DNA from: Symmachiella macrocystis
GTDB lineage: Bacteria; Planctomycetota; Planctomycetia; Planctomycetales; Planctomycetaceae
Assembly: GCF_007860075.1 (NCBI RefSeq)
Contig: NZ_SJPP01000002.1
Coordinates: forward strand, 1,302,001-1,366,000
Length of the DNA stretch: 64,000 bases
Reading direction: 5' to 3'
The notes under the pieces: generated by a model
Database searches by the model: none
Seen by the model: the letters and a program-made list of their open reading frames with translations, nothing else
Told to the model about the DNA's origin: nothing
Translations under genes and position numbers: made by a program
In this document: in pieces, positions 1 to 64,000 of the stretch
How the letters are laid out: every line of letters begins with the position of its first letter
Position numbering within the stretch: position 1 is the stretch's first letter

Positions 1-670
1 ATCTGAGGGTCGTCAGTTTACAGAGCGACTCGACCCCGATGTCGCCGACTTGTGTGTTTTTCAGCGAGACGGCCACAAGATTGTTCAATCCGCTGAGATG
101 CGTAAGTCCTGTACCAGTGACCTGAGTATCATCCAGCGAGAGGAGTTGAAGTTTGGTGAGACCTTGCAGATGCTCAAGTCCGGCGTCAGACACTTGCGTG
201 TTTTTCAGGCTCAGCCATTGCAGGTTGGTCAACTCCCGCAGGTGCTCAAGCCCGGCATCAGTGACTTGGGTCTGATCCAGTGAGAGGTCCCAAATCTTTT
301 TCCGTTTTCGCAGTTGCTCAAGCCCCGCGTCGCCGACTTGTGTGTTGTTGAGAATCAGAATCTGCAGGTTGGTCAATCTGCTAAATTGCTCAAGCTCAGC
401 ATCACCGACTAGGGGACCGGTCAAATTGATTGCGTCGATTCGCTCGAAGTGGAGCAAATATCCATCATCGACTGCCTCAGGAATCCAGCGGGGACGCACA
501 ATAGCTGAGCGTGTGAATCCCCCCAGTTTATCAATTTCAGCGATTGCCACTTGTTCGCAATGATACGGCCACCAAACAGCCAGAGCGGCCCCCCCCACCG
601 ACAACAGCACGACGATGAGCAGAATTACGCGTTTGCGCGGCAGTCGGCGTTTGGGGGTGGATTCGGTCAT
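1..670 (-). CDS. Membrane-anchored leucine-rich-repeat protein (3' end outside window)
   Basis: Five-prime part of an LRR protein; 223 codons are visible without a stop, so the C-terminus lies left of the window. It starts at the ATG whose complement is 668-670. The N-terminus is basic (MTESTPKRRLPRK), followed by one hydrophobic segment at about residues 13-35, so it is probably anchored in a membrane with the rest outside. After a linker containing a RPRWIPEAV motif come at least six 24-residue repeats of the type LxLxNTQVxDAGLEHLxxLTNLxx. It is the last visible member of five tandem paralogues and begins 32 bases after the stop of the next one. The role is unknown; the LRR fold suggests protein binding. 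Confidence 0.85.
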   Translation of the reverse strand, partial: MTESTPKRRLPRKRVILLIVVLLSVGGAALAVWWPYHCEQVAIAEIDKLGGFTRSAIVRPRWIPEAVDDGYLLHFERIDAINLTGPLVGDAELEQFSRLTNLQILILNNTQVGDAGLEQLRKRKKIWDLSLDQTQVTDAGLEHLRELTNLQWLSLKNTQVSDAGLEHLQGLTKLQLLSLDDTQVTGTGLTHLSGLNNLVAVSLKNTQVGDIGVESLCKLTTLR

Positions 671-702
671 GGGAAACGCTCAAGAGTACTAGTGGTTCGG
701 CG
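671..702. repeat. Homologous spacer between tandem LRR genes
   Basis: This spacer, together with 1402-1433 and 2346-2377, carries the same sequence. Read on the minus strand, the stop TAA is followed by CGCCGAACCA, then a variable core, then TTGAGCGT(T/G)(T/C)CCC directly before the ATG. The spacer upstream of the 3217-3771 gene keeps only the TTGAGCGTT part. The shared spacers show that gene plus spacer was duplicated as one unit. None has a clear Shine-Dalgarno sequence. Confidence 0.8.
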
Positions 703-1401
703 TTATTCTATTGGAGGTGTCCAATTGATGTAACAATCTGGTAAGGCTTTTTGGAGTTTCTCGATTCCGGATTTTGTCACTTGGGTATTTTGGACAGATA
801 GAGCTTTAAGACTAGTGAGTCGGTGGAGATGAACTAGTCCGGCATCACTAACTTGGGTAATTTTGAGCACCAGCTCTCTAAGTTGGGTCAGGTCGCGAAG
901 TTGTTCAAGCCCGACATCGCTCACTAGTGTATTGCCGAGATGCAGTGACTTGAGGTTTGTCAGGCTGCCCAGATGCTCAAGTCCCGCATCGCCGATTTGG
1001 GTGTTATTGACGTACAGCCATCCCAGGTTGGTCAAGCCGCTGAGATGCTCAAGCCCAGCGTCGGTGATATTAGAGTCTGTCAGACGCAGTTGTTTCAGTT
1101 GGGTCAGTCCGTCGAGATGCTTCAGAACGACATCACTAAGGTGGGTCTCAGATAAGTTAACTCTCTCGACTCTCTTAAACACTACCAAGTACTCATCATC
1201 CACGGTATTTGGAATCCAGAAGGGACGAATGATCCTTGAATCCGTTGACCTTCCGATACGTTTCACCTCAGCCATCGCCGTTTGATTGCGATAATACGGC
1301 AACCACACCATGAACGCCCCACCTCCAACCAACAAAACCACAGCAATGAGCACCAGTGTACCCGTGCGAGGCAGACGGCTTTTGTTGGTGGTTTTGGTCA
1401 T
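703..1401 (-). CDS. Membrane-anchored leucine-rich-repeat protein
   Basis: A 232-residue paralogue of its neighbours. It has a basic start (MTKTTNKSRLPRTG), one hydrophobic segment at about residues 14-34, a short linker containing RPFWIPNTV, then six 24-residue LRRs ending in a degenerate last repeat and the family C-terminal signature ALPDCYINW. The start is fixed by alignment with the paralogues, all of which begin MT(K/E)(T/S)T. It lies 32 bases upstream of the 1-670 gene, 50 bases after the 1452-2345 gene, and in the same direction, so co-transcription is likely. Function unknown; a surface or periplasmic binding role is inference only. Confidence 0.85.
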   Translation of the reverse strand: MTKTTNKSRLPRTGTLVLIAVVLLVGGGAFMVWLPYYRNQTAMAEVKRIGRSTDSRIIRPFWIPNTVDDEYLVVFKRVERVNLSETHLSDVVLKHLDGLTQLKQLRLTDSNITDAGLEHLSGLTNLGWLYVNNTQIGDAGLEHLGSLTNLKSLHLGNTLVSDVGLEQLRDLTQLRELVLKITQVSDAGLVHLHRLTSLKALSVQNTQVTKSGIEKLQKALPDCYINWTPPIE

Positions 1402-1451
1402 GGGAAACGCTCAAGCGTGTTCTTGGTTCGGCGTTATTCTGCTGGTGGTGT

Positions 1452-2345
1452 CTATCGAATGTAGCAAGGACAGGCTTGTTTGAGTTTATCGATCCCGGCT
1501 TGCGTCACGTGAGTGTTTTCGAGTGAAATCTGAATGAAGTGGGTCAGCCCGTGAAGATGCTCAAGCCCCGCATCACTGATTTGTGTGTTGTTGAGCGATA
1601 GCTGATCAAGTTTGGGAAACCCATGAACATGCTCAAGCCCTGCATCACTTATTTGTGTGTTATCGAGCGATAGCTGTACTAGTTGGGGCAATTTTTGAAG
1701 ATGCTCAAGTCCAACGTCGCTGACTCGGGTATCGTTGAGATTTAGACTGTTTAGATTTGACAATCCTCGAAGATGCTCAAGCCCAGCGTCGCCGACGTGG
1801 GTATCATCGAGATCTAGATAAACCAAGTTGGTCAACCCCCGGAGAGACACCAGCCCCGAACCGCTGATCTGAGTGCCACCCAGCCGAAGTTTCGAAAGGT
1901 GATTCAGCCCTCGAAGCGACTCAAGCCCTGCATCACTGACTTGGGTATTGTTGAGATCTAGATCTTCGAGGTTGGTTAACCCTTGGAGATGCTCAAGCCC
2001 GGCATTGCCGACCGGGGTGTTGTTGAGCCGCAGAGTTCGTAGTTGTTTCAATCCCCCGACGTGCTCCTGTCCCGTATCGCTGACTTGGGTGTTCGATAAA
2101 TTGACAAGAATAACTCTGTTGTAAACGGCCAAATTCTCGTCGCCAATCGACTCTGGAATCCAGCGGGGACGAATGATTTCTGATTTAGACCTACCGCCCA
2201 GCCGATCAATTTCAGCAAGTGCCTGCTGTTCTCGGTAGGCCGGTCTCCGCAGCGTCAACACGACCCCGCCGATCAGCAACACCACAGCAAAAAGCAACAT
2301 GATGCTCGTGCGCGGGAGGCGGCTTTTGGGGGTGGTTTCGGTCAT
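1452..2345 (-). CDS. Membrane-anchored leucine-rich-repeat protein, C-terminus shortened by a nonsense codon
   Basis: A 297-residue LRR paralogue with nine 24-residue repeats, the most in this array. The N-terminus (MTETTPKSRLPRTS plus one membrane segment) is nearly identical to that of the 2378-3220 gene. The stop is a TAG at 1452-1454 where the paralogues have TGG (Trp) in the terminal signature CxIxW. Reading through it gives T-P-P-A-E and then TAA at 1434-1436, matching the ending TPPIE-TAA of the next gene. It has therefore lost its last six residues by a point mutation but is otherwise intact. It sits 32 bases after the 2378-3220 gene. Confidence 0.85.
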   Translation of the reverse strand: MTETTPKSRLPRTSIMLLFAVVLLIGGVVLTLRRPAYREQQALAEIDRLGGRSKSEIIRPRWIPESIGDENLAVYNRVILVNLSNTQVSDTGQEHVGGLKQLRTLRLNNTPVGNAGLEHLQGLTNLEDLDLNNTQVSDAGLESLRGLNHLSKLRLGGTQISGSGLVSLRGLTNLVYLDLDDTHVGDAGLEHLRGLSNLNSLNLNDTRVSDVGLEHLQKLPQLVQLSLDNTQISDAGLEHVHGFPKLDQLSLNNTQISDAGLEHLHGLTHFIQISLENTHVTQAGIDKLKQACPCYIR

Positions 2346-2377
2346 GGGGCACGCTCAATTGTGTTCGTGGTTCGGCG

Positions 2378-3220
2378 TTAATCTGCTGATTGTATCCAAT
2401 CGATAATGCAATTGGGGTGAGTTTCCTTGAGTCTTTCAATCCCGGCCTTTGTAACCTGGGTGTACTCCAGTGATAGACTCTTAACGTTGGGCAGTTCCCG
2501 AAGATGCTCAAGTCCCGCATCACTCACACGGGTATAATCGAGGTCCAGGTTTGTAAGTTCTGTCCGACCTTTGAGACCTTCCAGCCCCGCGTCAGTGACT
2601 TGAGTATTGTTGAAGGAGAGGCAATGTAGTTGGACTAGCCCTCGGAGTCGTTCAATTCCCGCATCAGTGACTTGGGTATTGTCGAGGTACAAATTGTTAA
2701 GCTTGGTGAGTCTGCGGAGATGGACCAGCCCGGCATCGCTAACTCGGGTCCCGTCGAGTGACACCCAGTAAAGGTTAGTCAGTCCTCGGAGGTGTTCCAG
2801 CCCTGCATCACTGACTCGGAGATCGTTGAGAGAAAGATTAAAAAGACTGGTCAATGCTTGAAGATGTTCAAGCCCTGCATCATCAACTTGTGTGTTACCG
2901 AGCCAAAGAGTTCTAAGATTCTTCAGTCCTTGGAGATTCCTGAGCCCAGCATTACTGACTTGAGTATCAGATAAATCAACGTAATCGACTCTCTCGAACA
3001 CCCACAAATACTCGGTGTCCACCACATCTGGAATCCAAGCAGGACGGATGATCTCTGATTGAATTTCTCCTCCAAGATTTTCAATCTCAGCAATCACCGT
3101 TTGTTCACGATGATACGGCAACCACACCATCAATGCTCCACCACCGATCAGCAACACCACAGCAAAAAACAACATGATGCTCGTGCGCGGCAGACGGCTT
3201 TTGGGGGTGGTTTCGGTCAT
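2378..3220 (-). CDS. Membrane-anchored leucine-rich-repeat protein
   Basis: A 280-residue LRR paralogue with one N-terminal membrane segment, linker motif RPAWIPDVV and eight 24-residue repeats, ending HPNCIIDW. An open frame continues upstream to 3313, but the ATG at 3220 is chosen because it gives the family N-terminus MTETTPKSRLPRTS. With this start the ATG overlaps the TGA of the upstream 3217-3771 gene (ATGA), which suggests translational coupling. Several repeats are almost consensus (NTQVTDAGLE), as expected for recent internal duplication. Confidence 0.85.
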   Translation of the reverse strand: MTETTPKSRLPRTSIMLFFAVVLLIGGGALMVWLPYHREQTVIAEIENLGGEIQSEIIRPAWIPDVVDTEYLWVFERVDYVDLSDTQVSNAGLRNLQGLKNLRTLWLGNTQVDDAGLEHLQALTSLFNLSLNDLRVSDAGLEHLRGLTNLYWVSLDGTRVSDAGLVHLRRLTKLNNLYLDNTQVTDAGIERLRGLVQLHCLSFNNTQVTDAGLEGLKGRTELTNLDLDYTRVSDAGLEHLRELPNVKSLSLEYTQVTKAGIERLKETHPNCIIDWIQSAD

Positions 3221-3771
3221 GGGGTTGATGGCCTCCAGTGAATCTGGCATTCGGGAAGAGCAGCCTGTAGTCTCTTGAAACCTGTTTCCGTGACATGTGT
3301 GTGATGAAGCCATAAAACGTGCAGGTTTTTCAATCCTCGAAGGTGTTCCATACCAACGTCACCGACCGGTGTGTTGTGCAACGATAATTGCGAACAGTCT
3401 GTCAACCCTCCGACGTACCCTAAGCCTACATCGCCCACTTGCGTGTTATCGAGCCACAGGATTTTAAGATTCGTTAGCCCTTGGAGATTCCCGAGATCTG
3501 CGTCAGTGATGTGAGTCTCGGTTAAGTCAATGTGGTAGACCCTTTCGAACAGTGGCATTATTTCACTAGCCACCACGTCTGGAATCCAGAGTGGAGGTGT
3601 AAACTCCGACTCCGTTCGTCCACCAAGTCGTGCAATCTCAGCAATGGCTGTCTGATTGCGGTGATACGGCACCCACACCATCATCATGCCACATCCGACA
3701 AGTAAAACGATGGCGATGACCACCAACGTGCTTGTGCGCGGCAGGCGGCTTTTGTTGGTGGTTTTCGTCAT
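3217..3771 (-). CDS. Membrane-anchored leucine-rich-repeat protein, shortest of the array
   Basis: A 184-residue LRR paralogue with the same architecture: basic start MTKTTNKSRLPRTS, one membrane segment at about residues 14-34, linker RPxWIPDVV-like (PPLWIPDVV here) and only four 24-residue repeats, ending LPECQIHW. It is the first LRR gene downstream of rhaB (39 bases apart, same strand), so the array may be read from the rhaB promoter or from one within this short gap. Its stop overlaps the start of the next gene by four bases. Confidence 0.83.
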   Translation of the reverse strand: MTKTTNKSRLPRTSTLVVIAIVLLVGCGMMMVWVPYHRNQTAIAEIARLGGRTESEFTPPLWIPDVVASEIMPLFERVYHIDLTETHITDADLGNLQGLTNLKILWLDNTQVGDVGLGYVGGLTDCSQLSLHNTPVGDVGMEHLRGLKNLHVLWLHHTHVTETGFKRLQAALPECQIHWRPSTP

Positions 3772-3810
3772 AGTGAACGCTCAATTGTGACAGTGGCTAC
3801 CCCCGGCAGA

Positions 3811-5307
3811 TTACCGTCGGGGGATGGCGAGTAGGTCGTGGTAGCGGCGGTAGGCCTCGTCCCAGGCGTCGACGTTGTCGGGTTGGTAATGCTTCAACTC
3901 GACCGAGCGGGCGACGACTTTGCGGATGTCGGACAGACTGCCGACGGCTCCGTCGGTGCGGGCTTGGATGAGGACGTTGCCCAAGGCGGTTGCTTCGACC
4001 GGTCCGGCGACGACGGGGCGGCGACAGGCGTTGGCGGCGAATTGGCAGAGCAAGGCGTTTTGCGTGCCGCCGCCGACGATGTGGATCACTTCGGTCGTCA
4101 CGCCGGTCAGTTCTTCCAGCCAGCCGAGCACCATGCGGTATTTGAGTGCGAGACTTTCCAGAGCGCAGCGGACGATTTGCCCTTCGGTTTCCGGTTCGGG
4201 CTGTCCGGTGCCGCTGCAATAGGCGGCAATGGCGGTCGGCATGTCGTCGGGCGCGAGAAAAGCGCTGTCGTCGGGATCGAGCAGTGAGCGAAATGGCTGC
4301 GCGTCGCGGGCGAGGTTTTGCAATTGCTCGTAATCCAACGACTTGCCTTGTTGGGCGAATGACCGGCGAGATTCCTGCACCAGCCATAATCCGGCGATGT
4401 TTTTCAGCAGCCGGTAGGTGCCATCGATGCCCCCTTCGTTGGTGACATTCAATTCCAGCGCGCGGTGCGAAACGATTGCTTCGGGAACTTCGACACCCAT
4501 CAATGACCACGTGCCGGAGCTGATGTAGGCCCAATTCGGTTGCCCAGTGTGTTGGGTGGGGATGGCGGCGATGGCGGCGCCGGTGTCGTGTGTTGCCGGA
4601 GCGACGACGTTGATCCGCCCCAAGCCGGTCTTATGCGCGACTTCACCGCGGAGCGTCCCCAACTTCGTCCCAGTGGGGACGATTTCGGGAAAGATATTGG
4701 TTGGGATTTCAAATTTGCGCAACAATTCGTCGGCCCAGGTGCCGGTGTTGGGGTCGAGGCATTGGGTCGTGGTGGCGTTGGTGAACTCGATGACCTGACT
4801 GCCGGAGAGCAACCAGTGAAAAAAGTCGGGCATCAATAACAGTCGCTCGGCAGCATCGAGAATTCGCGGCTGCGCATGCCGCATGGCGACCAATTGGAAC
4901 AACGTGTTGAACGGCAGAAATTGCAGGCCAGTTTGTTCAAAGATTTTGTGCCGGGGAACGTGGGACAAGGCCACGTCCATGATGTTGTCGGTACGGGCGT
5001 CGCGGTAATGGTAAGGAAGTCCCAGCAGTTCATCCCCCTGCCCCAGCAGCACATAGTCGACGCCCCAGGTATCGACGCCGACCGAGACGATGTCTTTTCC
5101 GAATTTTTCCGCGGCGATGGTGAGTCCGTGTTGGATTTCATTCCAAAGCGCCAGTACGTCCCACCGCAATGTTCCGGCGACGTTGACAGCTCCGTTGGGA
5201 AAGCGGTGCAGTTCTTCCAGGGTGACTTGGCCATTTTCGACATGACCGGCAATCACGCGGCCACTTGCCGCTCCCAGGTCGACGGCAAGGTAACAAGGGG
5301 TGGACAT
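3811..5307 (-). CDS. rhaB: Rhamnulokinase (FGGY sugar kinase)
   Basis: A 498-residue kinase that phosphorylates L-rhamnulose to L-rhamnulose 1-phosphate in the cytoplasm. The FGGY fold is visible as the N-terminal phosphate-binding motif DLGAASGR (residues 10-17), the substrate motif GVDTWGVDY (77-85), PATHDTGAA with the likely catalytic Asp near residue 240, and IHIVGGGTQNALLCQ in the C-terminal domain, which is typical of RhaB. Length fits the family. A weak GGAAAG lies about eight bases before the ATG. No other rhamnose genes (isomerase, aldolase, permease) are in the window, so the rest of the pathway must be elsewhere. L-fuculokinase is the main alternative. Confidence 0.9.
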   Translation of the reverse strand: MSTPCYLAVDLGAASGRVIAGHVENGQVTLEELHRFPNGAVNVAGTLRWDVLALWNEIQHGLTIAAEKFGKDIVSVGVDTWGVDYVLLGQGDELLGLPYHYRDARTDNIMDVALSHVPRHKIFEQTGLQFLPFNTLFQLVAMRHAQPRILDAAERLLLMPDFFHWLLSGSQVIEFTNATTTQCLDPNTGTWADELLRKFEIPTNIFPEIVPTGTKLGTLRGEVAHKTGLGRINVVAPATHDTGAAIAAIPTQHTGQPNWAYISSGTWSLMGVEVPEAIVSHRALELNVTNEGGIDGTYRLLKNIAGLWLVQESRRSFAQQGKSLDYEQLQNLARDAQPFRSLLDPDDSAFLAPDDMPTAIAAYCSGTGQPEPETEGQIVRCALESLALKYRMVLGWLEELTGVTTEVIHIVGGGTQNALLCQFAANACRRPVVAGPVEATALGNVLIQARTDGAVGSLSDIRKVVARSVELKHYQPDNVDAWDEAYRRYHDLLAIPRR

Positions 5308-5629
5308 GGTGTAATCTTTCCGTTGTGAATTTTGAGGCGAGCGGCGGCAAGGAATTGTGAATTTCTGACGCAGGTTTCATGAATTTGGAACGTTGATCAT
5401 ATCGCAGCCCGCAAAAGGCTGTCTAGCGCGTAGCGCGGTTTGTGTGTTGGGCGAATCGAATTCTTGGGGTGGATGGATTATGATGCCGGGGCTGTGAGGG
5501 GAGATAGGGACGTTGGTTTAGCGTGCGGCCCTCACCCCGGCCCTCTCCCAGGGGGAGAGGGGGAAAGATAAAAAGGAACGGCCTGGATCTTGCTGAACGG
5601 GCGTTGCAATAACTTGGTTGGAGAACATT
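5308..5629. other. Divergent intergenic region rhaB / SDR
   Basis: These 322 bases separate two divergent genes and should hold both promoters. I could not identify convincing -10/-35 pairs. A dispersed-repeat-like palindrome at 5541-5563 is described separately. No coding frame fits. Confidence 0.5.
5527..5563. repeat. C/G-rich palindromic dispersed-type repeat
   Basis: The stretch CCCTCACCCCGGCCCTCTCC followed by CAGGGGGAGAGGG holds an inverted repeat (CCCTCTCCC / GGGGGAGAGGG, separated by one base). This wording recurs between genes in many unrelated bacterial genomes (general knowledge). I see only one copy in this window, so its repeat status here rests on resemblance. Confidence 0.5.
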
Positions 5630-6412
5630 ATGAAGTTTTACGGAAAAGCGGCGCTCGTGACAGGGGCGTCTTTGGGGATTGGGCGGGCGGCAGCGATTGA
5701 GTTGGCGCAGCACGGCGCCAATGTGGCCGTGAATTACCGCAGCAGCGAAGCCGAAGCGCAAGAGGTTGCCGACGAAATTGAAAGCCTGGGTCGCAAGGCA
5801 TTGCTACTGAAAGCTGACGTCGCCGATCAAGCGGCAGTGGAAGGGATGGTTGCGAAAACGGTGGAGGCGTTCGGCAGTTTGGATCTGTTCGTCTCCAATG
5901 CCGCCTACAGCGACCGGCAGTCAATGATCGATGCCGACATGGCAGGATTTCACCGTACAATCGACGTGACGATGTGGGGCGCCGTTTATGGAGTGCGCGC
6001 GTCGGCCTTGCAGATGATTAAACAGGGAGGCGGCGGTTCGATTGTGGTCGTCAGTTCGCCGCATGCGGCTTTGGCGATTCCCGATTCCATGGCCTACAAC
6101 ATGGCCAAGGCGGCCATCGACCACATGATGCGGACAGCCGCGATCGAATTGGTCGACCATCGAATTCGCGTAAACGCCATCTATCCCGGCTGGATCGATA
6201 CTCCCGGCGAACGGAAATTCTTTTCCGAAGAACAACTCGAAGCGGGTGGCAAAGCCCTGCCGTGGGGTCGTTTGGGGCGTCCCGAAGAAATCGCCAAGGG
6301 AATCGCGTTTATGCTGAGCGATGATGCGGAATACATGACCGGCAGTATCATGTCGATGGAAGGGGGCGTGATGTTGCCGTGGTGGTCGAATCGCGCAGAT
6401 GGGGAAATGTAG
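5630..6412 (+). CDS. Short-chain dehydrogenase/reductase (SDR)
   Basis: A 260-residue NAD(P)-dependent oxidoreductase of the classical SDR family. Visible are the cofactor motif TGASLGIG (residues 11-18), a variant SNAA motif in place of NNAG, the catalytic Ser of VVSS (142-143) and YNMAK with Tyr156 and Lys160. The C-terminus has the PxGRLGRPEEIA motif usual in glucose 1-dehydrogenase/3-oxoacyl-ACP-reductase-like members. The ATG at 5630 is preferred over an upstream TTG at 5618 because GGAG at 5620-5623 sits six bases ahead. The substrate cannot be told from sequence. It is transcribed alone and converges on glyA. Confidence 0.88.
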   Translation: MKFYGKAALVTGASLGIGRAAAIELAQHGANVAVNYRSSEAEAQEVADEIESLGRKALLLKADVADQAAVEGMVAKTVEAFGSLDLFVSNAAYSDRQSMIDADMAGFHRTIDVTMWGAVYGVRASALQMIKQGGGGSIVVVSSPHAALAIPDSMAYNMAKAAIDHMMRTAAIELVDHRIRVNAIYPGWIDTPGERKFFSEEQLEAGGKALPWGRLGRPEEIAKGIAFMLSDDAEYMTGSIMSMEGGVMLPWWSNRADGEM

Positions 6413-6445
6413 TGGTTCGATTGTGATGGGCGGCGTTGGTATGCG

Positions 6446-6478
6446 GCGCGACCCCCCGGCAAAGCCGGGGGGTCGCGC
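6446..6478. terminator. Bidirectional hairpin terminator between SDR and glyA
   Basis: A perfect 15-bp stem (GCGCGACCCCCCGGC and its complement) with loop AAA lies midway between two converging genes. It has no long T-run on either side, but the stem is very GC-rich and its position favours termination from both directions. Confidence 0.75.
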
Positions 6479-6492
6479 GTGAACGGGGTGCC

Positions 6493-7731
6493 CTAAATTC
6501 CCGGCACGGGGAAATCACTGGCGAACGATTGGATTTCGCCGCGGACTTTGGCGATCACCGCTTCGTCTTCGGGTGCTTTGAGGACTTCCAGAATCCAGCT
6601 GCCGACTTTTTTCATGTCGTCTTCCTGCATCCCCCGAGTGGTGAGGGCAGCGGTGCCGATGCGGATGCCGCTGGGATCGAGCGGTTTGCGTTTGTCGAAG
6701 GGGATCATATTTTTATTCACGGTGATCCCCGCGCGATCCAGCGATTTTTCGGCGATTTTTCCGGTGAGTCCAATGGCGGTCACGTCGGCCATCATCAGAT
6801 GGTTGTCGGTCCCCCCCGACGCCAACGAGATGCCGCCGGCCAGCAAGACTTCGGCCAGCACTTTGGCGTTGGCAACGATTTGTTGCGCATAGGTCTTAAA
6901 TTCCGGCTGCGCGGCTTCGTGGAAACAGACCGCTTTGCCGGCGATGATATGCACCAACGGCCCGCCTTGAATGCCGGGAAAAATCGTGCGGTCGATGTCT
7001 TTGGCGTTCGCTTCTTTGGTGAGAATAAATCCCGAACGCGGACCGCGGAGCGTTTTGTGCGAGGTGGAGGTGACGTAATCGGCGACCTCGACCGGATTGT
7101 TGTGCACTCCGCCGGCGACGAGTCCTGAATAGTGCGCCATATCCACCATCAACAATGCACCGACTTCACGGGCAATTTCCGCGAATTTCGGGTGATCGAT
7201 TTCTCGCGGGTAGGCGCTGGCACCGGCAATGATCAATTTCGGTTTATGTTTACGGGCTAAAGCGGCCACGTTGTCAAAATCGATCAGGTTATCCGATTCC
7301 CGTACTCCATAGTGGACAGGATTATAAAGTTGGCCTGAGAAATTCAGGTGCATACCGTGCGTGAGGTGTCCGCCGTGCGCCAAGTCCATAGCGAGGTAAG
7401 TATCGCCCGGCTTGAGCACAGTGAGATAGACCGCCATGTTGGCCTGCGAGCCGGAGTGCGGCTGGACGTTGGCATGTTCGGCGCCAAAGAGTTTGCAGAC
7501 ACGGTCGCGGGCGAGGTCCTCGATGACATCGGCGTATTCGCAACCACCGTAATAACGGCGGCCGGGGTAGCCTTCGGCGTATTTGTTCGTCAGTACGGTT
7601 CCGGCTGCTTCCAAAACGGCGGCCGAGGTGTAGTTTTCCGAGGCGATCAATTCCAATCCATCCCGCTGACGTGTTTGTTCGTCTTGGACAGCTTGATAGA
7701 TTTCGGGATCGGTGGTTTGTAGTGCGGACAT
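6493..7731 (-). CDS. glyA: Serine hydroxymethyltransferase
   Basis: A 412-residue PLP enzyme converting serine and tetrahydrofolate into glycine and 5,10-methylene-tetrahydrofolate, the main entry of C1 units. Family motifs: IASENYTS near the N-terminus, [23 protein letters not shown], and [13 protein letters not shown] with the PLP lysine at residue 226. The open frame runs upstream to 8307, but the ATG at 7731 gives the expected length and N-terminus ([15 protein letters not shown]). It is a single gene with about 290 bases of upstream region shared with a divergent small gene; no riboswitch was recognised there. Confidence 0.95.
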
Positions 7732-8025
7732 CGAAAAAAACTCCGTGGTAAAAAAACGACGAACGCCGTGCGGGGCGTATTTGGCAGGAACCAAGCGTTG
7801 ATTTTGAGCGAGCGAGCGCCAATCGTAGCTACGTGCAGGCTGGTTTTCTACCCGCCGGGGCCGGTTTGTGGACAGGACCGGCTTGCTCATTGGCAAGCGG
7901 TGCCGGACGGGGCGAAAAAACCTGTTGATCCGGCCACTCGGGGCTGTTTCGAGTGCTAAGATTACAATGGACCGGCCTATTCTGCCGGACGCTTTCTCGA
8001 CGGCATTTTCGAAAGTGAATGACGG

Positions 8026-8295
8026 ATGACGCAGCCTACCGAGGCACAATTGCAGGCGAATTTGCAGGAATTGGCGGCAAATATGCGACAAATGTCGCTC
8101 AATGCCGACGAAGAAGCGGCCCGCTGCAATGCTGCGCTGGCGTCGATACATCCGGAAAATGTGACCCCAGTGGCATTTGCGGAATTGAAAAATGTGACAC
8201 GGGACTTGAGTGCGATCTACGTCACGTCGCTGGTAAATTTGGCCGACAATCTCGAAGATTTGGCCGCCAGCATCGGTTGGGATGCCCAGGAATAG
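8026..8295 (+). CDS. Small hypothetical protein
   Basis: An 89-residue, probably cytoplasmic and mostly helical protein (alanine, leucine and glutamate rich: [31 protein letters not shown]). There is no signal peptide or membrane segment and no domain I recognise. An ATG at 8019 lies in another frame; 8026 gives a clean frame of normal composition. It is divergent from glyA and 167 bases ahead of the BRCT-MerR-TPR gene. It may be a small planctomycete-specific family, which is inference. Confidence 0.65.
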
Positions 8296-8305
8296 GAAGT
8301 CGTGC

Positions 8306-8455
8306 ATTTAGGCTGTAGACTTTCGTTGGCAGGCTGTAGACTTTAGGACTTAGGCAGTCGGTTTGATCGGTGACCGCCTGCCGAGTCTCCAACAGCCGTT
8401 CGGTGAACGCACGCGATTACTTCCTCAAGCCTACGGTCCAAAGCCTAAAGCCTAT
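8306..8455. repeat. Intergenic block of imperfect 'aggctgtagacttt' repeats
   Basis: The words TAGGCTGTAGACTTT and CAGGCTGTAGACTTTAGGAC occur in succession, followed by their partial complement (AAGCCTACGGTCCAAAGCCT). Related wording recurs at 39222-39290 (TTAGGCTGT...GTAGACTTTAGG...CTACAGTCTACCGTCTAGAG). This looks like a dispersed intergenic repeat family rather than a gene. Confidence 0.5.
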
Positions 8456-8462
8456 TTCTTCC

Positions 8463-9692
8463 ATGTCCGAGAACTCCGCTGATCTCACCCCCACTCCCCC
8501 CGCGCATGATGGCGTTTTGGCCGAGGAACGGCTTTCGTTCACAGGCACTTTGGCCTCGATGACGCACCAGCAGGCGCATGAACTGACGGAGAAAAACGGC
8601 GGCGTCGCCACCGCCAGCGTGAGCCGATTGACGACGATGTTGGTCATCGGCGAAGAGGGTTGGCCTCTGGAGGAAAATGGGAGTCCGTCGCTCAAACTAC
8701 AACAAGTGTCGGAATGGCAGCACGAAGGGGGGGCGATCCGAATTGTGCAGGAATCGGACTGGCTCGAGATGTTGGGGTTGGATCGTCGCGACGACGAGGT
8801 GCACCGCCAATATACGCCGGCGATGCTCAGCCAATTGTTGGACGTACCGGTTGGCGTGATTCGCAGCTGGGAACGGGCGGGATTGATTCGCCCGGTTCGC
8901 CGCGTTTTCCGTTTGCCGTATTTCAATTTCCAAGAAGTCTCCGGTGCAAGACGGTTGGCCGAGATGATCGCCGACGGGGTTTCTAAAGCTGAGATCCAAG
9001 CGGGACTGGCGAAACTCAAACATATTCTGCCCGACATCGATCAACCGCTGCTACAACTGGAACTCTTGGCCCGCGACAAACATGTCGCTTATCGCGACCA
9101 CGGCGGATTGGTCGAAACGGTCAGTGGGCAACGGTTGTTGGATTTCGATGTTCCGGAGACCCCGACCGCTAAAAAAGAACCGACTCCGGCAGATGACACG
9201 TCGCGCAACGTCCAGACGCATTGGACGGCGGACGATTGGTTCGAGGCGGCTTGCCGACATTTGGAAGACCAGCAGTTGAATGAAGCGGTCGAAGCATTTC
9301 GACTCTGCTTGATCGACGATCCCCATCGTCCGGACGCCAATTTTCAACTGGCCGAGGTGCTTTATCGGCTAGGACGGATTGACGGTGCGCTGGAACGGTA
9401 TCACGTTGCCGTCGAGTTGGACCACAATTATCTGGAAGCCTGGACGCAACTGGGTTGTCTGCATGCCGAACGTGGGGAACCGCAAGCTGCGCTGGAGGCC
9501 TTCGATGTCGCCTTGGATGTGCATGCGGAATACCCGGATGCGCATTTGCACAAAGCGGAGATCCTGCAACAGCTGGGCCGGATTGAGGAAGCCATCGAAC
9601 ATTGGCAGACGTATCTCAAATTCGACACGCGCGGCCCGTGGGCGGATAATGCGCGGCGGCGATTGGAAGCAGCCGGCGTGCCGGTTGAGTGA
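8463..9692 (+). CDS. BRCT - MerR-type helix-turn-helix - TPR fusion protein
   Basis: A 409-residue cytoplasmic protein with three modules. Residues about 21-106 read as a BRCT domain of the DNA-ligase/RFC type (LSFTGTLASMTHQQAHELTE, VSRLTTMLVIGEEG, a spacer, then an IVQESDWLEMLGL ending). Residues about 117-190 are a MerR-like DNA-binding domain (YTPAMLSQLLDVPVGVIRSW, GLIRPVRR). Residues about 257-400 hold three to four TPRs (FQLAEVLYRLGRIDGALERY and similar). The ATG at 8463 is chosen over an upstream one at 8370 because the additional 31 residues come from the repeat block. There is no clear ribosome-binding site. A DNA-bound scaffold or regulator is plausible, but the target is unknown. 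Confidence 0.82.
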   Translation: MSENSADLTPTPPAHDGVLAEERLSFTGTLASMTHQQAHELTEKNGGVATASVSRLTTMLVIGEEGWPLEENGSPSLKLQQVSEWQHEGGAIRIVQESDWLEMLGLDRRDDEVHRQYTPAMLSQLLDVPVGVIRSWERAGLIRPVRRVFRLPYFNFQEVSGARRLAEMIADGVSKAEIQAGLAKLKHILPDIDQPLLQLELLARDKHVAYRDHGGLVETVSGQRLLDFDVPETPTAKKEPTPADDTSRNVQTHWTADDWFEAACRHLEDQQLNEAVEAFRLCLIDDPHRPDANFQLAEVLYRLGRIDGALERYHVAVELDHNYLEAWTQLGCLHAERGEPQAALEAFDVALDVHAEYPDAHLHKAEILQQLGRIEEAIEHWQTYLKFDTRGPWADNARRRLEAAGVPVE

Positions 9693-10152
9693 TCGGTGGT
9701 ATTGAGATGGGGTGTTTGTCGACTTTGCGCGGCTGCGCTGGAGTCGGCATTGGGATGGGGGGAAGACTCACCTTTCTTCGCAGTGAGCAGCAATGGTAGT
9801 CGTTTCTGTTCATGCGGCTTGCTGGTTTAGGAGCGTTTGAATTGCGGCTTCTTGTGCCTGCGGCCCACCGATTGCTTTGCAATCGGTGCTACCCTTTTTT
9901 GAATTGAGATGGCGCTGATCTTGATTGGATTTTGCTTGCCGAGCTTGATCACGGGATACCTGATCAAAAAGACAGTTGTTGATTTGTTGAGCGACCGTTA
10001 TCTTTTGCGTCACCGTGGTACTGATGATTGATAAGCCACGGCGGTCGTCATGGATGCACATTGCCTTGCGGTAAGTTGCGACGGAGTTTTTTTCCGGAGA
10101 CGATCACGGAGTTCACCGAGCAGGAATGCTCTCAGACAAAAGGTGCTCAAGG
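9693..10152. other. Intergenic region
   Basis: About 460 bases without a convincing gene. They hold a hairpin at 9866-9888 (separate entry) and otherwise lower-GC sequence. An 83-codon minus-strand frame at 9810-10061 crosses the hairpin and has unnatural composition, so it was not called. Confidence 0.5.
9866..9900 (+). terminator. Hairpin with following T-run, possible terminator
   Basis: A 10-bp perfect stem CACCGATTGC / GCAATCGGTG with loop TTT, followed after CTACCC by six T. It lies 174 bases after the BRCT-MerR-TPR stop and could end that transcript. The wording 'accgattgc ttt gcaatcggtgctaccc' also resembles a dispersed palindromic repeat, so the terminator role is tentative. Confidence 0.55.
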
Positions 10153-10449
10153 ATGAGCTACTTGAAACTCTACAATCCCGACGCGGAATATTCAGGCGGC
10201 AACAGTGAGCCGCGGATCCTGAAATTCGAAACGAGCGTCCATCAAATTCGCAGTCCGTTTCAATTCGACGTGCTGTCCCGCGCGAGCGTGATCTACAAAA
10301 ATAAGAACTGTCGCCATTGCGGAGCGCCGGCTGTGACGCCGGTCGAGAGCGAAGACATCATGCTCAGCCGCGGCGGACTGCCGATTCCCGGTTCGGGCAC
10401 ATTGGTTGGCTTTCGCTGCGACAGTTGCAGCAAACAATGGCCGGCCTGA
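10153..10449 (+). CDS. Small zinc-ribbon-like hypothetical protein
   Basis: About 98 residues (107 if the in-frame ATG at 10126 is used; both starts have only poor ribosome-binding signals). Two cysteine pairs, NCRHCG and RCDSC, about 45 residues apart near the C-terminus suggest a structural zinc ribbon. The N-terminal half (SYLKLYNPDAEYSGGN) has no known motif and there is no signal peptide. Function unknown. It stands alone between the TPR gene and the PQQ-propeller gene. Confidence 0.65.
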   Translation: MSYLKLYNPDAEYSGGNSEPRILKFETSVHQIRSPFQFDVLSRASVIYKNKNCRHCGAPAVTPVESEDIMLSRGGLPIPGSGTLVGFRCDSCSKQWPA

Positions 10450-10580
10450 TTCGCACTCCGGCAATCGCCCGCCAATATTATGCGACGTTTCGCTAGCGGA
10501 ATGAAATCGGTAGCATACGTAGGAGCTTCCGCGCGATAGCGGAAGTCCATCCGTTACGTACCTACGCCGAGGAAGTCCGC

Positions 10581-11819
10581 ATGCCGCTGATCTTGCGCCA
10601 ACTGTTTCTGTTCGCTTCCACTCTGGGTTTGTGCTGGCAAACCGCCGTCGCCGGAGATTGGCCGCAGATTCTCGGCCCCACGCGAAATGGCATCGCCCAG
10701 GATGAAAAACTGGCTGACAGCTGGCCCGCTGATGGTCCGCAGGTCGTGTGGAAACAAAAAATCGGCAGCGGCTTGGCTGGACCGGTGGTCGCTGACGGGC
10801 GCGTTGTATTGTTTCAGCGGATTGGTGACAACGATGTCGTCCAGGCCTACGATGCCCAAACCGGCAAGCCGGGATGGAAGAATCAGTTCCCCACCACGTT
10901 TCGCCCCTCGATCAATCCCGACGATGGTCCGCGGAGTATTCCGCTGATCCACAAAGACCGCGTGTATCTGTTCGGTGCTGCCGGCGATTTGCGGTGTGTG
11001 TCGTTTGCCGATGGCCAAGAGATCTGGGTGCGGCACACGCATAAGGAATTCGGCGCGCGGGAAGGTTACTTCGGAGCGGGCAGTTCACCGATTGTTGTGG
11101 ACGATAAATTGCTGTTGAACGTAGGCGGATTTCGCGGACCGGCGGTCGTGGCGTTTTCGTTGGACAACGGTAAAACGCTCTGGAAAGCCGTCAAAGATAC
11201 GGCCAGCTATTCGTCCCCCGTGGCAGCGACGATTCACGGCAAAGAGCAGGTGATTTTCATCACCCGCATGAACCTGGTTTCGCTCGATCCGGGCGATGGG
11301 TCGGTGCAATTCCAAATCCCCTTCGGTCGCCGCGGCCCGACAGTGAACGGGGCCAATCCGTTGGTGATCGGCAATCGTCTGTTTGCGACGTCGCACTACG
11401 GCGTGGGCGGCTTGATGGTGGAAGTGGGCGCCGGCGACCCCAAAACGATCTGGGAAAACGATGAGGCCCTCTCCAGCCATTACCCAACGCCGATTTACTA
11501 CGAAGGATACCTGTACGGCATCCACGGCCAAGAACGGGCCAGCCCGCTGCATCTGCGGTGCGTCAACGCCAAGACCGGTCGCGTATTGTGGTCGGAAGAC
11601 AATTTCGGCATCGGCACATTCATCATGGCGGACGGAAAACTGCTGATCACCAAACTGGACGGCGAAATCGTACTGGTTCAGCCCTCGCCCAAGAAATACA
11701 CCGAACTATCCCGCGCACAAATCGGCCAATCAACAACCCGCGCACTGCCGGCGCTGGCGGATGGGAAGTTGTATTTGCGGGATGAACAGTTTTTGTATTG
11801 CGTGGATGTGGGGCGGTGA
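10581..11819 (+). CDS. Secreted PQQ-binding-like beta-propeller repeat protein
   Basis: A 412-residue exported protein. It has an N-terminal signal peptide of about 24 residues ending TAVAGDW, then the start WPQILGPTRNG that is characteristic of the large planctomycete family of PQQ-like propeller proteins. Repeated blade motifs such as AYDAQTGKPGWKNQF, FADGQEIW and VNAKTGRVLWSEDN are the BamB/PQQ-dehydrogenase-like repeats. GAGGAAG at 10569-10575 precedes the ATG by five bases. No dehydrogenase catalytic residues are evident, so a non-enzymatic or sugar/quinone-binding periplasmic role is possible. It is transcribed as a single gene. Confidence 0.88.
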   Translation: MPLILRQLFLFASTLGLCWQTAVAGDWPQILGPTRNGIAQDEKLADSWPADGPQVVWKQKIGSGLAGPVVADGRVVLFQRIGDNDVVQAYDAQTGKPGWKNQFPTTFRPSINPDDGPRSIPLIHKDRVYLFGAAGDLRCVSFADGQEIWVRHTHKEFGAREGYFGAGSSPIVVDDKLLLNVGGFRGPAVVAFSLDNGKTLWKAVKDTASYSSPVAATIHGKEQVIFITRMNLVSLDPGDGSVQFQIPFGRRGPTVNGANPLVIGNRLFATSHYGVGGLMVEVGAGDPKTIWENDEALSSHYPTPIYYEGYLYGIHGQERASPLHLRCVNAKTGRVLWSEDNFGIGTFIMADGKLLITKLDGEIVLVQPSPKKYTELSRAQIGQSTTRALPALADGKLYLRDEQFLYCVDVGR

Positions 11820-11865
11820 ATGGGGGAGTTCGCACAAGAATCACCAGATACACTTAAGGCTATAA

Positions 11866-12717
11866 TTGTCCATCCAAATGCTCGACGATCCACGTGGCCA
11901 AACGGAAAGCCAATGGTTAGATGTACTCGATTATCTAGCGGCTCGGTTCGAGGCGGCAACATCATCAAAGTTGCATGTTGGGAGATATTGGTGTGATGAT
12001 GCCCCCGGTGATCAGTCGGCATCAATCACAGCCCGCATTCGATCACGCAGTCCACTCCCAGGAGTAGAATCTGACTACTGGGAAGCAGCGCTTTGTTACA
12101 CAGGTAGGAAAAAAGGTGGATATGCAAATATTTATGCATTTCCATTCTTAAGAGAGTCGCCCGTAACTCGACGAGGCCGGTTGGCGGACGGTTTGCCAAA
12201 TGATGAGGTTGACGAGTTTCGTTTGTGGCAATTCGATGATAATGAATTCGCTGACCGTGGATGGTGCTATCCTGACGGGAACGGCGAATGGTCGTGGATC
12301 CACAAGCCAGGAGACGAGTATCGGCAAAATCTTGATGTTCAAACCGCAGCTGATTGTTATGAATTCGAATCGCCGATAATCGTCCGTGTGAAAAGACGAC
12401 CAGGAGTTGACTTCTTAGGCTTTGGGAATAGGGCTGCTCGATATTCACTTGTTCACGTCAACCGAGGTCGAGAACAAACGAACTTGGTTCCATGGAGCAC
12501 TCGTCCGCCAAGGCCAAACTCAAAAGACGTAGTGACAGCAATGATTCCTCCGGAGCCAACGGATAGCATCGAATTGAATCTTCGAAATTTTCGGATTCGT
12601 GGTAGCTGGATTCCAGGACAGTATCACGTAGCCTTACGAATTCAGGGTGGCCAAGACTCTGACGGTTGGACCTATTGGTCTGAAATATCTAGTCCGTTTA
12701 GGCTCATTATCGAGTAA
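11866..12717 (+). CDS. Hypothetical protein, lower-GC gene
   Basis: A 283-residue protein with no domain I recognise. It is rich in aromatic and charged residues (YWCDDAPGDQSAS, DNEFADRGWCYPDGN, GQYHVALRIQGGQDSDGW), with a possible beta-sandwich C-terminus, and no signal peptide or membrane segment. The frame opens with TTG at 11866, preceded by TAAGG six bases ahead; an ATG at 11878 is the alternative. Two lines counted by hand (12121 and 12361) are 45-48% GC, against about 58% in the preceding PQQ gene, and codon choice differs, so recent transfer is possible. It follows the PQQ gene by 46 bases. Confidence 0.72.
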   Translation: MSIQMLDDPRGQTESQWLDVLDYLAARFEAATSSKLHVGRYWCDDAPGDQSASITARIRSRSPLPGVESDYWEAALCYTGRKKGGYANIYAFPFLRESPVTRRGRLADGLPNDEVDEFRLWQFDDNEFADRGWCYPDGNGEWSWIHKPGDEYRQNLDVQTAADCYEFESPIIVRVKRRPGVDFLGFGNRAARYSLVHVNRGREQTNLVPWSTRPPRPNSKDVVTAMIPPEPTDSIELNLRNFRIRGSWIPGQYHVALRIQGGQDSDGWTYWSEISSPFRLIIE

Positions 12718-12794
12718 GGAAGACAGTAAATCACCGTAGGTATACATTGTTTCGGCGATACATCGATGCCCGCCACGGACAATTAAACTTGCCA

Positions 12795-13184
12795 TTACTC
12801 CTCGGCACTGAGCACCAAACGATTGCCGTAGGGATCGTGTAGCCAACACTCCAGATTTCCCCAGGGCATGGCCTGCAGGGGCGTAACGTCGGCTTGCAGA
12901 GTCGTTAAATGTTCGTGAAGCGCGAAGATGTTTTCTACGAACAAGTAGCAGTTACACGGTGAGGATAACGTGGCATCATCGGAGACGATTTTTGCCAAAT
13001 GGAGCTGCGCGCCGTTGTTGTCGAGCAGCGCATAATTCCAGGTCTCGCCGGTTTCATCGGCAGCGTCACGGTTGATAAAGCCCGCTTTGAAGCCGAGTGC
13101 GCGTTGGTACCAATCGATGGCGTCTTTGACGTTGGCGACGGCGATGACGGGGACGATTTGTTGGATGTTGGCGACAAATGACAT
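12795..13184 (-). CDS. VOC (glyoxalase/bleomycin-resistance-type) protein
   Basis: A 129-residue vicinal-oxygen-chelate fold protein. It has the characteristic beta-alpha-beta-beta-beta pattern: VPVIAVANVKDAIDWYQRAL at the start, GAQLHLAK in the middle and LECWLHDPYGNRLVL at the end. The DPYGN ending is the hallmark of glyoxalase-like members. The substrate cannot be deduced; these proteins include glutathione transferases, dioxygenases and antibiotic-binding proteins. It is the last gene on the minus strand before the divergent low-GC gene and lies 21 bases after the 13206-13970 methyltransferase, so the two may be co-transcribed. Confidence 0.87.
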   Translation of the reverse strand: MSFVANIQQIVPVIAVANVKDAIDWYQRALGFKAGFINRDAADETGETWNYALLDNNGAQLHLAKIVSDDATLSSPCNCYLFVENIFALHEHLTTLQADVTPLQAMPWGNLECWLHDPYGNRLVLSAEE

Positions 13185-13205
13185 CGTGATTCCCTATTGT
13201 ATTCA

Positions 13206-13970
13206 TCAAAGGTCATTGGGCCGCGACACAACAAGTCGCAATTGGCAATTGATGGCGGGTCGCGTGCGAAAGTGTCCGTATTTTTCGTCCCAGCGTCCCG
13301 ACTCGATATCGCTGCTTAAGTCTCTGACAAAGCGCTCCTCACAACCGTCAGGAAGAAACTTCCATGCTGATTGGCAATTCCGCACCTCCTGTTTCAGAAA
13401 TTCTTCGGGACGGCCATAGAGCGCCACCTGAAATTTGTCGCGACAGTTCAAAGAGACGGGAAAATCAATAACCTTGCATTCGCCGCCTACGGCATTTTGT
13501 ACGACTTGAATTTCGGGGTATCGAGACCTTTCCACATCTTCCATTTCGGGGAGATAGTCCCTCAGCCAAAACTCAGTCTCGGCACAGGGATCAAAGGTCA
13601 TGATGATCAGCGGCCCGGCAGTCACGCGTCTGACTTCGCGGAGACACTCGTTCAAATTTGGCCAGTGATGAATCGTTAGAATTGCTAGAGCGGCGTCGAA
13701 TGATTCATTGTCAAACGGGATCGATTCTGCTGTTCCAATTAGTGCGGGACAAAGATTTTGCGGACGTTGACGTCTCATGGTTGCGGAGGGTTCGACGGCA
13801 ACGACGTAACGGTCGGTTGGTTCGTATGAGCCCGTACCGGCTCCAATATTCAACACGCTCCGTGCGTCGCCAAGTTCAGACTCGATTTGCGCGAGAATCT
13901 CGGGATCCCCGCGGCGGTTGTGCTGATAACTCCCCCCAAACCGGTCATAATCGGAAACGGAGTCGCGCAT
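13206..13970 (-). CDS. Class I SAM-dependent methyltransferase
   Basis: About 254 residues. The SAM-binding motif I reads VLNIGAGTGSYEP, followed by an acidic strand end (VVAVEPS) and the post-motif FDAALAILTIHHWPN, as in Methyltransf_11-type enzymes. An in-frame TTG at 14018 would add 16 residues reaching to the stop of the upstream DUF1501 gene; the ATG at 13970 (MRDSVSDYDRFGGSY) fits the family better. Substrate unknown. It lies directly downstream of the DUF1501 gene on the same strand and may be read from that operon. Confidence 0.85.
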   Translation of the reverse strand: MRDSVSDYDRFGGSYQHNRRGDPEILAQIESELGDARSVLNIGAGTGSYEPTDRYVVAVEPSATMRRQRPQNLCPALIGTAESIPFDNESFDAALAILTIHHWPNLNECLREVRRVTAGPLIIMTFDPCAETEFWLRDYLPEMEDVERSRYPEIQVVQNAVGGECKVIDFPVSLNCRDKFQVALYGRPEEFLKQEVRNCQSAWKFLPDGCEERFVRDLSSDIESGRWDEKYGHFRTRPAINCQLRLVVSRPNDL

Positions 13971-14019
13971 CGTCAGATTCCATTCATCGCAATTGAAGTT
14001 TCGAGCGTCGCGATGCAAT

Positions 14020-15297
14020 TTATGAGATCAGTTCGGCGATGGGTTTGCCGCCGTTGGCGATTTTCATGGGGCGTTTGCGCTTTGTCGTGTAGACGATATC
14101 CAGTGGGATGCCGAGGGCTTTGGAGACGGTGGCCCACAGGTCACCGGGGAGGTAGCTTTTGCCTTCGATGCCGATGCCGTCTTTGTCGGTGGCTCCGACG
14201 GTGATGCCGCCGGTTAAACCGCCTCCGCCGATGACGGCTGACCAACTGGCGGCCCAGTGGTCGCGGCCCACGTTTTGATTGATTCGCGGCGTACGACCGA
14301 ATTCGCCCATGCAGACGATGACCGTATGCTCCAGCAGGCCGCGATCGGCCAAGTCAGCCGTCAGCGCCGCTAAGCCTTGATCGAGTGCGGGGAGACGTTG
14401 ATCACGCAGGGCATCGAAGACCCCCATGTGCAGATCCCAGCCGCCGGAATTGACTTCGACGAATGGCACGCCCGATTCGACGAGTCGGCGGGCGAGCAGA
14501 CAGCCGCGGCCGAAACCGTCGTTGCCGTACGCTTCGCGGATCTGTTCGGGTTCGTCATTGACTTTAAAAGCGGCCAGTTGCTGGGTGGTCATCAGGCTGA
14601 CGGCTTTGTGGTAGACGTCGGCGTGATCTTGCGGCAGTCCGCCGCGGCCGGATTTGATGAAATTGGATTCGACCACGTTGAGCATCGACAGCCGGTTATT
14701 CAACCGCGACTTCGCCCAGCCCCCGCCGCCGGCGTTGCGGATGTTGCCGGAGCTGTCGACATTGAAGGCGGCGTTGGCCATGCCGAGAAATCCCGGTCCT
14801 TCGCTACCGCCGCCAATGGAGATGAAAGCGGGGATTTCGAGATTGGGTCGTTGTTCGCCCAGTTCCTTACTGACGACCGAGCCGAACGTGGGGTGCACGA
14901 CGGTCGGATTGGGGACGTAGGCGGTGTGCATGTAATATCGTCCGCGGCCATGGTCCGCTTCGCGGGTGCTCATTGAGCGGATGAGCGAAAGGTGCTTCAT
15001 CTGTTGGGCGGTTTTGGGCAGTGCCTCGGAGATTTTCATGTCCCCGGTGGTGGCGATGGGGGACAATTCGCCGCCATTTTTGCTGCCCGGTTTGAGGTCC
15101 CACATGTCGATCGTGGGGGGCCCCCCGCCGAGCCACAGCAGGATGCATGACTTTTGATTCTTCTTGATATCGGCGGCGTGCGCGTTGAGGTTGTTGATGA
15201 ATTGTAGCGCGGGGAGCGTCATCGCCCCGGTCGAAAGGTGACGCATGAAATGCCGTCGCGACATGCCGCGGGGGATATTCGATTCGGAGCGTGCCAT
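14020..15297 (-). CDS. DUF1501 domain protein (Tat-exported)
   Basis: A 425-residue protein of the DUF1501 family, which is hugely expanded in planctomycetes. The N-terminus carries a twin-arginine signal ([20 protein letters not shown]). The body has family features: [20 protein letters not shown], a [10 protein letters not shown] motif, [14 protein letters not shown] and [14 protein letters not shown] with [17 protein letters not shown]. The fold is related to alkaline phosphatase/sulfatase, but no substrate is established. It follows the DUF1549/DUF1553 gene by 91 bases, the usual pairing, and the two are thought to act together outside the cytoplasm. Confidence 0.93.
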
Positions 15298-15343
15298 GGA
15301 TATTCACCAATGAGAGTTGTGGGATTTTTGGTTGACTTCGAAG

Positions 15344-15375
15344 GCACTGGCGGGCAAGCCGCCAGTGGCACCCTT
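15344..15375. repeat. Palindromic 'gtgccactgg' repeat, hairpin
   Basis: CACTGGCGG, a loop GCAAG, then CCGCCAGTG, followed by GCACCC and five T. It sits between the DUF1549/DUF1553 gene and the DUF1501 gene. The same wording (CACTGGC...GCCAGTGGCACCC) recurs at 18522-18599, which marks a dispersed family. Whether it attenuates transcription between the two genes is unknown. Confidence 0.6.
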
Positions 15376-15388
15376 TTTGTGGGCGGTG

Positions 15389-17116
15389 TTAGTGGACCAG
15401 AATGAATTCGTTTGAGTTGAGCAGCGCCCAAAACAGGTCTTGGTAGCCGGTCAGTCGGTCGCTGGAACGGTTGATCAGTTGTTGGGCGGCTTTTTGTTCT
15501 TTGCCCAGCGGGCGGCGTCCGAGTGCGGTCAAATACAACGTCGTTATCTTCTTAGAATCGTTATCGGAATTCGCCAGGACTGAGTGGAGAAAACTCCCCT
15601 CTTTGGCGGAAACCGCATTTTCGATGAGTTCACCGTTCATCATCATCAGGGCTTGTGGAATCGAACCGTTGAACGATGTCGCTTCGTCGTTTTCGTCGGT
15701 GCCGAATGTCCGTACAAATTGTTGCAACCAATTTTGTCGCCGTTGTTTGGATTTTTCCAAATCGGTTTGCCCCGATTGGTGGGCGTTTGTGGCAACCAGT
15801 AGCGAATCGAACAACTGTTCGGCGTTCATCTGTTTCATATAAACGTGGCTGAACAGCGGCATTTCACCGATCGCCGGGTCATCGATTTTATTTTTGGGGC
15901 CAAATTTGCTGGAGAGGTTATAGGCCTCGGTATTGCAGATCCAACGCATCAGTTCGCGAACGTCGAAATTGTGCTTGGCAAATTCAATCGCCAACAGTTC
16001 CAGGACACGAGGATGGCTGGCCGGTTGATGTGGGCCCATGTCGTCCACCGGGCGTGTGAAGCCAAAGCCGAGGAAATGCCCCCAGAGACGATTCGCCAAT
16101 GCATCGGCAATCATTGGCCGGGCACCGGAACTTTGTAGCGAGGATTCATCGACGGTGGTGACCAACTTGGCCAAGACTTCACGGCGATTGGTGTCCGCAC
16201 CGGGATCGACCGTTTTGCCTTGGTACTTGGGATAGGCGACTTGCATCAGGCCGCTACGTTTCTCGAAATAGACGGGACCTTCGACGTTGCCCCGATTGAC
16301 CAGTTCGGAATAGTCGTCGACCATCCGACCGGTGTCGGGATCGAGTTTGCGGTGGTCGATGCGACGGGCTTGGCGGAAGAAGCTATTGAACTCCCAAAAC
16401 TGGTCCTGCTTCCATTTGTTGAATGGATGATTGTGGCATTGCGTGCATTGCACCTGAATGCCCATAAACAGCCGGGTGGTCTTGGCGGTCGCTTGGACAG
16501 CTTCATCCCGGGCCGTCATTTGTGCGAGCAGAAAATTGACCGCACCATTTTCTTCATAATGCCCTTCAGCAGAAATGATATCGCGGACGACTTCGTTCCA
16601 AGGCCGATTCTCTGAGAACGCCTGTCGGTAGAAGGATTCCATTCCCGTCCGGCTGGTACGGCGCGGTGTCTGACGGCCGATGCTGAGGTTGGTCCAGATC
16701 GTTGTCCAATTGTCGACAAAATCTGAACTGTCGATCAACTGATCGATCATCGCAGAACGTTTGTTTTTGTCCCGATCGGCTAAAAACGATTTGGTTTGTT
16801 CCAGCGTGGGAATGTGGCCGACCAGATCGAGATGCACTCGGCGGATCCATTCCGCGTCGTCCGCCTCGGCCGAAGGTCGGATTTCGTTGTCGGTCCAGGA
16901 CTGACGAATCAGCGTATCGATTTCGGCAGCAATGCGAGCGGTCTCACCGGTGGCGCCGGTTGTATAGGGTTTCTTGCTCGTGGTGCGGCTGCGGAGCTTT
17001 GTGGAAGTTGGCGTATCGCCCTGCTCCTGCGATTTATCACGATCAGCCGCTGGGAGGGCTGCAGCGGACGCGATGAGCACGCAGAATGAAAATGCTAAGC
17101 CGCGGCGGCATAACAT
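15389..17116 (-). CDS. DUF1549/DUF1553 domain protein (planctomycete cytochrome-type)
   Basis: A 575-residue exported protein. A signal peptide ([22 protein letters not shown]) starts at 17116; the frame is open upstream to 17359, but that extension has no family character. DUF1549 (PSCyt2) covers about residues 65-265 ([31 protein letters not shown]) and contains CTQCH near residue 224, a c-type haem attachment motif. DUF1553 (PSD1) covers about 310-560 ([33 protein letters not shown]). It probably forms an operon with the DUF1501 gene. The usual N-terminal cytochrome-c domain of longer homologues is absent. Confidence 0.93.
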
Positions 17117-17349
17117 GCGGTTCGCTGATCGGAGGCAGTTCAGGATCACGAATCGTCTCACCTTATTTAAGGGTTGCTTGAGATCGCAAACAGAGAGTTC
17201 TGTCGTTTTATTGTAAGGGATGCGAGTGGCGAAAAACAGAGGAATTCGGGCCAGAGCTGACGCCCGACCACATTCATTTCCCCTCGTGCCTCCCGGCGTT
17301 ACAGTACACCACAGCAATCCACAGTTTTTTTTCAGGAGCCCTTCGACAG

Positions 17350-18483
17350 ATGTCCCCAATTTCCAGATTACGATATGTGAGCTTTACCGTTTTATTCGCC
17401 CTGGTGACTTCGCCGTCAGCCGCTGCGGAGACGTTTGAACCTTCGCCGGTTGAGACCGATGCTAACGGCGTGCGGTGGTTCGACGCACGCGTGTTTGGCA
17501 TCGAGGGACAGGGGTGGACGGAGACCAAATCGCCGTTTGACCGGCTGCCGGCTAAGGCCGAAGGGGTGGTGCGGCCTCCTGTTTGGAATCTGAGTCGAAA
17601 TTCCGCCGGCCTGTGCGTGCGGTTCAAGACCAATGCGGGCACGCTCAGCGCGCGGTGGGAGCTGACCTCGTCGCGATTGGCATTGGCGCACATGGCAGCC
17701 TCGGGTGCCAGCGGGTTGGATCTGTACGTCAAAACCGACGACGGCCAGTGGCGGTGGGCAGCCACGGGGATGCCCAAAGCGCAGAAGAACAGCGTCAAAT
17801 TGATCACAGGAATTCCTGAGAAAGAGCGAGAATATTTGCTTTACTTCCCGCTGTATAACAGCGTCACTAAGGTGGAATTGGGATTTCCGGCAGGGAGCAC
17901 GGTCGCCAAAGCCCAGCCTTGGTCGCGCAAACCGATTGTCTTTTACGGCACCTCCATCACCCACGGCGCCTGTGCCTCACGGCCGGGCATGGTGCATACG
18001 GCGATTCTGGGACGGCGGCTGGGGTATCCGGTGATCAATCTCGGGTTTTCGGGCAATGGTACGATGGATCCTGAAATTGGCGAACTGATGGCGGAGCTGG
18101 ATGCCGCGGTCTATATCATCGACTGCCTACCAAATATGCAGTCCAAACAAATCTCGCAGCGCATTGAACCTTTGGTGAAACAACTGCGAGCTGCCCGGCC
18201 TGAGACACCGATACTGCTTGTCGAAGACCGCACCTACGCAAACGCGTTTCTCTATCCTAAAAAACAAACCCGGCATGCAGCGAGTCGCCGCGCGTTGCGA
18301 GAAGGCTATGAGCGATTGTCGGCTGCGGGGATCAACGGTTTGCACTATTTGCCGGGCGAGCATTTGTTGGGGGCGGATGGCGACGACACGGTCGACAGTT
18401 CTCACCCGACCGACTTGGGTTTCTATCGCCAAGCAAATGCGTTTGAGGAAGTGTTGCGGCCGTTGTTGTCAAAACAACAGTAG
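17350..18483 (+). CDS. Secreted GxDLY - SGNH/GDSL hydrolase
   Basis: A 377-residue exported esterase-like protein. A signal peptide ends at about residue 26 (SPSAAAET). An N-terminal beta-sandwich-like region holds the GLDLY motif ([11 protein letters not shown]) of the GxDLY domain. The C-terminal SGNH domain has block I YGTSITHG with the catalytic Ser, block III GFSGNG, and block [10 protein letters not shown] with the Asp-x-x-His pair. This two-domain form is found among carbohydrate-ester hydrolases acting on polysaccharide acyl groups (family knowledge); the actual substrate is unknown. AGGAG lies ten bases before the ATG. It is divergent from the DUF1549/DUF1553 gene. Confidence 0.9.
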
Positions 18484-18521
18484 GCGAGACGTATCAATCG
18501 TCCTGACCTATTGATTGGGAC

Positions 18522-18599
18522 TGGGTGCCACTCGCTTTGCCAGTATTTTGTAAGCAGCACACTCATCTCAAGTTGCACTGGCAGAGCCAGTGGCACCCA
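18522..18599. repeat. Long inverted repeat between convergent genes
   Basis: Arms 18522-18544 (TGGGTGCCACTCGCTTTGCC...) and 18577-18599 match as reverse complements at 21 of 23 positions, around a 32-base loop. The element sits between the convergent SGNH and transglutaminase genes and may end both transcripts. Its core is the 'gtgccactggc' word also seen at 15344-15372. Confidence 0.65.
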
Positions 18600-18624
18600 C
18601 GTATGAAAATCTGGTAATCCGGCG

Positions 18625-20628
18625 TTAGGACGTGGCGGGCTTCAGGCCGTTCTCAAGGTGTTTGAGGGATTCGGGAGTGGAGTCTCCGCCGTATCGAGCG
18701 TCGGCATAACAGCGGTACCACAGGGCAGCGGCTTCTAGGTTCTGGTCAGTGGCGTTGCGTGCGACGCGGTCGGCGAATTGGTGCAACGTTTCACCGGCGC
18801 TGCGCTGCAGTTTGTGTTTGCGCATGCGAGCATCCATTTTTTTGAGCAACCGTTGGAGTTCGTCAACGCGCGGGTCGGGGATTTTCCGACGGCGACTGGT
18901 CGGGGTTCGTCGGCGATAGCTGCGATATAAGACATAGACGAACAGACTGAGCAAGGTCACCAGAAACGCCCGCGATTGAAATAATGCACGGAGGGCGATG
19001 CGGATATAACCTTGTTGAAGCTGAATTCGCAGCGACAGAAAACCTTCGCGGAGATAATCAAGAAATTGTTTGGGCAGCGGTGCCGGGTTGGTTTCGGGAG
19101 TGCCGTCTGGGGGCGTGGCTTCGACGATCACCCATCCCTGTTGATCGTCGTAGGCTTCGACCCAGGCATGTGCGTGCCGGTTGCGGGCGACCCAAAACCC
19201 GCCCACGACATTTTTTTCAGAAACCACGAATCCGGTCACATACCGGCAGGGAACTCCCAGGTATCGCAACAAAATGGCGGTGCCTGAAGCAAAGTATTCA
19301 CAATGGGCGTCCGGCTTTTCCAATAAGAAATAGCTGAGCGGTTCAGCGCCAGTCGGTATGGTGATCCCCACGTGGTATTTGTAGTTGGTCAAAAAATGGG
19401 ATTTGACGGCGGCGATTTTCTCTGCTGCGGAATGAGATTCTCCGCCGATTTGCTCAGCTAACCTGCCGACCTGCGGATCTAATCGATCAGGAATGCGTGT
19501 GAGGCGTTCTCGATCGGACGGTGAAAGCTCGATCAGAGGTTTTTGCTGTTGAGTCGCCACATGAAAGGGAATGCCCTGTAGCAAATCCGGCGCATGGAAC
19601 ACATCGTCGGCATTTCGGGAGAGTTGAGAAATGGGGGCCTGCAAGAGAGCCGTGCCCAACGGCGAAAAGACGGCCGGCGTCTGAGACGCTGCGGGCCAGA
19701 CCTCGAATTGCATCCATTTCCCCGATCCCGCTTTGGAAATCAAAAACGACTCATATTCTCCGGGCGGCGTTGAAATGCCCGAAGGCAGCGACGCAGCGCG
19801 CGGCACGTCGCTGTCTCCGCGGTTTGCTACCCATGAAGGGTTGCGATAATGATCAAAAGCCGCGCCGCGGAAATAACCGGGAGACTCCTCCGCATAGACC
19901 CTGAGTGCAATTCGTGCTTCATTATTCGACTTCGTCGCTGCGATGCTTCCCAGATGAGAATTCCCTGAAAAGCCAGCCGTTGTCGGGGGATCATCCGGAA
20001 TTAGGTATCGCGATATCAGATCATCGAATTCACGTTCGTGCTGCCGCAATGCCGCCGACGCTCCCCATCCCGCACCAAGCGCCAGTCCCAATGTCAAAAA
20101 CATCGATACCAGTCGACTCCACCGACGTGTGTCGAGTTGCTGGGCGCGAAAGTGACGACTTGAGGAAACAAACAACGTGGCTAACGCTAGAAATACAAGA
20201 ACCGCAGCTTGGAAATAGGGCATCTGCCTGTAGTCGGGCTGGACATCCCCGAGAAATACCAGCGTAGCGATTCCCCAGGCGGGCATGCTCAATGGCAGTC
20301 GATCATCTTCACGGCGAATATAGAATTGCGCAGTTTGCACCACGATAAAAAACTGTCCGATCGCATATGCCAGCGGAGTCCGAATGAACGATTGCGCGGG
20401 AGTGAAGTCGTGCGGCGCGATGAAATTCTTGGCGACAAATAAATGGAACAGGCCCACTGTGATCCAAAACCCCAGTCGGCGGTTGATGGAGATCCGCTGC
20501 TTCACGAACAGTCCGGAAAACGCAATCAATGCAATGCAGACAGGGAACACGTACGTCCCAGAAAAATAGCCCAGTACGGTCACTTGGACCGCGATGCTCA
20601 GAAATCCAAAGAGGCGTTGGGCGCTCAC
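18625..20628 (-). CDS. DUF3488/transglutaminase-like membrane protein
   Basis: A 667-residue membrane protein. Several hydrophobic segments lie in the first 190 residues, a soluble domain follows, then a transglutaminase core: Cys in DAHCEYFASG, His in HAHAWVEAY and the third position in WVIVEATPP, where Glu stands in place of the usual Asp. One more membrane segment (FLVTLLSLFVYVLYRS) and a C-terminal DUF4129-like basic tail follow. The start overlaps the stop of the DUF58 gene by four bases. MoxR-DUF58-transglutaminase operons are widespread; the role is poorly defined, possibly in envelope protein processing or cross-linking. Confidence 0.92.
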   Translation of the reverse strand: MSAQRLFGFLSIAVQVTVLGYFSGTYVFPVCIALIAFSGLFVKQRISINRRLGFWITVGLFHLFVAKNFIAPHDFTPAQSFIRTPLAYAIGQFFIVVQTAQFYIRREDDRLPLSMPAWGIATLVFLGDVQPDYRQMPYFQAAVLVFLALATLFVSSSRHFRAQQLDTRRWSRLVSMFLTLGLALGAGWGASAALRQHEREFDDLISRYLIPDDPPTTAGFSGNSHLGSIAATKSNNEARIALRVYAEESPGYFRGAAFDHYRNPSWVANRGDSDVPRAASLPSGISTPPGEYESFLISKAGSGKWMQFEVWPAASQTPAVFSPLGTALLQAPISQLSRNADDVFHAPDLLQGIPFHVATQQQKPLIELSPSDRERLTRIPDRLDPQVGRLAEQIGGESHSAAEKIAAVKSHFLTNYKYHVGITIPTGAEPLSYFLLEKPDAHCEYFASGTAILLRYLGVPCRYVTGFVVSEKNVVGGFWVARNRHAHAWVEAYDDQQGWVIVEATPPDGTPETNPAPLPKQFLDYLREGFLSLRIQLQQGYIRIALRALFQSRAFLVTLLSLFVYVLYRSYRRRTPTSRRRKIPDPRVDELQRLLKKMDARMRKHKLQRSAGETLHQFADRVARNATDQNLEAAALWYRCYADARYGGDSTPESLKHLENGLKPATS

Positions 20629-21857
20629 AGTATTTCCAAGCCTCCATTTTGGATTTGCTGCACTGAGTATTGCGAAACATCACCTTCCGCGGCATGCAAA
20701 GGAACGGTGGTTTCGCCATCGCGGGCGATCATGACTTTTAGGCTGCTTCCCGCTTCGACGATTTGGCGGGCCAGCTGCTGTCGCGACGCGTCCCAATCGA
20801 GGAACACGCAAATCGTGGCGGAAATATTTCCCAGTTCCTCCGACACAGCGGGGGAGATCGTATCGAACGGGTTGCTGCGACAGGCATCGACGCACGCTAG
20901 AATTTCCAGCACGTTGTCAAAGTGCGCTGTATGACGTCCGGCGCGAAACACATACAGTTCCGGTCCCGCGGCGAAAATATCGATAATGTATTCTCCATGC
21001 GACAATGCGCCGGCGACGGAGGCGGCCAGACTCACGGCGGCTTCGAGCTGCAAAAATCCTTCGCGGGTCGGCTTACGTCCGGCGGGAATGTAGGTATCGA
21101 AGATCAGCGCAATGCGACAGTAGTATTCTTCGTGGAATTCGCGAACGACCGGTTTGCCCAACCGCGCCCAGGAGCGAAAATCGAGTCGCCGAATCGGTTC
21201 GCCCGAGACGTATTCGCGATTGCCAATATATTCGGGGGATTCGCCGATGTTGGATGTCAGCGCGATACCGCCGGGTTGATAACGATGCCCCACCGGAACA
21301 TCAATCCCAGCCACCGGGTGATAGCTGGGTAGGACCAACAAGGAGGAGAGCGGTTTGCGTGCTTTGCCGCTGCGAAAAATCCCAAAGGGAAACAGCGTGT
21401 AAGCACGGATATCGGGTAACTCGTAAAACCCGCGGCGAAAAGCGTGCAAGGTGACCGGTAACGTGGCGGTCTCCTTGCTGGGCAGCGTAGACAGCGGGAT
21501 ATCGCGCTGGGTTTGACGCAGGGACTGCGGCAAATGAAAGACCCCCAGTGCGACGTCATAAATTGACCAGCGGGAGCGATTGGTCACTTGGAACTGACCG
21601 GTGACAGGATTTCCAGCAGTCGTTTTTTCAGGAAACCGGCCTTGGATCGTCACGCGTGGGCTCATGATAATGCCGCAAAGCCACGCTGCAGCCAACAGGC
21701 CGACGAGGCCACAAAAGACTTGGTAGATCGGGACCATGACGGAGATCGATCCCATGCCGGCAAGCACCGAAACATACAGCAAGTACCGCGCGGATTGCGT
21801 GACCTTGAACCGCCAAGCATCAAACACCCACCCCGGCACGATCAATGGGTCTTTCAT
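20625..21857 (-). CDS. DUF58 domain protein
   Basis: A 410-residue protein with two hydrophobic segments near the N-terminus (about 20-65) and the DUF58 signature PIRRLDFRSWARLGKPVVREF in the middle, followed by a von-Willebrand-A-like region (IALIFDTYIPAG). It is the middle gene of a MoxR-DUF58-transglutaminase operon; both ends overlap neighbours by four bases, which suggests coupled translation and a stoichiometric complex at the membrane. Family members work with MoxR AAA+ ATPases; the exact role is unknown. Confidence 0.92.
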   Translation of the reverse strand: MKDPLIVPGWVFDAWRFKVTQSARYLLYVSVLAGMGSISVMVPIYQVFCGLVGLLAAAWLCGIIMSPRVTIQGRFPEKTTAGNPVTGQFQVTNRSRWSIYDVALGVFHLPQSLRQTQRDIPLSTLPSKETATLPVTLHAFRRGFYELPDIRAYTLFPFGIFRSGKARKPLSSLLVLPSYHPVAGIDVPVGHRYQPGGIALTSNIGESPEYIGNREYVSGEPIRRLDFRSWARLGKPVVREFHEEYYCRIALIFDTYIPAGRKPTREGFLQLEAAVSLAASVAGALSHGEYIIDIFAAGPELYVFRAGRHTAHFDNVLEILACVDACRSNPFDTISPAVSEELGNISATICVFLDWDASRQQLARQIVEAGSSLKVMIARDGETTVPLHAAEGDVSQYSVQQIQNGGLEIL

Positions 21858-22804
21858 GTAGGAACTCGCACATGTTTGAGGATCTCGGCAACGATTTCCT
21901 TTTTGTTATCACTGCCGTATTTTGCTTTGGAGGTCAATATCAAGCGATGCGGCAGGACATGCAGGGCGAGTTTTTGCACGTCGTCGGGCAAGACGTAATC
22001 GCGCCCCGCGGCAAACGCAGCTGCTTGCGACGCGCGAAACAACATCAACGATCCACGAGGACTGACGCCCAGTTTTAACCGACTGTCGTTGCGCGATTGT
22101 TGAATCAGATCCACGATATAACGTGCGACCGATTCGTCGACGCGAATCTGTTTGACCGCCGCCTGCAGTTGCAGGACGTCTTCGTGTGACAGGACCGATT
22201 CCAAATTTTCGAGCGGATGCCGTTCCGCTTGCGAGAACAAGATATCGACTTCGGTCTGTGCATCGGGATATCCCAGATCAAGTTGCACGAGAAACCGGTC
22301 CAGCTGCGCCTCGGGAAGTGGATAGGTGCCGTGATAGTCGACGGGGTTTTGTGTGGCCAGGACAATAAACGGCGCCGGCAAATCGTGCTGCATCCCTTCG
22401 ATGGTGGCCTGCGATTCGCTCATCGCCTCCAACAAGGCCGATTGCGTTCGCGGCGACGCGCGGTTGATTTCATCGGCCAACAGCACGTTACAAAAGACCG
22501 GACCTTTTCGAAACGTAAACGTACCATCGACGGGGTTATAGATTGATGAGCCGAGAATATCGTTGGGCAGCAGGTCGGGTGTGAATTGCACACGTTGAAA
22601 CTCAACGTCGATCGATTTAGCAAGCGCCTTGGCCAGCGTGGTTTTCCCCACGCCCGGCACATCCTCCATGAGCACCGAACCGCCACTGAGCAGGGCGATC
22701 ACCAAGATGTCCAGGACTTCGCTTTTGCCCTGAATGACGGTGGCCAGATTTTGATGCAGGGACTGGACCTTGGCGGACAAATCCGAACTCGTTTCCGTAC
22801 TCAT
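21854..22804 (-). CDS. MoxR-family AAA+ ATPase
   Basis: A 316-residue cytoplasmic ATPase. Walker A is VPGVGKTTLAKALA, Walker B LLADEINRASPRTQSALLEAM, sensor 1 VLATQNPVDYHGTYPLPEAQLDRF, and the C-terminal lid carries SPRGSLMLFRASQAAAF. These are all classical for MoxR proteins, chaperone-like ATPases acting on partner VWA/DUF58 proteins. It is the first gene of the operon with DUF58 and transglutaminase genes. The upstream gap of 74 bases to the MoaD-like gene probably holds the promoter. Confidence 0.95.
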   Translation of the reverse strand: MSTETSSDLSAKVQSLHQNLATVIQGKSEVLDILVIALLSGGSVLMEDVPGVGKTTLAKALAKSIDVEFQRVQFTPDLLPNDILGSSIYNPVDGTFTFRKGPVFCNVLLADEINRASPRTQSALLEAMSESQATIEGMQHDLPAPFIVLATQNPVDYHGTYPLPEAQLDRFLVQLDLGYPDAQTEVDILFSQAERHPLENLESVLSHEDVLQLQAAVKQIRVDESVARYIVDLIQQSRNDSRLKLGVSPRGSLMLFRASQAAAFAAGRDYVLPDDVQKLALHVLPHRLILTSKAKYGSDNKKEIVAEILKHVRVPT

Positions 22805-22878
22805 GCATTACCTCAACAGCAGGTGCAGTGGATTGAACGATCCGGACAACGTAGCACAATTTGTACCTGATTGGCTGG

Positions 22879-23157
22879 TTAGCCCCCCGATACGGGCGAA
22901 AGGATTGTTACGACATCACGATCACGCAGAGAGACGGGGAGACTCCATGCCACTTGATCATCGCCGACAAACAACAGGATGGAAGGATGCAAATTGTCTT
23001 CGCCATCAAGAATCAGCTCCTCTAGCCCGCCCCCATGCGTGTGCGCCACTTGGCGGACGACATCCTGCGCGGTCGAGTTTTCTGCAACGTCCAAGCTTTC
23101 CGACGCAATACCAGCCGCCTTTTTCACTTGAGCCGCATATTCTACGGTGACATTCAC
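22879..23157 (-). CDS. MoaD/ThiS-family ubiquitin-like protein
   Basis: A 92-residue beta-grasp protein ending in Ser-Gly-Gly, the conserved C-terminal di-glycine used for thiocarboxylate formation or conjugation. The strand VTVEYAAQVKKAAG and the DVVRQVAHTHG helix fit MoaD-type sulfur carriers of molybdopterin synthase. It starts with GTG, and the start overlaps the TGA of the ABC ATPase gene (GTGA, 23154-23157). Its place at the end of a molybdate/tungstate-type ABC operon supports a role in molybdenum or tungsten cofactor synthesis, although no MoaE or MoeB partner is in the window. Confidence 0.88.
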   Translation of the reverse strand: MNVTVEYAAQVKKAAGIASESLDVAENSTAQDVVRQVAHTHGGGLEELILDGEDNLHPSILLFVGDDQVAWSLPVSLRDRDVVTILSPVSGG

Positions 23158-23894
23158 GATTCAGACTCCGAAATCGATTGCCGGGAGATGGGACTGCGCG
23201 ATGTGTCGTCTGCGGAAGAAGGCATAACCGGAATCGAAATGTCGGTCGCAGCTTTCGTCGTATCCAAAACTCGGCCGGCTTGAAGTTTCAGAACATTGTC
23301 CGCCAAACGCTGTGCCTCGCCTGAATGGTGCGTGACGTGCAACGTCGTCACGCCGGCGCGGGCTTTGACCGATTCCAATACTTTATACATCTCTTTACGG
23401 GTCGATTCGTCCAACGCACTGAGCGGTTCGTCCAGACAAAGCACTGTGGGGTGAAACGCCAAGGCCCGCCCCAGTGACACACGCTGCGCTTCGCCGCCGC
23501 TCAGACCGTGCGGCATCCGGTTTAAAAGATGCTCCAACCCCAACATCTGTGCCAATTCATCAACCCGCTCGTTGATGGCCGCTTTTTTCCAATTCCGAAT
23601 TCGCAAGGCGAACGCCAGGTTGTCACGGACCGACATCGACATAAACAAAGCGGCATCCTGGGGAACATATCCCACGCCGCGGCTTCCTGGTTTGAGTCCG
23701 GTCACGTCTCGGCCACCCAAGTCGATCCGTCCGCTGCGGATGGATCGTAAACCACAGATGGCTTCGAGGATCGTCGATTTACCGGAGCCGGTTTTTCCCA
23801 TGAGCACGGCGTAGTGTCCCGTCGGCACTTCGAAACTGATGTTCTCGAGCGTGAAATCGCCTTGTCGAATTGAGAGGTCGTTTATTTTGATCAC
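23154..23894 (-). CDS. ABC transporter ATP-binding protein (molybdate/tungstate-type)
   Basis: A 246-residue ATPase subunit. Walker A is GKTGSGKST, the Q-loop YVPQDAALF, signature [16 protein letters not shown], Walker B TVLCLDEPLSALDE and the H-loop LHVTHHSGEA. The length lacks the C-terminal TOBE domain of full ModC, so it is closer to the WtpC/TupC or short ModC type. It follows the permease gene after about 200 bases and overlaps the MoaD-like gene downstream. Its placement with permease and binding-protein genes shows an oxyanion importer. Confidence 0.9.
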   Translation of the reverse strand: MIKINDLSIRQGDFTLENISFEVPTGHYAVLMGKTGSGKSTILEAICGLRSIRSGRIDLGGRDVTGLKPGSRGVGYVPQDAALFMSMSVRDNLAFALRIRNWKKAAINERVDELAQMLGLEHLLNRMPHGLSGGEAQRVSLGRALAFHPTVLCLDEPLSALDESTRKEMYKVLESVKARAGVTTLHVTHHSGEAQRLADNVLKLQAGRVLDTTKAATDISIPVMPSSADDTSRSPISRQSISESES

Positions 23895-24094
23895 AATCAG
23901 CTATTGATCTATTACGTGAAACACCGGGAATTGTTTGCGCAGTTTTCAGGATCTGAAAAACTCGGTAGGGCCGTTGAAGGGCACAACGGTTGTTCTCAAC
24001 ATGGAACGGGGTGGAGATCGAGGACTCAGTCCTCCTTGCCATCTATGATGGGGGAAATCGCGGCGGGACGCAATTGGCACCTGCCGGCGCGAGG

Positions 24095-24997
24095 TCAAAT
24101 CGTGATATTTTTTGACCCCCACACGCGGGCAATGATCAGCACAATGATGGCGGCGAAAACCATAATCAGCGACACCGCAACAGCGCCTTCGAGATTAGCA
24201 ATGCTAAATTCAAAATAGACGGTTGTGGAGAGGACCTCCGTTTTGTTGCGGGTCGCACCGGCGAAAATTAACAGCGGTCCGAATTCTCCCATCGCACGTG
24301 CCCATGCCAAAGTTCCCGCAGTCAGCATGCCTTGCCGAGCCTGCGGCAGCACAACCATGCCGAATGCTTGCGCCCGCGTACAGCCAAGCGTGAGGGCGAT
24401 GTCTTCCAACCGGGTGTCGATTTGATCGAACGTGGCCCGCATCGTTCGCACGGCAAAAGCGGCGGCGACCATGAATTGCGCGAGGATCACAGCGGGGATT
24501 TCAAAGACAACCCATTCGGAAATCGAACTGAATGGAGCAAACTGAAACAGGATCAACAGACTCAACCCCACCACAAGCGGCGGAAGTACGATGGGGATGT
24601 CCAGCAGCGCATCGAGCAGGTTGCGGCCGGGAAAGCGAAAATGCGATAACAAATAGCCGATCGGCACCGCCACGATTAACGACAACAAGGCCGTGAATAA
24701 ACACGAGACGAGTGTGAGCTTAATGGAATATTGAATCGGCGGTTGCCGCAACACTTCGAGAATCGGCAACACGGGGCGTAACACGGGACGCCATGGTTCC
24801 AGAGTGGGACTCAACTCGACCGCATCAGCCGAATCGGAGTTCACCATATAACTAACATCCGCCAACAATAAGCCGAGCAACAACAACACATAGACACCAC
24901 CGATCACCCCCAGCATCGCAAAAAAGGGGGCATCAGAACCTACGCGGTGTTCGTCGACAATGACCGGCGTAGCCGGTGGTGGAGTGGTGGAACTCAT
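24095..24997 (-). CDS. ABC transporter permease (molybdate/tungstate-type)
   Basis: A 300-residue inner-membrane protein with about six hydrophobic helices. The EAA loop reads LEDIALTLGCTRAQAFGMVVLPQ, with the following GTLAWARAMGEFGPLLIFAG typical of ModB/WtpB permeases. Its start overlaps the stop of the binding-protein gene by four bases. About 200 bases separate it from the ATPase gene downstream; this spacing in an otherwise tight operon is unusual, and no gene fits in the gap. The substrate (molybdate, tungstate or sulfate) is inferred from the gene set only. Confidence 0.9.
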   Translation of the reverse strand: MSSTTPPPATPVIVDEHRVGSDAPFFAMLGVIGGVYVLLLLGLLLADVSYMVNSDSADAVELSPTLEPWRPVLRPVLPILEVLRQPPIQYSIKLTLVSCLFTALLSLIVAVPIGYLLSHFRFPGRNLLDALLDIPIVLPPLVVGLSLLILFQFAPFSSISEWVVFEIPAVILAQFMVAAAFAVRTMRATFDQIDTRLEDIALTLGCTRAQAFGMVVLPQARQGMLTAGTLAWARAMGEFGPLLIFAGATRNKTEVLSTTVYFEFSIANLEGAVAVSLIMVFAAIIVLIIARVWGSKNITI

Positions 24998-26631
24998 TGT
25001 GGGGGTGATATCTTAGCGGGTGGGTCAAGAAAGTCAGTCCCTTGTGATCCCGGCAATTGTTCGGCTCCCTCGATGCCGATTACGTCATCCAACCGCCAAT
25101 GAAACCCCGCCTCTTCGAATTGGTCTTTGGATCGGGAGATCGCTGTGTATAAGCGGCGGGATAGATATTTTTGATCGCTGGAACGAGCGATACTAAAGGG
25201 CTGCACCGCCTTGCCGGCAGGCGATTCGATACGCACGACATCGATTTTATCCCCTTCGGCTAAGGTATCGGTCGCGTAGGCCAAAGTGGCATCCAGCGAA
25301 CCGGTGGCGACCGTGGGGACTAACAATGCGGAGGTGGTGGTCTGCGTGACCACGTTGTCCATCACCCCATCGTACACGCCTTCTTTTTCTAACAGCTGCT
25401 TGGTCAAGACGCCGATGGTGCATTGCCTGGGTTGCCCCACGGAGACTCGCATGCCGGGCTTAGTTAAGTCTTGCAGACTGGCAATATTCTTGGGATTGCC
25501 CTTTTGGACAGCAATGACCACCTCCGTGTCGGAAACATTGACAGCGTCTTGAAACATCTCTTTGACCGTGTCGAGATAATACACATCACACGCCATATAC
25601 GTGTCGGGAAATCCTTTACCTTGATCTTGATCGACAATCGTTCGCATCTGACCGGTTAAAATCCCGCACCCGTTGTACACCGTATTCACCACGACCCCTT
25701 CGCGTTTTTGAAACGCTTCGAGGACTGGTTCGACGGCGCGGCGATTGACCGATCCACAATAGAACGTCAACTCGGGACGATCAGACCAAACATCCCCGTC
25801 AACGACCTCCCAGCCTCCCTGGGAGAAGACGGGCAGTCCTTTTTCCCGCGCTGCCACATACCGCGCAAAATGCAAAGCAGCGGTCGGTTGCTTCGAACTG
25901 GTGAGCACACCCAAGGTGACTTCAGAGATCCCGGGATCGAGTTCGGGAACAGCAATATAATCCAATCCGGGGATTATTTTGGCAGTGGTATCCCAAATAA
26001 TCCCTGCATCAATGGCGCCCACTTTAACCGCATTGGCGACAGCTGGAACTGTTGGCTCAAACACGCCGGTCTCGGTCACGTGCGCCGATAGTTTTTCCCA
26101 GTCGCCCGAATCAACCAACAGCTTCTTGGTCATTTTCCCAACCGCTGCCTGCTCGGGATTTCCGAGTGCAGTTTTTACGCCGTCGCGAAAGAGGTCGTCG
26201 AGACTTTGGATGTTTTTGGGGTTTCCCTGAGCAACAGCAATGACCGGCCGCATGGTTGCCAACGGCAACATCTCTTGGACAAGCCCTGAGTCTTGCGCTT
26301 GATTGATGTAAAAATCATCAGCGGCAAGGTACAGGTCTCCCTTTTGATGCGCTGTGATCGTGCTGAGTAATGTGTTCGAACCATCGTAGGTGACACGGAC
26401 AGGGACGCCGAATTCATGTTCGTAGTCAGCGGCGATTTTTTCAATCGGCACGCGCATGCCGGCTGCGCAATACATAAACAACTCATCACCGCTCTTCGTC
26501 TGAACAGCTCCCATGTCGACCAACACCCAGCCCAATCCCAGCAGGACAAGCAACACGATGACGGCAAATAGATATAAGCTATTTACCGCACCGGGCCGGC
26601 TCGTTAGGACAAATTCCGTATCGCGACGCAT
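24994..26631 (-). CDS. Tandem molybdate-type substrate-binding protein
   Basis: A 545-residue protein with one N-terminal membrane segment at about residues 15-35 and two copies of a periplasmic binding domain (about 45-270 and 285-500). The copies share matching words: VIAVAQGNPKNIQSLDDL in the first and VIAVQKGNPKNIASLQDL in the second, and ELFMYCAAGMR versus ELTFYCGSVNR at their starts. Both resemble ModA/WtpA-type proteins. The ATG at 26631 is preferred because GAGG lies about seven bases upstream; the frame continues to 26655. The protein seems membrane-tethered rather than lipid-anchored. It is the first gene of the operon. Confidence 0.87.
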   Translation of the reverse strand: MRRDTEFVLTSRPGAVNSLYLFAVIVLLVLLGLGWVLVDMGAVQTKSGDELFMYCAAGMRVPIEKIAADYEHEFGVPVRVTYDGSNTLLSTITAHQKGDLYLAADDFYINQAQDSGLVQEMLPLATMRPVIAVAQGNPKNIQSLDDLFRDGVKTALGNPEQAAVGKMTKKLLVDSGDWEKLSAHVTETGVFEPTVPAVANAVKVGAIDAGIIWDTTAKIIPGLDYIAVPELDPGISEVTLGVLTSSKQPTAALHFARYVAAREKGLPVFSQGGWEVVDGDVWSDRPELTFYCGSVNRRAVEPVLEAFQKREGVVVNTVYNGCGILTGQMRTIVDQDQGKGFPDTYMACDVYYLDTVKEMFQDAVNVSDTEVVIAVQKGNPKNIASLQDLTKPGMRVSVGQPRQCTIGVLTKQLLEKEGVYDGVMDNVVTQTTTSALLVPTVATGSLDATLAYATDTLAEGDKIDVVRIESPAGKAVQPFSIARSSDQKYLSRRLYTAISRSKDQFEEAGFHWRLDDVIGIEGAEQLPGSQGTDFLDPPAKISPPQ

Positions 26632-26733
26632 GGGAGACCTCGGAAGCATTAGCAAGTGGTGTGAGACTCGGGGATGGCCAACTGTTTTTATCGTGACCCT
26701 TCAAGCCAGGATCATGACAGCGCCCGTGCTTGG

Positions 26734-26739
26734 AGTATA
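26734..26739 (-). promoter_or_regulatory. Possible -10 box of the ABC operon
   Basis: TATACT on the minus strand, about 100 bases before the binding-protein start. The -35 position carries only a weak TTTCCC at 17 bases. This is a tentative call by eye; no ModE-like operator was recognised. Confidence 0.25.
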
Positions 26740-26885
26740 CTTGTTTCCGAATTGGTGGGAAACCGTCTGTGGAGAATGTCCATACATCCGGCAAAATCGA
26801 TTCCGCTAAATGCCAGCATAGGCAATCACCAGCAACGATTCAACGGCATCGATTCTCGTCAGCATCACCGCTAGCAACCAGTTTA

Positions 26886-28307
26886 CTACCGGGTCAATTC
26901 CCGCGGCGTAGGATGAGGCTCATGCCCCGCTGCGCGTTGGTTTTTTCCCGGATGCCCCTCATCACCAAGGTCTTTGCGCGCGGCCTCCGCAAATCTTTGC
27001 AGTTTCTTAACAATGCCGGGGTGCTTATCAGCGAGATCCGTGGTTTCACCAAGGTCGGCAACGACATCGTATAGGGCAAACGTGCGCGGTTGCTTTTTAC
27101 CACGGGGCTTGGGCAGCGCCAGATGCAGCTTCCACTTCCCGCTACGAACTGCTTGAAGTTGCCCTCGTTGATAGTAGTAGAACGCCTCGTGCGGAGATTT
27201 CGCGTCGTCGTCGCCAACCAATATGGGTGTGATGTCTTTGCCGTCGATGATGCGATTTTCTGGAGCGAAACTTCCGGAGAGTTTCGCAAATGTCGGCAGT
27301 AGGTCCATGGTCGTGCAAAGTTCATCGCTGACTGCCCCAGCAGGTACCGTACCCGGTTGGCGGACAAGACACGGAACGCGCATGCCCCCTTCCTGGGTCG
27401 TGTACCCCCACCCTCCCAACGGTTGATTGCTGCCTTGCGGCGGATTGCGTCGTGGCGCGCCGTTGTCGGAAGTCCAGATGACCATGGTCCGCTCATCGAG
27501 ACCAAGTTCTTTGAGCGTTTCGAGGATTTCACCGGTCGACCAATCGATCTCTTCCACTGAATCACCATAGGCACCATTCGCCGATTTCCCAGAAAAGGCT
27601 TCGCTAGCAAATGGTTCCCGCGTGCTCCCCGGCATGGCGTGCGGCAAGTAGAGAAAGAAAGGACGGTCTCGGTTTTGTTCAATAAACTCTACTGCCGCTT
27701 CGGTATACCGTTTGGTGAGCGTATTGCGATCGACAGGAGCTTCGATCACTTTCTCCCCCTCCATCAACGGCAATGGCGGCCAGGGTTGGCCGGGACGCTG
27801 CGTCATGTCATCGCTATAGGGAATGCCAAAGTAGCGATCAAAGCCTTGCCGCGTGGGCAAAAACTGCGGCTGATCCCCCAAATGCCATTTGCCGATACAA
27901 GCCGTAGCATAGCCTTGTTGTTTAAGGACTTCGGCAATGGTGATTTCATCGGGATGCAGTCCGCGCTGACCGACAGGCCGCAAGACGATTCCGCCTTTTG
28001 CACTTTCGTGAAGATTGACGCGCCGCGGATAACAACCGGTCATTAGACTCGCGCGTGATGGGGTACAGACTCCGCTCGATACATAGAAACTGGTGAGCTT
28101 CAAACCCTCGGCCGCCATGCGATCGATATTGGGAGTGCGATGCTGGGTTGAGCCGAAACAACCGATGTCGCCATAACCCAAATTGTCGCAATAGATGACG
28201 ATGAAATTCGGTTTGTCCGCCGCATGAGTTACTGCGGAATTGCCAGCGAAAAACAACAGGACTGCAAACAGAGCCGCCGTCCCTCGAATTAGATAGGCCT
28301 GAGACAT
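26886..28307 (-). CDS. Secreted sulfatase
   Basis: A 473-residue exported sulfatase. A signal peptide ends at about residue 30 (SAVTHAAD). The active-site motif is CTPSRASL, with Cys81 as the residue converted to formylglycine. Metal-binding residues appear in IYCDNLGYGD and TSDNGAPR. The family's C-terminal ELYDLxxDxxET-like motif appears as FALYDVVADLGETTDLA. It would remove sulfate esters, probably from marine or plant polysaccharides; the specificity is not readable. An anaerobic or FGE-type maturase must be encoded elsewhere. It stands alone downstream of uvrA with 62 bases between. Confidence 0.93.
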   Translation of the reverse strand: MSQAYLIRGTAALFAVLLFFAGNSAVTHAADKPNFIVIYCDNLGYGDIGCFGSTQHRTPNIDRMAAEGLKLTSFYVSSGVCTPSRASLMTGCYPRRVNLHESAKGGIVLRPVGQRGLHPDEITIAEVLKQQGYATACIGKWHLGDQPQFLPTRQGFDRYFGIPYSDDMTQRPGQPWPPLPLMEGEKVIEAPVDRNTLTKRYTEAAVEFIEQNRDRPFFLYLPHAMPGSTREPFASEAFSGKSANGAYGDSVEEIDWSTGEILETLKELGLDERTMVIWTSDNGAPRRNPPQGSNQPLGGWGYTTQEGGMRVPCLVRQPGTVPAGAVSDELCTTMDLLPTFAKLSGSFAPENRIIDGKDITPILVGDDDAKSPHEAFYYYQRGQLQAVRSGKWKLHLALPKPRGKKQPRTFALYDVVADLGETTDLADKHPGIVKKLQRFAEAARKDLGDEGHPGKNQRAAGHEPHPTPRELTR

Positions 28308-28369
28308 TGGTCATGGTTCCCATTGCTGGTCGCTGTGAACGACGGCGGAGCCGACAGTTGGGTGCGAGG

Positions 28370-31300
28370 TTATGGTTTTATGTGTGCGGCGATTTCGCTG
28401 AGCAATTCTTTTAAGGCCGGCTTGGCGACCTGGGCGGCGCTGTCGAAGCGAATTTTGATCAGTTCTTGTCCGTTGGAGTGCAGGCCGATTTCGCGTTCGC
28501 GGCCGAGGCCGGCAATCTTGCCTAGGGCAAACTGCCCACGCCCAACGAACAAAGACAGGTCGATCCCGCCGCGTCGTTTGGTGTGCACCGAGGCGCGGAC
28601 CGTTTTGCTGCCTGCCGGCTTGAAATAGACGACTTGCTTATTCCCCCAATCAACCTCGGCGCGAGGCAGTGAGCATTCGAGCAAAGTTGTCAACTCGTCC
28701 AGGACGTCGGCAGCCCACTTCACCCGTTTTCCACTAGGAAACCCTTTACGGGAAAGATGCCATTTCTTTCCGAGCACTTTCCAAGGGGTGAGGTCATTGA
28801 TGTTGGTTTGCTTAGCGGTGACTTTCTCGCCGTAGGCTGTTGCCGCTGTATCGAGGAATTCACGAAACTCCGGTGTGACGACTTCGCGCAACCAATGAAT
28901 GGAGATTTTGACTTCTTGCCAAGGGCCTTTGAGATTTTTGACTCGCACTCGCTCCGATCGGCCGTAGACCGGTAACTCGTCGAGGTCATCGAGCGATTCC
29001 AGCGCTAACTGTTCTCGCAATTCGTCTCGCGAGAAGGTGTTTTTGGGCACACGAAACGTCAGCGACAGTAGCCATTCATCCCCAGTCAGTGCATGGAAAA
29101 ACCAACCATGCCCGTTTTGTGGCCCGGCAATTTCCACGGTGCTTCGCGAATTCCAATTGACCGGTTTCATTCCCGGGCGGCCTTCGAGTTGATCGACGAT
29201 GTACTCCAACGCGGCGCCGTCCCAACGGCACGCTGCTCCGGAGTGACTGATGCGGTCCCGCGTATGCCAACCGCGGCCATCCTTTTTCCACGGCATTTGG
29301 GCGTTGCGGCCAATTTGGGCAATATCAAGATCCCCGGCCCGTTTTTTCGCCGCCTCACGGGCATTGAAGACTTCGCGTTCACTCCGCTTGCCGGCGGCCA
29401 AAATCGGCGATAATAGCTCACCGGTAAAAGAGGGCGGCCGGTTCGAACGTTTTTTGGCCATCGCATACTTCACCACCGTCTCGGGAGTCCCCTCGGTGAC
29501 GATCTGTCCCCCTTCACCCCCTGCTTCGGGGCCCATATCGACGATCCAGTCAGCCGTTTTGATCACGTCGAGATTGTGTTCGATGATCACCACCGTATTG
29601 CCCGCCTCGACTAGACTGTCCAACACGCGGAGCAATTTGCGGATATCGTCGAAGTGCAGACCGGTTGTCGGCTCGTCCAGAATGTAGAGCGTCTTGCCGG
29701 TTTGCGGACGCGCCAACTCCGCCGCCAACTTCACCCGCTGTGCTTCGCCTCCTGATAGCGTCGGCGCAGATTGGCCAAGCGTCAAGTAGTCCAATCCAAT
29801 GGCGGACAGCGTGGCCAGATAGCGGCGAATCTTGGGGATGTTTTCGAACAACTCCGCTGCTTCTCCAATGGGCATTTCCAGCACATCGGCGATCGACTTG
29901 CCACGGTATTTGACGGCCAGCGTCTCTTCGTTGAAGCGTCGTCCGTTACAATCATCACAGCGGACCCAGACGTCGGGCAAAAAATGCATTTCGATGCACA
30001 GTTCGCCGTTCCCCTCACACGCATCACAACGGCCGCCCGGTTTATTAAAACTGAAGCGTCCCGGCCGGTACCCGCGCACCTTGGCATCGGGCAAACGACA
30101 GTACAGTTCACGGATGTGATCAAACACACCGGTATACGTTGCAGGGTTCGACTTGGGCGTGCTGCCCAGTGGTTGTTGATCGACGGTGATCACCTTATTG
30201 ATTTGATCAATGCCAACAATCTTGTCATGCGCGCCGGGAATTCCCCCGCCATGATGCAGACGCCGTGACAGAGCCACGGCCAACGTGTCTTCGATCAATG
30301 AACTTTTACCCGAGCCTGAGACACCGGTGACGCAAGTCAGTGTCCCCAGCGGAATCCGCAGATCGACGTCGCGAAGATTGTGATGCCGCGCGCCACGAAT
30401 TTCTAACCAACCACCGCCCGGTGGCACGGTCTCACCATTTTGCATACGTCGCGTGGTGGGAATCGGGATTTCTTCGCGGCCCGAGAGGTATTGACCGGTG
30501 AGCGAGGATTTTTTCGCGGCGAGTTGTTTGGGAGTCCCCTGCCCCACGACCGTTCCACCGAGCCGCCCGGCGCCCGGTCCAAAGTCGTACAACCGGTCGG
30601 CGGCGGTGATCACTTCGCGGTCGTGCTCGACGAGAATCAACGTGTTGTTCAATTCCCGCAGTTTTTTCAGCGCCGCCAATAACCGTCCATTGTCGCGAGC
30701 ATGCAGACCGATGGTCGGCTCATCCAGCACATACAACACACCTGTCAAGGCGCGTCCCACCTGTCCGGCGAGTCGAATCCGCTGCGTTTCCCCGCCCGAC
30801 AGCGTCGGCATGGGGCGATCCAACGAGAGATAGTGCAGCCCCACGTCGACCAAAAACGATAACCGGCCCTGCACTTCATTGACCAAATCGCCGGCGATAC
30901 GTTTTTCCGCTCGGTTGAGTTTCCAGTTTTTGAATAAATCCAGACTGTCCCGTAGCGGCATGGCGCAGACTTGTTGCAATGTTTTATCGAGCAACCGCAC
31001 CGCCGCCGCATCGGGTCTGAGTCGGCTGCCGTGACAAATCGAACAATGCGTTTCACCGATCATGTCGCGCAAACGCTGCCGGTAGACGAACGAGACCCGC
31101 GTCGATTCCTCGACTGCTGGATAAAGCCCTTTATATTGGATTTTAACGCCCGATTTGTCATCCAGCGCGATCCAGCGTTCGCCACTGCCATAGAGGACCA
31201 ACCGTTGGTGCTGCGGCGCGAGTTCCTGAAACGGCACATCCAACGGCAAACCGAATTCGCGTCCCAGAGCCGCGAGAATCTTTTGGAACTGTTTGTTGGT

Positions 31301-34300
31301 TTTGACCTCAGGCCAAACGGCGATAGCGCCGTCGTTGATGCTCCGTTTGGGATCGGCAATCAACGCAGCGAGATTGGTCCCTTGTTGCGTCCCCAGTCCC
31401 TCACAGGCGTCGCACCAGCCTAACGAACTATTGAAAGAAAAACTGTGCGGCGTGAGTTGTTCGAAACTGGTGCCGCAACTTTCGCAGGCGGAATGTAGAT
31501 TGAAGCGATCAACGCGCCACTGTGGTTCAGGGCGGTCCTCGTCGCACACCGCGACCAACAACGAACCGCGCCCCAATTCCAATCCTGACTCAACCGAATC
31601 AGCGATGCGTGAACGGGTACGGCGATTGACGGTCAAACGATCGACAACGATTTCAACCTGCAATTTGCGGCGGCGGTCCCACTCGGGCATGTCGTCCAAG
31701 CGATAGGTTGTGCCGTCGACGCGTACGCGGAGAAAACCTTGACTTTGTAGTCGGTCCCACAGTTTCTCAAACGATTCCCCAACACGGACCTCTCGCGGCG
31801 CGAGCACCAAGATCTTGGCACCCGGTTCATGGGCGAGAATTTTCTCGATGACCTCGTCGGTGGTTTGTCCGGCGACCGGAATTTCGCAGTCGGGGCAATA
31901 GGGCTGTCCGAGCCGCGCATACAAAATCCGCAGGTAGTCATAGATTTCGGTCACCGTACCGACCGTGGAACGGGGGGTATGCCCGGTCGAGCGTTGTTCG
32001 ATGGCAATCGCCGGCGGCAATCCGCTGAGGTGTTCGATTTTGGGTTTGGGCATCTGCCCCAAAAACTGCCGTGCATAGGCGGAGAGTGATTCGACGTACC
32101 GTCGTTGTCCTTCGGCATATAACGTGTCCATCGCCAACGATGTTTTCCCGCTGCCACTGGGACCGCAAAAGACGCTCATGCGATTGCGAGGGACTTTCAG
32201 ATCCACGGACCGCAGGTTGTGTTGCGCCGCTCCGCTGACAATGATCTCACGGTGTTGTTTTTTACGAGCAGCCAGAGAACCGTTGCGGCCCGCTTTTTTG
32301 GTCCGTTTACGTTTCGGCTTGGGATTCAAAACTTCGTCGAGTGCTTTGCCGGTGTAGGATTTTTTGCAGGCGGCGATCGTTTCGGGTGTCCCCTCGGCTA
32401 CGATGGTTCCGCCCCCCTCCCCTCCTTCCGGTCCCAGGTCAATCACCCAGTCGGCTGTCTTGATGACGTCGAGATTGTGTTCGACGACCAGCACGGTATT
32501 GCCCGCTTCGACGAACCCGTGCAGGACCTCCAACAATTTTTCGACATCGGCGAAGTGCAGCCCGGTCGTTGGTTCATCAAGAAGGTAGATCGTACGGCCC
32601 GTTGAACGTTTGCCCAATTCGCGGGCCAATTTGATGCGTTGTGCCTCGCCACCGGAAAGCGTGGGCGATGGTTGTCCCAGCTTCAGATAGTCGAGTCCAA
32701 CATCGTGCAGCGTTTGTAACAGGGTGACGATCTTGGGAACATTTTGGAAATGCTCCAGCGCCTGTTGGACATCCATGTCGAGCACTTCGGCGATGTTGGC
32801 TCCCTTAAAACGAACCTCCAACGTTTCGTGGTTAAATCGGCGGCCTTCGCAGACCGGGCAGGTCACCCAGACGTCGGCCAGAAAATCCATTTCCAGTTTG
32901 TTCGATCCATACCCTTCACATGCTTCGCATCGCCCAGCGGCGACGTTAAAGCTGAAACGTCCCGGTTTGTAGCCGCGGACTTTGGATTCGGGGAGTTTAG
33001 TATACAGGTCGCGGATATGGTCGAGTAATTTGACGTAGGTTGCCGGATTGCTGCGCGGGGTGCGGCCGATGGGGGACTGGTCGATGTCGATCGCTTTGTC
33101 GAGATGTTGCAGCCCATTGATCCGCGCATGCCGCCCCGGTTTGCCGTTTCCCTTATTGACTTGCTTATTGAGCGTCTGCCAGAGGATGTCGTTGACGAGC
33201 GAACTCTTCCCCGAACCACTCACGCCGGTAACGCAAACGAATGCTCCCAGCGGGAACGACACGTCGACTTTTTTCAAGTTGTTGTGCTGAGCGGCGACGA
33301 TTTTTAGTTTCGCGCGGCCCGGCTTGCGGCGCTGCTGCGGAATTTCAATCCGACGTTTGCCGGAGATGTATTGTCCCGTCAAGCTGCGCGAGGCCTTTTG
33401 AATCTGCGACAGCGTACCTTCCGCTACGATTTCGCCACCGCGCACGCCCGGCCCGGGACCGAAATCGACAATGTGGTCGGCAGCGCGCATTGTCTCTTCA
33501 TCATGCTCGACGACCACGACCGTATTGCCCTGATCGCGCAGATGCAACAGGCTATTCAACAGTTGCGTATTATCACGCGGATGCAGGCCGATTGACGGTT
33601 CGTCGAGAATATACAGCACGCCGACCAACCCGCTGCCGATTTGTCCGGCCAGGCGAATTCGTTGGCTTTCCCCACCTGAAAGAGTCGGCGCCGTCCGCTC
33701 CAGCGTGAGATAATCCAATCCGCATTGCAACAAAAACCCCAATCGCCCGCGGATCTCTTTGAGAATTTCCGTGGCAATGAACTGCCGTGCGTCGTCGAGG
33801 TCGAGTTGTTCGAAAAAATCCCCCGCTGCCGCAATGCTCAACGCACAGACATCGGATAGCGATAATTTGAGTGGCAATTTTCGTTTGCGATACGCGGACG
33901 ATGCGGAGGAGATTCTCACGCTCCGCGATTGTTGATTGAGCCGCGCTCCTCGACAGGTGGGGCAACGGACGATTTCCATATACTTTTCAAGTTGCCGCCG
34001 CCGCATTGGGTTTTTGGCCTTGCGATAACTCTCCAGCAATTCAGGGATAAACCCCTCCCACACCCCGCCATGTTTCCACGTCCCACCCGATTGCCGCCAA
34101 GCAAACGTAATGTGGCGATCACCGGTGCCGTAGAGGAGTTGCTTCTGGATCGTTGCCGGGATATCACGCCAAGGCGTCTTGAGCAACGAGTCTGCAGGCA
34201 AGCCGTGTTCTTTCTCCAAGAAGGCAGCCGCTCCTCGATAAATATGCCGCTTCCACCGGCCGATCTTCCCCAACGTCCCCACCAGTTCAATCGCCCCTTT

Positions 34301-35245
34301 GGCGACGGAACGTTTGTCGTTGCGAATCAATTTCTCGTGGTTAAAATCATGTTTCATCCCCAAGCCGTTGCAGTCCAGACACATCCCCAGCGGGCTGTTG
34401 AAACTGAAGAGTTGTGGCGAAGGAGGTTCGTAACTGATTCCGCATTTTGTACAGGCGTAGTGCGAACTGTACAGCCGTTCGTCGGCGGCCTGTGGCGCGT
34501 TCTTTCGCGCTCGCCTTGCCGATGTCGACTCGGGAGCAGCAATCAGACTGCCGCCGGATAGCTTCAGCGCATTTTCCACGGCTTCGGCCAGTCGGCTGCG
34601 TTGTTTGGCACCGATGACCAAGCGGTCGATCACGACTTCGATCGTGTGTCGCATTTGGCGGTCGAGTTGCAGATCGTCGGTCAGGTTGACGACGTTGCCG
34701 TTCACCCGCGCGCGGAGATAGCCTTGTTTGAGCAAATCCTCAAACAGGTCGCGGTACTCCCCCTTTTGCCGATTGATCAACGGAGCCAAAATCTGCAACC
34801 GCGTCCCCTCGGGAAGTCGTGCGATGTTCTCGGCAATTTGTTCGGGCGTTTGTGCGGTGATCGGGCGATCGCATTTATGACAGTATCCCTGCCCCACCCG
34901 CGCGAACAGGACACGCAGGTAATCATAGATTTCGGTGATCGTGCCGACCGTACTGCGGGGATTGCGGCCAGTTGATTTTTGTTGGATGGAAATCGATGGA
35001 GAAAGCCCGGAAATTGCGTCGACGTCCGGCTTGGGCAATTGGCCCAGGAACTGACGCGCGTAGCTGGAAAGCGATTCGACGTACCGCCGCTGCCCTTCGG
35101 CATAGAGCGTATCGAATGCCAGGGAACTCTTGCCCGACCCGCTGACGCCGGTCATTACGACAAGTTGATTGCGGGGAATCGTAAGATTCACGTCGCGAAG
35201 ATTATGCTCTCGCGCGCCGCGAACGACGATCTTAGTTTCGGACAT
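28370..35245 (-). CDS. uvrA: Double-length UvrA (two full excinuclease A units plus C-terminal domain)
   Basis: A 2291-residue protein, about 2.4 times the usual 940. Residues 1 to about 990 and about 998 to 1955 are each a complete UvrA. There are four Walker A motifs (GVSGSGKSS twice, [18 protein letters not shown]), four LSGGE(S/A/T)QR signatures, and paired zinc modules such as CEACEGYGS...CPVCEGRR and CDACEGNGE...CDDCNGRR. The last 330 residues form an extra domain I do not recognise ([42 protein letters not shown]). UvrA finds bulky DNA lesions and loads UvrB; normally it dimerises, so this chain may act as a built-in dimer. Tandem UvrA is known from chlamydiae and some planctomycetes. 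Confidence 0.95.
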
Positions 35246-35373
35246 CGAGGAATTGCGGGGGTATTATTTTCAGGGGTGGGATAAACGCGATGGGATCGCT
35301 CAACAACACTCCCATTATATAGAGGGCGTGTCGACGGCAACAACCGTCGCAAATCTCCGCCCCACCCAGCTAA

Positions 35374-36345
35374 TTACGATACCCGCGTCGCCTGCACATT
35401 CACTCCGCTGCCAATCAGCAGATTTCGTTCATACGTCCAGCGGTAGAACCGGCCCGTTTTTTCCGGCGGCAGGACGCGCAGTTGCTCAAAACCGGCGTCG
35501 CGAAACCAACCGCTCAACTCGTCGACCGTGTGGTGATATTGGTACTGCGGGGCGTACCAATCAAACGTGTCGCAAACGCGGTTTTCCCAGTTGGGGTGAT
35601 TGCTGAAGTTGGCGATCTTATTCAGCGTCTTGCCGATCACCGGCAGGCCACCCAACCAAGCGCCGCGGCGGCACCAGGGCTCGAGCTTTTCCGCGGGCAT
35701 CGTGGTCGTGCGTCGGCGAAGGGAATCGTTGATCCATTCTTGCCACCACTGATTGCGGCGATACAACCAGACGGCCATTTTGCCGCCCGGTTTAACGAAT
35801 TTTGCGACCGAATCAAACACCGCCCGCGTATCGGCATCGTGGTGCATGACACCGATGGAGAACACAAAATCGAACGATGCTGGCTCAAGCGGTAGTTTCT
35901 TGAGATCCGCCTGTACGAAATTGACATCGGGAAGGTGCCCACACAATTGGGCCGCCTTTTCGACAGCCGTGCTATGATCGGCGCCGATGACTTTTGCTCC
36001 AGCTTCGCCAGCGATTTTACTATACCGACCGCCACCACAACCGGCATCCAAGACGCGTAGCCCAGTTAAGTCCGCCAGCGGCATGCCGGTTTTCGCTTGA
36101 AACGTGGCGCGGTCTTCATCGTCATGGGCGACTTCGTACTTATTCCACTGCAGCCCAAAACTAGCGAGATGCTCCGAGGCGACGAAACGCGGAATGCCAT
36201 CGAGGATGGGATACGCATCGCCGGATGACTCATCGACGAGCTGGGATTGCTCAGCATCTGGCCGTAGCTGCCCGCCAGACTCTGGACCGCGCAGTTGTTC
36301 ATAAAAAGTCGAGTTCACGTTTTGCGATATTCCCGCACGGTTCAA
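35374..36345 (-). CDS. Class I SAM-dependent methyltransferase with Trm112-like N-terminus
   Basis: A 323-residue protein. The N-terminus (GDAYPILDGIPRFV) resembles the Trm112-like segment that precedes many Methyltransf_11 enzymes. Motif I is VLDAGCGGGRYS, followed by GADHS and an FDFVFSIGVMHH motif. The frame opens with a TTG that overlaps the TGA of the upstream MBL-fold gene (TTGA, 36342-36345); a GTG at 36318 is another possible start. Target unknown; such proteins often modify quinones, lipids or small metabolites. Confidence 0.85.
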   Translation of the reverse strand: MNRAGISQNVNSTFYEQLRGPESGGQLRPDAEQSQLVDESSGDAYPILDGIPRFVASEHLASFGLQWNKYEVAHDDEDRATFQAKTGMPLADLTGLRVLDAGCGGGRYSKIAGEAGAKVIGADHSTAVEKAAQLCGHLPDVNFVQADLKKLPLEPASFDFVFSIGVMHHDADTRAVFDSVAKFVKPGGKMAVWLYRRNQWWQEWINDSLRRRTTTMPAEKLEPWCRRGAWLGGLPVIGKTLNKIANFSNHPNWENRVCDTFDWYAPQYQYHHTVDELSGWFRDAGFEQLRVLPPEKTGRFYRWTYERNLLIGSGVNVQATRVS

Positions 36346-37076
36346 AATTCGATTTCCAACAGGTCCTCGGCAACCGCCGACTCGGGAAAAATACCGCGTG
36401 CGATTTCCAAACCAACAGGATCGTTGCCATCGTTTTGCGGGTCAAAATGCGTGAGGTACAAACGACCGACCTCCGCATCCCGCGCCAACTGGGCCACAGC
36501 TGAGGTGTTACTATGTCCGGTGGTCTCACACCACTGTGACATGTCATCGGTGAAATTGCACTCGTGGATCAACACATCGACGCCGCGAATAAATTCGAGG
36601 TAATCAGGATCGACCGTCGTATCGGTCAAATAGGCCAATGACTGCTTGGGCCAATCAATCCGGTATCCTAACGAGCCGCCGGGGTGTTTGAGCGGCACGT
36701 GCGTTAAGGTCCCACCATCCGCCACGGCATACGATTGTTGAATTTCGCGGAAATCAAACTCGGGCAAAACGGGAAACAACGGCTTCGAAAACAGATGCGT
36801 TCGTACGGCATCCAAGTCCTGAGTACGCCCATGCACGCGGACCTGTTTGATTTGACCGCTCAATAGAGGAACGATGAAATAGGTCAATCCAATAATATGA
36901 TCGAGATGGGCGTGCGATAGAAAGACGTCGAGTTCGTCGGTCTTGAGGCGGCTGGGAACACGAAAGAAACTGGTCCCGGCATCAAACGCAATTCCGGTGT
37001 CGGGCAGCAACACGCAAGAGGTGTGCCGCTGCTCAGTGGGATGATATCCCCCCGTCCCCAAGAATTGTAGCTTCAT
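36342..37076 (-). CDS. MBL-fold hydrolase (ribonuclease Z-like)
   Basis: A 244-residue metallo-beta-lactamase-fold protein. The zinc motif HAHLDH (residues 55-60) is followed by ALYLTD-like LAYLTDT and a late His in LYLTHFDP. The N-terminus MKLQFLGTGGYHP is typical of the RNase Z/phosphodiesterase branch. An in-frame ATG at 37091 would add five residues, but GGAG eight bases before 37076 supports the shorter form. It could be a tRNA 3' processing enzyme or a cyclic-nucleotide phosphodiesterase; the long insert of true RNase Z is not obvious. Its stop overlaps the start of the methyltransferase. Confidence 0.85.
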   Translation of the reverse strand: MKLQFLGTGGYHPTEQRHTSCVLLPDTGIAFDAGTSFFRVPSRLKTDELDVFLSHAHLDHIIGLTYFIVPLLSGQIKQVRVHGRTQDLDAVRTHLFSKPLFPVLPEFDFREIQQSYAVADGGTLTHVPLKHPGGSLGYRIDWPKQSLAYLTDTTVDPDYLEFIRGVDVLIHECNFTDDMSQWCETTGHSNTSAVAQLARDAEVGRLYLTHFDPQNDGNDPVGLEIARGIFPESAVAEDLLEIEF

Positions 37077-37111
37077 CTCACCGGCTCCCACTGCAGGGGT
37101 TCGCCAAATGC

Positions 37112-37133
37112 GTAGGGCAGGCTCCTGCCCTAC
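37112..37133. repeat. Short perfect palindrome
   Basis: GTAGGGCAGG, two bases, CCTGCCCTAC: a 10-bp perfect hairpin upstream of the MBL-fold gene. The wording is that of a dispersed palindromic repeat; a regulatory role is not shown. Confidence 0.6.
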
Positions 37134-37161
37134 AGTCTTGTCGCAATCTCTTAACGTCTTT

Positions 37162-37236
37162 GTAGGTCATGCTGTGCATGACGAATCGTGATAGATGGAC
37201 GTTTGCCCAAGCATCGTCATGCACAGCATGACCTAC
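37162..37236. repeat. Perfect 22-bp inverted repeat with nested palindromes
   Basis: Arms 37162-37183 and 37215-37236 are exact reverse complements (GTAGGTCATGC...). Each arm also holds its own 7-bp hairpin GTCATGC / GCATGAC with a 3-base loop, so the element can fold either as one long stem or as two small stems. It lies between the VOC gene and the MBL-fold gene on the minus strand. Confidence 0.8.
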
Positions 37237-37259
37237 GATTCTTATGTTACGGCTTCTCT

Positions 37260-37631
37260 TTATAATGGTTGGCTGCGGTAGACAACCTGTCCGCGATTTC
37301 CAGCTGGATCGGCGAAATAGCAGATGCGGACCGCTCCGTCGGCAAACTGAATTTCGTCTTCAAAGGGGACTCCCTTTTCCGTCAATTCCGCCACAGTCGC
37401 ATCAAAGTCGTCCACGATGAACGCGAAGTGAAAAACATCGCCGAAGTCGATCGGTTGAGCGCGGGGCGGACGGCCGATGATCTCGATCGACATCCCCGCT
37501 TCATCCGCCACAAAAAACACCGGCGGTTGCTGCTCATTACGGAATACGACTTTTAGACCGAACTTTTCACAGTACCAGTCGGCTAATTCGATCGTATTTT
37601 CGGCGTAGATAGCGAAATGTTCGATGCGCAT
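37260..37631 (-). CDS. VOC (glyoxalase-like) protein
   Basis: A 123-residue vicinal-oxygen-chelate protein starting MRIEHFAIYAENTIELADWY, with a middle strand VFFVADEAGMSIEII and the ending ICYFADPAGNRGQVVYR, the DPxGN hallmark. His5 and Glu in the metal positions are present. It lies 62 bases after gnd in the same direction, so it may be co-transcribed with the sugar genes upstream. Substrate unknown. Confidence 0.88.
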   Translation of the reverse strand: MRIEHFAIYAENTIELADWYCEKFGLKVVFRNEQQPPVFFVADEAGMSIEIIGRPPRAQPIDFGDVFHFAFIVDDFDATVAELTEKGVPFEDEIQFADGAVRICYFADPAGNRGQVVYRSQPL

Positions 37632-37663
37632 GGAGGGTTTGATCCGTTATTTGCCAATAAGAT

Positions 37664-37679
37664 CCCCGGCGAACCGGGG
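37664..37679 (-). terminator. GC-rich hairpin after gnd
   Basis: CCCCGG, a 4-base loop, CCGGGG: a perfect 6-bp GC stem 15 bases beyond the VOC start side and just downstream... of the gap between the VOC gene start (37631) and gnd stop (37694). On the minus strand it follows the gnd stop by 15 bases and is followed by ATCTTATT, a poor T-run, so at best it is a weak terminator. Confidence 0.4.
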
Positions 37680-37693
37680 GCTTTCGCGCGAAA

Positions 37694-39124
<1,431 letters not shown>

Positions 39125-39196
39125 TGTCTGACATACTTTCGCAAAAAGGTTTGTGAACAACTCACAAATTCAAAACATCAACGCAGTTGTTTTTAC

Positions 39197-39323
39197 TCAC
39201 CACGGAAAAAGAAAGAGGCCTTAGGCTGTGTTCCGTAGACTTTAGGTAAGCAATGTCTAGGAAAGTCCTACAGTCTACCGTCTAGAGCTTTTTTTCTCCG
39301 TGTCCTCAGTGTCTCCGTGGTGA
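39197..39323. repeat. Intergenic element bounded by inverted repeats
   Basis: TCACCACGGA (39197-39206) and TCCGTGGTGA (39314-39323) are perfect reverse complements 107 bases apart. The interior holds 'ttaggctgt/gtagactttagg' and 'cctacagtctac', the same words as the block at 8306-8455. The wording 'caccacggagacac' is a known type of dispersed intergenic repeat in environmental bacteria (general knowledge). Confidence 0.6.
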
Positions 39324-39332
39324 AAATCTATC

Positions 39333-40217
39333 TTAACTCTTCCAAGGCGGAAGTTCCGGCAGGTAGGTGTCGAATTCGGCGATCAAGGCCGCTTCGTATT
39401 CGCCTGCGTATTGGTCGTTTAAGAATTTATCGCACGACTCATCGAGGAACCGTTGCCAACTTTGTTCTTCGGCACCGGGATTGATTGGATAAAACAGTGC
39501 GCCCACCGCTTTAGCGGCTTTCATGTCGCCCGGAGCGTCGCCGATCATCAGCACGTGGTTTTTCGCATAACCATGACCGGCCGCTTGACCGAGCGTTTCT
39601 TTTTTACTGCCCGCTTCTTGTCCGCAAATGGCAGCGACATATTTAGCAATATCGTGCTCTTCCCATTCCTTGCCGAGCGCCTTGTTAGGAGTCGCGGAAC
39701 AAACAATCATATCGGCGACGCTACTTAGTTTTTCCAAGCTTTCCCGCACGTTGGGAAACGGCGGAACGTTGTGCACAATGTCGTCGACCGTTGCATTGAC
39801 CGCTTGGGACCATGCCAACGCGTTGCTTAGTTCCGGTGTTGGATTTTGGGCGACCTCTGCTTCCAAAGCCGGGTTTCCCAATTTGTCTTCGCGGGCAATC
39901 CAATCGCGAACTTCCTGCAATTGCGGAATCTCGACGTTTCGGCGGATGACATCGGGCCATTCTCGCAATAAATCAACCGTCTCGATCAGTGCGGGAAAGC
40001 GGTTGATGCCGCGTCCCTTGGAATACAAATTCACAAACTCCGCCGCCTGACGTGCATATTTCGAGACAGCGGCGAGGTTGAAGTATTTGACGGTATTGGG
40101 GATGAAGCACTCTTTGTGTTTGACCTCCATCGAGTCAAACGCGCAGCCATCGGAATCGATACCGATCAAATAGTCGTGTTGCTTCTTGAAGTTGTGATCC
40201 AGCGGGTTATCCGACAC
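39333..40217 (-). CDS. HAD-superfamily hydrolase
   Basis: A 294-residue phosphatase-like protein. Motif I is GIDSDGCAFDSM with Asp21 as nucleophile and Asp23 as acid/base; motif II is IVCSATPNKAL, and motif IV IGDAPGDMKAAKAVGALFYPI. A helical cap of about 130 residues lies between motifs I and II. The start is GTG at 40217 with GGGAG about 11 bases upstream. It lies between the PFK and gnd genes on the same strand, so a sugar-phosphate substrate is likely by context but not shown. Confidence 0.85.
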   Translation of the reverse strand: MSDNPLDHNFKKQHDYLIGIDSDGCAFDSMEVKHKECFIPNTVKYFNLAAVSKYARQAAEFVNLYSKGRGINRFPALIETVDLLREWPDVIRRNVEIPQLQEVRDWIAREDKLGNPALEAEVAQNPTPELSNALAWSQAVNATVDDIVHNVPPFPNVRESLEKLSSVADMIVCSATPNKALGKEWEEHDIAKYVAAICGQEAGSKKETLGQAAGHGYAKNHVLMIGDAPGDMKAAKAVGALFYPINPGAEEQSWQRFLDESCDKFLNDQYAGEYEAALIAEFDTYLPELPPWKS

Positions 40218-40278
40218 TGTTTTGTTGCTCCCGGCAATTCAATATTTCGTATGTGTGATGCGATTTTGTATTTTTTTG

Positions 40279-40344
40279 AGCCACAGATTGAAAAGAATGT
40301 GGGGCTGTAGAAATCTGTGTTTGGTCTGTGTTCAATCTGTGGCT
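40279..40344. repeat. 14-bp perfect inverted repeat
   Basis: AGCCACAGATTGAA (40279-40292) and its exact reverse complement (40331-40344) flank a 38-base A/T-rich loop between the PFK and HAD genes. There is no T-run in the direction of transcription, so it is more likely a dispersed repeat ('ccacagattgaacacaga' type) than a terminator. Confidence 0.6.
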
Positions 40345-40351
40345 AAGTATT

Positions 40352-41644
40352 CTATTCCCGATCCGCCTGCGGGGTGTATTTCGCCAATAGCTGATCGGCG
40401 AACAGCGGTTGCAGTTGGGCCAATCGCACACGGCCGCGGTTCATGGGAATGCTGACCCAATCCTCGCCGACGAGCGGTGCGGCGTAGCGGACGAATTCGT
40501 CGGTCACGTCCATGCCATCGTCCGTGATCCACGATTCGAGGAATTCCCGCTCGCTGTTGGCGACTTCGGGAAGCGGAACTTTATCGTAGTGCACGCCATA
40601 TTCGGGGACGTCATTGCGTAAAATGGTGGCCATGAATCCGCTCTCGCCCTCGGCCGCCAACCGCGCCGCCTTTTGACCGACTTTGTAGGCTTCTTCCAAG
40701 TCGACCGTTGAGGCGTAAATCATGTTGTGCCGTTGGTCGGTGCCCGGCACGTTGCAACGGGCGGAGCCTTTGACGGCCAATCCGCGGCGGTTCAACTCAT
40801 TGACGAGTTTTTGCGCGACCGTGATTTCGCTGGAGCTAAATTGTGTATGGCCGAACGAATCTTTCCGCTCTCCCAAATCACCGATCTTCAACCCCTCGCT
40901 GACCACCACGATTGCGCGGCCGTCGCGGCGCAATTGGTCGTTCACTTGATCGTGGATCTGTTCGATCGAAATTTCCCGCTCCGCCAAATAAATCTGTAGC
41001 GGCAATTTCCGCTCCGGGTCGGCCAAACGGGCGGCGGCGGGGATGAATCCGATGCGGCGGCCCATGGCTTGCAGCACCAACACGGGATCGGCTGGGGAAC
41101 TGCCGGCGTTTTCTTCGTTGGCGAATTGCACCATGTGCGACCAATACCGGGCCACACTCCCATAACCGGGCGTGTGGTCGATCAATTTGAATTCGCTATC
41201 CCCCACGTCGTTGTCGATCGTCTTGGGCACGCCGACCGCCACGAGGTCAATCCCCCGCTCGTGCGCCATTTGGGCGACCTTGTTGGCGGTGTCCATCGAG
41301 TCGTTGCCGCCGATGTAACAGAAATAGCCCACGTTGTGCGCTTTGAAGACATCGAGAATGCGGTCGAAGTCTTCGTTTTGGTGGTCCCGGAGTTTGTAAC
41401 GGCAGGTGCCGATCGAACCGGCGGCCGGTGTGATCCGCAGTCGGGCGATTTCGTCGGGGCTTTGCGACGATAAATCGAGCAATTCTTCCTTGAGCACCCC
41501 CTCGATGCCATGCCAACCGCCGTAGATCGTACCGATGCCGCCAAAATCGCGGCTGGCTTCGACTAGGCCACGCAGGCTGTTATTGATGACCGGCGACGGA
41601 CCGCCGGATTGAGCAACGATGAGATTCTTAGGAGCTGGGGACAT
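40352..41644 (-). CDS. pfp: 6-phosphofructokinase, pyrophosphate-dependent type
   Basis: A 430-residue phosphofructokinase. The phosphoryl-donor motif is GGNDS (residues 112-116), with Asp in the position that is Gly in ATP enzymes (GGDGS), and the next motif is PKTIDND with Lys141; both mark pyrophosphate-dependent enzymes. The sugar-binding segment MGRRIGFIPAAARLA and the ending fit group II PFK. It interconverts fructose 6-phosphate and the 1,6-bisphosphate, reversibly if PPi is used. It is first of a co-directional run PFK, HAD, gnd, VOC. Some enzymes with this motif set use ATP, so the donor is an inference. Confidence 0.92.
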   Translation of the reverse strand: MSPAPKNLIVAQSGGPSPVINNSLRGLVEASRDFGGIGTIYGGWHGIEGVLKEELLDLSSQSPDEIARLRITPAAGSIGTCRYKLRDHQNEDFDRILDVFKAHNVGYFCYIGGNDSMDTANKVAQMAHERGIDLVAVGVPKTIDNDVGDSEFKLIDHTPGYGSVARYWSHMVQFANEENAGSSPADPVLVLQAMGRRIGFIPAAARLADPERKLPLQIYLAEREISIEQIHDQVNDQLRRDGRAIVVVSEGLKIGDLGERKDSFGHTQFSSSEITVAQKLVNELNRRGLAVKGSARCNVPGTDQRHNMIYASTVDLEEAYKVGQKAARLAAEGESGFMATILRNDVPEYGVHYDKVPLPEVANSEREFLESWITDDGMDVTDEFVRYAAPLVGEDWVSIPMNRGRVRLAQLQPLFADQLLAKYTPQADRE

Positions 41645-41862
41645 CTGTTATTTGATCGTCTCAGGAATTCGATATCTAAATCAAGACCGTCTAGCGGTGC
41701 ACGAGAGCCCCGATGTTCGCATTTCTGCGGCGGAGTTCAAGGGAACAGCGGTCGATTCGCCCGAAAAACGTCCAGGAAGGCCCAATTTCGGAAATAACCG
41801 AGTAAGATCCCGCCGACGGCAACTCCCAGGGATTGCCAATCGCAGCGGGCGGACCGGATTTC

Positions 41863-43029
41863 TTATTTTTCGGCAGATGGAGGACGAATGGTGACCTGCA
41901 ATCCATTTCGCTCAATCTCGGCCCCGACCTGCTTGATGAAAGCGGCAAGATAACCGTCAATTGTCGTTTTGGTCACATGAATATCGACTTTCTGCTCCAG
42001 ATCGATCCCAGCGGTGGCAAGCGCCTTCGTATCGTAGGTGAAGGTCATTTTGTACCGCTTCTGCAAATCCTTGATCAGTGCAAGAGCCGGGACACCCATG
42101 ACCCGCAATGTGATGCGTTCGTTTTCCAGCGGATCGTCGGCAGCCTTGCCGGGGTGCTCTGCGATTTTGGGTTGCGGGGGATGTAAGACTCGTTCAACGG
42201 TCTCGTGCTCTTCGATCGTCCCCAACACGACAATTTTGCCTCCCTCGCTACGCTGTAGCAAACCGGGCAGCTCAGCGGTGATGAGTTCCGCCGCCTCTCG
42301 CATGGAATGTGGGCTCGGATTGTGGCCGCGCTCGAGCACCACTTTTTCGGGGATGGGGACAAATTCAATTTCCGTCGCCCCGCTTCGCCAATGAAACGTC
42401 AGGTCGAATTGGACCAGAATCAACGACAACGCTTCAGCAGCGCTGTCGGCAATGAATGTCCCTCCGCCCCAAAGATCGTGGGGAATCTGTTCGCCGCCCA
42501 CGATTTTTAGTTTGTATTGCCGAGCGATGTCATTCAGAATCTCCGCCGGCTGGTCAAGATCCTGCCAATGGATCGTCTGGCGTTTGGCAAGGCGTTGTCG
42601 ATGCTCTCGGGTAATCTCCCCAGCGCTAGCCAACTCTTCGGACCTGAGTGCAATCAGCGTGCGCAGCTTCTGTGCGGCAAGTTCGGGCCCGACATAAGCC
42701 GTGTTGCTGACAAAGCGTATGTCACCGCCTGCCAACGCACTGACATCGGTCACGACGTCCCGCGCCGGTTTGGGGACAGTCGAGAAGCTGACGACGGCAT
42801 CGGCATCGATTCGCCGATCACGGAGAAACGCAATATGGTACTCGGTGGTCAGCCGCTCCAAGATGGTGCGAACGTCAACATTTTCCCAGCGGACCGAGAT
42901 ATGCTGATTCAGCGTCTGTTCAAAAGCTGCCCCCTGGACCAGTTCAGGAACCGGCCGGTCGCTGACAACGGAAAACCCCGGCTCAGCGGCTAGACAACAT
43001 CCCAGCATCATCAATGAAAGACACGACAC
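41863..43029 (-). CDS. Exported protein with three STN/secretin-N-like modules
   Basis: About 388 residues. The GTG at 43029 is preferred over a TTG at 43056 because AGGGAG lies seven bases before it, whereas the TTG sits inside an intergenic repeat. A signal segment (CLSLMMLGCCLA) is followed by three similar modules of the STN/secretin-N type: VRWENVDVRTILERLTTEY, IHWQDLDQPAEILNDIARQY and ITLRVMGVPALALIKDLQKR. Each is a short alpha/beta fold known from TonB-receptor and secretin N-termini and often repeated in planctomycete exported proteins. No TonB barrel or secretin follows. Function unknown; it is divergent from the Hsp70 gene. Confidence 0.75.
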   Translation of the reverse strand: MSCLSLMMLGCCLAAEPGFSVVSDRPVPELVQGAAFEQTLNQHISVRWENVDVRTILERLTTEYHIAFLRDRRIDADAVVSFSTVPKPARDVVTDVSALAGGDIRFVSNTAYVGPELAAQKLRTLIALRSEELASAGEITREHRQRLAKRQTIHWQDLDQPAEILNDIARQYKLKIVGGEQIPHDLWGGGTFIADSAAEALSLILVQFDLTFHWRSGATEIEFVPIPEKVVLERGHNPSPHSMREAAELITAELPGLLQRSEGGKIVVLGTIEEHETVERVLHPPQPKIAEHPGKAADDPLENERITLRVMGVPALALIKDLQKRYKMTFTYDTKALATAGIDLEQKVDIHVTKTTIDGYLAAFIKQVGAEIERNGLQVTIRPPSAEK

Positions 43030-43044
43030 CGATGTTCTCCCTCT

Positions 43045-43132
43045 AAGTCGTTTCAAAACCCTCTGACGCGTCCCACTGACACTGATCTGATCGTTTCGGA
43101 AACATGCGCAACCGGGTTTTGAAACTGGTTCT
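43045..43132. repeat. 88-bp dispersed repeat, copy A
   Basis: Nearly the same sequence occurs at 48814-48902; the two copies differ at about seven positions plus one single-base insertion. Its ends form a 12-bp inverted repeat (GTTTCAAAACCC / GGGTTTTGAAAC). This copy lies between the divergent STN and Hsp70 genes, immediately upstream of the STN-protein coding region. The gap up to 43269 otherwise holds nothing recognised. Confidence 0.85.
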
Positions 43133-43269
43133 AAGCCGACGGCTAAGACGGGGTTGATTCAAAGGGCCGGCCCTGCCACACTAAATCGAAGCTGGTCGTG
43201 CCGACTCCCCTCTCGGCCCATCGAATTCTAACACGAAAGTGCGTCTAGCAAAACGAGGAAGTCGCCCTT

Positions 43270-44949
43270 ATGTTGACAACGCACGCCGTGGGAATCGACC
43301 TCGGGACAACGAATTCGTGTATCGCCTACCTCAACGAGCACGGCGAACCGGTTTCGATTGCCAATGAGGAAGGGGAAATCACCACGCCCTCGGTGGTGCT
43401 CTTTGATGAAGATGGCCCCATTGTCGGGAAAGAAGCCTTCCGCAACGCGATTGCGACCCCGGAATACGTGGTCATGAATGCCAAACGGCATCTGGGGCAT
43501 CCCAAAAAATGCTGGCGGATTCGGGGAAACGTATACACACCGACCGACATTGCCGCTCTCGTGCTCCGAAAGCTGCTGCGCGACGCCGAAAAAAAAATCG
43601 GCAAAGTCCAGCGGGCGGTCATCACGGTCCCTGCGCAATTCAGCGACGCGCAGCGTCAAGCGACGATCAAGGCGGGTTTGGCGGCCGGTTTGAAACATGT
43701 GGACATCATCAACGAACCGGTGGCTGCTTCGCTGTGTTACGTCCTGGGGGCGGAGGGATTGTGGTTCTCAGAATTGGCTCATTCACAACGCATTTTGGTT
43801 TACGACCTGGGTGGCGGCACGTTCGACCTGTCCTTGGTGAACTACGAAAAAAACCAGGTGAGCGTGTTGGCATCGACAGGCAATTTGAAATTGGGGGGCA
43901 TCGATTTCAACCGCGCTTTGGCCGGACATGTTCGCAAGCAATTCATCAAGGAGCTTGGACTGGACGTTGCCGAAGATCGGCAGAGCTTGCAGTATCTCGC
44001 CATGGAAGTCGAACAGGCAAAGCGAAGCCTTTCGGCGCGGGAACGCGCGGCACTAAGTTGTACGCACGCCGGCAAACGCAAGACTTATCAAGTAACGCGC
44101 GCGCAATTCGAAAAATTGACCGCGGGACTCATGAAGCGCACGCAGGACATTACAGTCAAACTGCTGAAAAAAATGAACATGGGTTGGGCGCACGTCGATG
44201 TGGTGCTGACCGCCGGCGGGGCATCACGGATGCCAATGGTTCGCGATATGCTCCAGGGGATGAGCGGATGGACGCTCAACACATCGTTGTCTCCCGACCA
44301 ATCGATCGCGCACGGCGCCACTTATTATGCGGGCATGCTGCTCAGCAACAGCGAGTTTGTGCATTCCATTCGAAACGACGTCGTTGTGGACCGCTTAGCC
44401 GGATTTCGCCAACAAAGCGTGAGTTCCCGCGCACTCGGAATTTTGGTTCGCGATCCAGTAACCAGCTATCGCTTTCCGCACTACATCCTCCCGGCGAACA
44501 CACCGCTGCCCGCCTCGGTTTCGCATGTCTACGGCACGGTCCAACCGGATCAGCGCCGCGTGCATTTACACGTGATTGAATCGGGAGAGGATGACGGGCA
44601 AGACTTCGTGCATGTGGGGGGGTGCAAGGTCGAAGACCTGCCTGAGAACCTGCCGGTGAATTCGGAAATCGAGGTGACGATTCACTACGATGCCGCCGCC
44701 AAGGTGCACGTGTCGGCCCGTGAAATCAAGAGCGGCAAACAAGCCACAGCGGAAATCGATCGCACAGAAACCCCAGCCACAGAAATAACCACGCCCCAAG
44801 CTCCAGCCCCGCAAAAAAAAACCACTCCGGCACGGACACCCAAGCCCCAATCCCCCCCGCGCAACCCCGCCCCCGTTGCTTCACGCGACATCGGCAGTGC
44901 GACCGGCGAAGACGAGTTTTATCGCTTCTTCGAAGACGCGGGTGACTAA
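43270..44949 (+). CDS. Hsp70-family (DnaK-like) protein with Pro-rich tail
   Basis: A 559-residue chaperone-type ATPase. The nucleotide-binding domain shows GIDLGTTNSC (residues 8-17), INEPVAASL (about 148), VYDLGGGTFDLSLV (about 178) and GGASRMPMV (about 320). A shortened substrate-binding beta domain follows (LGILVRDP..., PANTPLPASVSH). Instead of the DnaK lid there is a Pro/Thr/Lys-rich linker (about 505-545) and an acidic end EDEFYRFFEDAGD. It is therefore not the housekeeping DnaK (about 640 residues). There are no DnaJ or GrpE genes nearby. It is divergent from the STN gene, with 240 bases between. Confidence 0.9.
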   Translation: MLTTHAVGIDLGTTNSCIAYLNEHGEPVSIANEEGEITTPSVVLFDEDGPIVGKEAFRNAIATPEYVVMNAKRHLGHPKKCWRIRGNVYTPTDIAALVLRKLLRDAEKKIGKVQRAVITVPAQFSDAQRQATIKAGLAAGLKHVDIINEPVAASLCYVLGAEGLWFSELAHSQRILVYDLGGGTFDLSLVNYEKNQVSVLASTGNLKLGGIDFNRALAGHVRKQFIKELGLDVAEDRQSLQYLAMEVEQAKRSLSARERAALSCTHAGKRKTYQVTRAQFEKLTAGLMKRTQDITVKLLKKMNMGWAHVDVVLTAGGASRMPMVRDMLQGMSGWTLNTSLSPDQSIAHGATYYAGMLLSNSEFVHSIRNDVVVDRLAGFRQQSVSSRALGILVRDPVTSYRFPHYILPANTPLPASVSHVYGTVQPDQRRVHLHVIESGEDDGQDFVHVGGCKVEDLPENLPVNSEIEVTIHYDAAAKVHVSAREIKSGKQATAEIDRTETPATEITTPQAPAPQKKTTPARTPKPQSPPRNPAPVASRDIGSATGEDEFYRFFEDAGD

Positions 44950-45008
44950 CACCGGTGTCCCACACCACACCCTCTTGATGTATTACGCCAAACGAGAAAC
45001 CGCTCTCC

Positions 45009-46118
45009 ATGCGCATTGACCGAATCGAACTTTACCATGTGGCGATGCCACTGATTTATCCTTGGCGGACCGCCTACGGTGAGGATGCGGCCATCCATGC
45101 GGTGCTGTGCCGTATTGTGAGTGGATCGGTGGATGCCTGGGGCGAAAGCGCGCCGTTTGCCGCCCCCTGCTATAGCCCGGAATGCGCAGTGGGAGTCTTC
45201 AGCGTCGCCCGCGATTGGTTGGCCCCCGCACTGCTCCACCAGGAGTTGCCGACAAGTGTGGAACTGCAAAACCGTCTAGCGATCTACAAGGGCAACCCCT
45301 TTGCCAAGGCAATGTTCGACAATGCTTGGTGGAGCCTAAAAAGTAAAATCTGCGGCGAACCGTTGCACCGTCTGTTGGGAGCAACCCGAGATCAGATTCC
45401 AGTCGGCGCGGACTTTGGTGTGATGGACAACACCGACGATTTATTAGCCGCGATCGACACAGCTGTCGCTGAGAAATTTCCGCGGGTCAAACTCAAATTC
45501 CGACCGGGTTGGGATCTGGAGATGCTCCGCGCCGTCCGCCAACAGTTTCCCGACCAGACGTTTCACATCGATTGCAACAGCGGATATCGACTTGAAGATC
45601 TGCCGTTGTTTCAAGAAGTGGACGAATTCCGCTTGGCAATGATCGAACAACCACTGCAACATGATGACGTAATCGATCATGCGGAGTTGCAGCGGCAAAT
45701 CGCGACGCCGGTCTGCCTCGACGAAAGTGCCACGAATCTGCGAACCGTCCAGCAAGCGCTGCAGTTGGGAAGCTGCCGTTACGTGAATGTCAAACCGGGA
45801 CGCGTGGGGGGATTGACCAACGCCGTGGCGATTCACGATGCCTGCCAAGCTGCGGAGATTCCCTGTTGGGTGGGCGGAATGCTGGAAAGCGCAACAGGAG
45901 CGGCACACTGTGTGGCGCTGGGTATGCTGCCGAACTTTATCTATCCGGCCGACATTTTCCCCTCCAGCCGATTCTATCACGAGGATCTCTCGTCGCCGCC
46001 TTTGGAATTGATGACGCTGCCCGATGGAACACCCGGCGTGGCTGCGCCGGCCACTTTGCCGGAACCGGTGACAGAGCGATTGCAACAGCGCACATTAGAA
46101 CAAGTCGTACTCACATAG
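45009..46118 (+). CDS. menC: Enolase-superfamily o-succinylbenzoate synthase
   Basis: A 369-residue enolase-superfamily enzyme. The KxK pair is VKLKFRPG, the metal ligands are Asp in HIDCNSGY, Glu in MIEQPL and Asp in CLDESATN, and the second lysine is in NVKPGRVGG. The MPLIYPWRTAYG start and CWVGGMLESATG motif match the MenC/N-acylamino-acid-racemase branch. MenC dehydrates SHCHC to o-succinylbenzoate in menaquinone synthesis. No other men genes are in the window, so N-succinylamino-acid racemase remains an alternative. It follows the Hsp70 gene by 59 bases. Confidence 0.88.
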   Translation: MRIDRIELYHVAMPLIYPWRTAYGEDAAIHAVLCRIVSGSVDAWGESAPFAAPCYSPECAVGVFSVARDWLAPALLHQELPTSVELQNRLAIYKGNPFAKAMFDNAWWSLKSKICGEPLHRLLGATRDQIPVGADFGVMDNTDDLLAAIDTAVAEKFPRVKLKFRPGWDLEMLRAVRQQFPDQTFHIDCNSGYRLEDLPLFQEVDEFRLAMIEQPLQHDDVIDHAELQRQIATPVCLDESATNLRTVQQALQLGSCRYVNVKPGRVGGLTNAVAIHDACQAAEIPCWVGGMLESATGAAHCVALGMLPNFIYPADIFPSSRFYHEDLSSPPLELMTLPDGTPGVAAPATLPEPVTERLQQRTLEQVVLT

Positions 46119-46163
46119 CGCACAGTGATCCCCGTAGACCTGCGAAGCTATAAGGGGGCGCAC

Positions 46164-46194
46164 AAAAACAGGGGAGTCCGTTGCCAGACTCCCC
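46164..46194. terminator. Bidirectional terminator between menC and a lipoprotein gene
   Basis: An 8-bp stem GGGGAGTC / GACTCCCC with an 8-base loop (46171-46194), followed on the minus strand by TGTTTTTG. It suits the minus-strand lipoprotein gene well and could also stop menC transcripts from the other side. Confidence 0.75.
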
Positions 46195-46234
46195 CATTTC
46201 GAGACTTTGTCAGTCTACGTCTTGCGACGTCTGA

Positions 46235-46438
46235 CTAGTTTTCAGCGTCCGCATCTTCAGCAGATTCTTCAGCGGCCGGCTCTTCGACAACCGTTTCATC
46301 GACTTCGACTGCTTCATCACCAGTCGTGGCGGCGGGGGTTTCGGCGGGGGGAGCCGCATCTTCAGTGGCGGCGCCACCGCAACCGATTTGTGCAAAGCTC
46401 ATTCCGACGACGGCAAACAGTACGAACAATTTTTTCAT
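46235..46438 (-). CDS. Small acidic lipoprotein-like protein
   Basis: 67 residues. A signal segment (MKKLFVLFAVVGMSFA) is followed by QIGCGG with the likely lipidated Cys20. The rest is low-complexity and strongly acidic (Ala, Glu, Asp, Pro, Thr; VEEPAAEESAEDADAEN). GAGGAG lies about ten bases before the ATG. The gene is followed by a good terminator. The role is unknown; such short disordered lipoproteins are common in planctomycetes. Confidence 0.75.
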   Translation of the reverse strand: MKKLFVLFAVVGMSFAQIGCGGAATEDAAPPAETPAATTGDEAVEVDETVVEEPAAEESAEDADAEN

Positions 46439-46662
46439 CTTAAAGATACTCCTCGAAGTCTTTCCAGGTCAAAAATCAACCGCTGACAGCGCTTTAAACA
46501 TACGATTCAGGCGGCCGGCTCGAGAACATCACGAGCAATCTCAAATCCAAACAAATGGTTTGCGTACCTCAGTCGCAACCCGCCAACGGCAGTGTCCGTC
46601 GAAAACGTGAAACGACATCAATTCATTTTTCGCAAACCGGGTTCCGACCGTCCTTGGCTGCG

Positions 46663-46908
46663 TTATTCGACCGAATCCGTGGCGGGTTCGGCCGCATCTC
46701 CTGTGCTTTCCGGTTCCGATTGCCCCGGCTCTGATTGACCAGGTTCTGATTGCCCAGGTGGTGCATCGGTATCCATCGTGGCATCGGTTGTGTTGGCTGC
46801 CCCATCCGTGGGCAACGTTTCCTCAGGAGGACCTCCGGCGGGGCCACAACCAATGACCCCACTGATAATCAGGACTGCCGAAACGAGAATTGGGCAAAAA
46901 ATCCGCAT
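46663..46908 (-). CDS. Small lipoprotein with GQSEP repeats
   Basis: 81 residues. A perfect Shine-Dalgarno (AAGGAGG) lies six bases before the ATG at 46908, which is rare in this window and fixes the start. The signal segment IFCPILVSAVLIISG ends in VIGCGP, a lipobox with Cys. The mature part is acidic and contains three exact copies of GQSEP. It resembles the 46235-46438 gene in design but not in sequence. The strong ribosome-binding site suggests high expression. Function unknown. Confidence 0.78.
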   Translation of the reverse strand: MRIFCPILVSAVLIISGVIGCGPAGGPPEETLPTDGAANTTDATMDTDAPPGQSEPGQSEPGQSEPESTGDAAEPATDSVE

Positions 46909-47323
46909 TCTCAACCTCCTTACAAACCGAAATTGGAAACCAAATCGAATTGCGAATCGTCTAATCAGCGAAGACCACAGTACGAATAATCCTTGGTATC
47001 CACCATTTTAAGATGCGCCAGGCAGATGATTATTCCCGGAATACTGTAAACTTTCAAGAAATAGAGCCAACCAATCCATTAGTTCGACGAATTCCTCAGG
47101 GAAACCGCCCATAATGAACCTCCCAACGACATGGAACTAACTTCAACGACGGCCGCAGCATCACTTAGAAATCGAAAATCACTTGTTAATTTTGTGGTTA
47201 GGGTTGCCGCCCGGTATCCTCATAAAGAGAGCTGCTTGGCGAGAAACGCTGTGAATCCGGGATTTTTTGTTTTAGTGGGGAATAATACCCACAAGAATCG
47301 GATCAATACTCATAGAAAATGCC
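46909..47323. other. Divergent intergenic region, A/T-rich
   Basis: About 415 bases with clearly lower GC than its surroundings, separating a minus-strand lipoprotein gene from the sigma factor. It should hold promoters in both directions. A 66-codon frame at 47131-47331 was not accepted: it runs through the sigma start and looks random. Confidence 0.5.
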
Positions 47324-47869
47324 ATGTGTGAAGCCCTCAGCGCGCCCAACATGATCGAACTCGTCAGGCAGCACCATTCTCTGCTGTATCGGTACGCGTA
47401 CCGTCTCAGCGGGTCGGCGGCCGACGCTGAGGATTTGACACAAGAGACCTACTTGCAAGCGTGCCGAAAAATCGACCAGTTGCGGGATCCGGGCAGTGCC
47501 AAAGGGTGGCTATGCACGATCCTCCGCAACCGTTATTTGAAGCGACTAAGAGACAAAGACCACGCGGAGCTCCCCTTGGGGTCGGCACTGGAATCGATTC
47601 CAGAACCGAAATCCGCTGACGCAGCGATGTTTGGAATTGATTCCGATCAACTACAGTCGGCTTTGGGGGCTTTGCCGGAGTCATTCCGGTCCCCCTTGAT
47701 TTTGTTTTATTTTGAAGAATTTAGCTACCAGGAAATTGCGGACCAGATGCAAGTTCCCGTCGGGACAGTGATGAGCCGTCTCTCACGGGCCAAAGCGCAT
47801 TTGCGACAAGAATTGCTCCAAGCCGCCCAATGCGGTTCCACCCGTGATTCGGTCACGTTTCCTATTTGA
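47324..47869 (+). CDS. ECF-type RNA polymerase sigma factor
   Basis: A 181-residue sigma-70-family factor with only regions 2 and 4. Region 2 contains LYRYAYRLSGSAADAEDLTQETYLQA, and region 4 ALPESFRSPLILFYFEEFSYQEIADQM followed by VPVGTVMSRLSRAKAHLRQ, the -35-recognition helix. The ATG at 47324 has no good ribosome-binding site; a second one at 47351 is possible. The anti-sigma-like gene lies 126 bases downstream. Regulated promoters cannot be identified. Confidence 0.93.
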   Translation: MCEALSAPNMIELVRQHHSLLYRYAYRLSGSAADAEDLTQETYLQACRKIDQLRDPGSAKGWLCTILRNRYLKRLRDKDHAELPLGSALESIPEPKSADAAMFGIDSDQLQSALGALPESFRSPLILFYFEEFSYQEIADQMQVPVGTVMSRLSRAKAHLRQELLQAAQCGSTRDSVTFPI

Positions 47870-47910
47870 ATCACAACAGCCCCACTTGATTTGGGGGCCA
47901 TTCGGACGAC

Positions 47911-47941
47911 GCACCGGGCAATCTGGTGCTGTGTGTTTTTT
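47911..47941 (+). terminator. Hairpin with T-run between sigma and anti-sigma genes
   Basis: Stem GCACCGG / CTGGTGC (one G-T pair) with loop GCAAT, then TGTGTG and six T. In this position it could reduce transcription of the anti-sigma gene relative to the sigma gene. The offset of the T-run makes it a weak terminator. Confidence 0.5.
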
Positions 47942-47995
47942 GAGAATTGATTTCCCACAGGGGAATTTAACAGCGGAATGAGACAGAGGAACGAG

Positions 47996-48796
47996 ATGGA
48001 TTGCAGCAACGCACTGGCGAAACTTGAGTTGTGCCGGTCCGAAGCGTGCGCTGAAGACGATCCGGAATTGACGGCCGCCTCCGCACATTTGGCGGACTGC
48101 TCACGTTGTCGAACCATCGTTGCCAATCGTGAAGAGATGGACAGCGCCATTGCCGCAGTTTGCCGCGACGTGCCAATGCCCGCCGGTCTAGAAAGCCGCC
48201 TGCAAGAAGCTGTCCAAGCCGAACTTGCCGCTCAAACCGTTCCCCTTCCAGACGACAAACCACGCCAATCACAGCCTCCTCGGCGGTTCCGCCAAATCAC
48301 GGTGATCGCTGCGAGTCTGTTGTGCCTCGTCGTCGGTGGGTGGTACTGGATTGATTATTCGACGGTGAGTTTGAATAAAGTCACCCAGGCCGCTTCACAG
48401 CAATTGGATTCCCAGGTGGCAGGACCATTGTTCTCCGGACTGTTTGCCCCCCAGCAGTCAGCTCCGACCGCAGCGATGGATTTCACCTCGTTGACGTGGA
48501 TGGACGACTACCGGGAATTGTTTCCGCAGCGACTGTCGCTCGACATTGCGATCTCCGAATTTGAATTTCGCAGCAACGGTGGCCGCACGATTCGAGGTGC
48601 TTTGATCATCGCGCCGGCAGCTAAGATCTGGTCGTCGCCGACAGCCACCTCGATGGCCAGTGCGACGCCGATCTATCATTCGCGATTCAGCGCGGTCTCT
48701 TGGCGCGACGGCGATTTCGTCTACGTCTGCTTAGTGCAAGGCGGAGATGCCCCGCTCCGCGAACTACAGCGACAAGACCGTCAGCAGACGACCTAA
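47996..48796 (+). CDS. Putative membrane anti-sigma factor
   Basis: 266 residues. The ATG at 47996 has GAGGA six bases before it; an upstream start at 47978 is less likely. The N-terminal domain holds HLADCSRC, the His-x3-Cys-x2-Cys signature of zinc anti-sigma (ZAS) domains. One membrane segment (ITVIAASLLCLVVGGWYWI) lies at about residues 98-118. The outer part (about 148 residues) has no recognised sensor domain. It probably binds the sigma factor encoded just upstream and releases it on an envelope signal. Confidence 0.8.
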   Translation: MDCSNALAKLELCRSEACAEDDPELTAASAHLADCSRCRTIVANREEMDSAIAAVCRDVPMPAGLESRLQEAVQAELAAQTVPLPDDKPRQSQPPRRFRQITVIAASLLCLVVGGWYWIDYSTVSLNKVTQAASQQLDSQVAGPLFSGLFAPQQSAPTAAMDFTSLTWMDDYRELFPQRLSLDIAISEFEFRSNGGRTIRGALIIAPAAKIWSSPTATSMASATPIYHSRFSAVSWRDGDFVYVCLVQGGDAPLRELQRQDRQQTT

Positions 48797-49217
48797 CGGG
48801 AACGTCTTACTACAAGTCGTTTCAAAAACCCTCTGACGCGTCTCACTGACACTGATCTGAACGTTTCGAGAACAAGCACAACCGGGTTTTGAAACTGGTT
48901 CTCGCTGGCGGCCAATGTGAATGCTTTTCTGCGCACGGGATTTGAGATGCCGTTCGCCGCTCGCGAAATCGAGAATTGCTGGAGAATTCGGCAAAATCGA
49001 TTCAATCGTTACACTCCCCGCAACCGATATAGCAATGGAAGTCGACGGTGCGCGATATCTCATGATTCATTCGCCCGCCGATACGGCCATGACGAATCCT
49101 GTCTGTCTCGGGAATCGGGACTTGGTGAATTCAAACCACAATTTTTCGCGTTTTTCGCTACGGACCGTCGGCACTACGATTTGATGCCACGGGACGAATA
49201 GCGGAAAGGAAGTCCTC
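48797..49217. other. Intergenic region
   Basis: About 420 bases between the anti-sigma gene and a small secreted-protein gene. It contains repeat copy B (48814-48902) and otherwise no recognised signal except an AAGGAAG ribosome-binding site for the next gene at about 49207-49213. Confidence 0.5.
48814..48902. repeat. 88-bp dispersed repeat, copy B
   Basis: The second copy of the element at 43045-43132, in the same orientation. It ends with the same inverted repeat GTTTCAAAAACCC / GGGTTTTGAAAC. It lies 18 bases after the anti-sigma stop. Confidence 0.85.
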
Positions 49218-49553
49218 ATGCACAAATTGCTCATGGTTGGCGGAATGGCCTGCCTGCTCTTCAGCGCGTCGTCTGTCCAAGCACAAGACTACGACAGCGA
49301 TGCCCCGCTGCCCGCCAATTCGAGCCGTCTCGAGGAACGCTCCCCCGTTCGCACCCCGACCGTCTCGCCCGAGTTTCTCCGACTGCAACGGGCAACGAAG
49401 CGGGCTGCGGAACGCCAACAGCGCATCGAAAGCAGAAAATGGTACGGCGTGTCCGCACAACGCCCCTACATTTCGGCAAACAACTTCAACAGCTCATTCC
49501 TCGGCGTTCGCGTTTGGCCTGGAATTCCGTTACATCCCTATTACGGATATTAA
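49218..49553 (+). CDS. Small secreted protein
   Basis: 111 residues. A signal peptide MHKLLMVGGMACLLFSASS is followed by VQAQDYD, a normal signal peptidase I site. The mature part is Arg/Ser/Pro rich in the middle (RAAERQQRIESRKWYG), ending in VRVWPGIPLHPYYGY. There is no domain I recognise. AAGGAAG precedes the ATG by a few bases. It is transcribed toward rho and ends ahead of their shared terminator. Confidence 0.78.
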   Translation: MHKLLMVGGMACLLFSASSVQAQDYDSDAPLPANSSRLEERSPVRTPTVSPEFLRLQRATKRAAERQQRIESRKWYGVSAQRPYISANNFNSSFLGVRVWPGIPLHPYYGY

Positions 49554-49653
49554 GCCGGCCGACGTATTAGGCATTGGTGCGGGCATCAAAGCGCCGCGCC
49601 GACAATCCTGAATGCTGCAAACGACTTGGCATGATTGCCGCTATAAAATAAAA

Positions 49654-49686
49654 ACAGCCCGGACACCGTAAAGGGATCCGGGCTGT
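49654..49686. terminator. Rho-independent terminator of rho (bidirectional position)
   Basis: A 10-bp stem ACAGCCCGGA / TCCGGGCTGT with a 13-base loop. On the minus strand it is followed by TTTTATTTTATA, a good U-run, 28 bases after the rho stop. It is also placed to end the plus-strand gene at 49218-49553. Confidence 0.8.
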
Positions 49687-49713
49687 GGTTGATATCTTCA
49701 GGTGCTGAACGCG

Positions 49714-51273
49714 TCACATGATCGAGCGGATTTTTGTTAAGAATTCCGCATTGGTGGGGAAGCGTTCCAGCGTTTTGATCAATTGTTCCATGGCTTCGAT
49801 CGGTTCCAGCGAAACCAACGACCGCCTGAGCAAGATCACGCCCTCCAAGTTTTCCTCGGAGAGAATCATCTCTTCGCGGCGAGTTCCCGACAGTCCAATG
49901 TCGATGGCCGGCCAGATGCGGCGTTCGGCTAGACGTCGATTGAGGACCAATTCCATGTTGCCGGTCCCTTTGAATTCCTGAAAGATGACTTCGTCCATCC
50001 GACTGCCGGTCTCGATCAGGGCGGTGCCGACGACGGTCAGCGACCCGCCTTCATCGAAACAGCGGGCGGTGCCGAACATCTTCTTGGGGATATCCAAAGC
50101 TTTGACATCCAGTCCACCGGTCATGGTACGGCCGGTGTTGCCACCCCATTTGTTAAAGGCACGGGCGGTCCGCGTAATACTATCGAGCAAAATAAAGACG
50201 TCCTTGCCCGATTCGGCAAGCCGTTTGCCCCGTTCGATAATCAATTGACTGATCCGAACGTGGCTTTCAACATCGCGGTCCATCGAAGAAGCAATGACTT
50301 CTCCGTTGACCTGCCGCCGCATTTCGGTCACTTCTTCAGGACGTTCATCGATCAACAGTACGATGAGTTTGACTTCGGGATGATTGGTGCTGACGGAATT
50401 GGCGATCTGTTGCAGCAGCATCGTTTTGCCGGTCCGCGGGGGGGCGACAATCAATGCCCGTTGACCTTTGCCGATCGGAGTCAGCAAGTCCATCACCCGC
50501 ATCGTGACCGGTTTGGCACCAGTCTCAAGGACAATCTGTTCGTGGGGGTTGATCGCAGTGAGTTCGTCGAAGTTTTTAATCGCCAGATATTCATCCAGCG
50601 TGTTTCCATCAATCGATTCGATTGACTTCAACCGCGGCCCCTGCCCGCGGGAACCTGGGCCGACACCGCCCGTGATCATGATCCCTTCGCGGAGCCGATG
50701 CTTTTCGATCAATGAACTGGGAACGAACGCGTCGCTGCTTTCCGACGAGTAGTTGTTCTCCGGCGATCGAATGAAGCCGTATCCTTTGGGGTGCAACTCC
50801 AAAACACCGGTGACGTTCCCGGTGATGACGTTGTCCTCAGGACCACCGCCGCCGCCACCTTGCCCACCTCCGCCACCGGGTTTCTTATTTCGTCGGCCCC
50901 GTGAGCGGCGATTGCCGGAATTGGAATTGTTCGAGTTGCCGCCACCATTGCGGTTGGAGGAACGTTCATTGCGCGAGGAATTCGAACCGCCCTCATCGCC
51001 CCCTTTGCGACGACGTCGACGACGCTTGCGACGACGACCATCGGATTCCCCCCCCTCACCGGAGGATTTTTCGCCCCCGCGTGACCCCTCGGCAACCGTC
51101 TCACTAGACTGGTCGCCTCCGGAAACAGGTTCGGGCGGCTCCGAAGTTTTGGTAGCTGCGTCCGCAGCTTTATCAACCGACTCTTGGTCGTTGGTTGCTT
51201 TTTTGCGCCGACGGGTTCGCCGCTTGGGAGCTTCAGTTCCGCCGTCGGTCGAACTAGAATTCTTCGCAGCCAT
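49714..51273 (-). CDS. rho: Transcription termination factor Rho with Arg/Gly/Asn-rich N-terminal extension
   Basis: 519 residues, about 100 more than E. coli Rho. The C-terminal 370 residues are canonical: the cold-shock-type RNA-binding domain (KGYGFIRSPENNY), Walker A (APPRTGKTMLLQQIA), Walker B (LIVLLIDERPEEVTEM), and the Q/R-loop region MDRDVESHVRISQL. The N-terminal 150 residues are disordered: Lys/Arg/Glu-rich, then RRRKRRRRRRKGG and long Gly/Asn/Ser/Arg runs. Such inserts are known in Rho of high-GC and some other bacteria and are thought to bind RNA or drive condensates. The ATG at 51273 has GGAAAG upstream; GTG at 51279 is the alternative. Confidence 0.96.
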   Translation of the reverse strand: MAAKNSSSTDGGTEAPKRRTRRRKKATNDQESVDKAADAATKTSEPPEPVSGGDQSSETVAEGSRGGEKSSGEGGESDGRRRKRRRRRRKGGDEGGSNSSRNERSSNRNGGGNSNNSNSGNRRSRGRRNKKPGGGGGQGGGGGGPEDNVITGNVTGVLELHPKGYGFIRSPENNYSSESSDAFVPSSLIEKHRLREGIMITGGVGPGSRGQGPRLKSIESIDGNTLDEYLAIKNFDELTAINPHEQIVLETGAKPVTMRVMDLLTPIGKGQRALIVAPPRTGKTMLLQQIANSVSTNHPEVKLIVLLIDERPEEVTEMRRQVNGEVIASSMDRDVESHVRISQLIIERGKRLAESGKDVFILLDSITRTARAFNKWGGNTGRTMTGGLDVKALDIPKKMFGTARCFDEGGSLTVVGTALIETGSRMDEVIFQEFKGTGNMELVLNRRLAERRIWPAIDIGLSGTRREEMILSEENLEGVILLRRSLVSLEPIEAMEQLIKTLERFPTNAEFLTKIRSIM

Positions 51274-52839
51274 GAACACTTTCCATTAGTGAAAAATCGT
51301 CTGAAACTTGCCGCATTCGCTCAATAAAGCTTAGCGAATACGGGCTGTTGCGTTTCCCAGTCATTATCAATTCAGGGTAATGCAAAACACTCGGCGAATG
51401 CCTGCCCTTAAAAAAACGTGATTCGCTTCAATGTCCCTGATACGAGGAGGGAATTCGGCATGGCTGAACTCCCCGGTTGCAGATCCTTACGCAAATACTT
51501 GTTGTGTGTCCTACTTTTCGCAGCTGTTGCTTATGAGACTTCGAGAACGAATCGGAAGACGAATGCCTATCACTTCCTCCGAAGGTCTCGGTCCCTTTGA
51601 TTTCGTTAAAAACTGATGCCCCATTTGTTTAAAGCGAGTAACTTCACACGTTTTTAGGATGTAACAACGCGGGAATAACTTCGAGGCAACTCCAGAAAAG
51701 CGGACGGCACAGCCATTAGCTGGTTGCGAATCCTGCGACATGGTGTCGAGCGCATTACGTCTATTTCATAGGCACAAAAACCATCGGCCCTGGCGCTAAC
51801 CGGCGGGATTTGTGATTTCCTATCGACCCCGAACCAACGGGAATTTTTTGGCGGCATCGCTGCTTTCCGCTCTCAGGTTGTTCAAATCGTAGCGAACGCT
51901 GAACCGATGATCGGGGCCTCCCGAATCAACCGGATTGGCAAACGGAGTTGGCGGCTAAGCCACCTGAATTGTGTGCGTTGAATCCACGAACGAACTCCGG
52001 TGACAGGTGCCACCGATGCTCCGCGAACGTGAAACGATTCCACAACGACCAACGAGAACGGCAGATGGAATTCCTCAAGAACGCAACTGCCAATTGGCAA
52101 GTTAACCAAGCGGCGAATGAACGTTCTTGTCTTCCGTGAACCGGCACAACTAGGCCTGGCCCACATTTCAGCTCGTCCTCACGATGAACGGCGAATGTGA
52201 AGTTCCGTTTTGATGTCTGGATTGAATGTTTTTTTGATTACTTCGCAGCGCCACTTTCCGTAGCACGACCACAAAGCCCGACACTAACGACGTTGCACTG
52301 CTGAGCCTACGGTTTCGCAAACCACCGGCATCCTGGGAATGCCGCCCCACACACCGATCATAGCCCGATGACCCTATGTGAAACCTTGCGAGACGATTCA
52401 GCAGACCAACGGCGACATCAAAACTGGAATGTCACTAAGCCGTTCAAGATCACTCCAGCACACTGTCCTTTGTATTCCCGCAACGAGGTTCTGAGCCAAC
52501 GCTCAGCCGGGGAATCACACCAGCTAATTGGACAGCTTTCTTCCCGACAAACGACGTCAACGATTTCGTTCGTACGGTCGTCTTTGCGAGAAGAACGAGA
52601 GCGTAAATTCTAAACACATCATAGCTTTCCTGGGTCTTGTGTCAATTCAAGTCTACCAAGATTGCCATGAAAATGGCGTTTCCCGCCAATTTTTTCGGTT
52701 TCACCGAATCGGCCATCTGCCCCAATGGGACGGTCTCAACTCGCTCAAACCACGATAATTCAGCCCACAACGAGCCTGGGCCCGATCACAATGCTTTGCC
52801 AGCAACGGCTGAGACGGTAAGAATTCCGGACACAATCGC
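51274..52839. other. 1.57 kb region without recognisable genes
   Basis: No frame longer than about 94 codons has plausible composition, and none carries a recognisable motif or ribosome-binding site. GC looks lower than in the flanks, especially around 51601-51660. The part nearest rho should hold its promoter and leader. It has a perfect palindrome TGCCAATTGGCA at 52088-52099 and a 7-bp inverted repeat ATTCGCT / AGCGAAT at 51315-51339, neither with a known role. Candidate contents are a decayed gene, an RNA gene or a long regulatory leader. Confidence 0.55.
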
Positions 52840-53832
52840 TTATCGAATTTGGGTCTGGGATTTGGGCAATTTCACCTGACGAATCTTGCTATATCGATCA
52901 GGATCCAACTTAAACTGCCGACGCGATTGATCGCTTTCAAACAGATATAACTCCCCGTCATAAAACGCGCCAAAGCTGGTGCTGCCGGGATTGGCCAAGT
53001 TCTTAGCCGACATCACCACCGGATCACAGCCCATCAACCGCGGGGCGTATTGACGGGGGTTCTTCTCGAATTCCGCCAAGGCCTGCGCGGAGTACATATG
53101 ATAGGTCAGCCCTTTGAAAGTCATCGAGTATTCCGGGCGGCCGGTCTTCCACTCACGCGAGTTCCATAAGGTCACCGGACAGAATCCGCGCAGACCAATC
53201 GAGTCATCCGTATCCTCCGCCGCAGTCACGTCGAGGATTTCATGGGATAACTTCTGATCCACCCGAGCGATGACATCCTCCCGCGGTTTGGATCGGGGGT
53301 CGACCATTTTTTTCTGTGCTGGTTTTTCGGTGATCGGTAGCTGATTTGACCGCGCGGGGGCGGGTTTCGCTTGGCGAGCCACAACAACCGGACGCGACCC
53401 GACATACTTCGACGAGACCTTGGAGACCATTTGTAGATAATTGCTCGCTGCTTGATAGCCCGAGGTGCGGTGCAGGATCTTGCCTTCGGCCGTCATAAAG
53501 ATATCGCTCGGCAGTGCCTGAACATTCAATTGTGAGGTCAATTGCCGGTATCGATCGGAATCGATTTTCACGGCGATAATGTTCTTTCCCAATCTCTGCG
53601 CCAGAGCTGCAGTCGAGAGGACTTCATGATCCATTCGCCGGCAGGGTCCGCACCAGGAGGCATGAAAGTGCAACAGCAACATTTTGCCGTCGCGCTGGGC
53701 CTCGCTGCGGGCCTTTTGATAGTCCGTCTGCCAATGACCGGCCGCCTGGACGGAAGTCGCATCCATCAATCCGACGGTCAGGGCCGCCGCTGACAAGGCA
53801 GCTACAGATGTCCAATGAAGCTTTCGAGCCAT
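52840..53832 (-). CDS. Exported thioredoxin-fold protein with two YHS-like modules
   Basis: A 330-residue exported protein. A signal peptide (about residues 1-31, ending SVQAAGHW) is followed by a thioredoxin domain with WCGPC at residues 60-64 and a cis-Pro in VQALPSDIFM. After a Lys/Pro-rich linker (about 155-205) come two modules resembling the YHS metal-binding domain: GFCPVTLWNS...FKGLTYHMYS and GCDPVVMSAKN...YDGELYLFES. Such a combination suggests a periplasmic redox protein that handles a metal centre, perhaps copper. It is a single gene with no partner nearby. Confidence 0.82.
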   Translation of the reverse strand: MARKLHWTSVAALSAAALTVGLMDATSVQAAGHWQTDYQKARSEAQRDGKMLLLHFHASWCGPCRRMDHEVLSTAALAQRLGKNIIAVKIDSDRYRQLTSQLNVQALPSDIFMTAEGKILHRTSGYQAASNYLQMVSKVSSKYVGSRPVVVARQAKPAPARSNQLPITEKPAQKKMVDPRSKPREDVIARVDQKLSHEILDVTAAEDTDDSIGLRGFCPVTLWNSREWKTGRPEYSMTFKGLTYHMYSAQALAEFEKNPRQYAPRLMGCDPVVMSAKNLANPGSTSFGAFYDGELYLFESDQSRRQFKLDPDRYSKIRQVKLPKSQTQIR

Positions 53833-54135
53833 GTCGATACTCCGCGCGTCTTCCGGTGAAGAAATCGGCTAACGTTGTCGTCAGCCGCGCGTGCGGACAG
53901 CGAAGGCGGCAACCGCGGCGGTTGGTGCTCCCGATCCGCATGCTCTTCTTCAACTATCGGCTAGAAATAACGGCATGATCGCGTGCGCAACGAACTTCTA
54001 CTGCTGAGCCGAAAGAGGAGCGCGGGTCAAAACGGTCGTATGAACCAGAGAAGACGCACAAACGGCATAAGCAGCAATATCGCGATAACCGGTAAACTCG
54101 TAAGGTTGCCTCGCTAGACGCGATCGCGCAGCTGC
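53833..54135. other. Intergenic region
   Basis: About 300 bases between the thioredoxin-YHS gene and the stop of pabA, both on the minus strand. Presumably it contains the promoter of the thioredoxin gene; no motif, hairpin or frame stands out. Confidence 0.4.
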
Positions 54136-54804
54136 TTACCAGTGAATGACCGGTCCGGTTTCCTCGCCAAAATCTGACGTCATCCCCCCGTCCGCGTCAT
54201 CCGCCAGTTCGGTAAGCACCGGTGCACTGCCCGGGATTCCCGCCATTTTGAGAAATGCCCCCAGCAGCGCCTGTCCCGATTCAGTCAAAATGGATTCCGG
54301 GTGGAATTGCATGCCAAACACCGGAGCGGACATATGTTCGATAGCCATCACGATCCCTGCGGCAGTACGAGCCGTAACCCGCAATTGAGCCGGCAGCGTC
54401 GCTTCGTCAACTATCAGCGAATGGTAGCGCGTGGCGCGGAGCGGATTCGGTAATCCGGCGAACAGCGACTGGCCATCGTGTTCCACAAACGTCGTGCGGC
54501 CATGCACCGGTTCGGGCGCACGCACAATCTCCGCCCCCAGGGCTGCCGCGATCACCTGATGCCCCAAACAGACCCCCAGGATCGGAATCTCACCCAGGAA
54601 CTCGCGTACAACCTCCAAACAAATCCCCGCCTTAAGCGGCGTCCCCGGCCCCGGTGAAAGCACAATGGCCGCCGGCTGTTGACGACGAATCTCCTCAATT
54701 GAAATCGCATCATTGCGACAAACCACAGCCTCACACCCCAGTTCGGTAAAATACCGAGCCAGGTTGTAGACAAAGCTATCGTAGTTATCGATGAGAAGAA
54801 TCAT
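54136..54804 (-). CDS. pabA: Glutamine amidotransferase, aminodeoxychorismate/anthranilate synthase component II
   Basis: A 222-residue class I glutamine amidotransferase releasing ammonia from glutamine for component I. The catalytic triad reads Cys in GVCLGHQ, His and Glu in [19 protein letters not shown] at the start and LSPGPGTP are family words. There is a C-terminal tail of about 28 residues ([17 protein letters not shown]) beyond the fold. Its partner PabB is encoded just upstream on the same strand, so pabA rather than trpG is preferred; many bacteria use one subunit for both. Confidence 0.92.
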
Positions 54805-54894
54805 GCGGAAGGGGTGAGGCTTGGGGGTTCAGGCTTGAGGGTTGGATGACTGAAACAAAACGAGCATGGCCAATTGTACCCTTTCAACAAAACC

Positions 54895-56342
<1,448 letters not shown>

Positions 56343-56388
56343 GAGGGGATGGACCGGATAGGTATTGAGGTGGAAGTGTGAGTCTCGG

Positions 56389-57771
56389 TTAGTTGTCGCC
56401 CGACTGTTGCCGTCGCCGTTGGTGGGCACTCGCTTCGGGCACGGTGAGAAATCCCCAATCGAGGGCCTCGTCTTGTCGGTAATTCTTGTTGAGCGCTAAA
56501 GCGGTCGCAGCTTTGCCGAATTCGTAACCCAGATAAAACGCGTGTTGGGGATCGACTCCAACGAGCTGATCGAACAACACATAGGGATCGGTCCCCCGCC
56601 AATAGCCGTCGCGATTCATGATATGCAATTCCCCCTGTTCGACGAAGATACGATAGTTGGGATCGGTCAGCGAATCAGCGAGTTTTTGTAGTGCTTCCGC
56701 ACCGTACTCCGAAACCTTGGCATCACGCAGCATCACCAACCGCGAATCGACGTGCTTCGGCAGTACCTGGTTTTTTATGCTATGTCGCACGAGACGCCGC
56801 GCGATATCGAATTCGCGCACGCTGGTTGCGGCCCAGTTGATGACTTCGGTCGTGAGAACGCTGTGGATTTGCAATTCCTGGCAAAACCCAGCCAACAGCA
56901 TATTCACGCCGGCGGAGTCGACTTCGGTCAATTCGGTCAAATTGCCGATCCCCATCATCATTTCACAATCGGGCCAGTTGCGACGGACGTCCCAATAGCG
57001 TGCCAACGAAGCGGCGAAACCGTAGCCGATTGGTTCCAGAACCGGGTCGACGCGACATCGGCATTTTTTTGTTGTGAGAAAATCAATTGTCTCGTGCAAT
57101 CCATCCAACTTGCGGGGGTCGTCGGGAATCACAACCAACTCCGCATCCAAATCGGCTAACCAGTCGCGATTGTCGCCGTGGCAACTCAAGACCAACTCCG
57201 CACCGGCTGCGACGGCCGCCTGGACTTCGCCGCGATTGAAACTGTCGATCGAAGTGCGGTGCCCTTCGGCGGACAACATGGACACCACCTCGCCGACGCG
57301 CGACCAACTTTCACCGGGGATGCAGCCAAGGTCAATCACTTCAGCCCCAGCGTCGCGATAGGTGTTGGCTTGCGTGAGGATTTCGGTATCCGTCATGCGC
57401 GGGGCGTGGTTGATTTCCGCTAGGATTTCGATTGTATAGGTGCCGAAATCCTCCGGGAGTTGCCGAGCGCGTCCGAAGTGCTCCGGCAGATCATGCATGT
57501 CTTTGGGTCCCAATTCCGTCGTGATGCCGGTCTGCTCTGCGATCCGTGCGGTTTCTCCCTGACACCAACCGGGGAGAATGATGCGGTCGATGCCCGCGGG
57601 AACTTCGAGTTTGCGAAGCACCCAATCAACGTTCATCAGTGCGGCGACACTGATCGGCAACACGGCGATCTCGCAATCCGCCTCAATTTCTCGACTGAGC
57701 GGGTCGACGATGCGGCGCAACGCGAACTCCGCAAGTTTTCCGGTCACAAACAGAATACGTTCGCCGCTCAT
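56389..57771 (-). CDS. Dihydropteroate-synthase-like protein (DUF6513/DHPS-related, methanopterin-type)
   Basis: A 460-residue protein. The N-terminal 125 residues (ILFVTGKLAEFALRRIV, IILPGWCQGE) form the domain found only in the DHPS-related family of methanogens, methylotrophs and planctomycetes. The rest is a TIM-barrel like DHPS (ILAEINHAPRMTD, GAEVIDLGCIPGES, RTSIDSFNRGEV, GYGFAASLARYWDVRRNWPD). In methylotrophs this gene accompanies the tetrahydromethanopterin C1-transfer genes. Here it is followed by pabB and pabA, so p-aminobenzoate supply for a pterin cofactor is a reasonable link. The chemical step of this protein is not settled. Confidence 0.85.
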   Translation of the reverse strand: MSGERILFVTGKLAEFALRRIVDPLSREIEADCEIAVLPISVAALMNVDWVLRKLEVPAGIDRIILPGWCQGETARIAEQTGITTELGPKDMHDLPEHFGRARQLPEDFGTYTIEILAEINHAPRMTDTEILTQANTYRDAGAEVIDLGCIPGESWSRVGEVVSMLSAEGHRTSIDSFNRGEVQAAVAAGAELVLSCHGDNRDWLADLDAELVVIPDDPRKLDGLHETIDFLTTKKCRCRVDPVLEPIGYGFAASLARYWDVRRNWPDCEMMMGIGNLTELTEVDSAGVNMLLAGFCQELQIHSVLTTEVINWAATSVREFDIARRLVRHSIKNQVLPKHVDSRLVMLRDAKVSEYGAEALQKLADSLTDPNYRIFVEQGELHIMNRDGYWRGTDPYVLFDQLVGVDPQHAFYLGYEFGKAATALALNKNYRQDEALDWGFLTVPEASAHQRRRQQSGDN

Positions 57772-57932
57772 GCCATAAACTTATGGAGACGCTACACACA
57801 TGTTTGCCGAGGACTCCAGTCGCCGGTCTGTTTCCATCGTACCGACCAAGAGGAATTGCCACAATCAGCGGCTTGGCTTCCAAACGCGTAAAAAATGTTG
57901 CATCGGCGCAAATTCCAGCCGATGATGGGAGC

Positions 57933-60425
57933 ATGATTGGTCCGCCGCCCGCCAACTCGAACGATTCCCAGCATCCGCGATCGCCCATTGTGGCGGTGGC
58001 AGTTAGTTTTGCTGTTGGAATCTGCCTCGAAACTTGGTGGCCGCTTTCATTGCTCAGCTGGTGGATCATTTTAGCCGCCGTATGGGGCGGTTGGCTCATC
58101 GCTTTTCGCCGTCGACGAACGGCGGCGGCTTGGTTATTGTGCTTTGCGTGTGTCGCCGCCGGAGGATTACGGCAACATTGGACGACCGGGATCACAACAG
58201 CGAACAACATCGCGCTGTTCGCCCGCGAGACACCACAACCGGTGCATTTGACGGGAACGGTCACTGGGCAACCCGTCGTCATCCCCCGCAAAAAGCACGC
58301 CTTTCCCAGCACGATTCCGGAATACGACCGCACCCTCTGTGAAATTGATAGCCGAACATTGCTGTCGGGTGAAACAGCGACGACGGTTTCCGGAACGGTT
58401 CGACTACAAATCACCGGCCATGCCCCGCATATTGGCGTGGGCGACGAAGTGGAAGTGGTGGGGTTGCTCTCGCAACCGGTTGGTCGGCGGAATCCGGGGG
58501 GATTCGATTTTCGAAATTATCTCCACAGCCAAGGGATCGACGCGATGCTGCGAACGGACTTTCCCGATGCCGTGCAAACCGTCAAGCCGGCGGGGCTTTG
58601 GTGGCAGCCATTACGATTCGCAGCCGATATTCGCGAAGAATGCGGCGACGTCCTTACGGCAAATCTCAGTCCTGAAAATGCGCCGGTGGCGGCCGCGCTG
58701 TTGCTGGGGGATCGTCGGGACGTCACGGATGACCTGCGAAATGCCTTCGCGCAGAGTGGAACGATGCACTTTTTGGCGCTCTCGGGATTGCATGTGGGAA
58801 TCTTGGCGACGTTGCTGTGGGGGATCTGCCGGTTGTTTAGATTTCCGGCGGCGTGGACCACCGTAGTCATCTTGAGTTGCCTGATCGGATATACGTTGAT
58901 CAACGAAGCCCGGTTGCCGGTGATTCGCGCAACGGTCATGGCAGCGGTGATTCTCATTGGACAACCTTGGCACCGTCGCGCCCGTTTGGGCAATTCACTG
59001 GCATTGGCGGCGCTGGTGCTGTTGTTATGGAATCCCGCGCAACTGTTTGAAGTTGGCCCGCAGTTGTCGTTTCTAGCGGTGGTTGCCATCGTGGCGCTCA
59101 TGCGTTTGAAAACCGAAACGGCTGCCATTATCCAAGCGAAAGAACGGCATGCCCCACAGGAACTGCGCGGCGAGCGGTTTGAGCAGATCCACCGTTGGTT
59201 AAGGGCTCCGCTGCATTGGATCGGGGACGGTCTGCTGATTACAGCGGGGATTTGGTTGATCGTCGCGCCGCTCATCGCCGCCCGTTTTCATATGATTTCG
59301 CCCGTCGGCTTAGTGGTCAATGTGCTCCTGATGCCGTTGGTCATCGTCGTGCTCTGGTGCGGATATGCACTGCTGTTTTGCGGGTTGTTGCTTCCCCCCT
59401 TGGCACCGGTTTTCGGATATCTGTTCGACAATGGTCTGTCTTTATTTTTAGCAATCGTCGACGGTGCGCAGCGACTAAGCTGGGGGCATCAGCATGTCCC
59501 TGGCCCGGCCGATTGGTGGCTCATCGGGTTTTATGCTCTGCTTGTAGCGGCAATCTTTGGTAGTCCTAAGTTAGCCATGCGGCGTTGGGGAGCTCGGGGA
59601 CTCTTGTGTTGGTGTGTATTGGGTCTGGCCGTTGCGGTCAATCCCCACAAGGCCTCGCAGTTACGTTGCACGTTTTTTTCCGTGGGGCACGGCAGTGCGA
59701 TTCTCGTAGAACTGCCCAATGGACGGACATTACTTTACGACGCGGGACAATTGCATGATGCGGGGCGGACGGAGCGGATCCTTGAAAACGGGGCCTGGGA
59801 ATTAGGAATCGCGCGGTTGGATGCCGTTGTGCTTTCGCATGCCGACGTCGATCATTTCAACGCCGTTCCCGGTCTCCTCGATAAGCTTCCGGTGGACGGG
59901 ATCTATGTGTCTCCGTCGCTGCTCGATACGCGTCAACCAGCGGTTGCCGCGTTGTGCGACGCCATCTTCGACAGTGACATTCCGCTCCATTCGCTAGGGA
60001 TGGACGACCAATTGTTATTGGACGACGATGTGAACATCCGCGTGCTCGTCCCGGCTGGGGATGTGCGGGGCGGTAGTGATAATGCCAACAGTTTAGTGCT
60101 GGCCATCGAGTATCGCGAGCGGGTCATTCTGCTGACCGGCGATTTGGAGGGCGAAGGGTTGTTGGCACTTTACGCGACCCCCTCACTCGATGTGGATGTA
60201 CTCGCGTCGCCGCACCACGGAAGTCTGGCCGCTAACACCTTAGATCTCGCTGCTTGGTGCCGACCGCGTTGGGTCATTGCCAGCGGAGGACGTCATAGTC
60301 CGACGATGGCCTTGCGCGAAGTTTATGGGCCGGGAACGACGGTGCTCTCCACTTGGACGAGCGGCGCGGTGACAGTCACGATCGACGACACGGGAAAAAT
60401 CGACGTCAAAGAATTCGTAAAATAG
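57933..60425 (+). CDS. comEC: ComEC/Rec2-family DNA uptake channel
   Basis: About 830 residues (880 if the upstream ATG at 57783 is used; the later start leaves room for divergent promoters and removes a tail without family character). The layout is DUF4131 N-terminal domain with two or three membrane helices, the Competence domain (LLLGDRRDVTDDLRNAFAQS, HFLALSGLHVGILATLLW) with about eight helices, and a C-terminal MBL domain (SVGHGSAILVELPNG, LSHADVDHFNAV). ComEC passes single-stranded DNA through the inner membrane during natural transformation. No other com genes are near. Confidence 0.92.
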   Translation: MIGPPPANSNDSQHPRSPIVAVAVSFAVGICLETWWPLSLLSWWIILAAVWGGWLIAFRRRRTAAAWLLCFACVAAGGLRQHWTTGITTANNIALFARETPQPVHLTGTVTGQPVVIPRKKHAFPSTIPEYDRTLCEIDSRTLLSGETATTVSGTVRLQITGHAPHIGVGDEVEVVGLLSQPVGRRNPGGFDFRNYLHSQGIDAMLRTDFPDAVQTVKPAGLWWQPLRFAADIREECGDVLTANLSPENAPVAAALLLGDRRDVTDDLRNAFAQSGTMHFLALSGLHVGILATLLWGICRLFRFPAAWTTVVILSCLIGYTLINEARLPVIRATVMAAVILIGQPWHRRARLGNSLALAALVLLLWNPAQLFEVGPQLSFLAVVAIVALMRLKTETAAIIQAKERHAPQELRGERFEQIHRWLRAPLHWIGDGLLITAGIWLIVAPLIAARFHMISPVGLVVNVLLMPLVIVVLWCGYALLFCGLLLPPLAPVFGYLFDNGLSLFLAIVDGAQRLSWGHQHVPGPADWWLIGFYALLVAAIFGSPKLAMRRWGARGLLCWCVLGLAVAVNPHKASQLRCTFFSVGHGSAILVELPNGRTLLYDAGQLHDAGRTERILENGAWELGIARLDAVVLSHADVDHFNAVPGLLDKLPVDGIYVSPSLLDTRQPAVAALCDAIFDSDIPLHSLGMDDQLLLDDDVNIRVLVPAGDVRGGSDNANSLVLAIEYRERVILLTGDLEGEGLLALYATPSLDVDVLASPHHGSLAANTLDLAAWCRPRWVIASGGRHSPTMALREVYGPGTTVLSTWTSGAVTVTIDDTGKIDVKEFVK

Positions 60426-60457
60426 CGGCATGGCCGCTAGGTGCGAGCTTCCGCTCG
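60423..60457. terminator. Paired hairpins between comEC and a TPR gene
   Basis: TAGCGGC-ATG-GCCGCTA (60423-60439) begins within the comEC stop codon and is followed by CGAGC-TTCC-GCTCG (60444-60457). No T-run follows. Their place between convergent genes suggests termination, but this is uncertain. Confidence 0.4.
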
Positions 60458-60518
60458 GGGGGGCTTAGGTCGCTTCCGTTGGGCGCTGCGGTTGGTTTTT
60501 CATGCGATTGAAGAGGTG

Positions 60519-61460
60519 TTATTCGCCTTTGTTTTCTTTCATTGACTCTTCGTAGTCACGCAGTTCCTGCATTTTGACGCCTAGCCGATCGCGGAGGATT
60601 TTGTACGATTTGGTGGCTCGTTTGAAGGCTGCGTACGCTTCGGTCAGAGTGCCGGGGTTTTTGTCGGGACGGCTGACGATGCGATAAACTTGCCGCGTCG
60701 CCGGATCGAGTTCACGTCGCATTTGCAACAAGACATCGTTGGCGATTTGGTGAATAGAGTGAGACAATACGACGAGATGACGGTGGTCTGCAATCTGCTG
60801 CTCATCGGTCAATTCGCGAAACCCCTGGTCCAATTTTGTGGGGCTGACGCCGGCAATCCAATCCAAATTTTTTGACGAAGCCTTAGCGGTATCACGCCCC
60901 TGCTCCGCCTCATCCAAGACATGTTGTGCCGCCTCAAATCCTGGTTTGATTTTCAATGCCTGTTCGGCCAATTCAATTGCCTGTTTATAGTTTCCTTGCT
61001 CATTATAGACTTCCGCCAGTTGGACGTGGGCGTCAGCCATTTTGGGATCGAGGCGGATCGCTTCACGGAGCGCAGGAATCGCCATTTTGGGTTCGTCCCG
61101 ATGGCGATGCGCCATTCCGAGATTGAAATACCCCTCGGCGCAGTGCATGTCCATCGCCAACCCTTTGCGGAGGGCATCAATGGCAAGCTTGTATTCTTTG
61201 CGGCGATTGTACACCGCGCCCAAATTGATGCGGGCTTGGGAGTTGGACGGGGCCAGATGTGTGGCCCGGATGAGATGCTTGACCGCGTTTTCGGTGTCGC
61301 CTGCCATATAGGCGGCCATGCCAGCGTGTTGATGCGTCTCGGACTGCTCTTCGATTTCTATAGCCTGCTCAAACAACTCGACAGCACATTGATACTCACC
61401 GTCACGCCAGCATTGACGCGCTTCTTTACACAGCACTTGGAATTCGGACGTTTGCGTCAT
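60519..61460 (-). CDS. Tetratricopeptide-repeat protein
   Basis: A 313-residue soluble protein. About five TPRs span residues 10-190 (GEYQCAVELFEQAIEIEEQS, EYKLAIDALRKGLAMDMHCA, GNYKQAIELAEQALKIKPGF). The C-terminal 110 residues (SPTKLDQGFRELTDEQQ..., SRPDKNPGTLTEAYAAFKRATKSYKIL) look helical and partly J-domain-like (DKNPGT...AYAAFKRATKSYKIL), though the HPD tripeptide is replaced by RPD. A scaffold role is the safe inference. It stands alone on the minus strand. Confidence 0.82.
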   Translation of the reverse strand: MTQTSEFQVLCKEARQCWRDGEYQCAVELFEQAIEIEEQSETHQHAGMAAYMAGDTENAVKHLIRATHLAPSNSQARINLGAVYNRRKEYKLAIDALRKGLAMDMHCAEGYFNLGMAHRHRDEPKMAIPALREAIRLDPKMADAHVQLAEVYNEQGNYKQAIELAEQALKIKPGFEAAQHVLDEAEQGRDTAKASSKNLDWIAGVSPTKLDQGFRELTDEQQIADHRHLVVLSHSIHQIANDVLLQMRRELDPATRQVYRIVSRPDKNPGTLTEAYAAFKRATKSYKILRDRLGVKMQELRDYEESMKENKGE

Positions 61461-61568
61461 TTGACAAGCGTACCTTTCACCTTGGTTGCGCCAAGAAATC
61501 CGTCCTTACTGCGAGAATTCGCCGCAAATTACGCTGCACTCCGACGGACCGCCAGTCTCAGAAATGAG

Positions 61569-61790
61569 TCAGACCAAGCGGATCGTTTTGCTACGAGAAC
61601 CTTCCTCGTAGCAAATCTTGCCTTCGCGAGCCAACCAGCCGACACCTTGCATAACCTTGTCGCGCGGCGCGTCAATCGCCTTCACCAACTGGGTCATCGT
61701 CGTCGGGCCGTTGTCGCCAAGAAAGTGCCAGATCATACCAGCGGTGTAACCAATTGTATCGAGTTCGTTTTCCAATGTTGCCGTGGCCAT
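61569..61790 (-). CDS. Small winged-helix protein (DUF2582-like)
   Basis: 73 residues. The ATG at 61790 has AAAGGAG eight bases upstream; the frame is open to 61919 but that part is not conserved-looking. The sequence ENELDTIGYTAGMIWHFLGD, TTMTQLVKAIDAPRDKVMQGVGWLAREGKI reads as a winged helix-turn-helix of the DUF2582 type. These small proteins are usually proposed to be DNA-binding regulators, but targets are unknown. No partner is adjacent: the lipase gene lies upstream and a TPR gene downstream. Confidence 0.85.
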   Translation of the reverse strand: MATATLENELDTIGYTAGMIWHFLGDNGPTTMTQLVKAIDAPRDKVMQGVGWLAREGKICYEEGSRSKTIRLV

Positions 61791-61983
61791 CGATTCGGCT
61801 CCTTTCGAAGCGACCTGCCGAAAGTCCAGTTTCAATTGAATGAGCAAAGAGCCGCCCAGAAACGCGCGGTCCGACCTAACGTGTTTTGCAGTATAGACAA
61901 TCGACAGCACAACGGGCAAGCAGTTTTATGTGCAATCACCTGAAAACGGGTAGCAACTCGACTTTCCATGAGCGCCGGCCCGT

Positions 61984-62904
61984 TCAGTCGTTTTGCTCCG
62001 GCTCGTCCTGTTTGTTTCGAATCACCAGATCGTCTTCGTCGCGCGTTTCACGTCCTGTCGACGCTTTTTTGTCTTCTTGGACGGCTGCGGTGGCAATGTG
62101 TTTCGCGTAGAGATGGATGCTGTGGTCGGCCAGCAGATCGAATTTCCAATTGAATAATCCCGCCACAAAGCCCCGCCAGCGGTCGCGACTGCGCCATACG
62201 CCTTTTAAGTTGCGGATACGTCCGTGTCGGTCCAAATAGACTTCGTCGCCGCCGTGCCGATATCCCAACCAGGCCGGCGGCACGCGGGTGACAACGTCGT
62301 TGTTGTGCACCCAACGATAATGGCTCAACTGGGCATGGCGGAGATAACGCTTGTTGCCGATACGGGGGGAACCGTAGGTATGCAGTTCTTGCGGATTGCT
62401 CACAATCGCTGAGGCCGTGCAGCGGTAAGCGCAAATTGTGGCCATGGCGGCCCCCAATGAATGCCCACAAAACCAAACCGGCCGCGTATCCTCACGCAGA
62501 GTGCCCTCCAGCACCGGCCACAGGTCGTCGACTTCCTGGTTAAAGCCGCTATGGACCTTACCCAAGGCCCCAACGACCGCCATTGAGGCATTGGCATCGG
62601 CTTTCAGGTCGTTCCATTCATTGGCCTCAGTTCCTCGACAGGCCAGCACCACGTCCTGGTCGTTGGCAAATCGATAGGCCTGCGCGCCGTCATGTTCAAA
62701 CAATTGGGACTCAGGAAAACCAATCGCCTCAGCGGCGCGACTGGCTTCGGCCTCGTCGTTGTAGGCGATCATCGCCAATTCGGCCAACACCAGACCACGT
62801 CGCAGAAAGCTCAGGCTGGCCAGCGGCTCCCGCACATCGGAGTGCAAAACGAGCGGAACTTCGCCCACGTCTTGGATCACTTTGGGGACAAGTGAACTGC
62901 TCAT
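61984..62904 (-). CDS. Class 3 lipase-like hydrolase
   Basis: 306 residues. The catalytic Ser149 lies in GHSLG (147-151); CRGTEANEWNDLKAD is the oxyanion-side motif, GSPRIGNKRY the family word after it, the Asp is in NNDVVTRVPP (about 203) and the His in DHSIHLYAKHI. These match the fungal-type Lipase_3 family. There is no signal peptide, so the enzyme is probably cytoplasmic, which is less usual for this family. The ATG at 62904 is preferred because AGGAG lies eight to nine bases upstream; another ATG at 62913 would be too close. Confidence 0.88.
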   Translation of the reverse strand: MSSSLVPKVIQDVGEVPLVLHSDVREPLASLSFLRRGLVLAELAMIAYNDEAEASRAAEAIGFPESQLFEHDGAQAYRFANDQDVVLACRGTEANEWNDLKADANASMAVVGALGKVHSGFNQEVDDLWPVLEGTLREDTRPVWFCGHSLGAAMATICAYRCTASAIVSNPQELHTYGSPRIGNKRYLRHAQLSHYRWVHNNDVVTRVPPAWLGYRHGGDEVYLDRHGRIRNLKGVWRSRDRWRGFVAGLFNWKFDLLADHSIHLYAKHIATAAVQEDKKASTGRETRDEDDLVIRNKQDEPEQND

Positions 62905-63201
62905 CACGCACATCTCCTGTTCGGCATGGTCCGTTGTGACCGTTTCTAATGGTCACTTTATCATCGCCGGAAGAAATGGCAATGTTGTTGCGGAGGCCTG
63001 AGGCTTGAGGTGACAGGCTTGAGGGAGTTGGTCGCAGTTAGGACATGGGTAGCAGGACCTGGGTGTTACACGCCCTCCCGAAGCCTATCCTCGGCCGGGC
63101 CATATTTGCTACAATTGCCAACAGCAAGCTGACGGCCGTTTTCGGCGTCTGTTCCCGGTCTTGGCCGTATATTCCTCGGGCTTTTTTCCAAGGAGACTCC
63201 C

Positions 63202-64000
63202 ATGGCGAACACGACGACCGACGATATTTATACAGCCCCGACCGTCCGGCAGACACAATTGCTCATCGATGGCCAATGGTGTGATGCGGCCAGCGGCAAG
63301 ACGTTTTGCACGTTCAATCCGGCCACCGAAGAAAAAATCGCCGATGTCGCCGAGGGGGATACCGAGGACATTGACCGGGCCGTCACCGCTGCCCGCCGGG
63401 CATTTGAGTCTGGGCCGTGGAGTCGAATGGATGCCCGTGATCGCGGCGCGTTGCTAAACCGGTTGGCGGATTTGGTTGAGGCCAATTTCGACGAATTGGC
63501 GGCGTTGGAAACGCTCGATAACGGCAAACCGATCAATGACAGCCGCGCCGCCGACCTGCCGTTGGTGATCGATTGTCTGCGGTATTACGCTGGTTGGGCA
63601 GACAAGATCCACGGGCAGACGATCCCGATTCGCGGTGATTATTTTTGCTACACACGGCGCGAGCCGTTGGGTGTGGCGGGACAGATTATTCCCTGGAACT
63701 TTCCACTGCTGATGGCGGCCTGGAAATGGGGACCGGCCTTGGCGGCCGGTTGTACGGTGGTGATGAAACCGGCCGAGCAAACGCCGCTGACCTGTCTACG
63801 CATGGGTGAGCTGGCCATGGAAGCGGGTTTCCCCGACGGGGTGATCAACATCGTCCCGGGATATGGTCCCACAGCGGGTGCGGCTTTGGTGAAACATCCC
63901 GAGGTCGACAAAATCGCCTTTACCGGCGAGCATAAAACCGCGCAGATCATCATGGCCGACGCGGCGCAAACGCTCAAACGGTTGACGTTTGAACTGGGTG
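63202..64000 (+). CDS. Aldehyde dehydrogenase (3' end outside window)
   Basis: Five-prime 266 codons of an NAD(P)-dependent aldehyde dehydrogenase. A strong ribosome-binding site AAGGAGA (63190-63196) precedes the [19 protein letters not shown] and [16 protein letters not shown] are the usual N-terminus. [22 protein letters not shown] includes the conserved oxyanion Asn, and [11 protein letters not shown] the cofactor lysine; the turn that is usually FTGS reads FTGEHKTAQ. The catalytic Cys lies beyond the edge. It is divergent from the lipase gene with 297 bases between. Substrate unknown. Confidence 0.93.

Follow-up and report, generated by a model that had tools for sequence, protein, structure and literature searches.

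Two similar intergenic sequences in the window, the whole 64,000-nucleotide stretch of Symmachiella macrocystis DNA analyzed here, raise the question of whether they are copies of a small mobile element or, as the initial annotation also considered, a regulatory RNA or DNA site shared by genes for envelope and stress proteins. Our results indicate that they very probably belong to a family of non-autonomous, IS5-type MITEs. Both copies are present as 88-bp elements in the same orientation, within a few bases of where they were first placed, and each becomes slightly longer when the dinucleotide on either side is included. Specifically, copy 1 spans 43042-43133 on the plus strand with its bordering dinucleotides (element proper, 43044-43131), and copy 2 spans 48811-48903, also on the plus strand, with an extra A in its left arm. 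The core pair of the terminal inverted repeats (TIRs), GTTTCAAAACCC / GGGTTTTGAAAC, is intact in copy 1, with exact 12-bp ends at 43050-43061 (left, plus strand) and 43114-43125 (right, minus strand). Copy 2 retains an exact right core (48884-48895, minus strand), and its left core (48819-48831, plus strand) carries the inserted A (GTTTCAAAAACCC), such that the earlier claim of preserved 12-bp ends holds for every arm except this one. The reported agreement of about 92% was recovered over the core (92% identity by BLAST, query 16-103, E=9.9e-30), and end to end, with the bordering dinucleotides, the copies agree in 83 of 93 columns (89%). Within the window alone, the 12-mer with up to two mismatches was not enriched (10 matches versus 7.45 expected).

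The gene context of both copies was also as first described. Copy 1 lies between divergent ORFs (41863-43056, minus strand, and 43270-44949, plus strand), and copy 2 starts 14 bp past the end of an ORF at 47978-48796; the names of the neighbors (STN, Hsp70, and anti-sigma) are putative, having been assigned from translations. The longest start of the ORF to the left of copy 1, a TTG at 43056 on the minus strand, falls in the left arm of the element (43042-43056). Since this insert is absent from the same-genus genome G001, the true start probably lies further in, or an alternative start was supplied by the element. In a contig scan, the protein encoded there had two distant matches, at 35% and 32% identity, in a Planctomicrobium piriforme MAG and a Planctomycetota MAG, respectively.

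Beyond the window, the element proved to be highly repeated, a property that the initial annotation had named as informative. Its own genome (G000; 7.57 Mb in 6 contigs) holds at least 107 distinct places at E<=1e-3, a lower bound because 150 of 2973 first-look candidates were scored; the search returned 118 rows at E<=1, and setting aside 10 that exceeded 1e-3 left 108, one of which duplicated another on the opposite strand. In G001, at least 120 places were found at E<=1e-6, with 150 of 3122 first-look candidates scored. The search profile was derived from 30 copies. Its model (R1) used a 10-pair structure from RNAalifold, distinct from the TIR stem, and acted in effect as a sequence profile with rough E-values. 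Exact matches to the 12-mer were likewise abundant in G000 (40+49, versus 0+3 for a reversed control) and G001 (66+64, versus 0+2). Across 99 genomes, among them the own one, DNA matches at E<=0.001 occurred in nine: three belong to the genus, five to other genera within the family, and one (G068) to a different family, the matching stretch there being one end of an insertion sequence (IS). In two genomes, G025 and G046, there were 94 and 82 first-look candidates, with nine scored in each and zero and three matches, respectively; these are possibly other families of short repeats with similar ends.

The copies share a compact and uniform shape. Analyses of individual copies drew on the 92 G000 rows of at least 45 bits, the 15 weaker distinct places at E<=1e-3 being left aside. 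Of these, 72 are exactly 92 bp with their borders, and the strands are mixed (52 plus, 40 minus). The 12-bp cores sit inside 20-bp imperfect TIRs and, among the 72 full-length copies, vary least (5.7% and 8.3%), while the center varies most (24-28%), as would be expected if spread were limited to copies with good ends. By eye, two groups with good ends and differing centers could be discerned in G000 (L129, L135, and L142 versus L122, L131, L133, and L146), which may represent separate amplification bursts. One further copy (L123, G000:C1:4016710-4016824) is 115 bp long and seems to contain an internally duplicated stretch of about 23 bp; a shorter form occupies the corresponding place in G001.

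The location of the copies relative to genes is strongly biased. Only 3 of 33 G000 copies with long flanks and 1 of 30 G001 copies lie in a predicted gene, compared to surroundings that are 70-75% coding by the same caller. This caller uses a crude codon score, marks 77% of the window as coding, and misses some ORFs, such as that at 47978-48796. The intergenic bias is most simply attributed to selection against gene disruption. The remaining G000 copies lie between tandem (16), divergent (6), or convergent (2) genes, or have one side without a called gene (6); in G001, the corresponding numbers are 18, 4, 4, and 3.

The insertion sites themselves record how the element arrives. Among the 92 G000 copies, TA is found at the start in 53, at the end in 63, and at both in 40, and the site around these 40 is most often CTAG (15), followed by TTAG (10), TTAA (5), CTAA (2), and others (8). 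The target is symmetric, with a T at -4 and an A at +4, each in 57 of 92 copies. Comparison with the closely related G001, in which the protein to the right of copy 1 is 96% identical and that before copy 2 is 90% identical, reveals two empty sites. The place of copy 1 is empty in G001 and reads TTCTCCC-TA-AGCC, where the window has TTCTCCC-TC-[88 bp]-TA-AGCC, a net difference of 90 bp that corresponds to the element plus one dinucleotide. Here, the right TA of the target duplication is at 43132-43133, and its left counterpart, TC at 43042-43043, is read from the sequence as a former TA that has changed. At the second of these sites (L048 against L207), one TA is again present, next to a substitution. 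The search for flanking duplications that had been proposed for this locus found TA duplicated relative to two empty sites, and the element moves, as the empty G001 site of copy 1 differs from the occupied one by 88 bp and one duplicated TA. In principle, the empty sites could be exact excisions.

At the place of copy 2, where the right dinucleotide is TC, G001 holds an element in the same orientation, and this insertion is therefore older than the split between G000 and G001. Pairing the two genomes more broadly, 48 of the 92 G000 copies had both flanks matched to one G001 locus, of which 46 hold a copy and 2 are empty; the G001 loci compared covered 110 of its 120 copies, with L176 and L180 in addition, and were mostly places with a copy. 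The remaining 44 of the 92 fell outside the pairing, two of them with a one-flank match only. In one case (L193, G001:C1:7572611-7572794), two adjoining copies occur where G000 has one (L120), probably because a newcomer inserted right beside an older copy, at its border. No identical copies were found: the best pair agreed at 89 of 92 positions among 30 copies in G001 and at 96.7% among 72 in G000. The closest compared pairs differ by about 3%, so very recent movement is not indicated, and the family is presumably mostly old and now mostly inactive.

Candidates for the mobilizing partner are provided by ISs that carry ends of the same type. The G068 match belongs to an 880-bp IS (L069/L096). 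The two 20-bp ends of this IS are identical, start with TA, and agree with the right end of the MITE at 19 of 20 positions. The IS encodes two frames that overlap in a region containing an A-run. PF13340 matches the first frame and PF01609 the second; against the IS5-family model NF033580, the second frame scores above the cut-off and the first below it. Single frames reached this NCBIfam cut-off in only two of six transposase pieces. The own genome has two related ISs, L097 (931 bp) and L100 (922 bp), with 51% and 48% identity, respectively, to the second frame of the G068 IS. Their ends agree with the MITE at 15-17 of 20 positions on the right and 12-15 of 20 on the left; L100 is bordered by TA on both sides and L097 on neither. 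Sharing of TIRs with an autonomous IS5-family element was thus found through the right end (19/20 for the G068 IS, 15-17/20 for those in G000).

The transposase was detected at E<=1e-30 in 34 of 150 genomes of the family, and end pairs of the MITE type flank 16 of 34 IS loci (15 distinct elements, as L098 and L312 are one element of G020). As controls, a reversed pattern gave 2 of 34, and 100 shuffled patterns averaged 0.5, with a maximum of 4 of 34. TA is present at both borders of 13 of these 16 loci, the exceptions being L097, L298, and L307. A scan for ends of this type alone found no such pair at the other 18 loci, and none of the 34 carries both MITE ends exactly; by eye, the interior of the MITE has no clear homology to the partner ISs. 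We take the partner transposase to be a candidate member of the IS427 group, a placement with which its two overlapping frames and their A-run are compatible. This group of the IS5 family is described as having two overlapping frames with a frameshift motif (PMC3281130).

Under the model we favor, a two-frame DDE transposase of the IS5 family would act in trans, recognizing the element ends, TACAAGTCGTTTCAAAACCC and TAGAACCAGTTTCAAAACCC (read inward, with TA as the target). It would place the element in a YTAR target, CTAG being the commonest, and TA would be duplicated upon insertion. The IS5-type transposase found here, or a close relative since lost, presumably moved the element. The suggestion of a small non-autonomous mobile element made in the initial annotation is supported: the sequence is short, lacks a transposase gene, and occurs in many dispersed copies with TIRs and a target-site duplication. 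The reading as an IS5-type MITE is supported by these TIRs, the copy number, the TA borders, the two single-TA empty sites, the IS5-family ISs with ends of the same type in the own genome and in related ones, and the neutral-like decay of shared copies.

A small chance, best described as unlikely, goes to some remaining function of the ends, which might, for instance, be bound by a host protein, or to mobilization by an only distantly related transposase. Room for these options exists because about 100 copies per genome persist, the TIR cores are somewhat better kept than the interior, also where orthologous copies are fixed, and no matching IS5 partner was detected in G001.

Counting against the favored model, G001 yielded no match to the partner transposase at E<=1e-5, despite its at least 120 copies; one of its other IS5-type genes has ends of a different kind, and no ends could be located around the remainder. 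With neither a transposase match nor matching ends in G001, the mobilizer there appears to have been lost or to be different, and its copies look orphaned.

The second proposal for this locus, a shared regulatory RNA or DNA site, would make the copies functional intergenic elements maintained by selection near genes for envelope and stress proteins; it is not supported and appears very unlikely. The similarity of the two window copies over their whole length, center included, speaks for it, and three further observations lean in its direction. The plus-strand RNA of copy 1 folds better than shuffled sequences (z -3.4); the TIR cores accumulated fewer changes (37 of 528 positions) than the interior (119 of 1144) in 22 gap-free orthologous pairs (Fisher p 0.03); and double changes in the arms slightly exceed expectation (9 versus 5.4). 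The lower change in the TIR cores might be explained by base composition and leaves a weak residue against a purely MITE-based reading. However, the minus strand of copy 1 and both strands of copy 2 fold no better than shuffled sequences (z -1.2, +0.9, and -0.4), and gene context and orientation vary among copies. Further, across 44 orthologous pairs, the element is more diverged (498/4011, 12.4%) than the adjacent 50 bp on each side (419/4354, 9.6%), being more diverged than its flanks in 28 pairs and less in 16 (Wilcoxon p 0.01). These are 44 of the 48 pairs; both empty sites were set aside, as were L158/L238, with 14 element columns aligned, and L141/L271, which has a short flank. Compensatory cells are rare (3 of 112 altered arm-pair cells), a fold of 30 sequences contained no pair changed on both sides and did not recover the TIR stem, and Rfam gave no match in the window at the gathering threshold. 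This slight excess of divergence over the flanks, together with the scarcity of compensatory pairing, lends no support to a conserved RNA or a regulatory site. Of the two marks of a structured RNA, conservation above neutral was not observed, and covariation was no more than rare. A very high copy number without RNA conservation, the outcome that the initial annotation regarded as favoring a plain repeat, is what these data display.

Assigning the MITE to another TA-targeting family, such as IS630/Tc1-mariner, is highly improbable. This family also uses TA and CTAG sites, the TA target is compatible with it, and IS630-like DDE_3 matches are present in G000 (1) and G001 (3). However, the four DDE_3 gene loci have no TIR-core pair at one mismatch or fewer, the single GTTTCAAAACAC in the G001 DDE_3 copies lies inside the transposase ORF, and the matching ends are instead carried by IS5-family elements. 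An IS630 partner, suspected from the TA/CTAG target, was dropped because no matching end pairs surround the DDE_3 genes.

A REPIN or REP-type identity of the element, with a REP-associated tyrosine transposase (RAYT, Y1_Tnp) as the mover, is scarcely credible. Its inverted halves, intergenic placement, and roughly 100 copies fit, as do Y1_Tnp matches in G000 (2), G001 (8), and G002 (6) and the REPs reported from Planctomycetes (PMC3733652), but the two empty sites reveal TA duplication, ends of the same type sit on DDE-type IS5 elements, and neither a GTAG nor a CGTC tag stands on the 5' side of a stem-loop in the consensus ends, a single arm offering only GTTT-CA-AAAC.

The probable IS5-type MITE identified herein is new as a sequence family and known as a kind. 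Among the papers searched on MITEs and REPINs in Planctomycetes/Planctomycetota, no title concerned such a family. Our results provide a MITE family with a likely transposase family and with TA duplication at two empty sites, as well as insertions that two close species either share or do not, and they explain a repeat that could otherwise be mistaken for a regulatory motif. Among known systems, REP/REPIN repeats with their RAYTs are likewise short, intergenic, numerous, and composed of inverted halves, but the element studied here has a TA duplication and 20-bp TIRs and lacks a GTAG/CGTC tag. The Correia elements (NEMIS) of Neisseria, of about 107-155 bp, are described as having TIRs, TA at the ends, and a target duplication (PMC2229807); they are unlike the element in their 24-bp TIRs, two size classes, and sequence. 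The IS5-family ISs tentatively assigned to the IS427 group likewise have ends with GTTTCAAAACC and mostly TA borders, but a transposase is missing from the 88-bp element, whose interior bears no visible relation to theirs. By our comparison, the closest parallel in design is RUP of pneumococcus, described as 107 bp long with 108 intergenic copies, a TA target, and IS-like TIRs, and proposed to be mobilized by IS630-Spn1 (PMC2229807). As far as that description goes, RUP and the element are alike in size class, intergenic copies, TA target, and IS-like TIRs, and they differ in sequence and in the type of the proposed partner, which is IS630 for RUP and IS5 for the planctomycete element.
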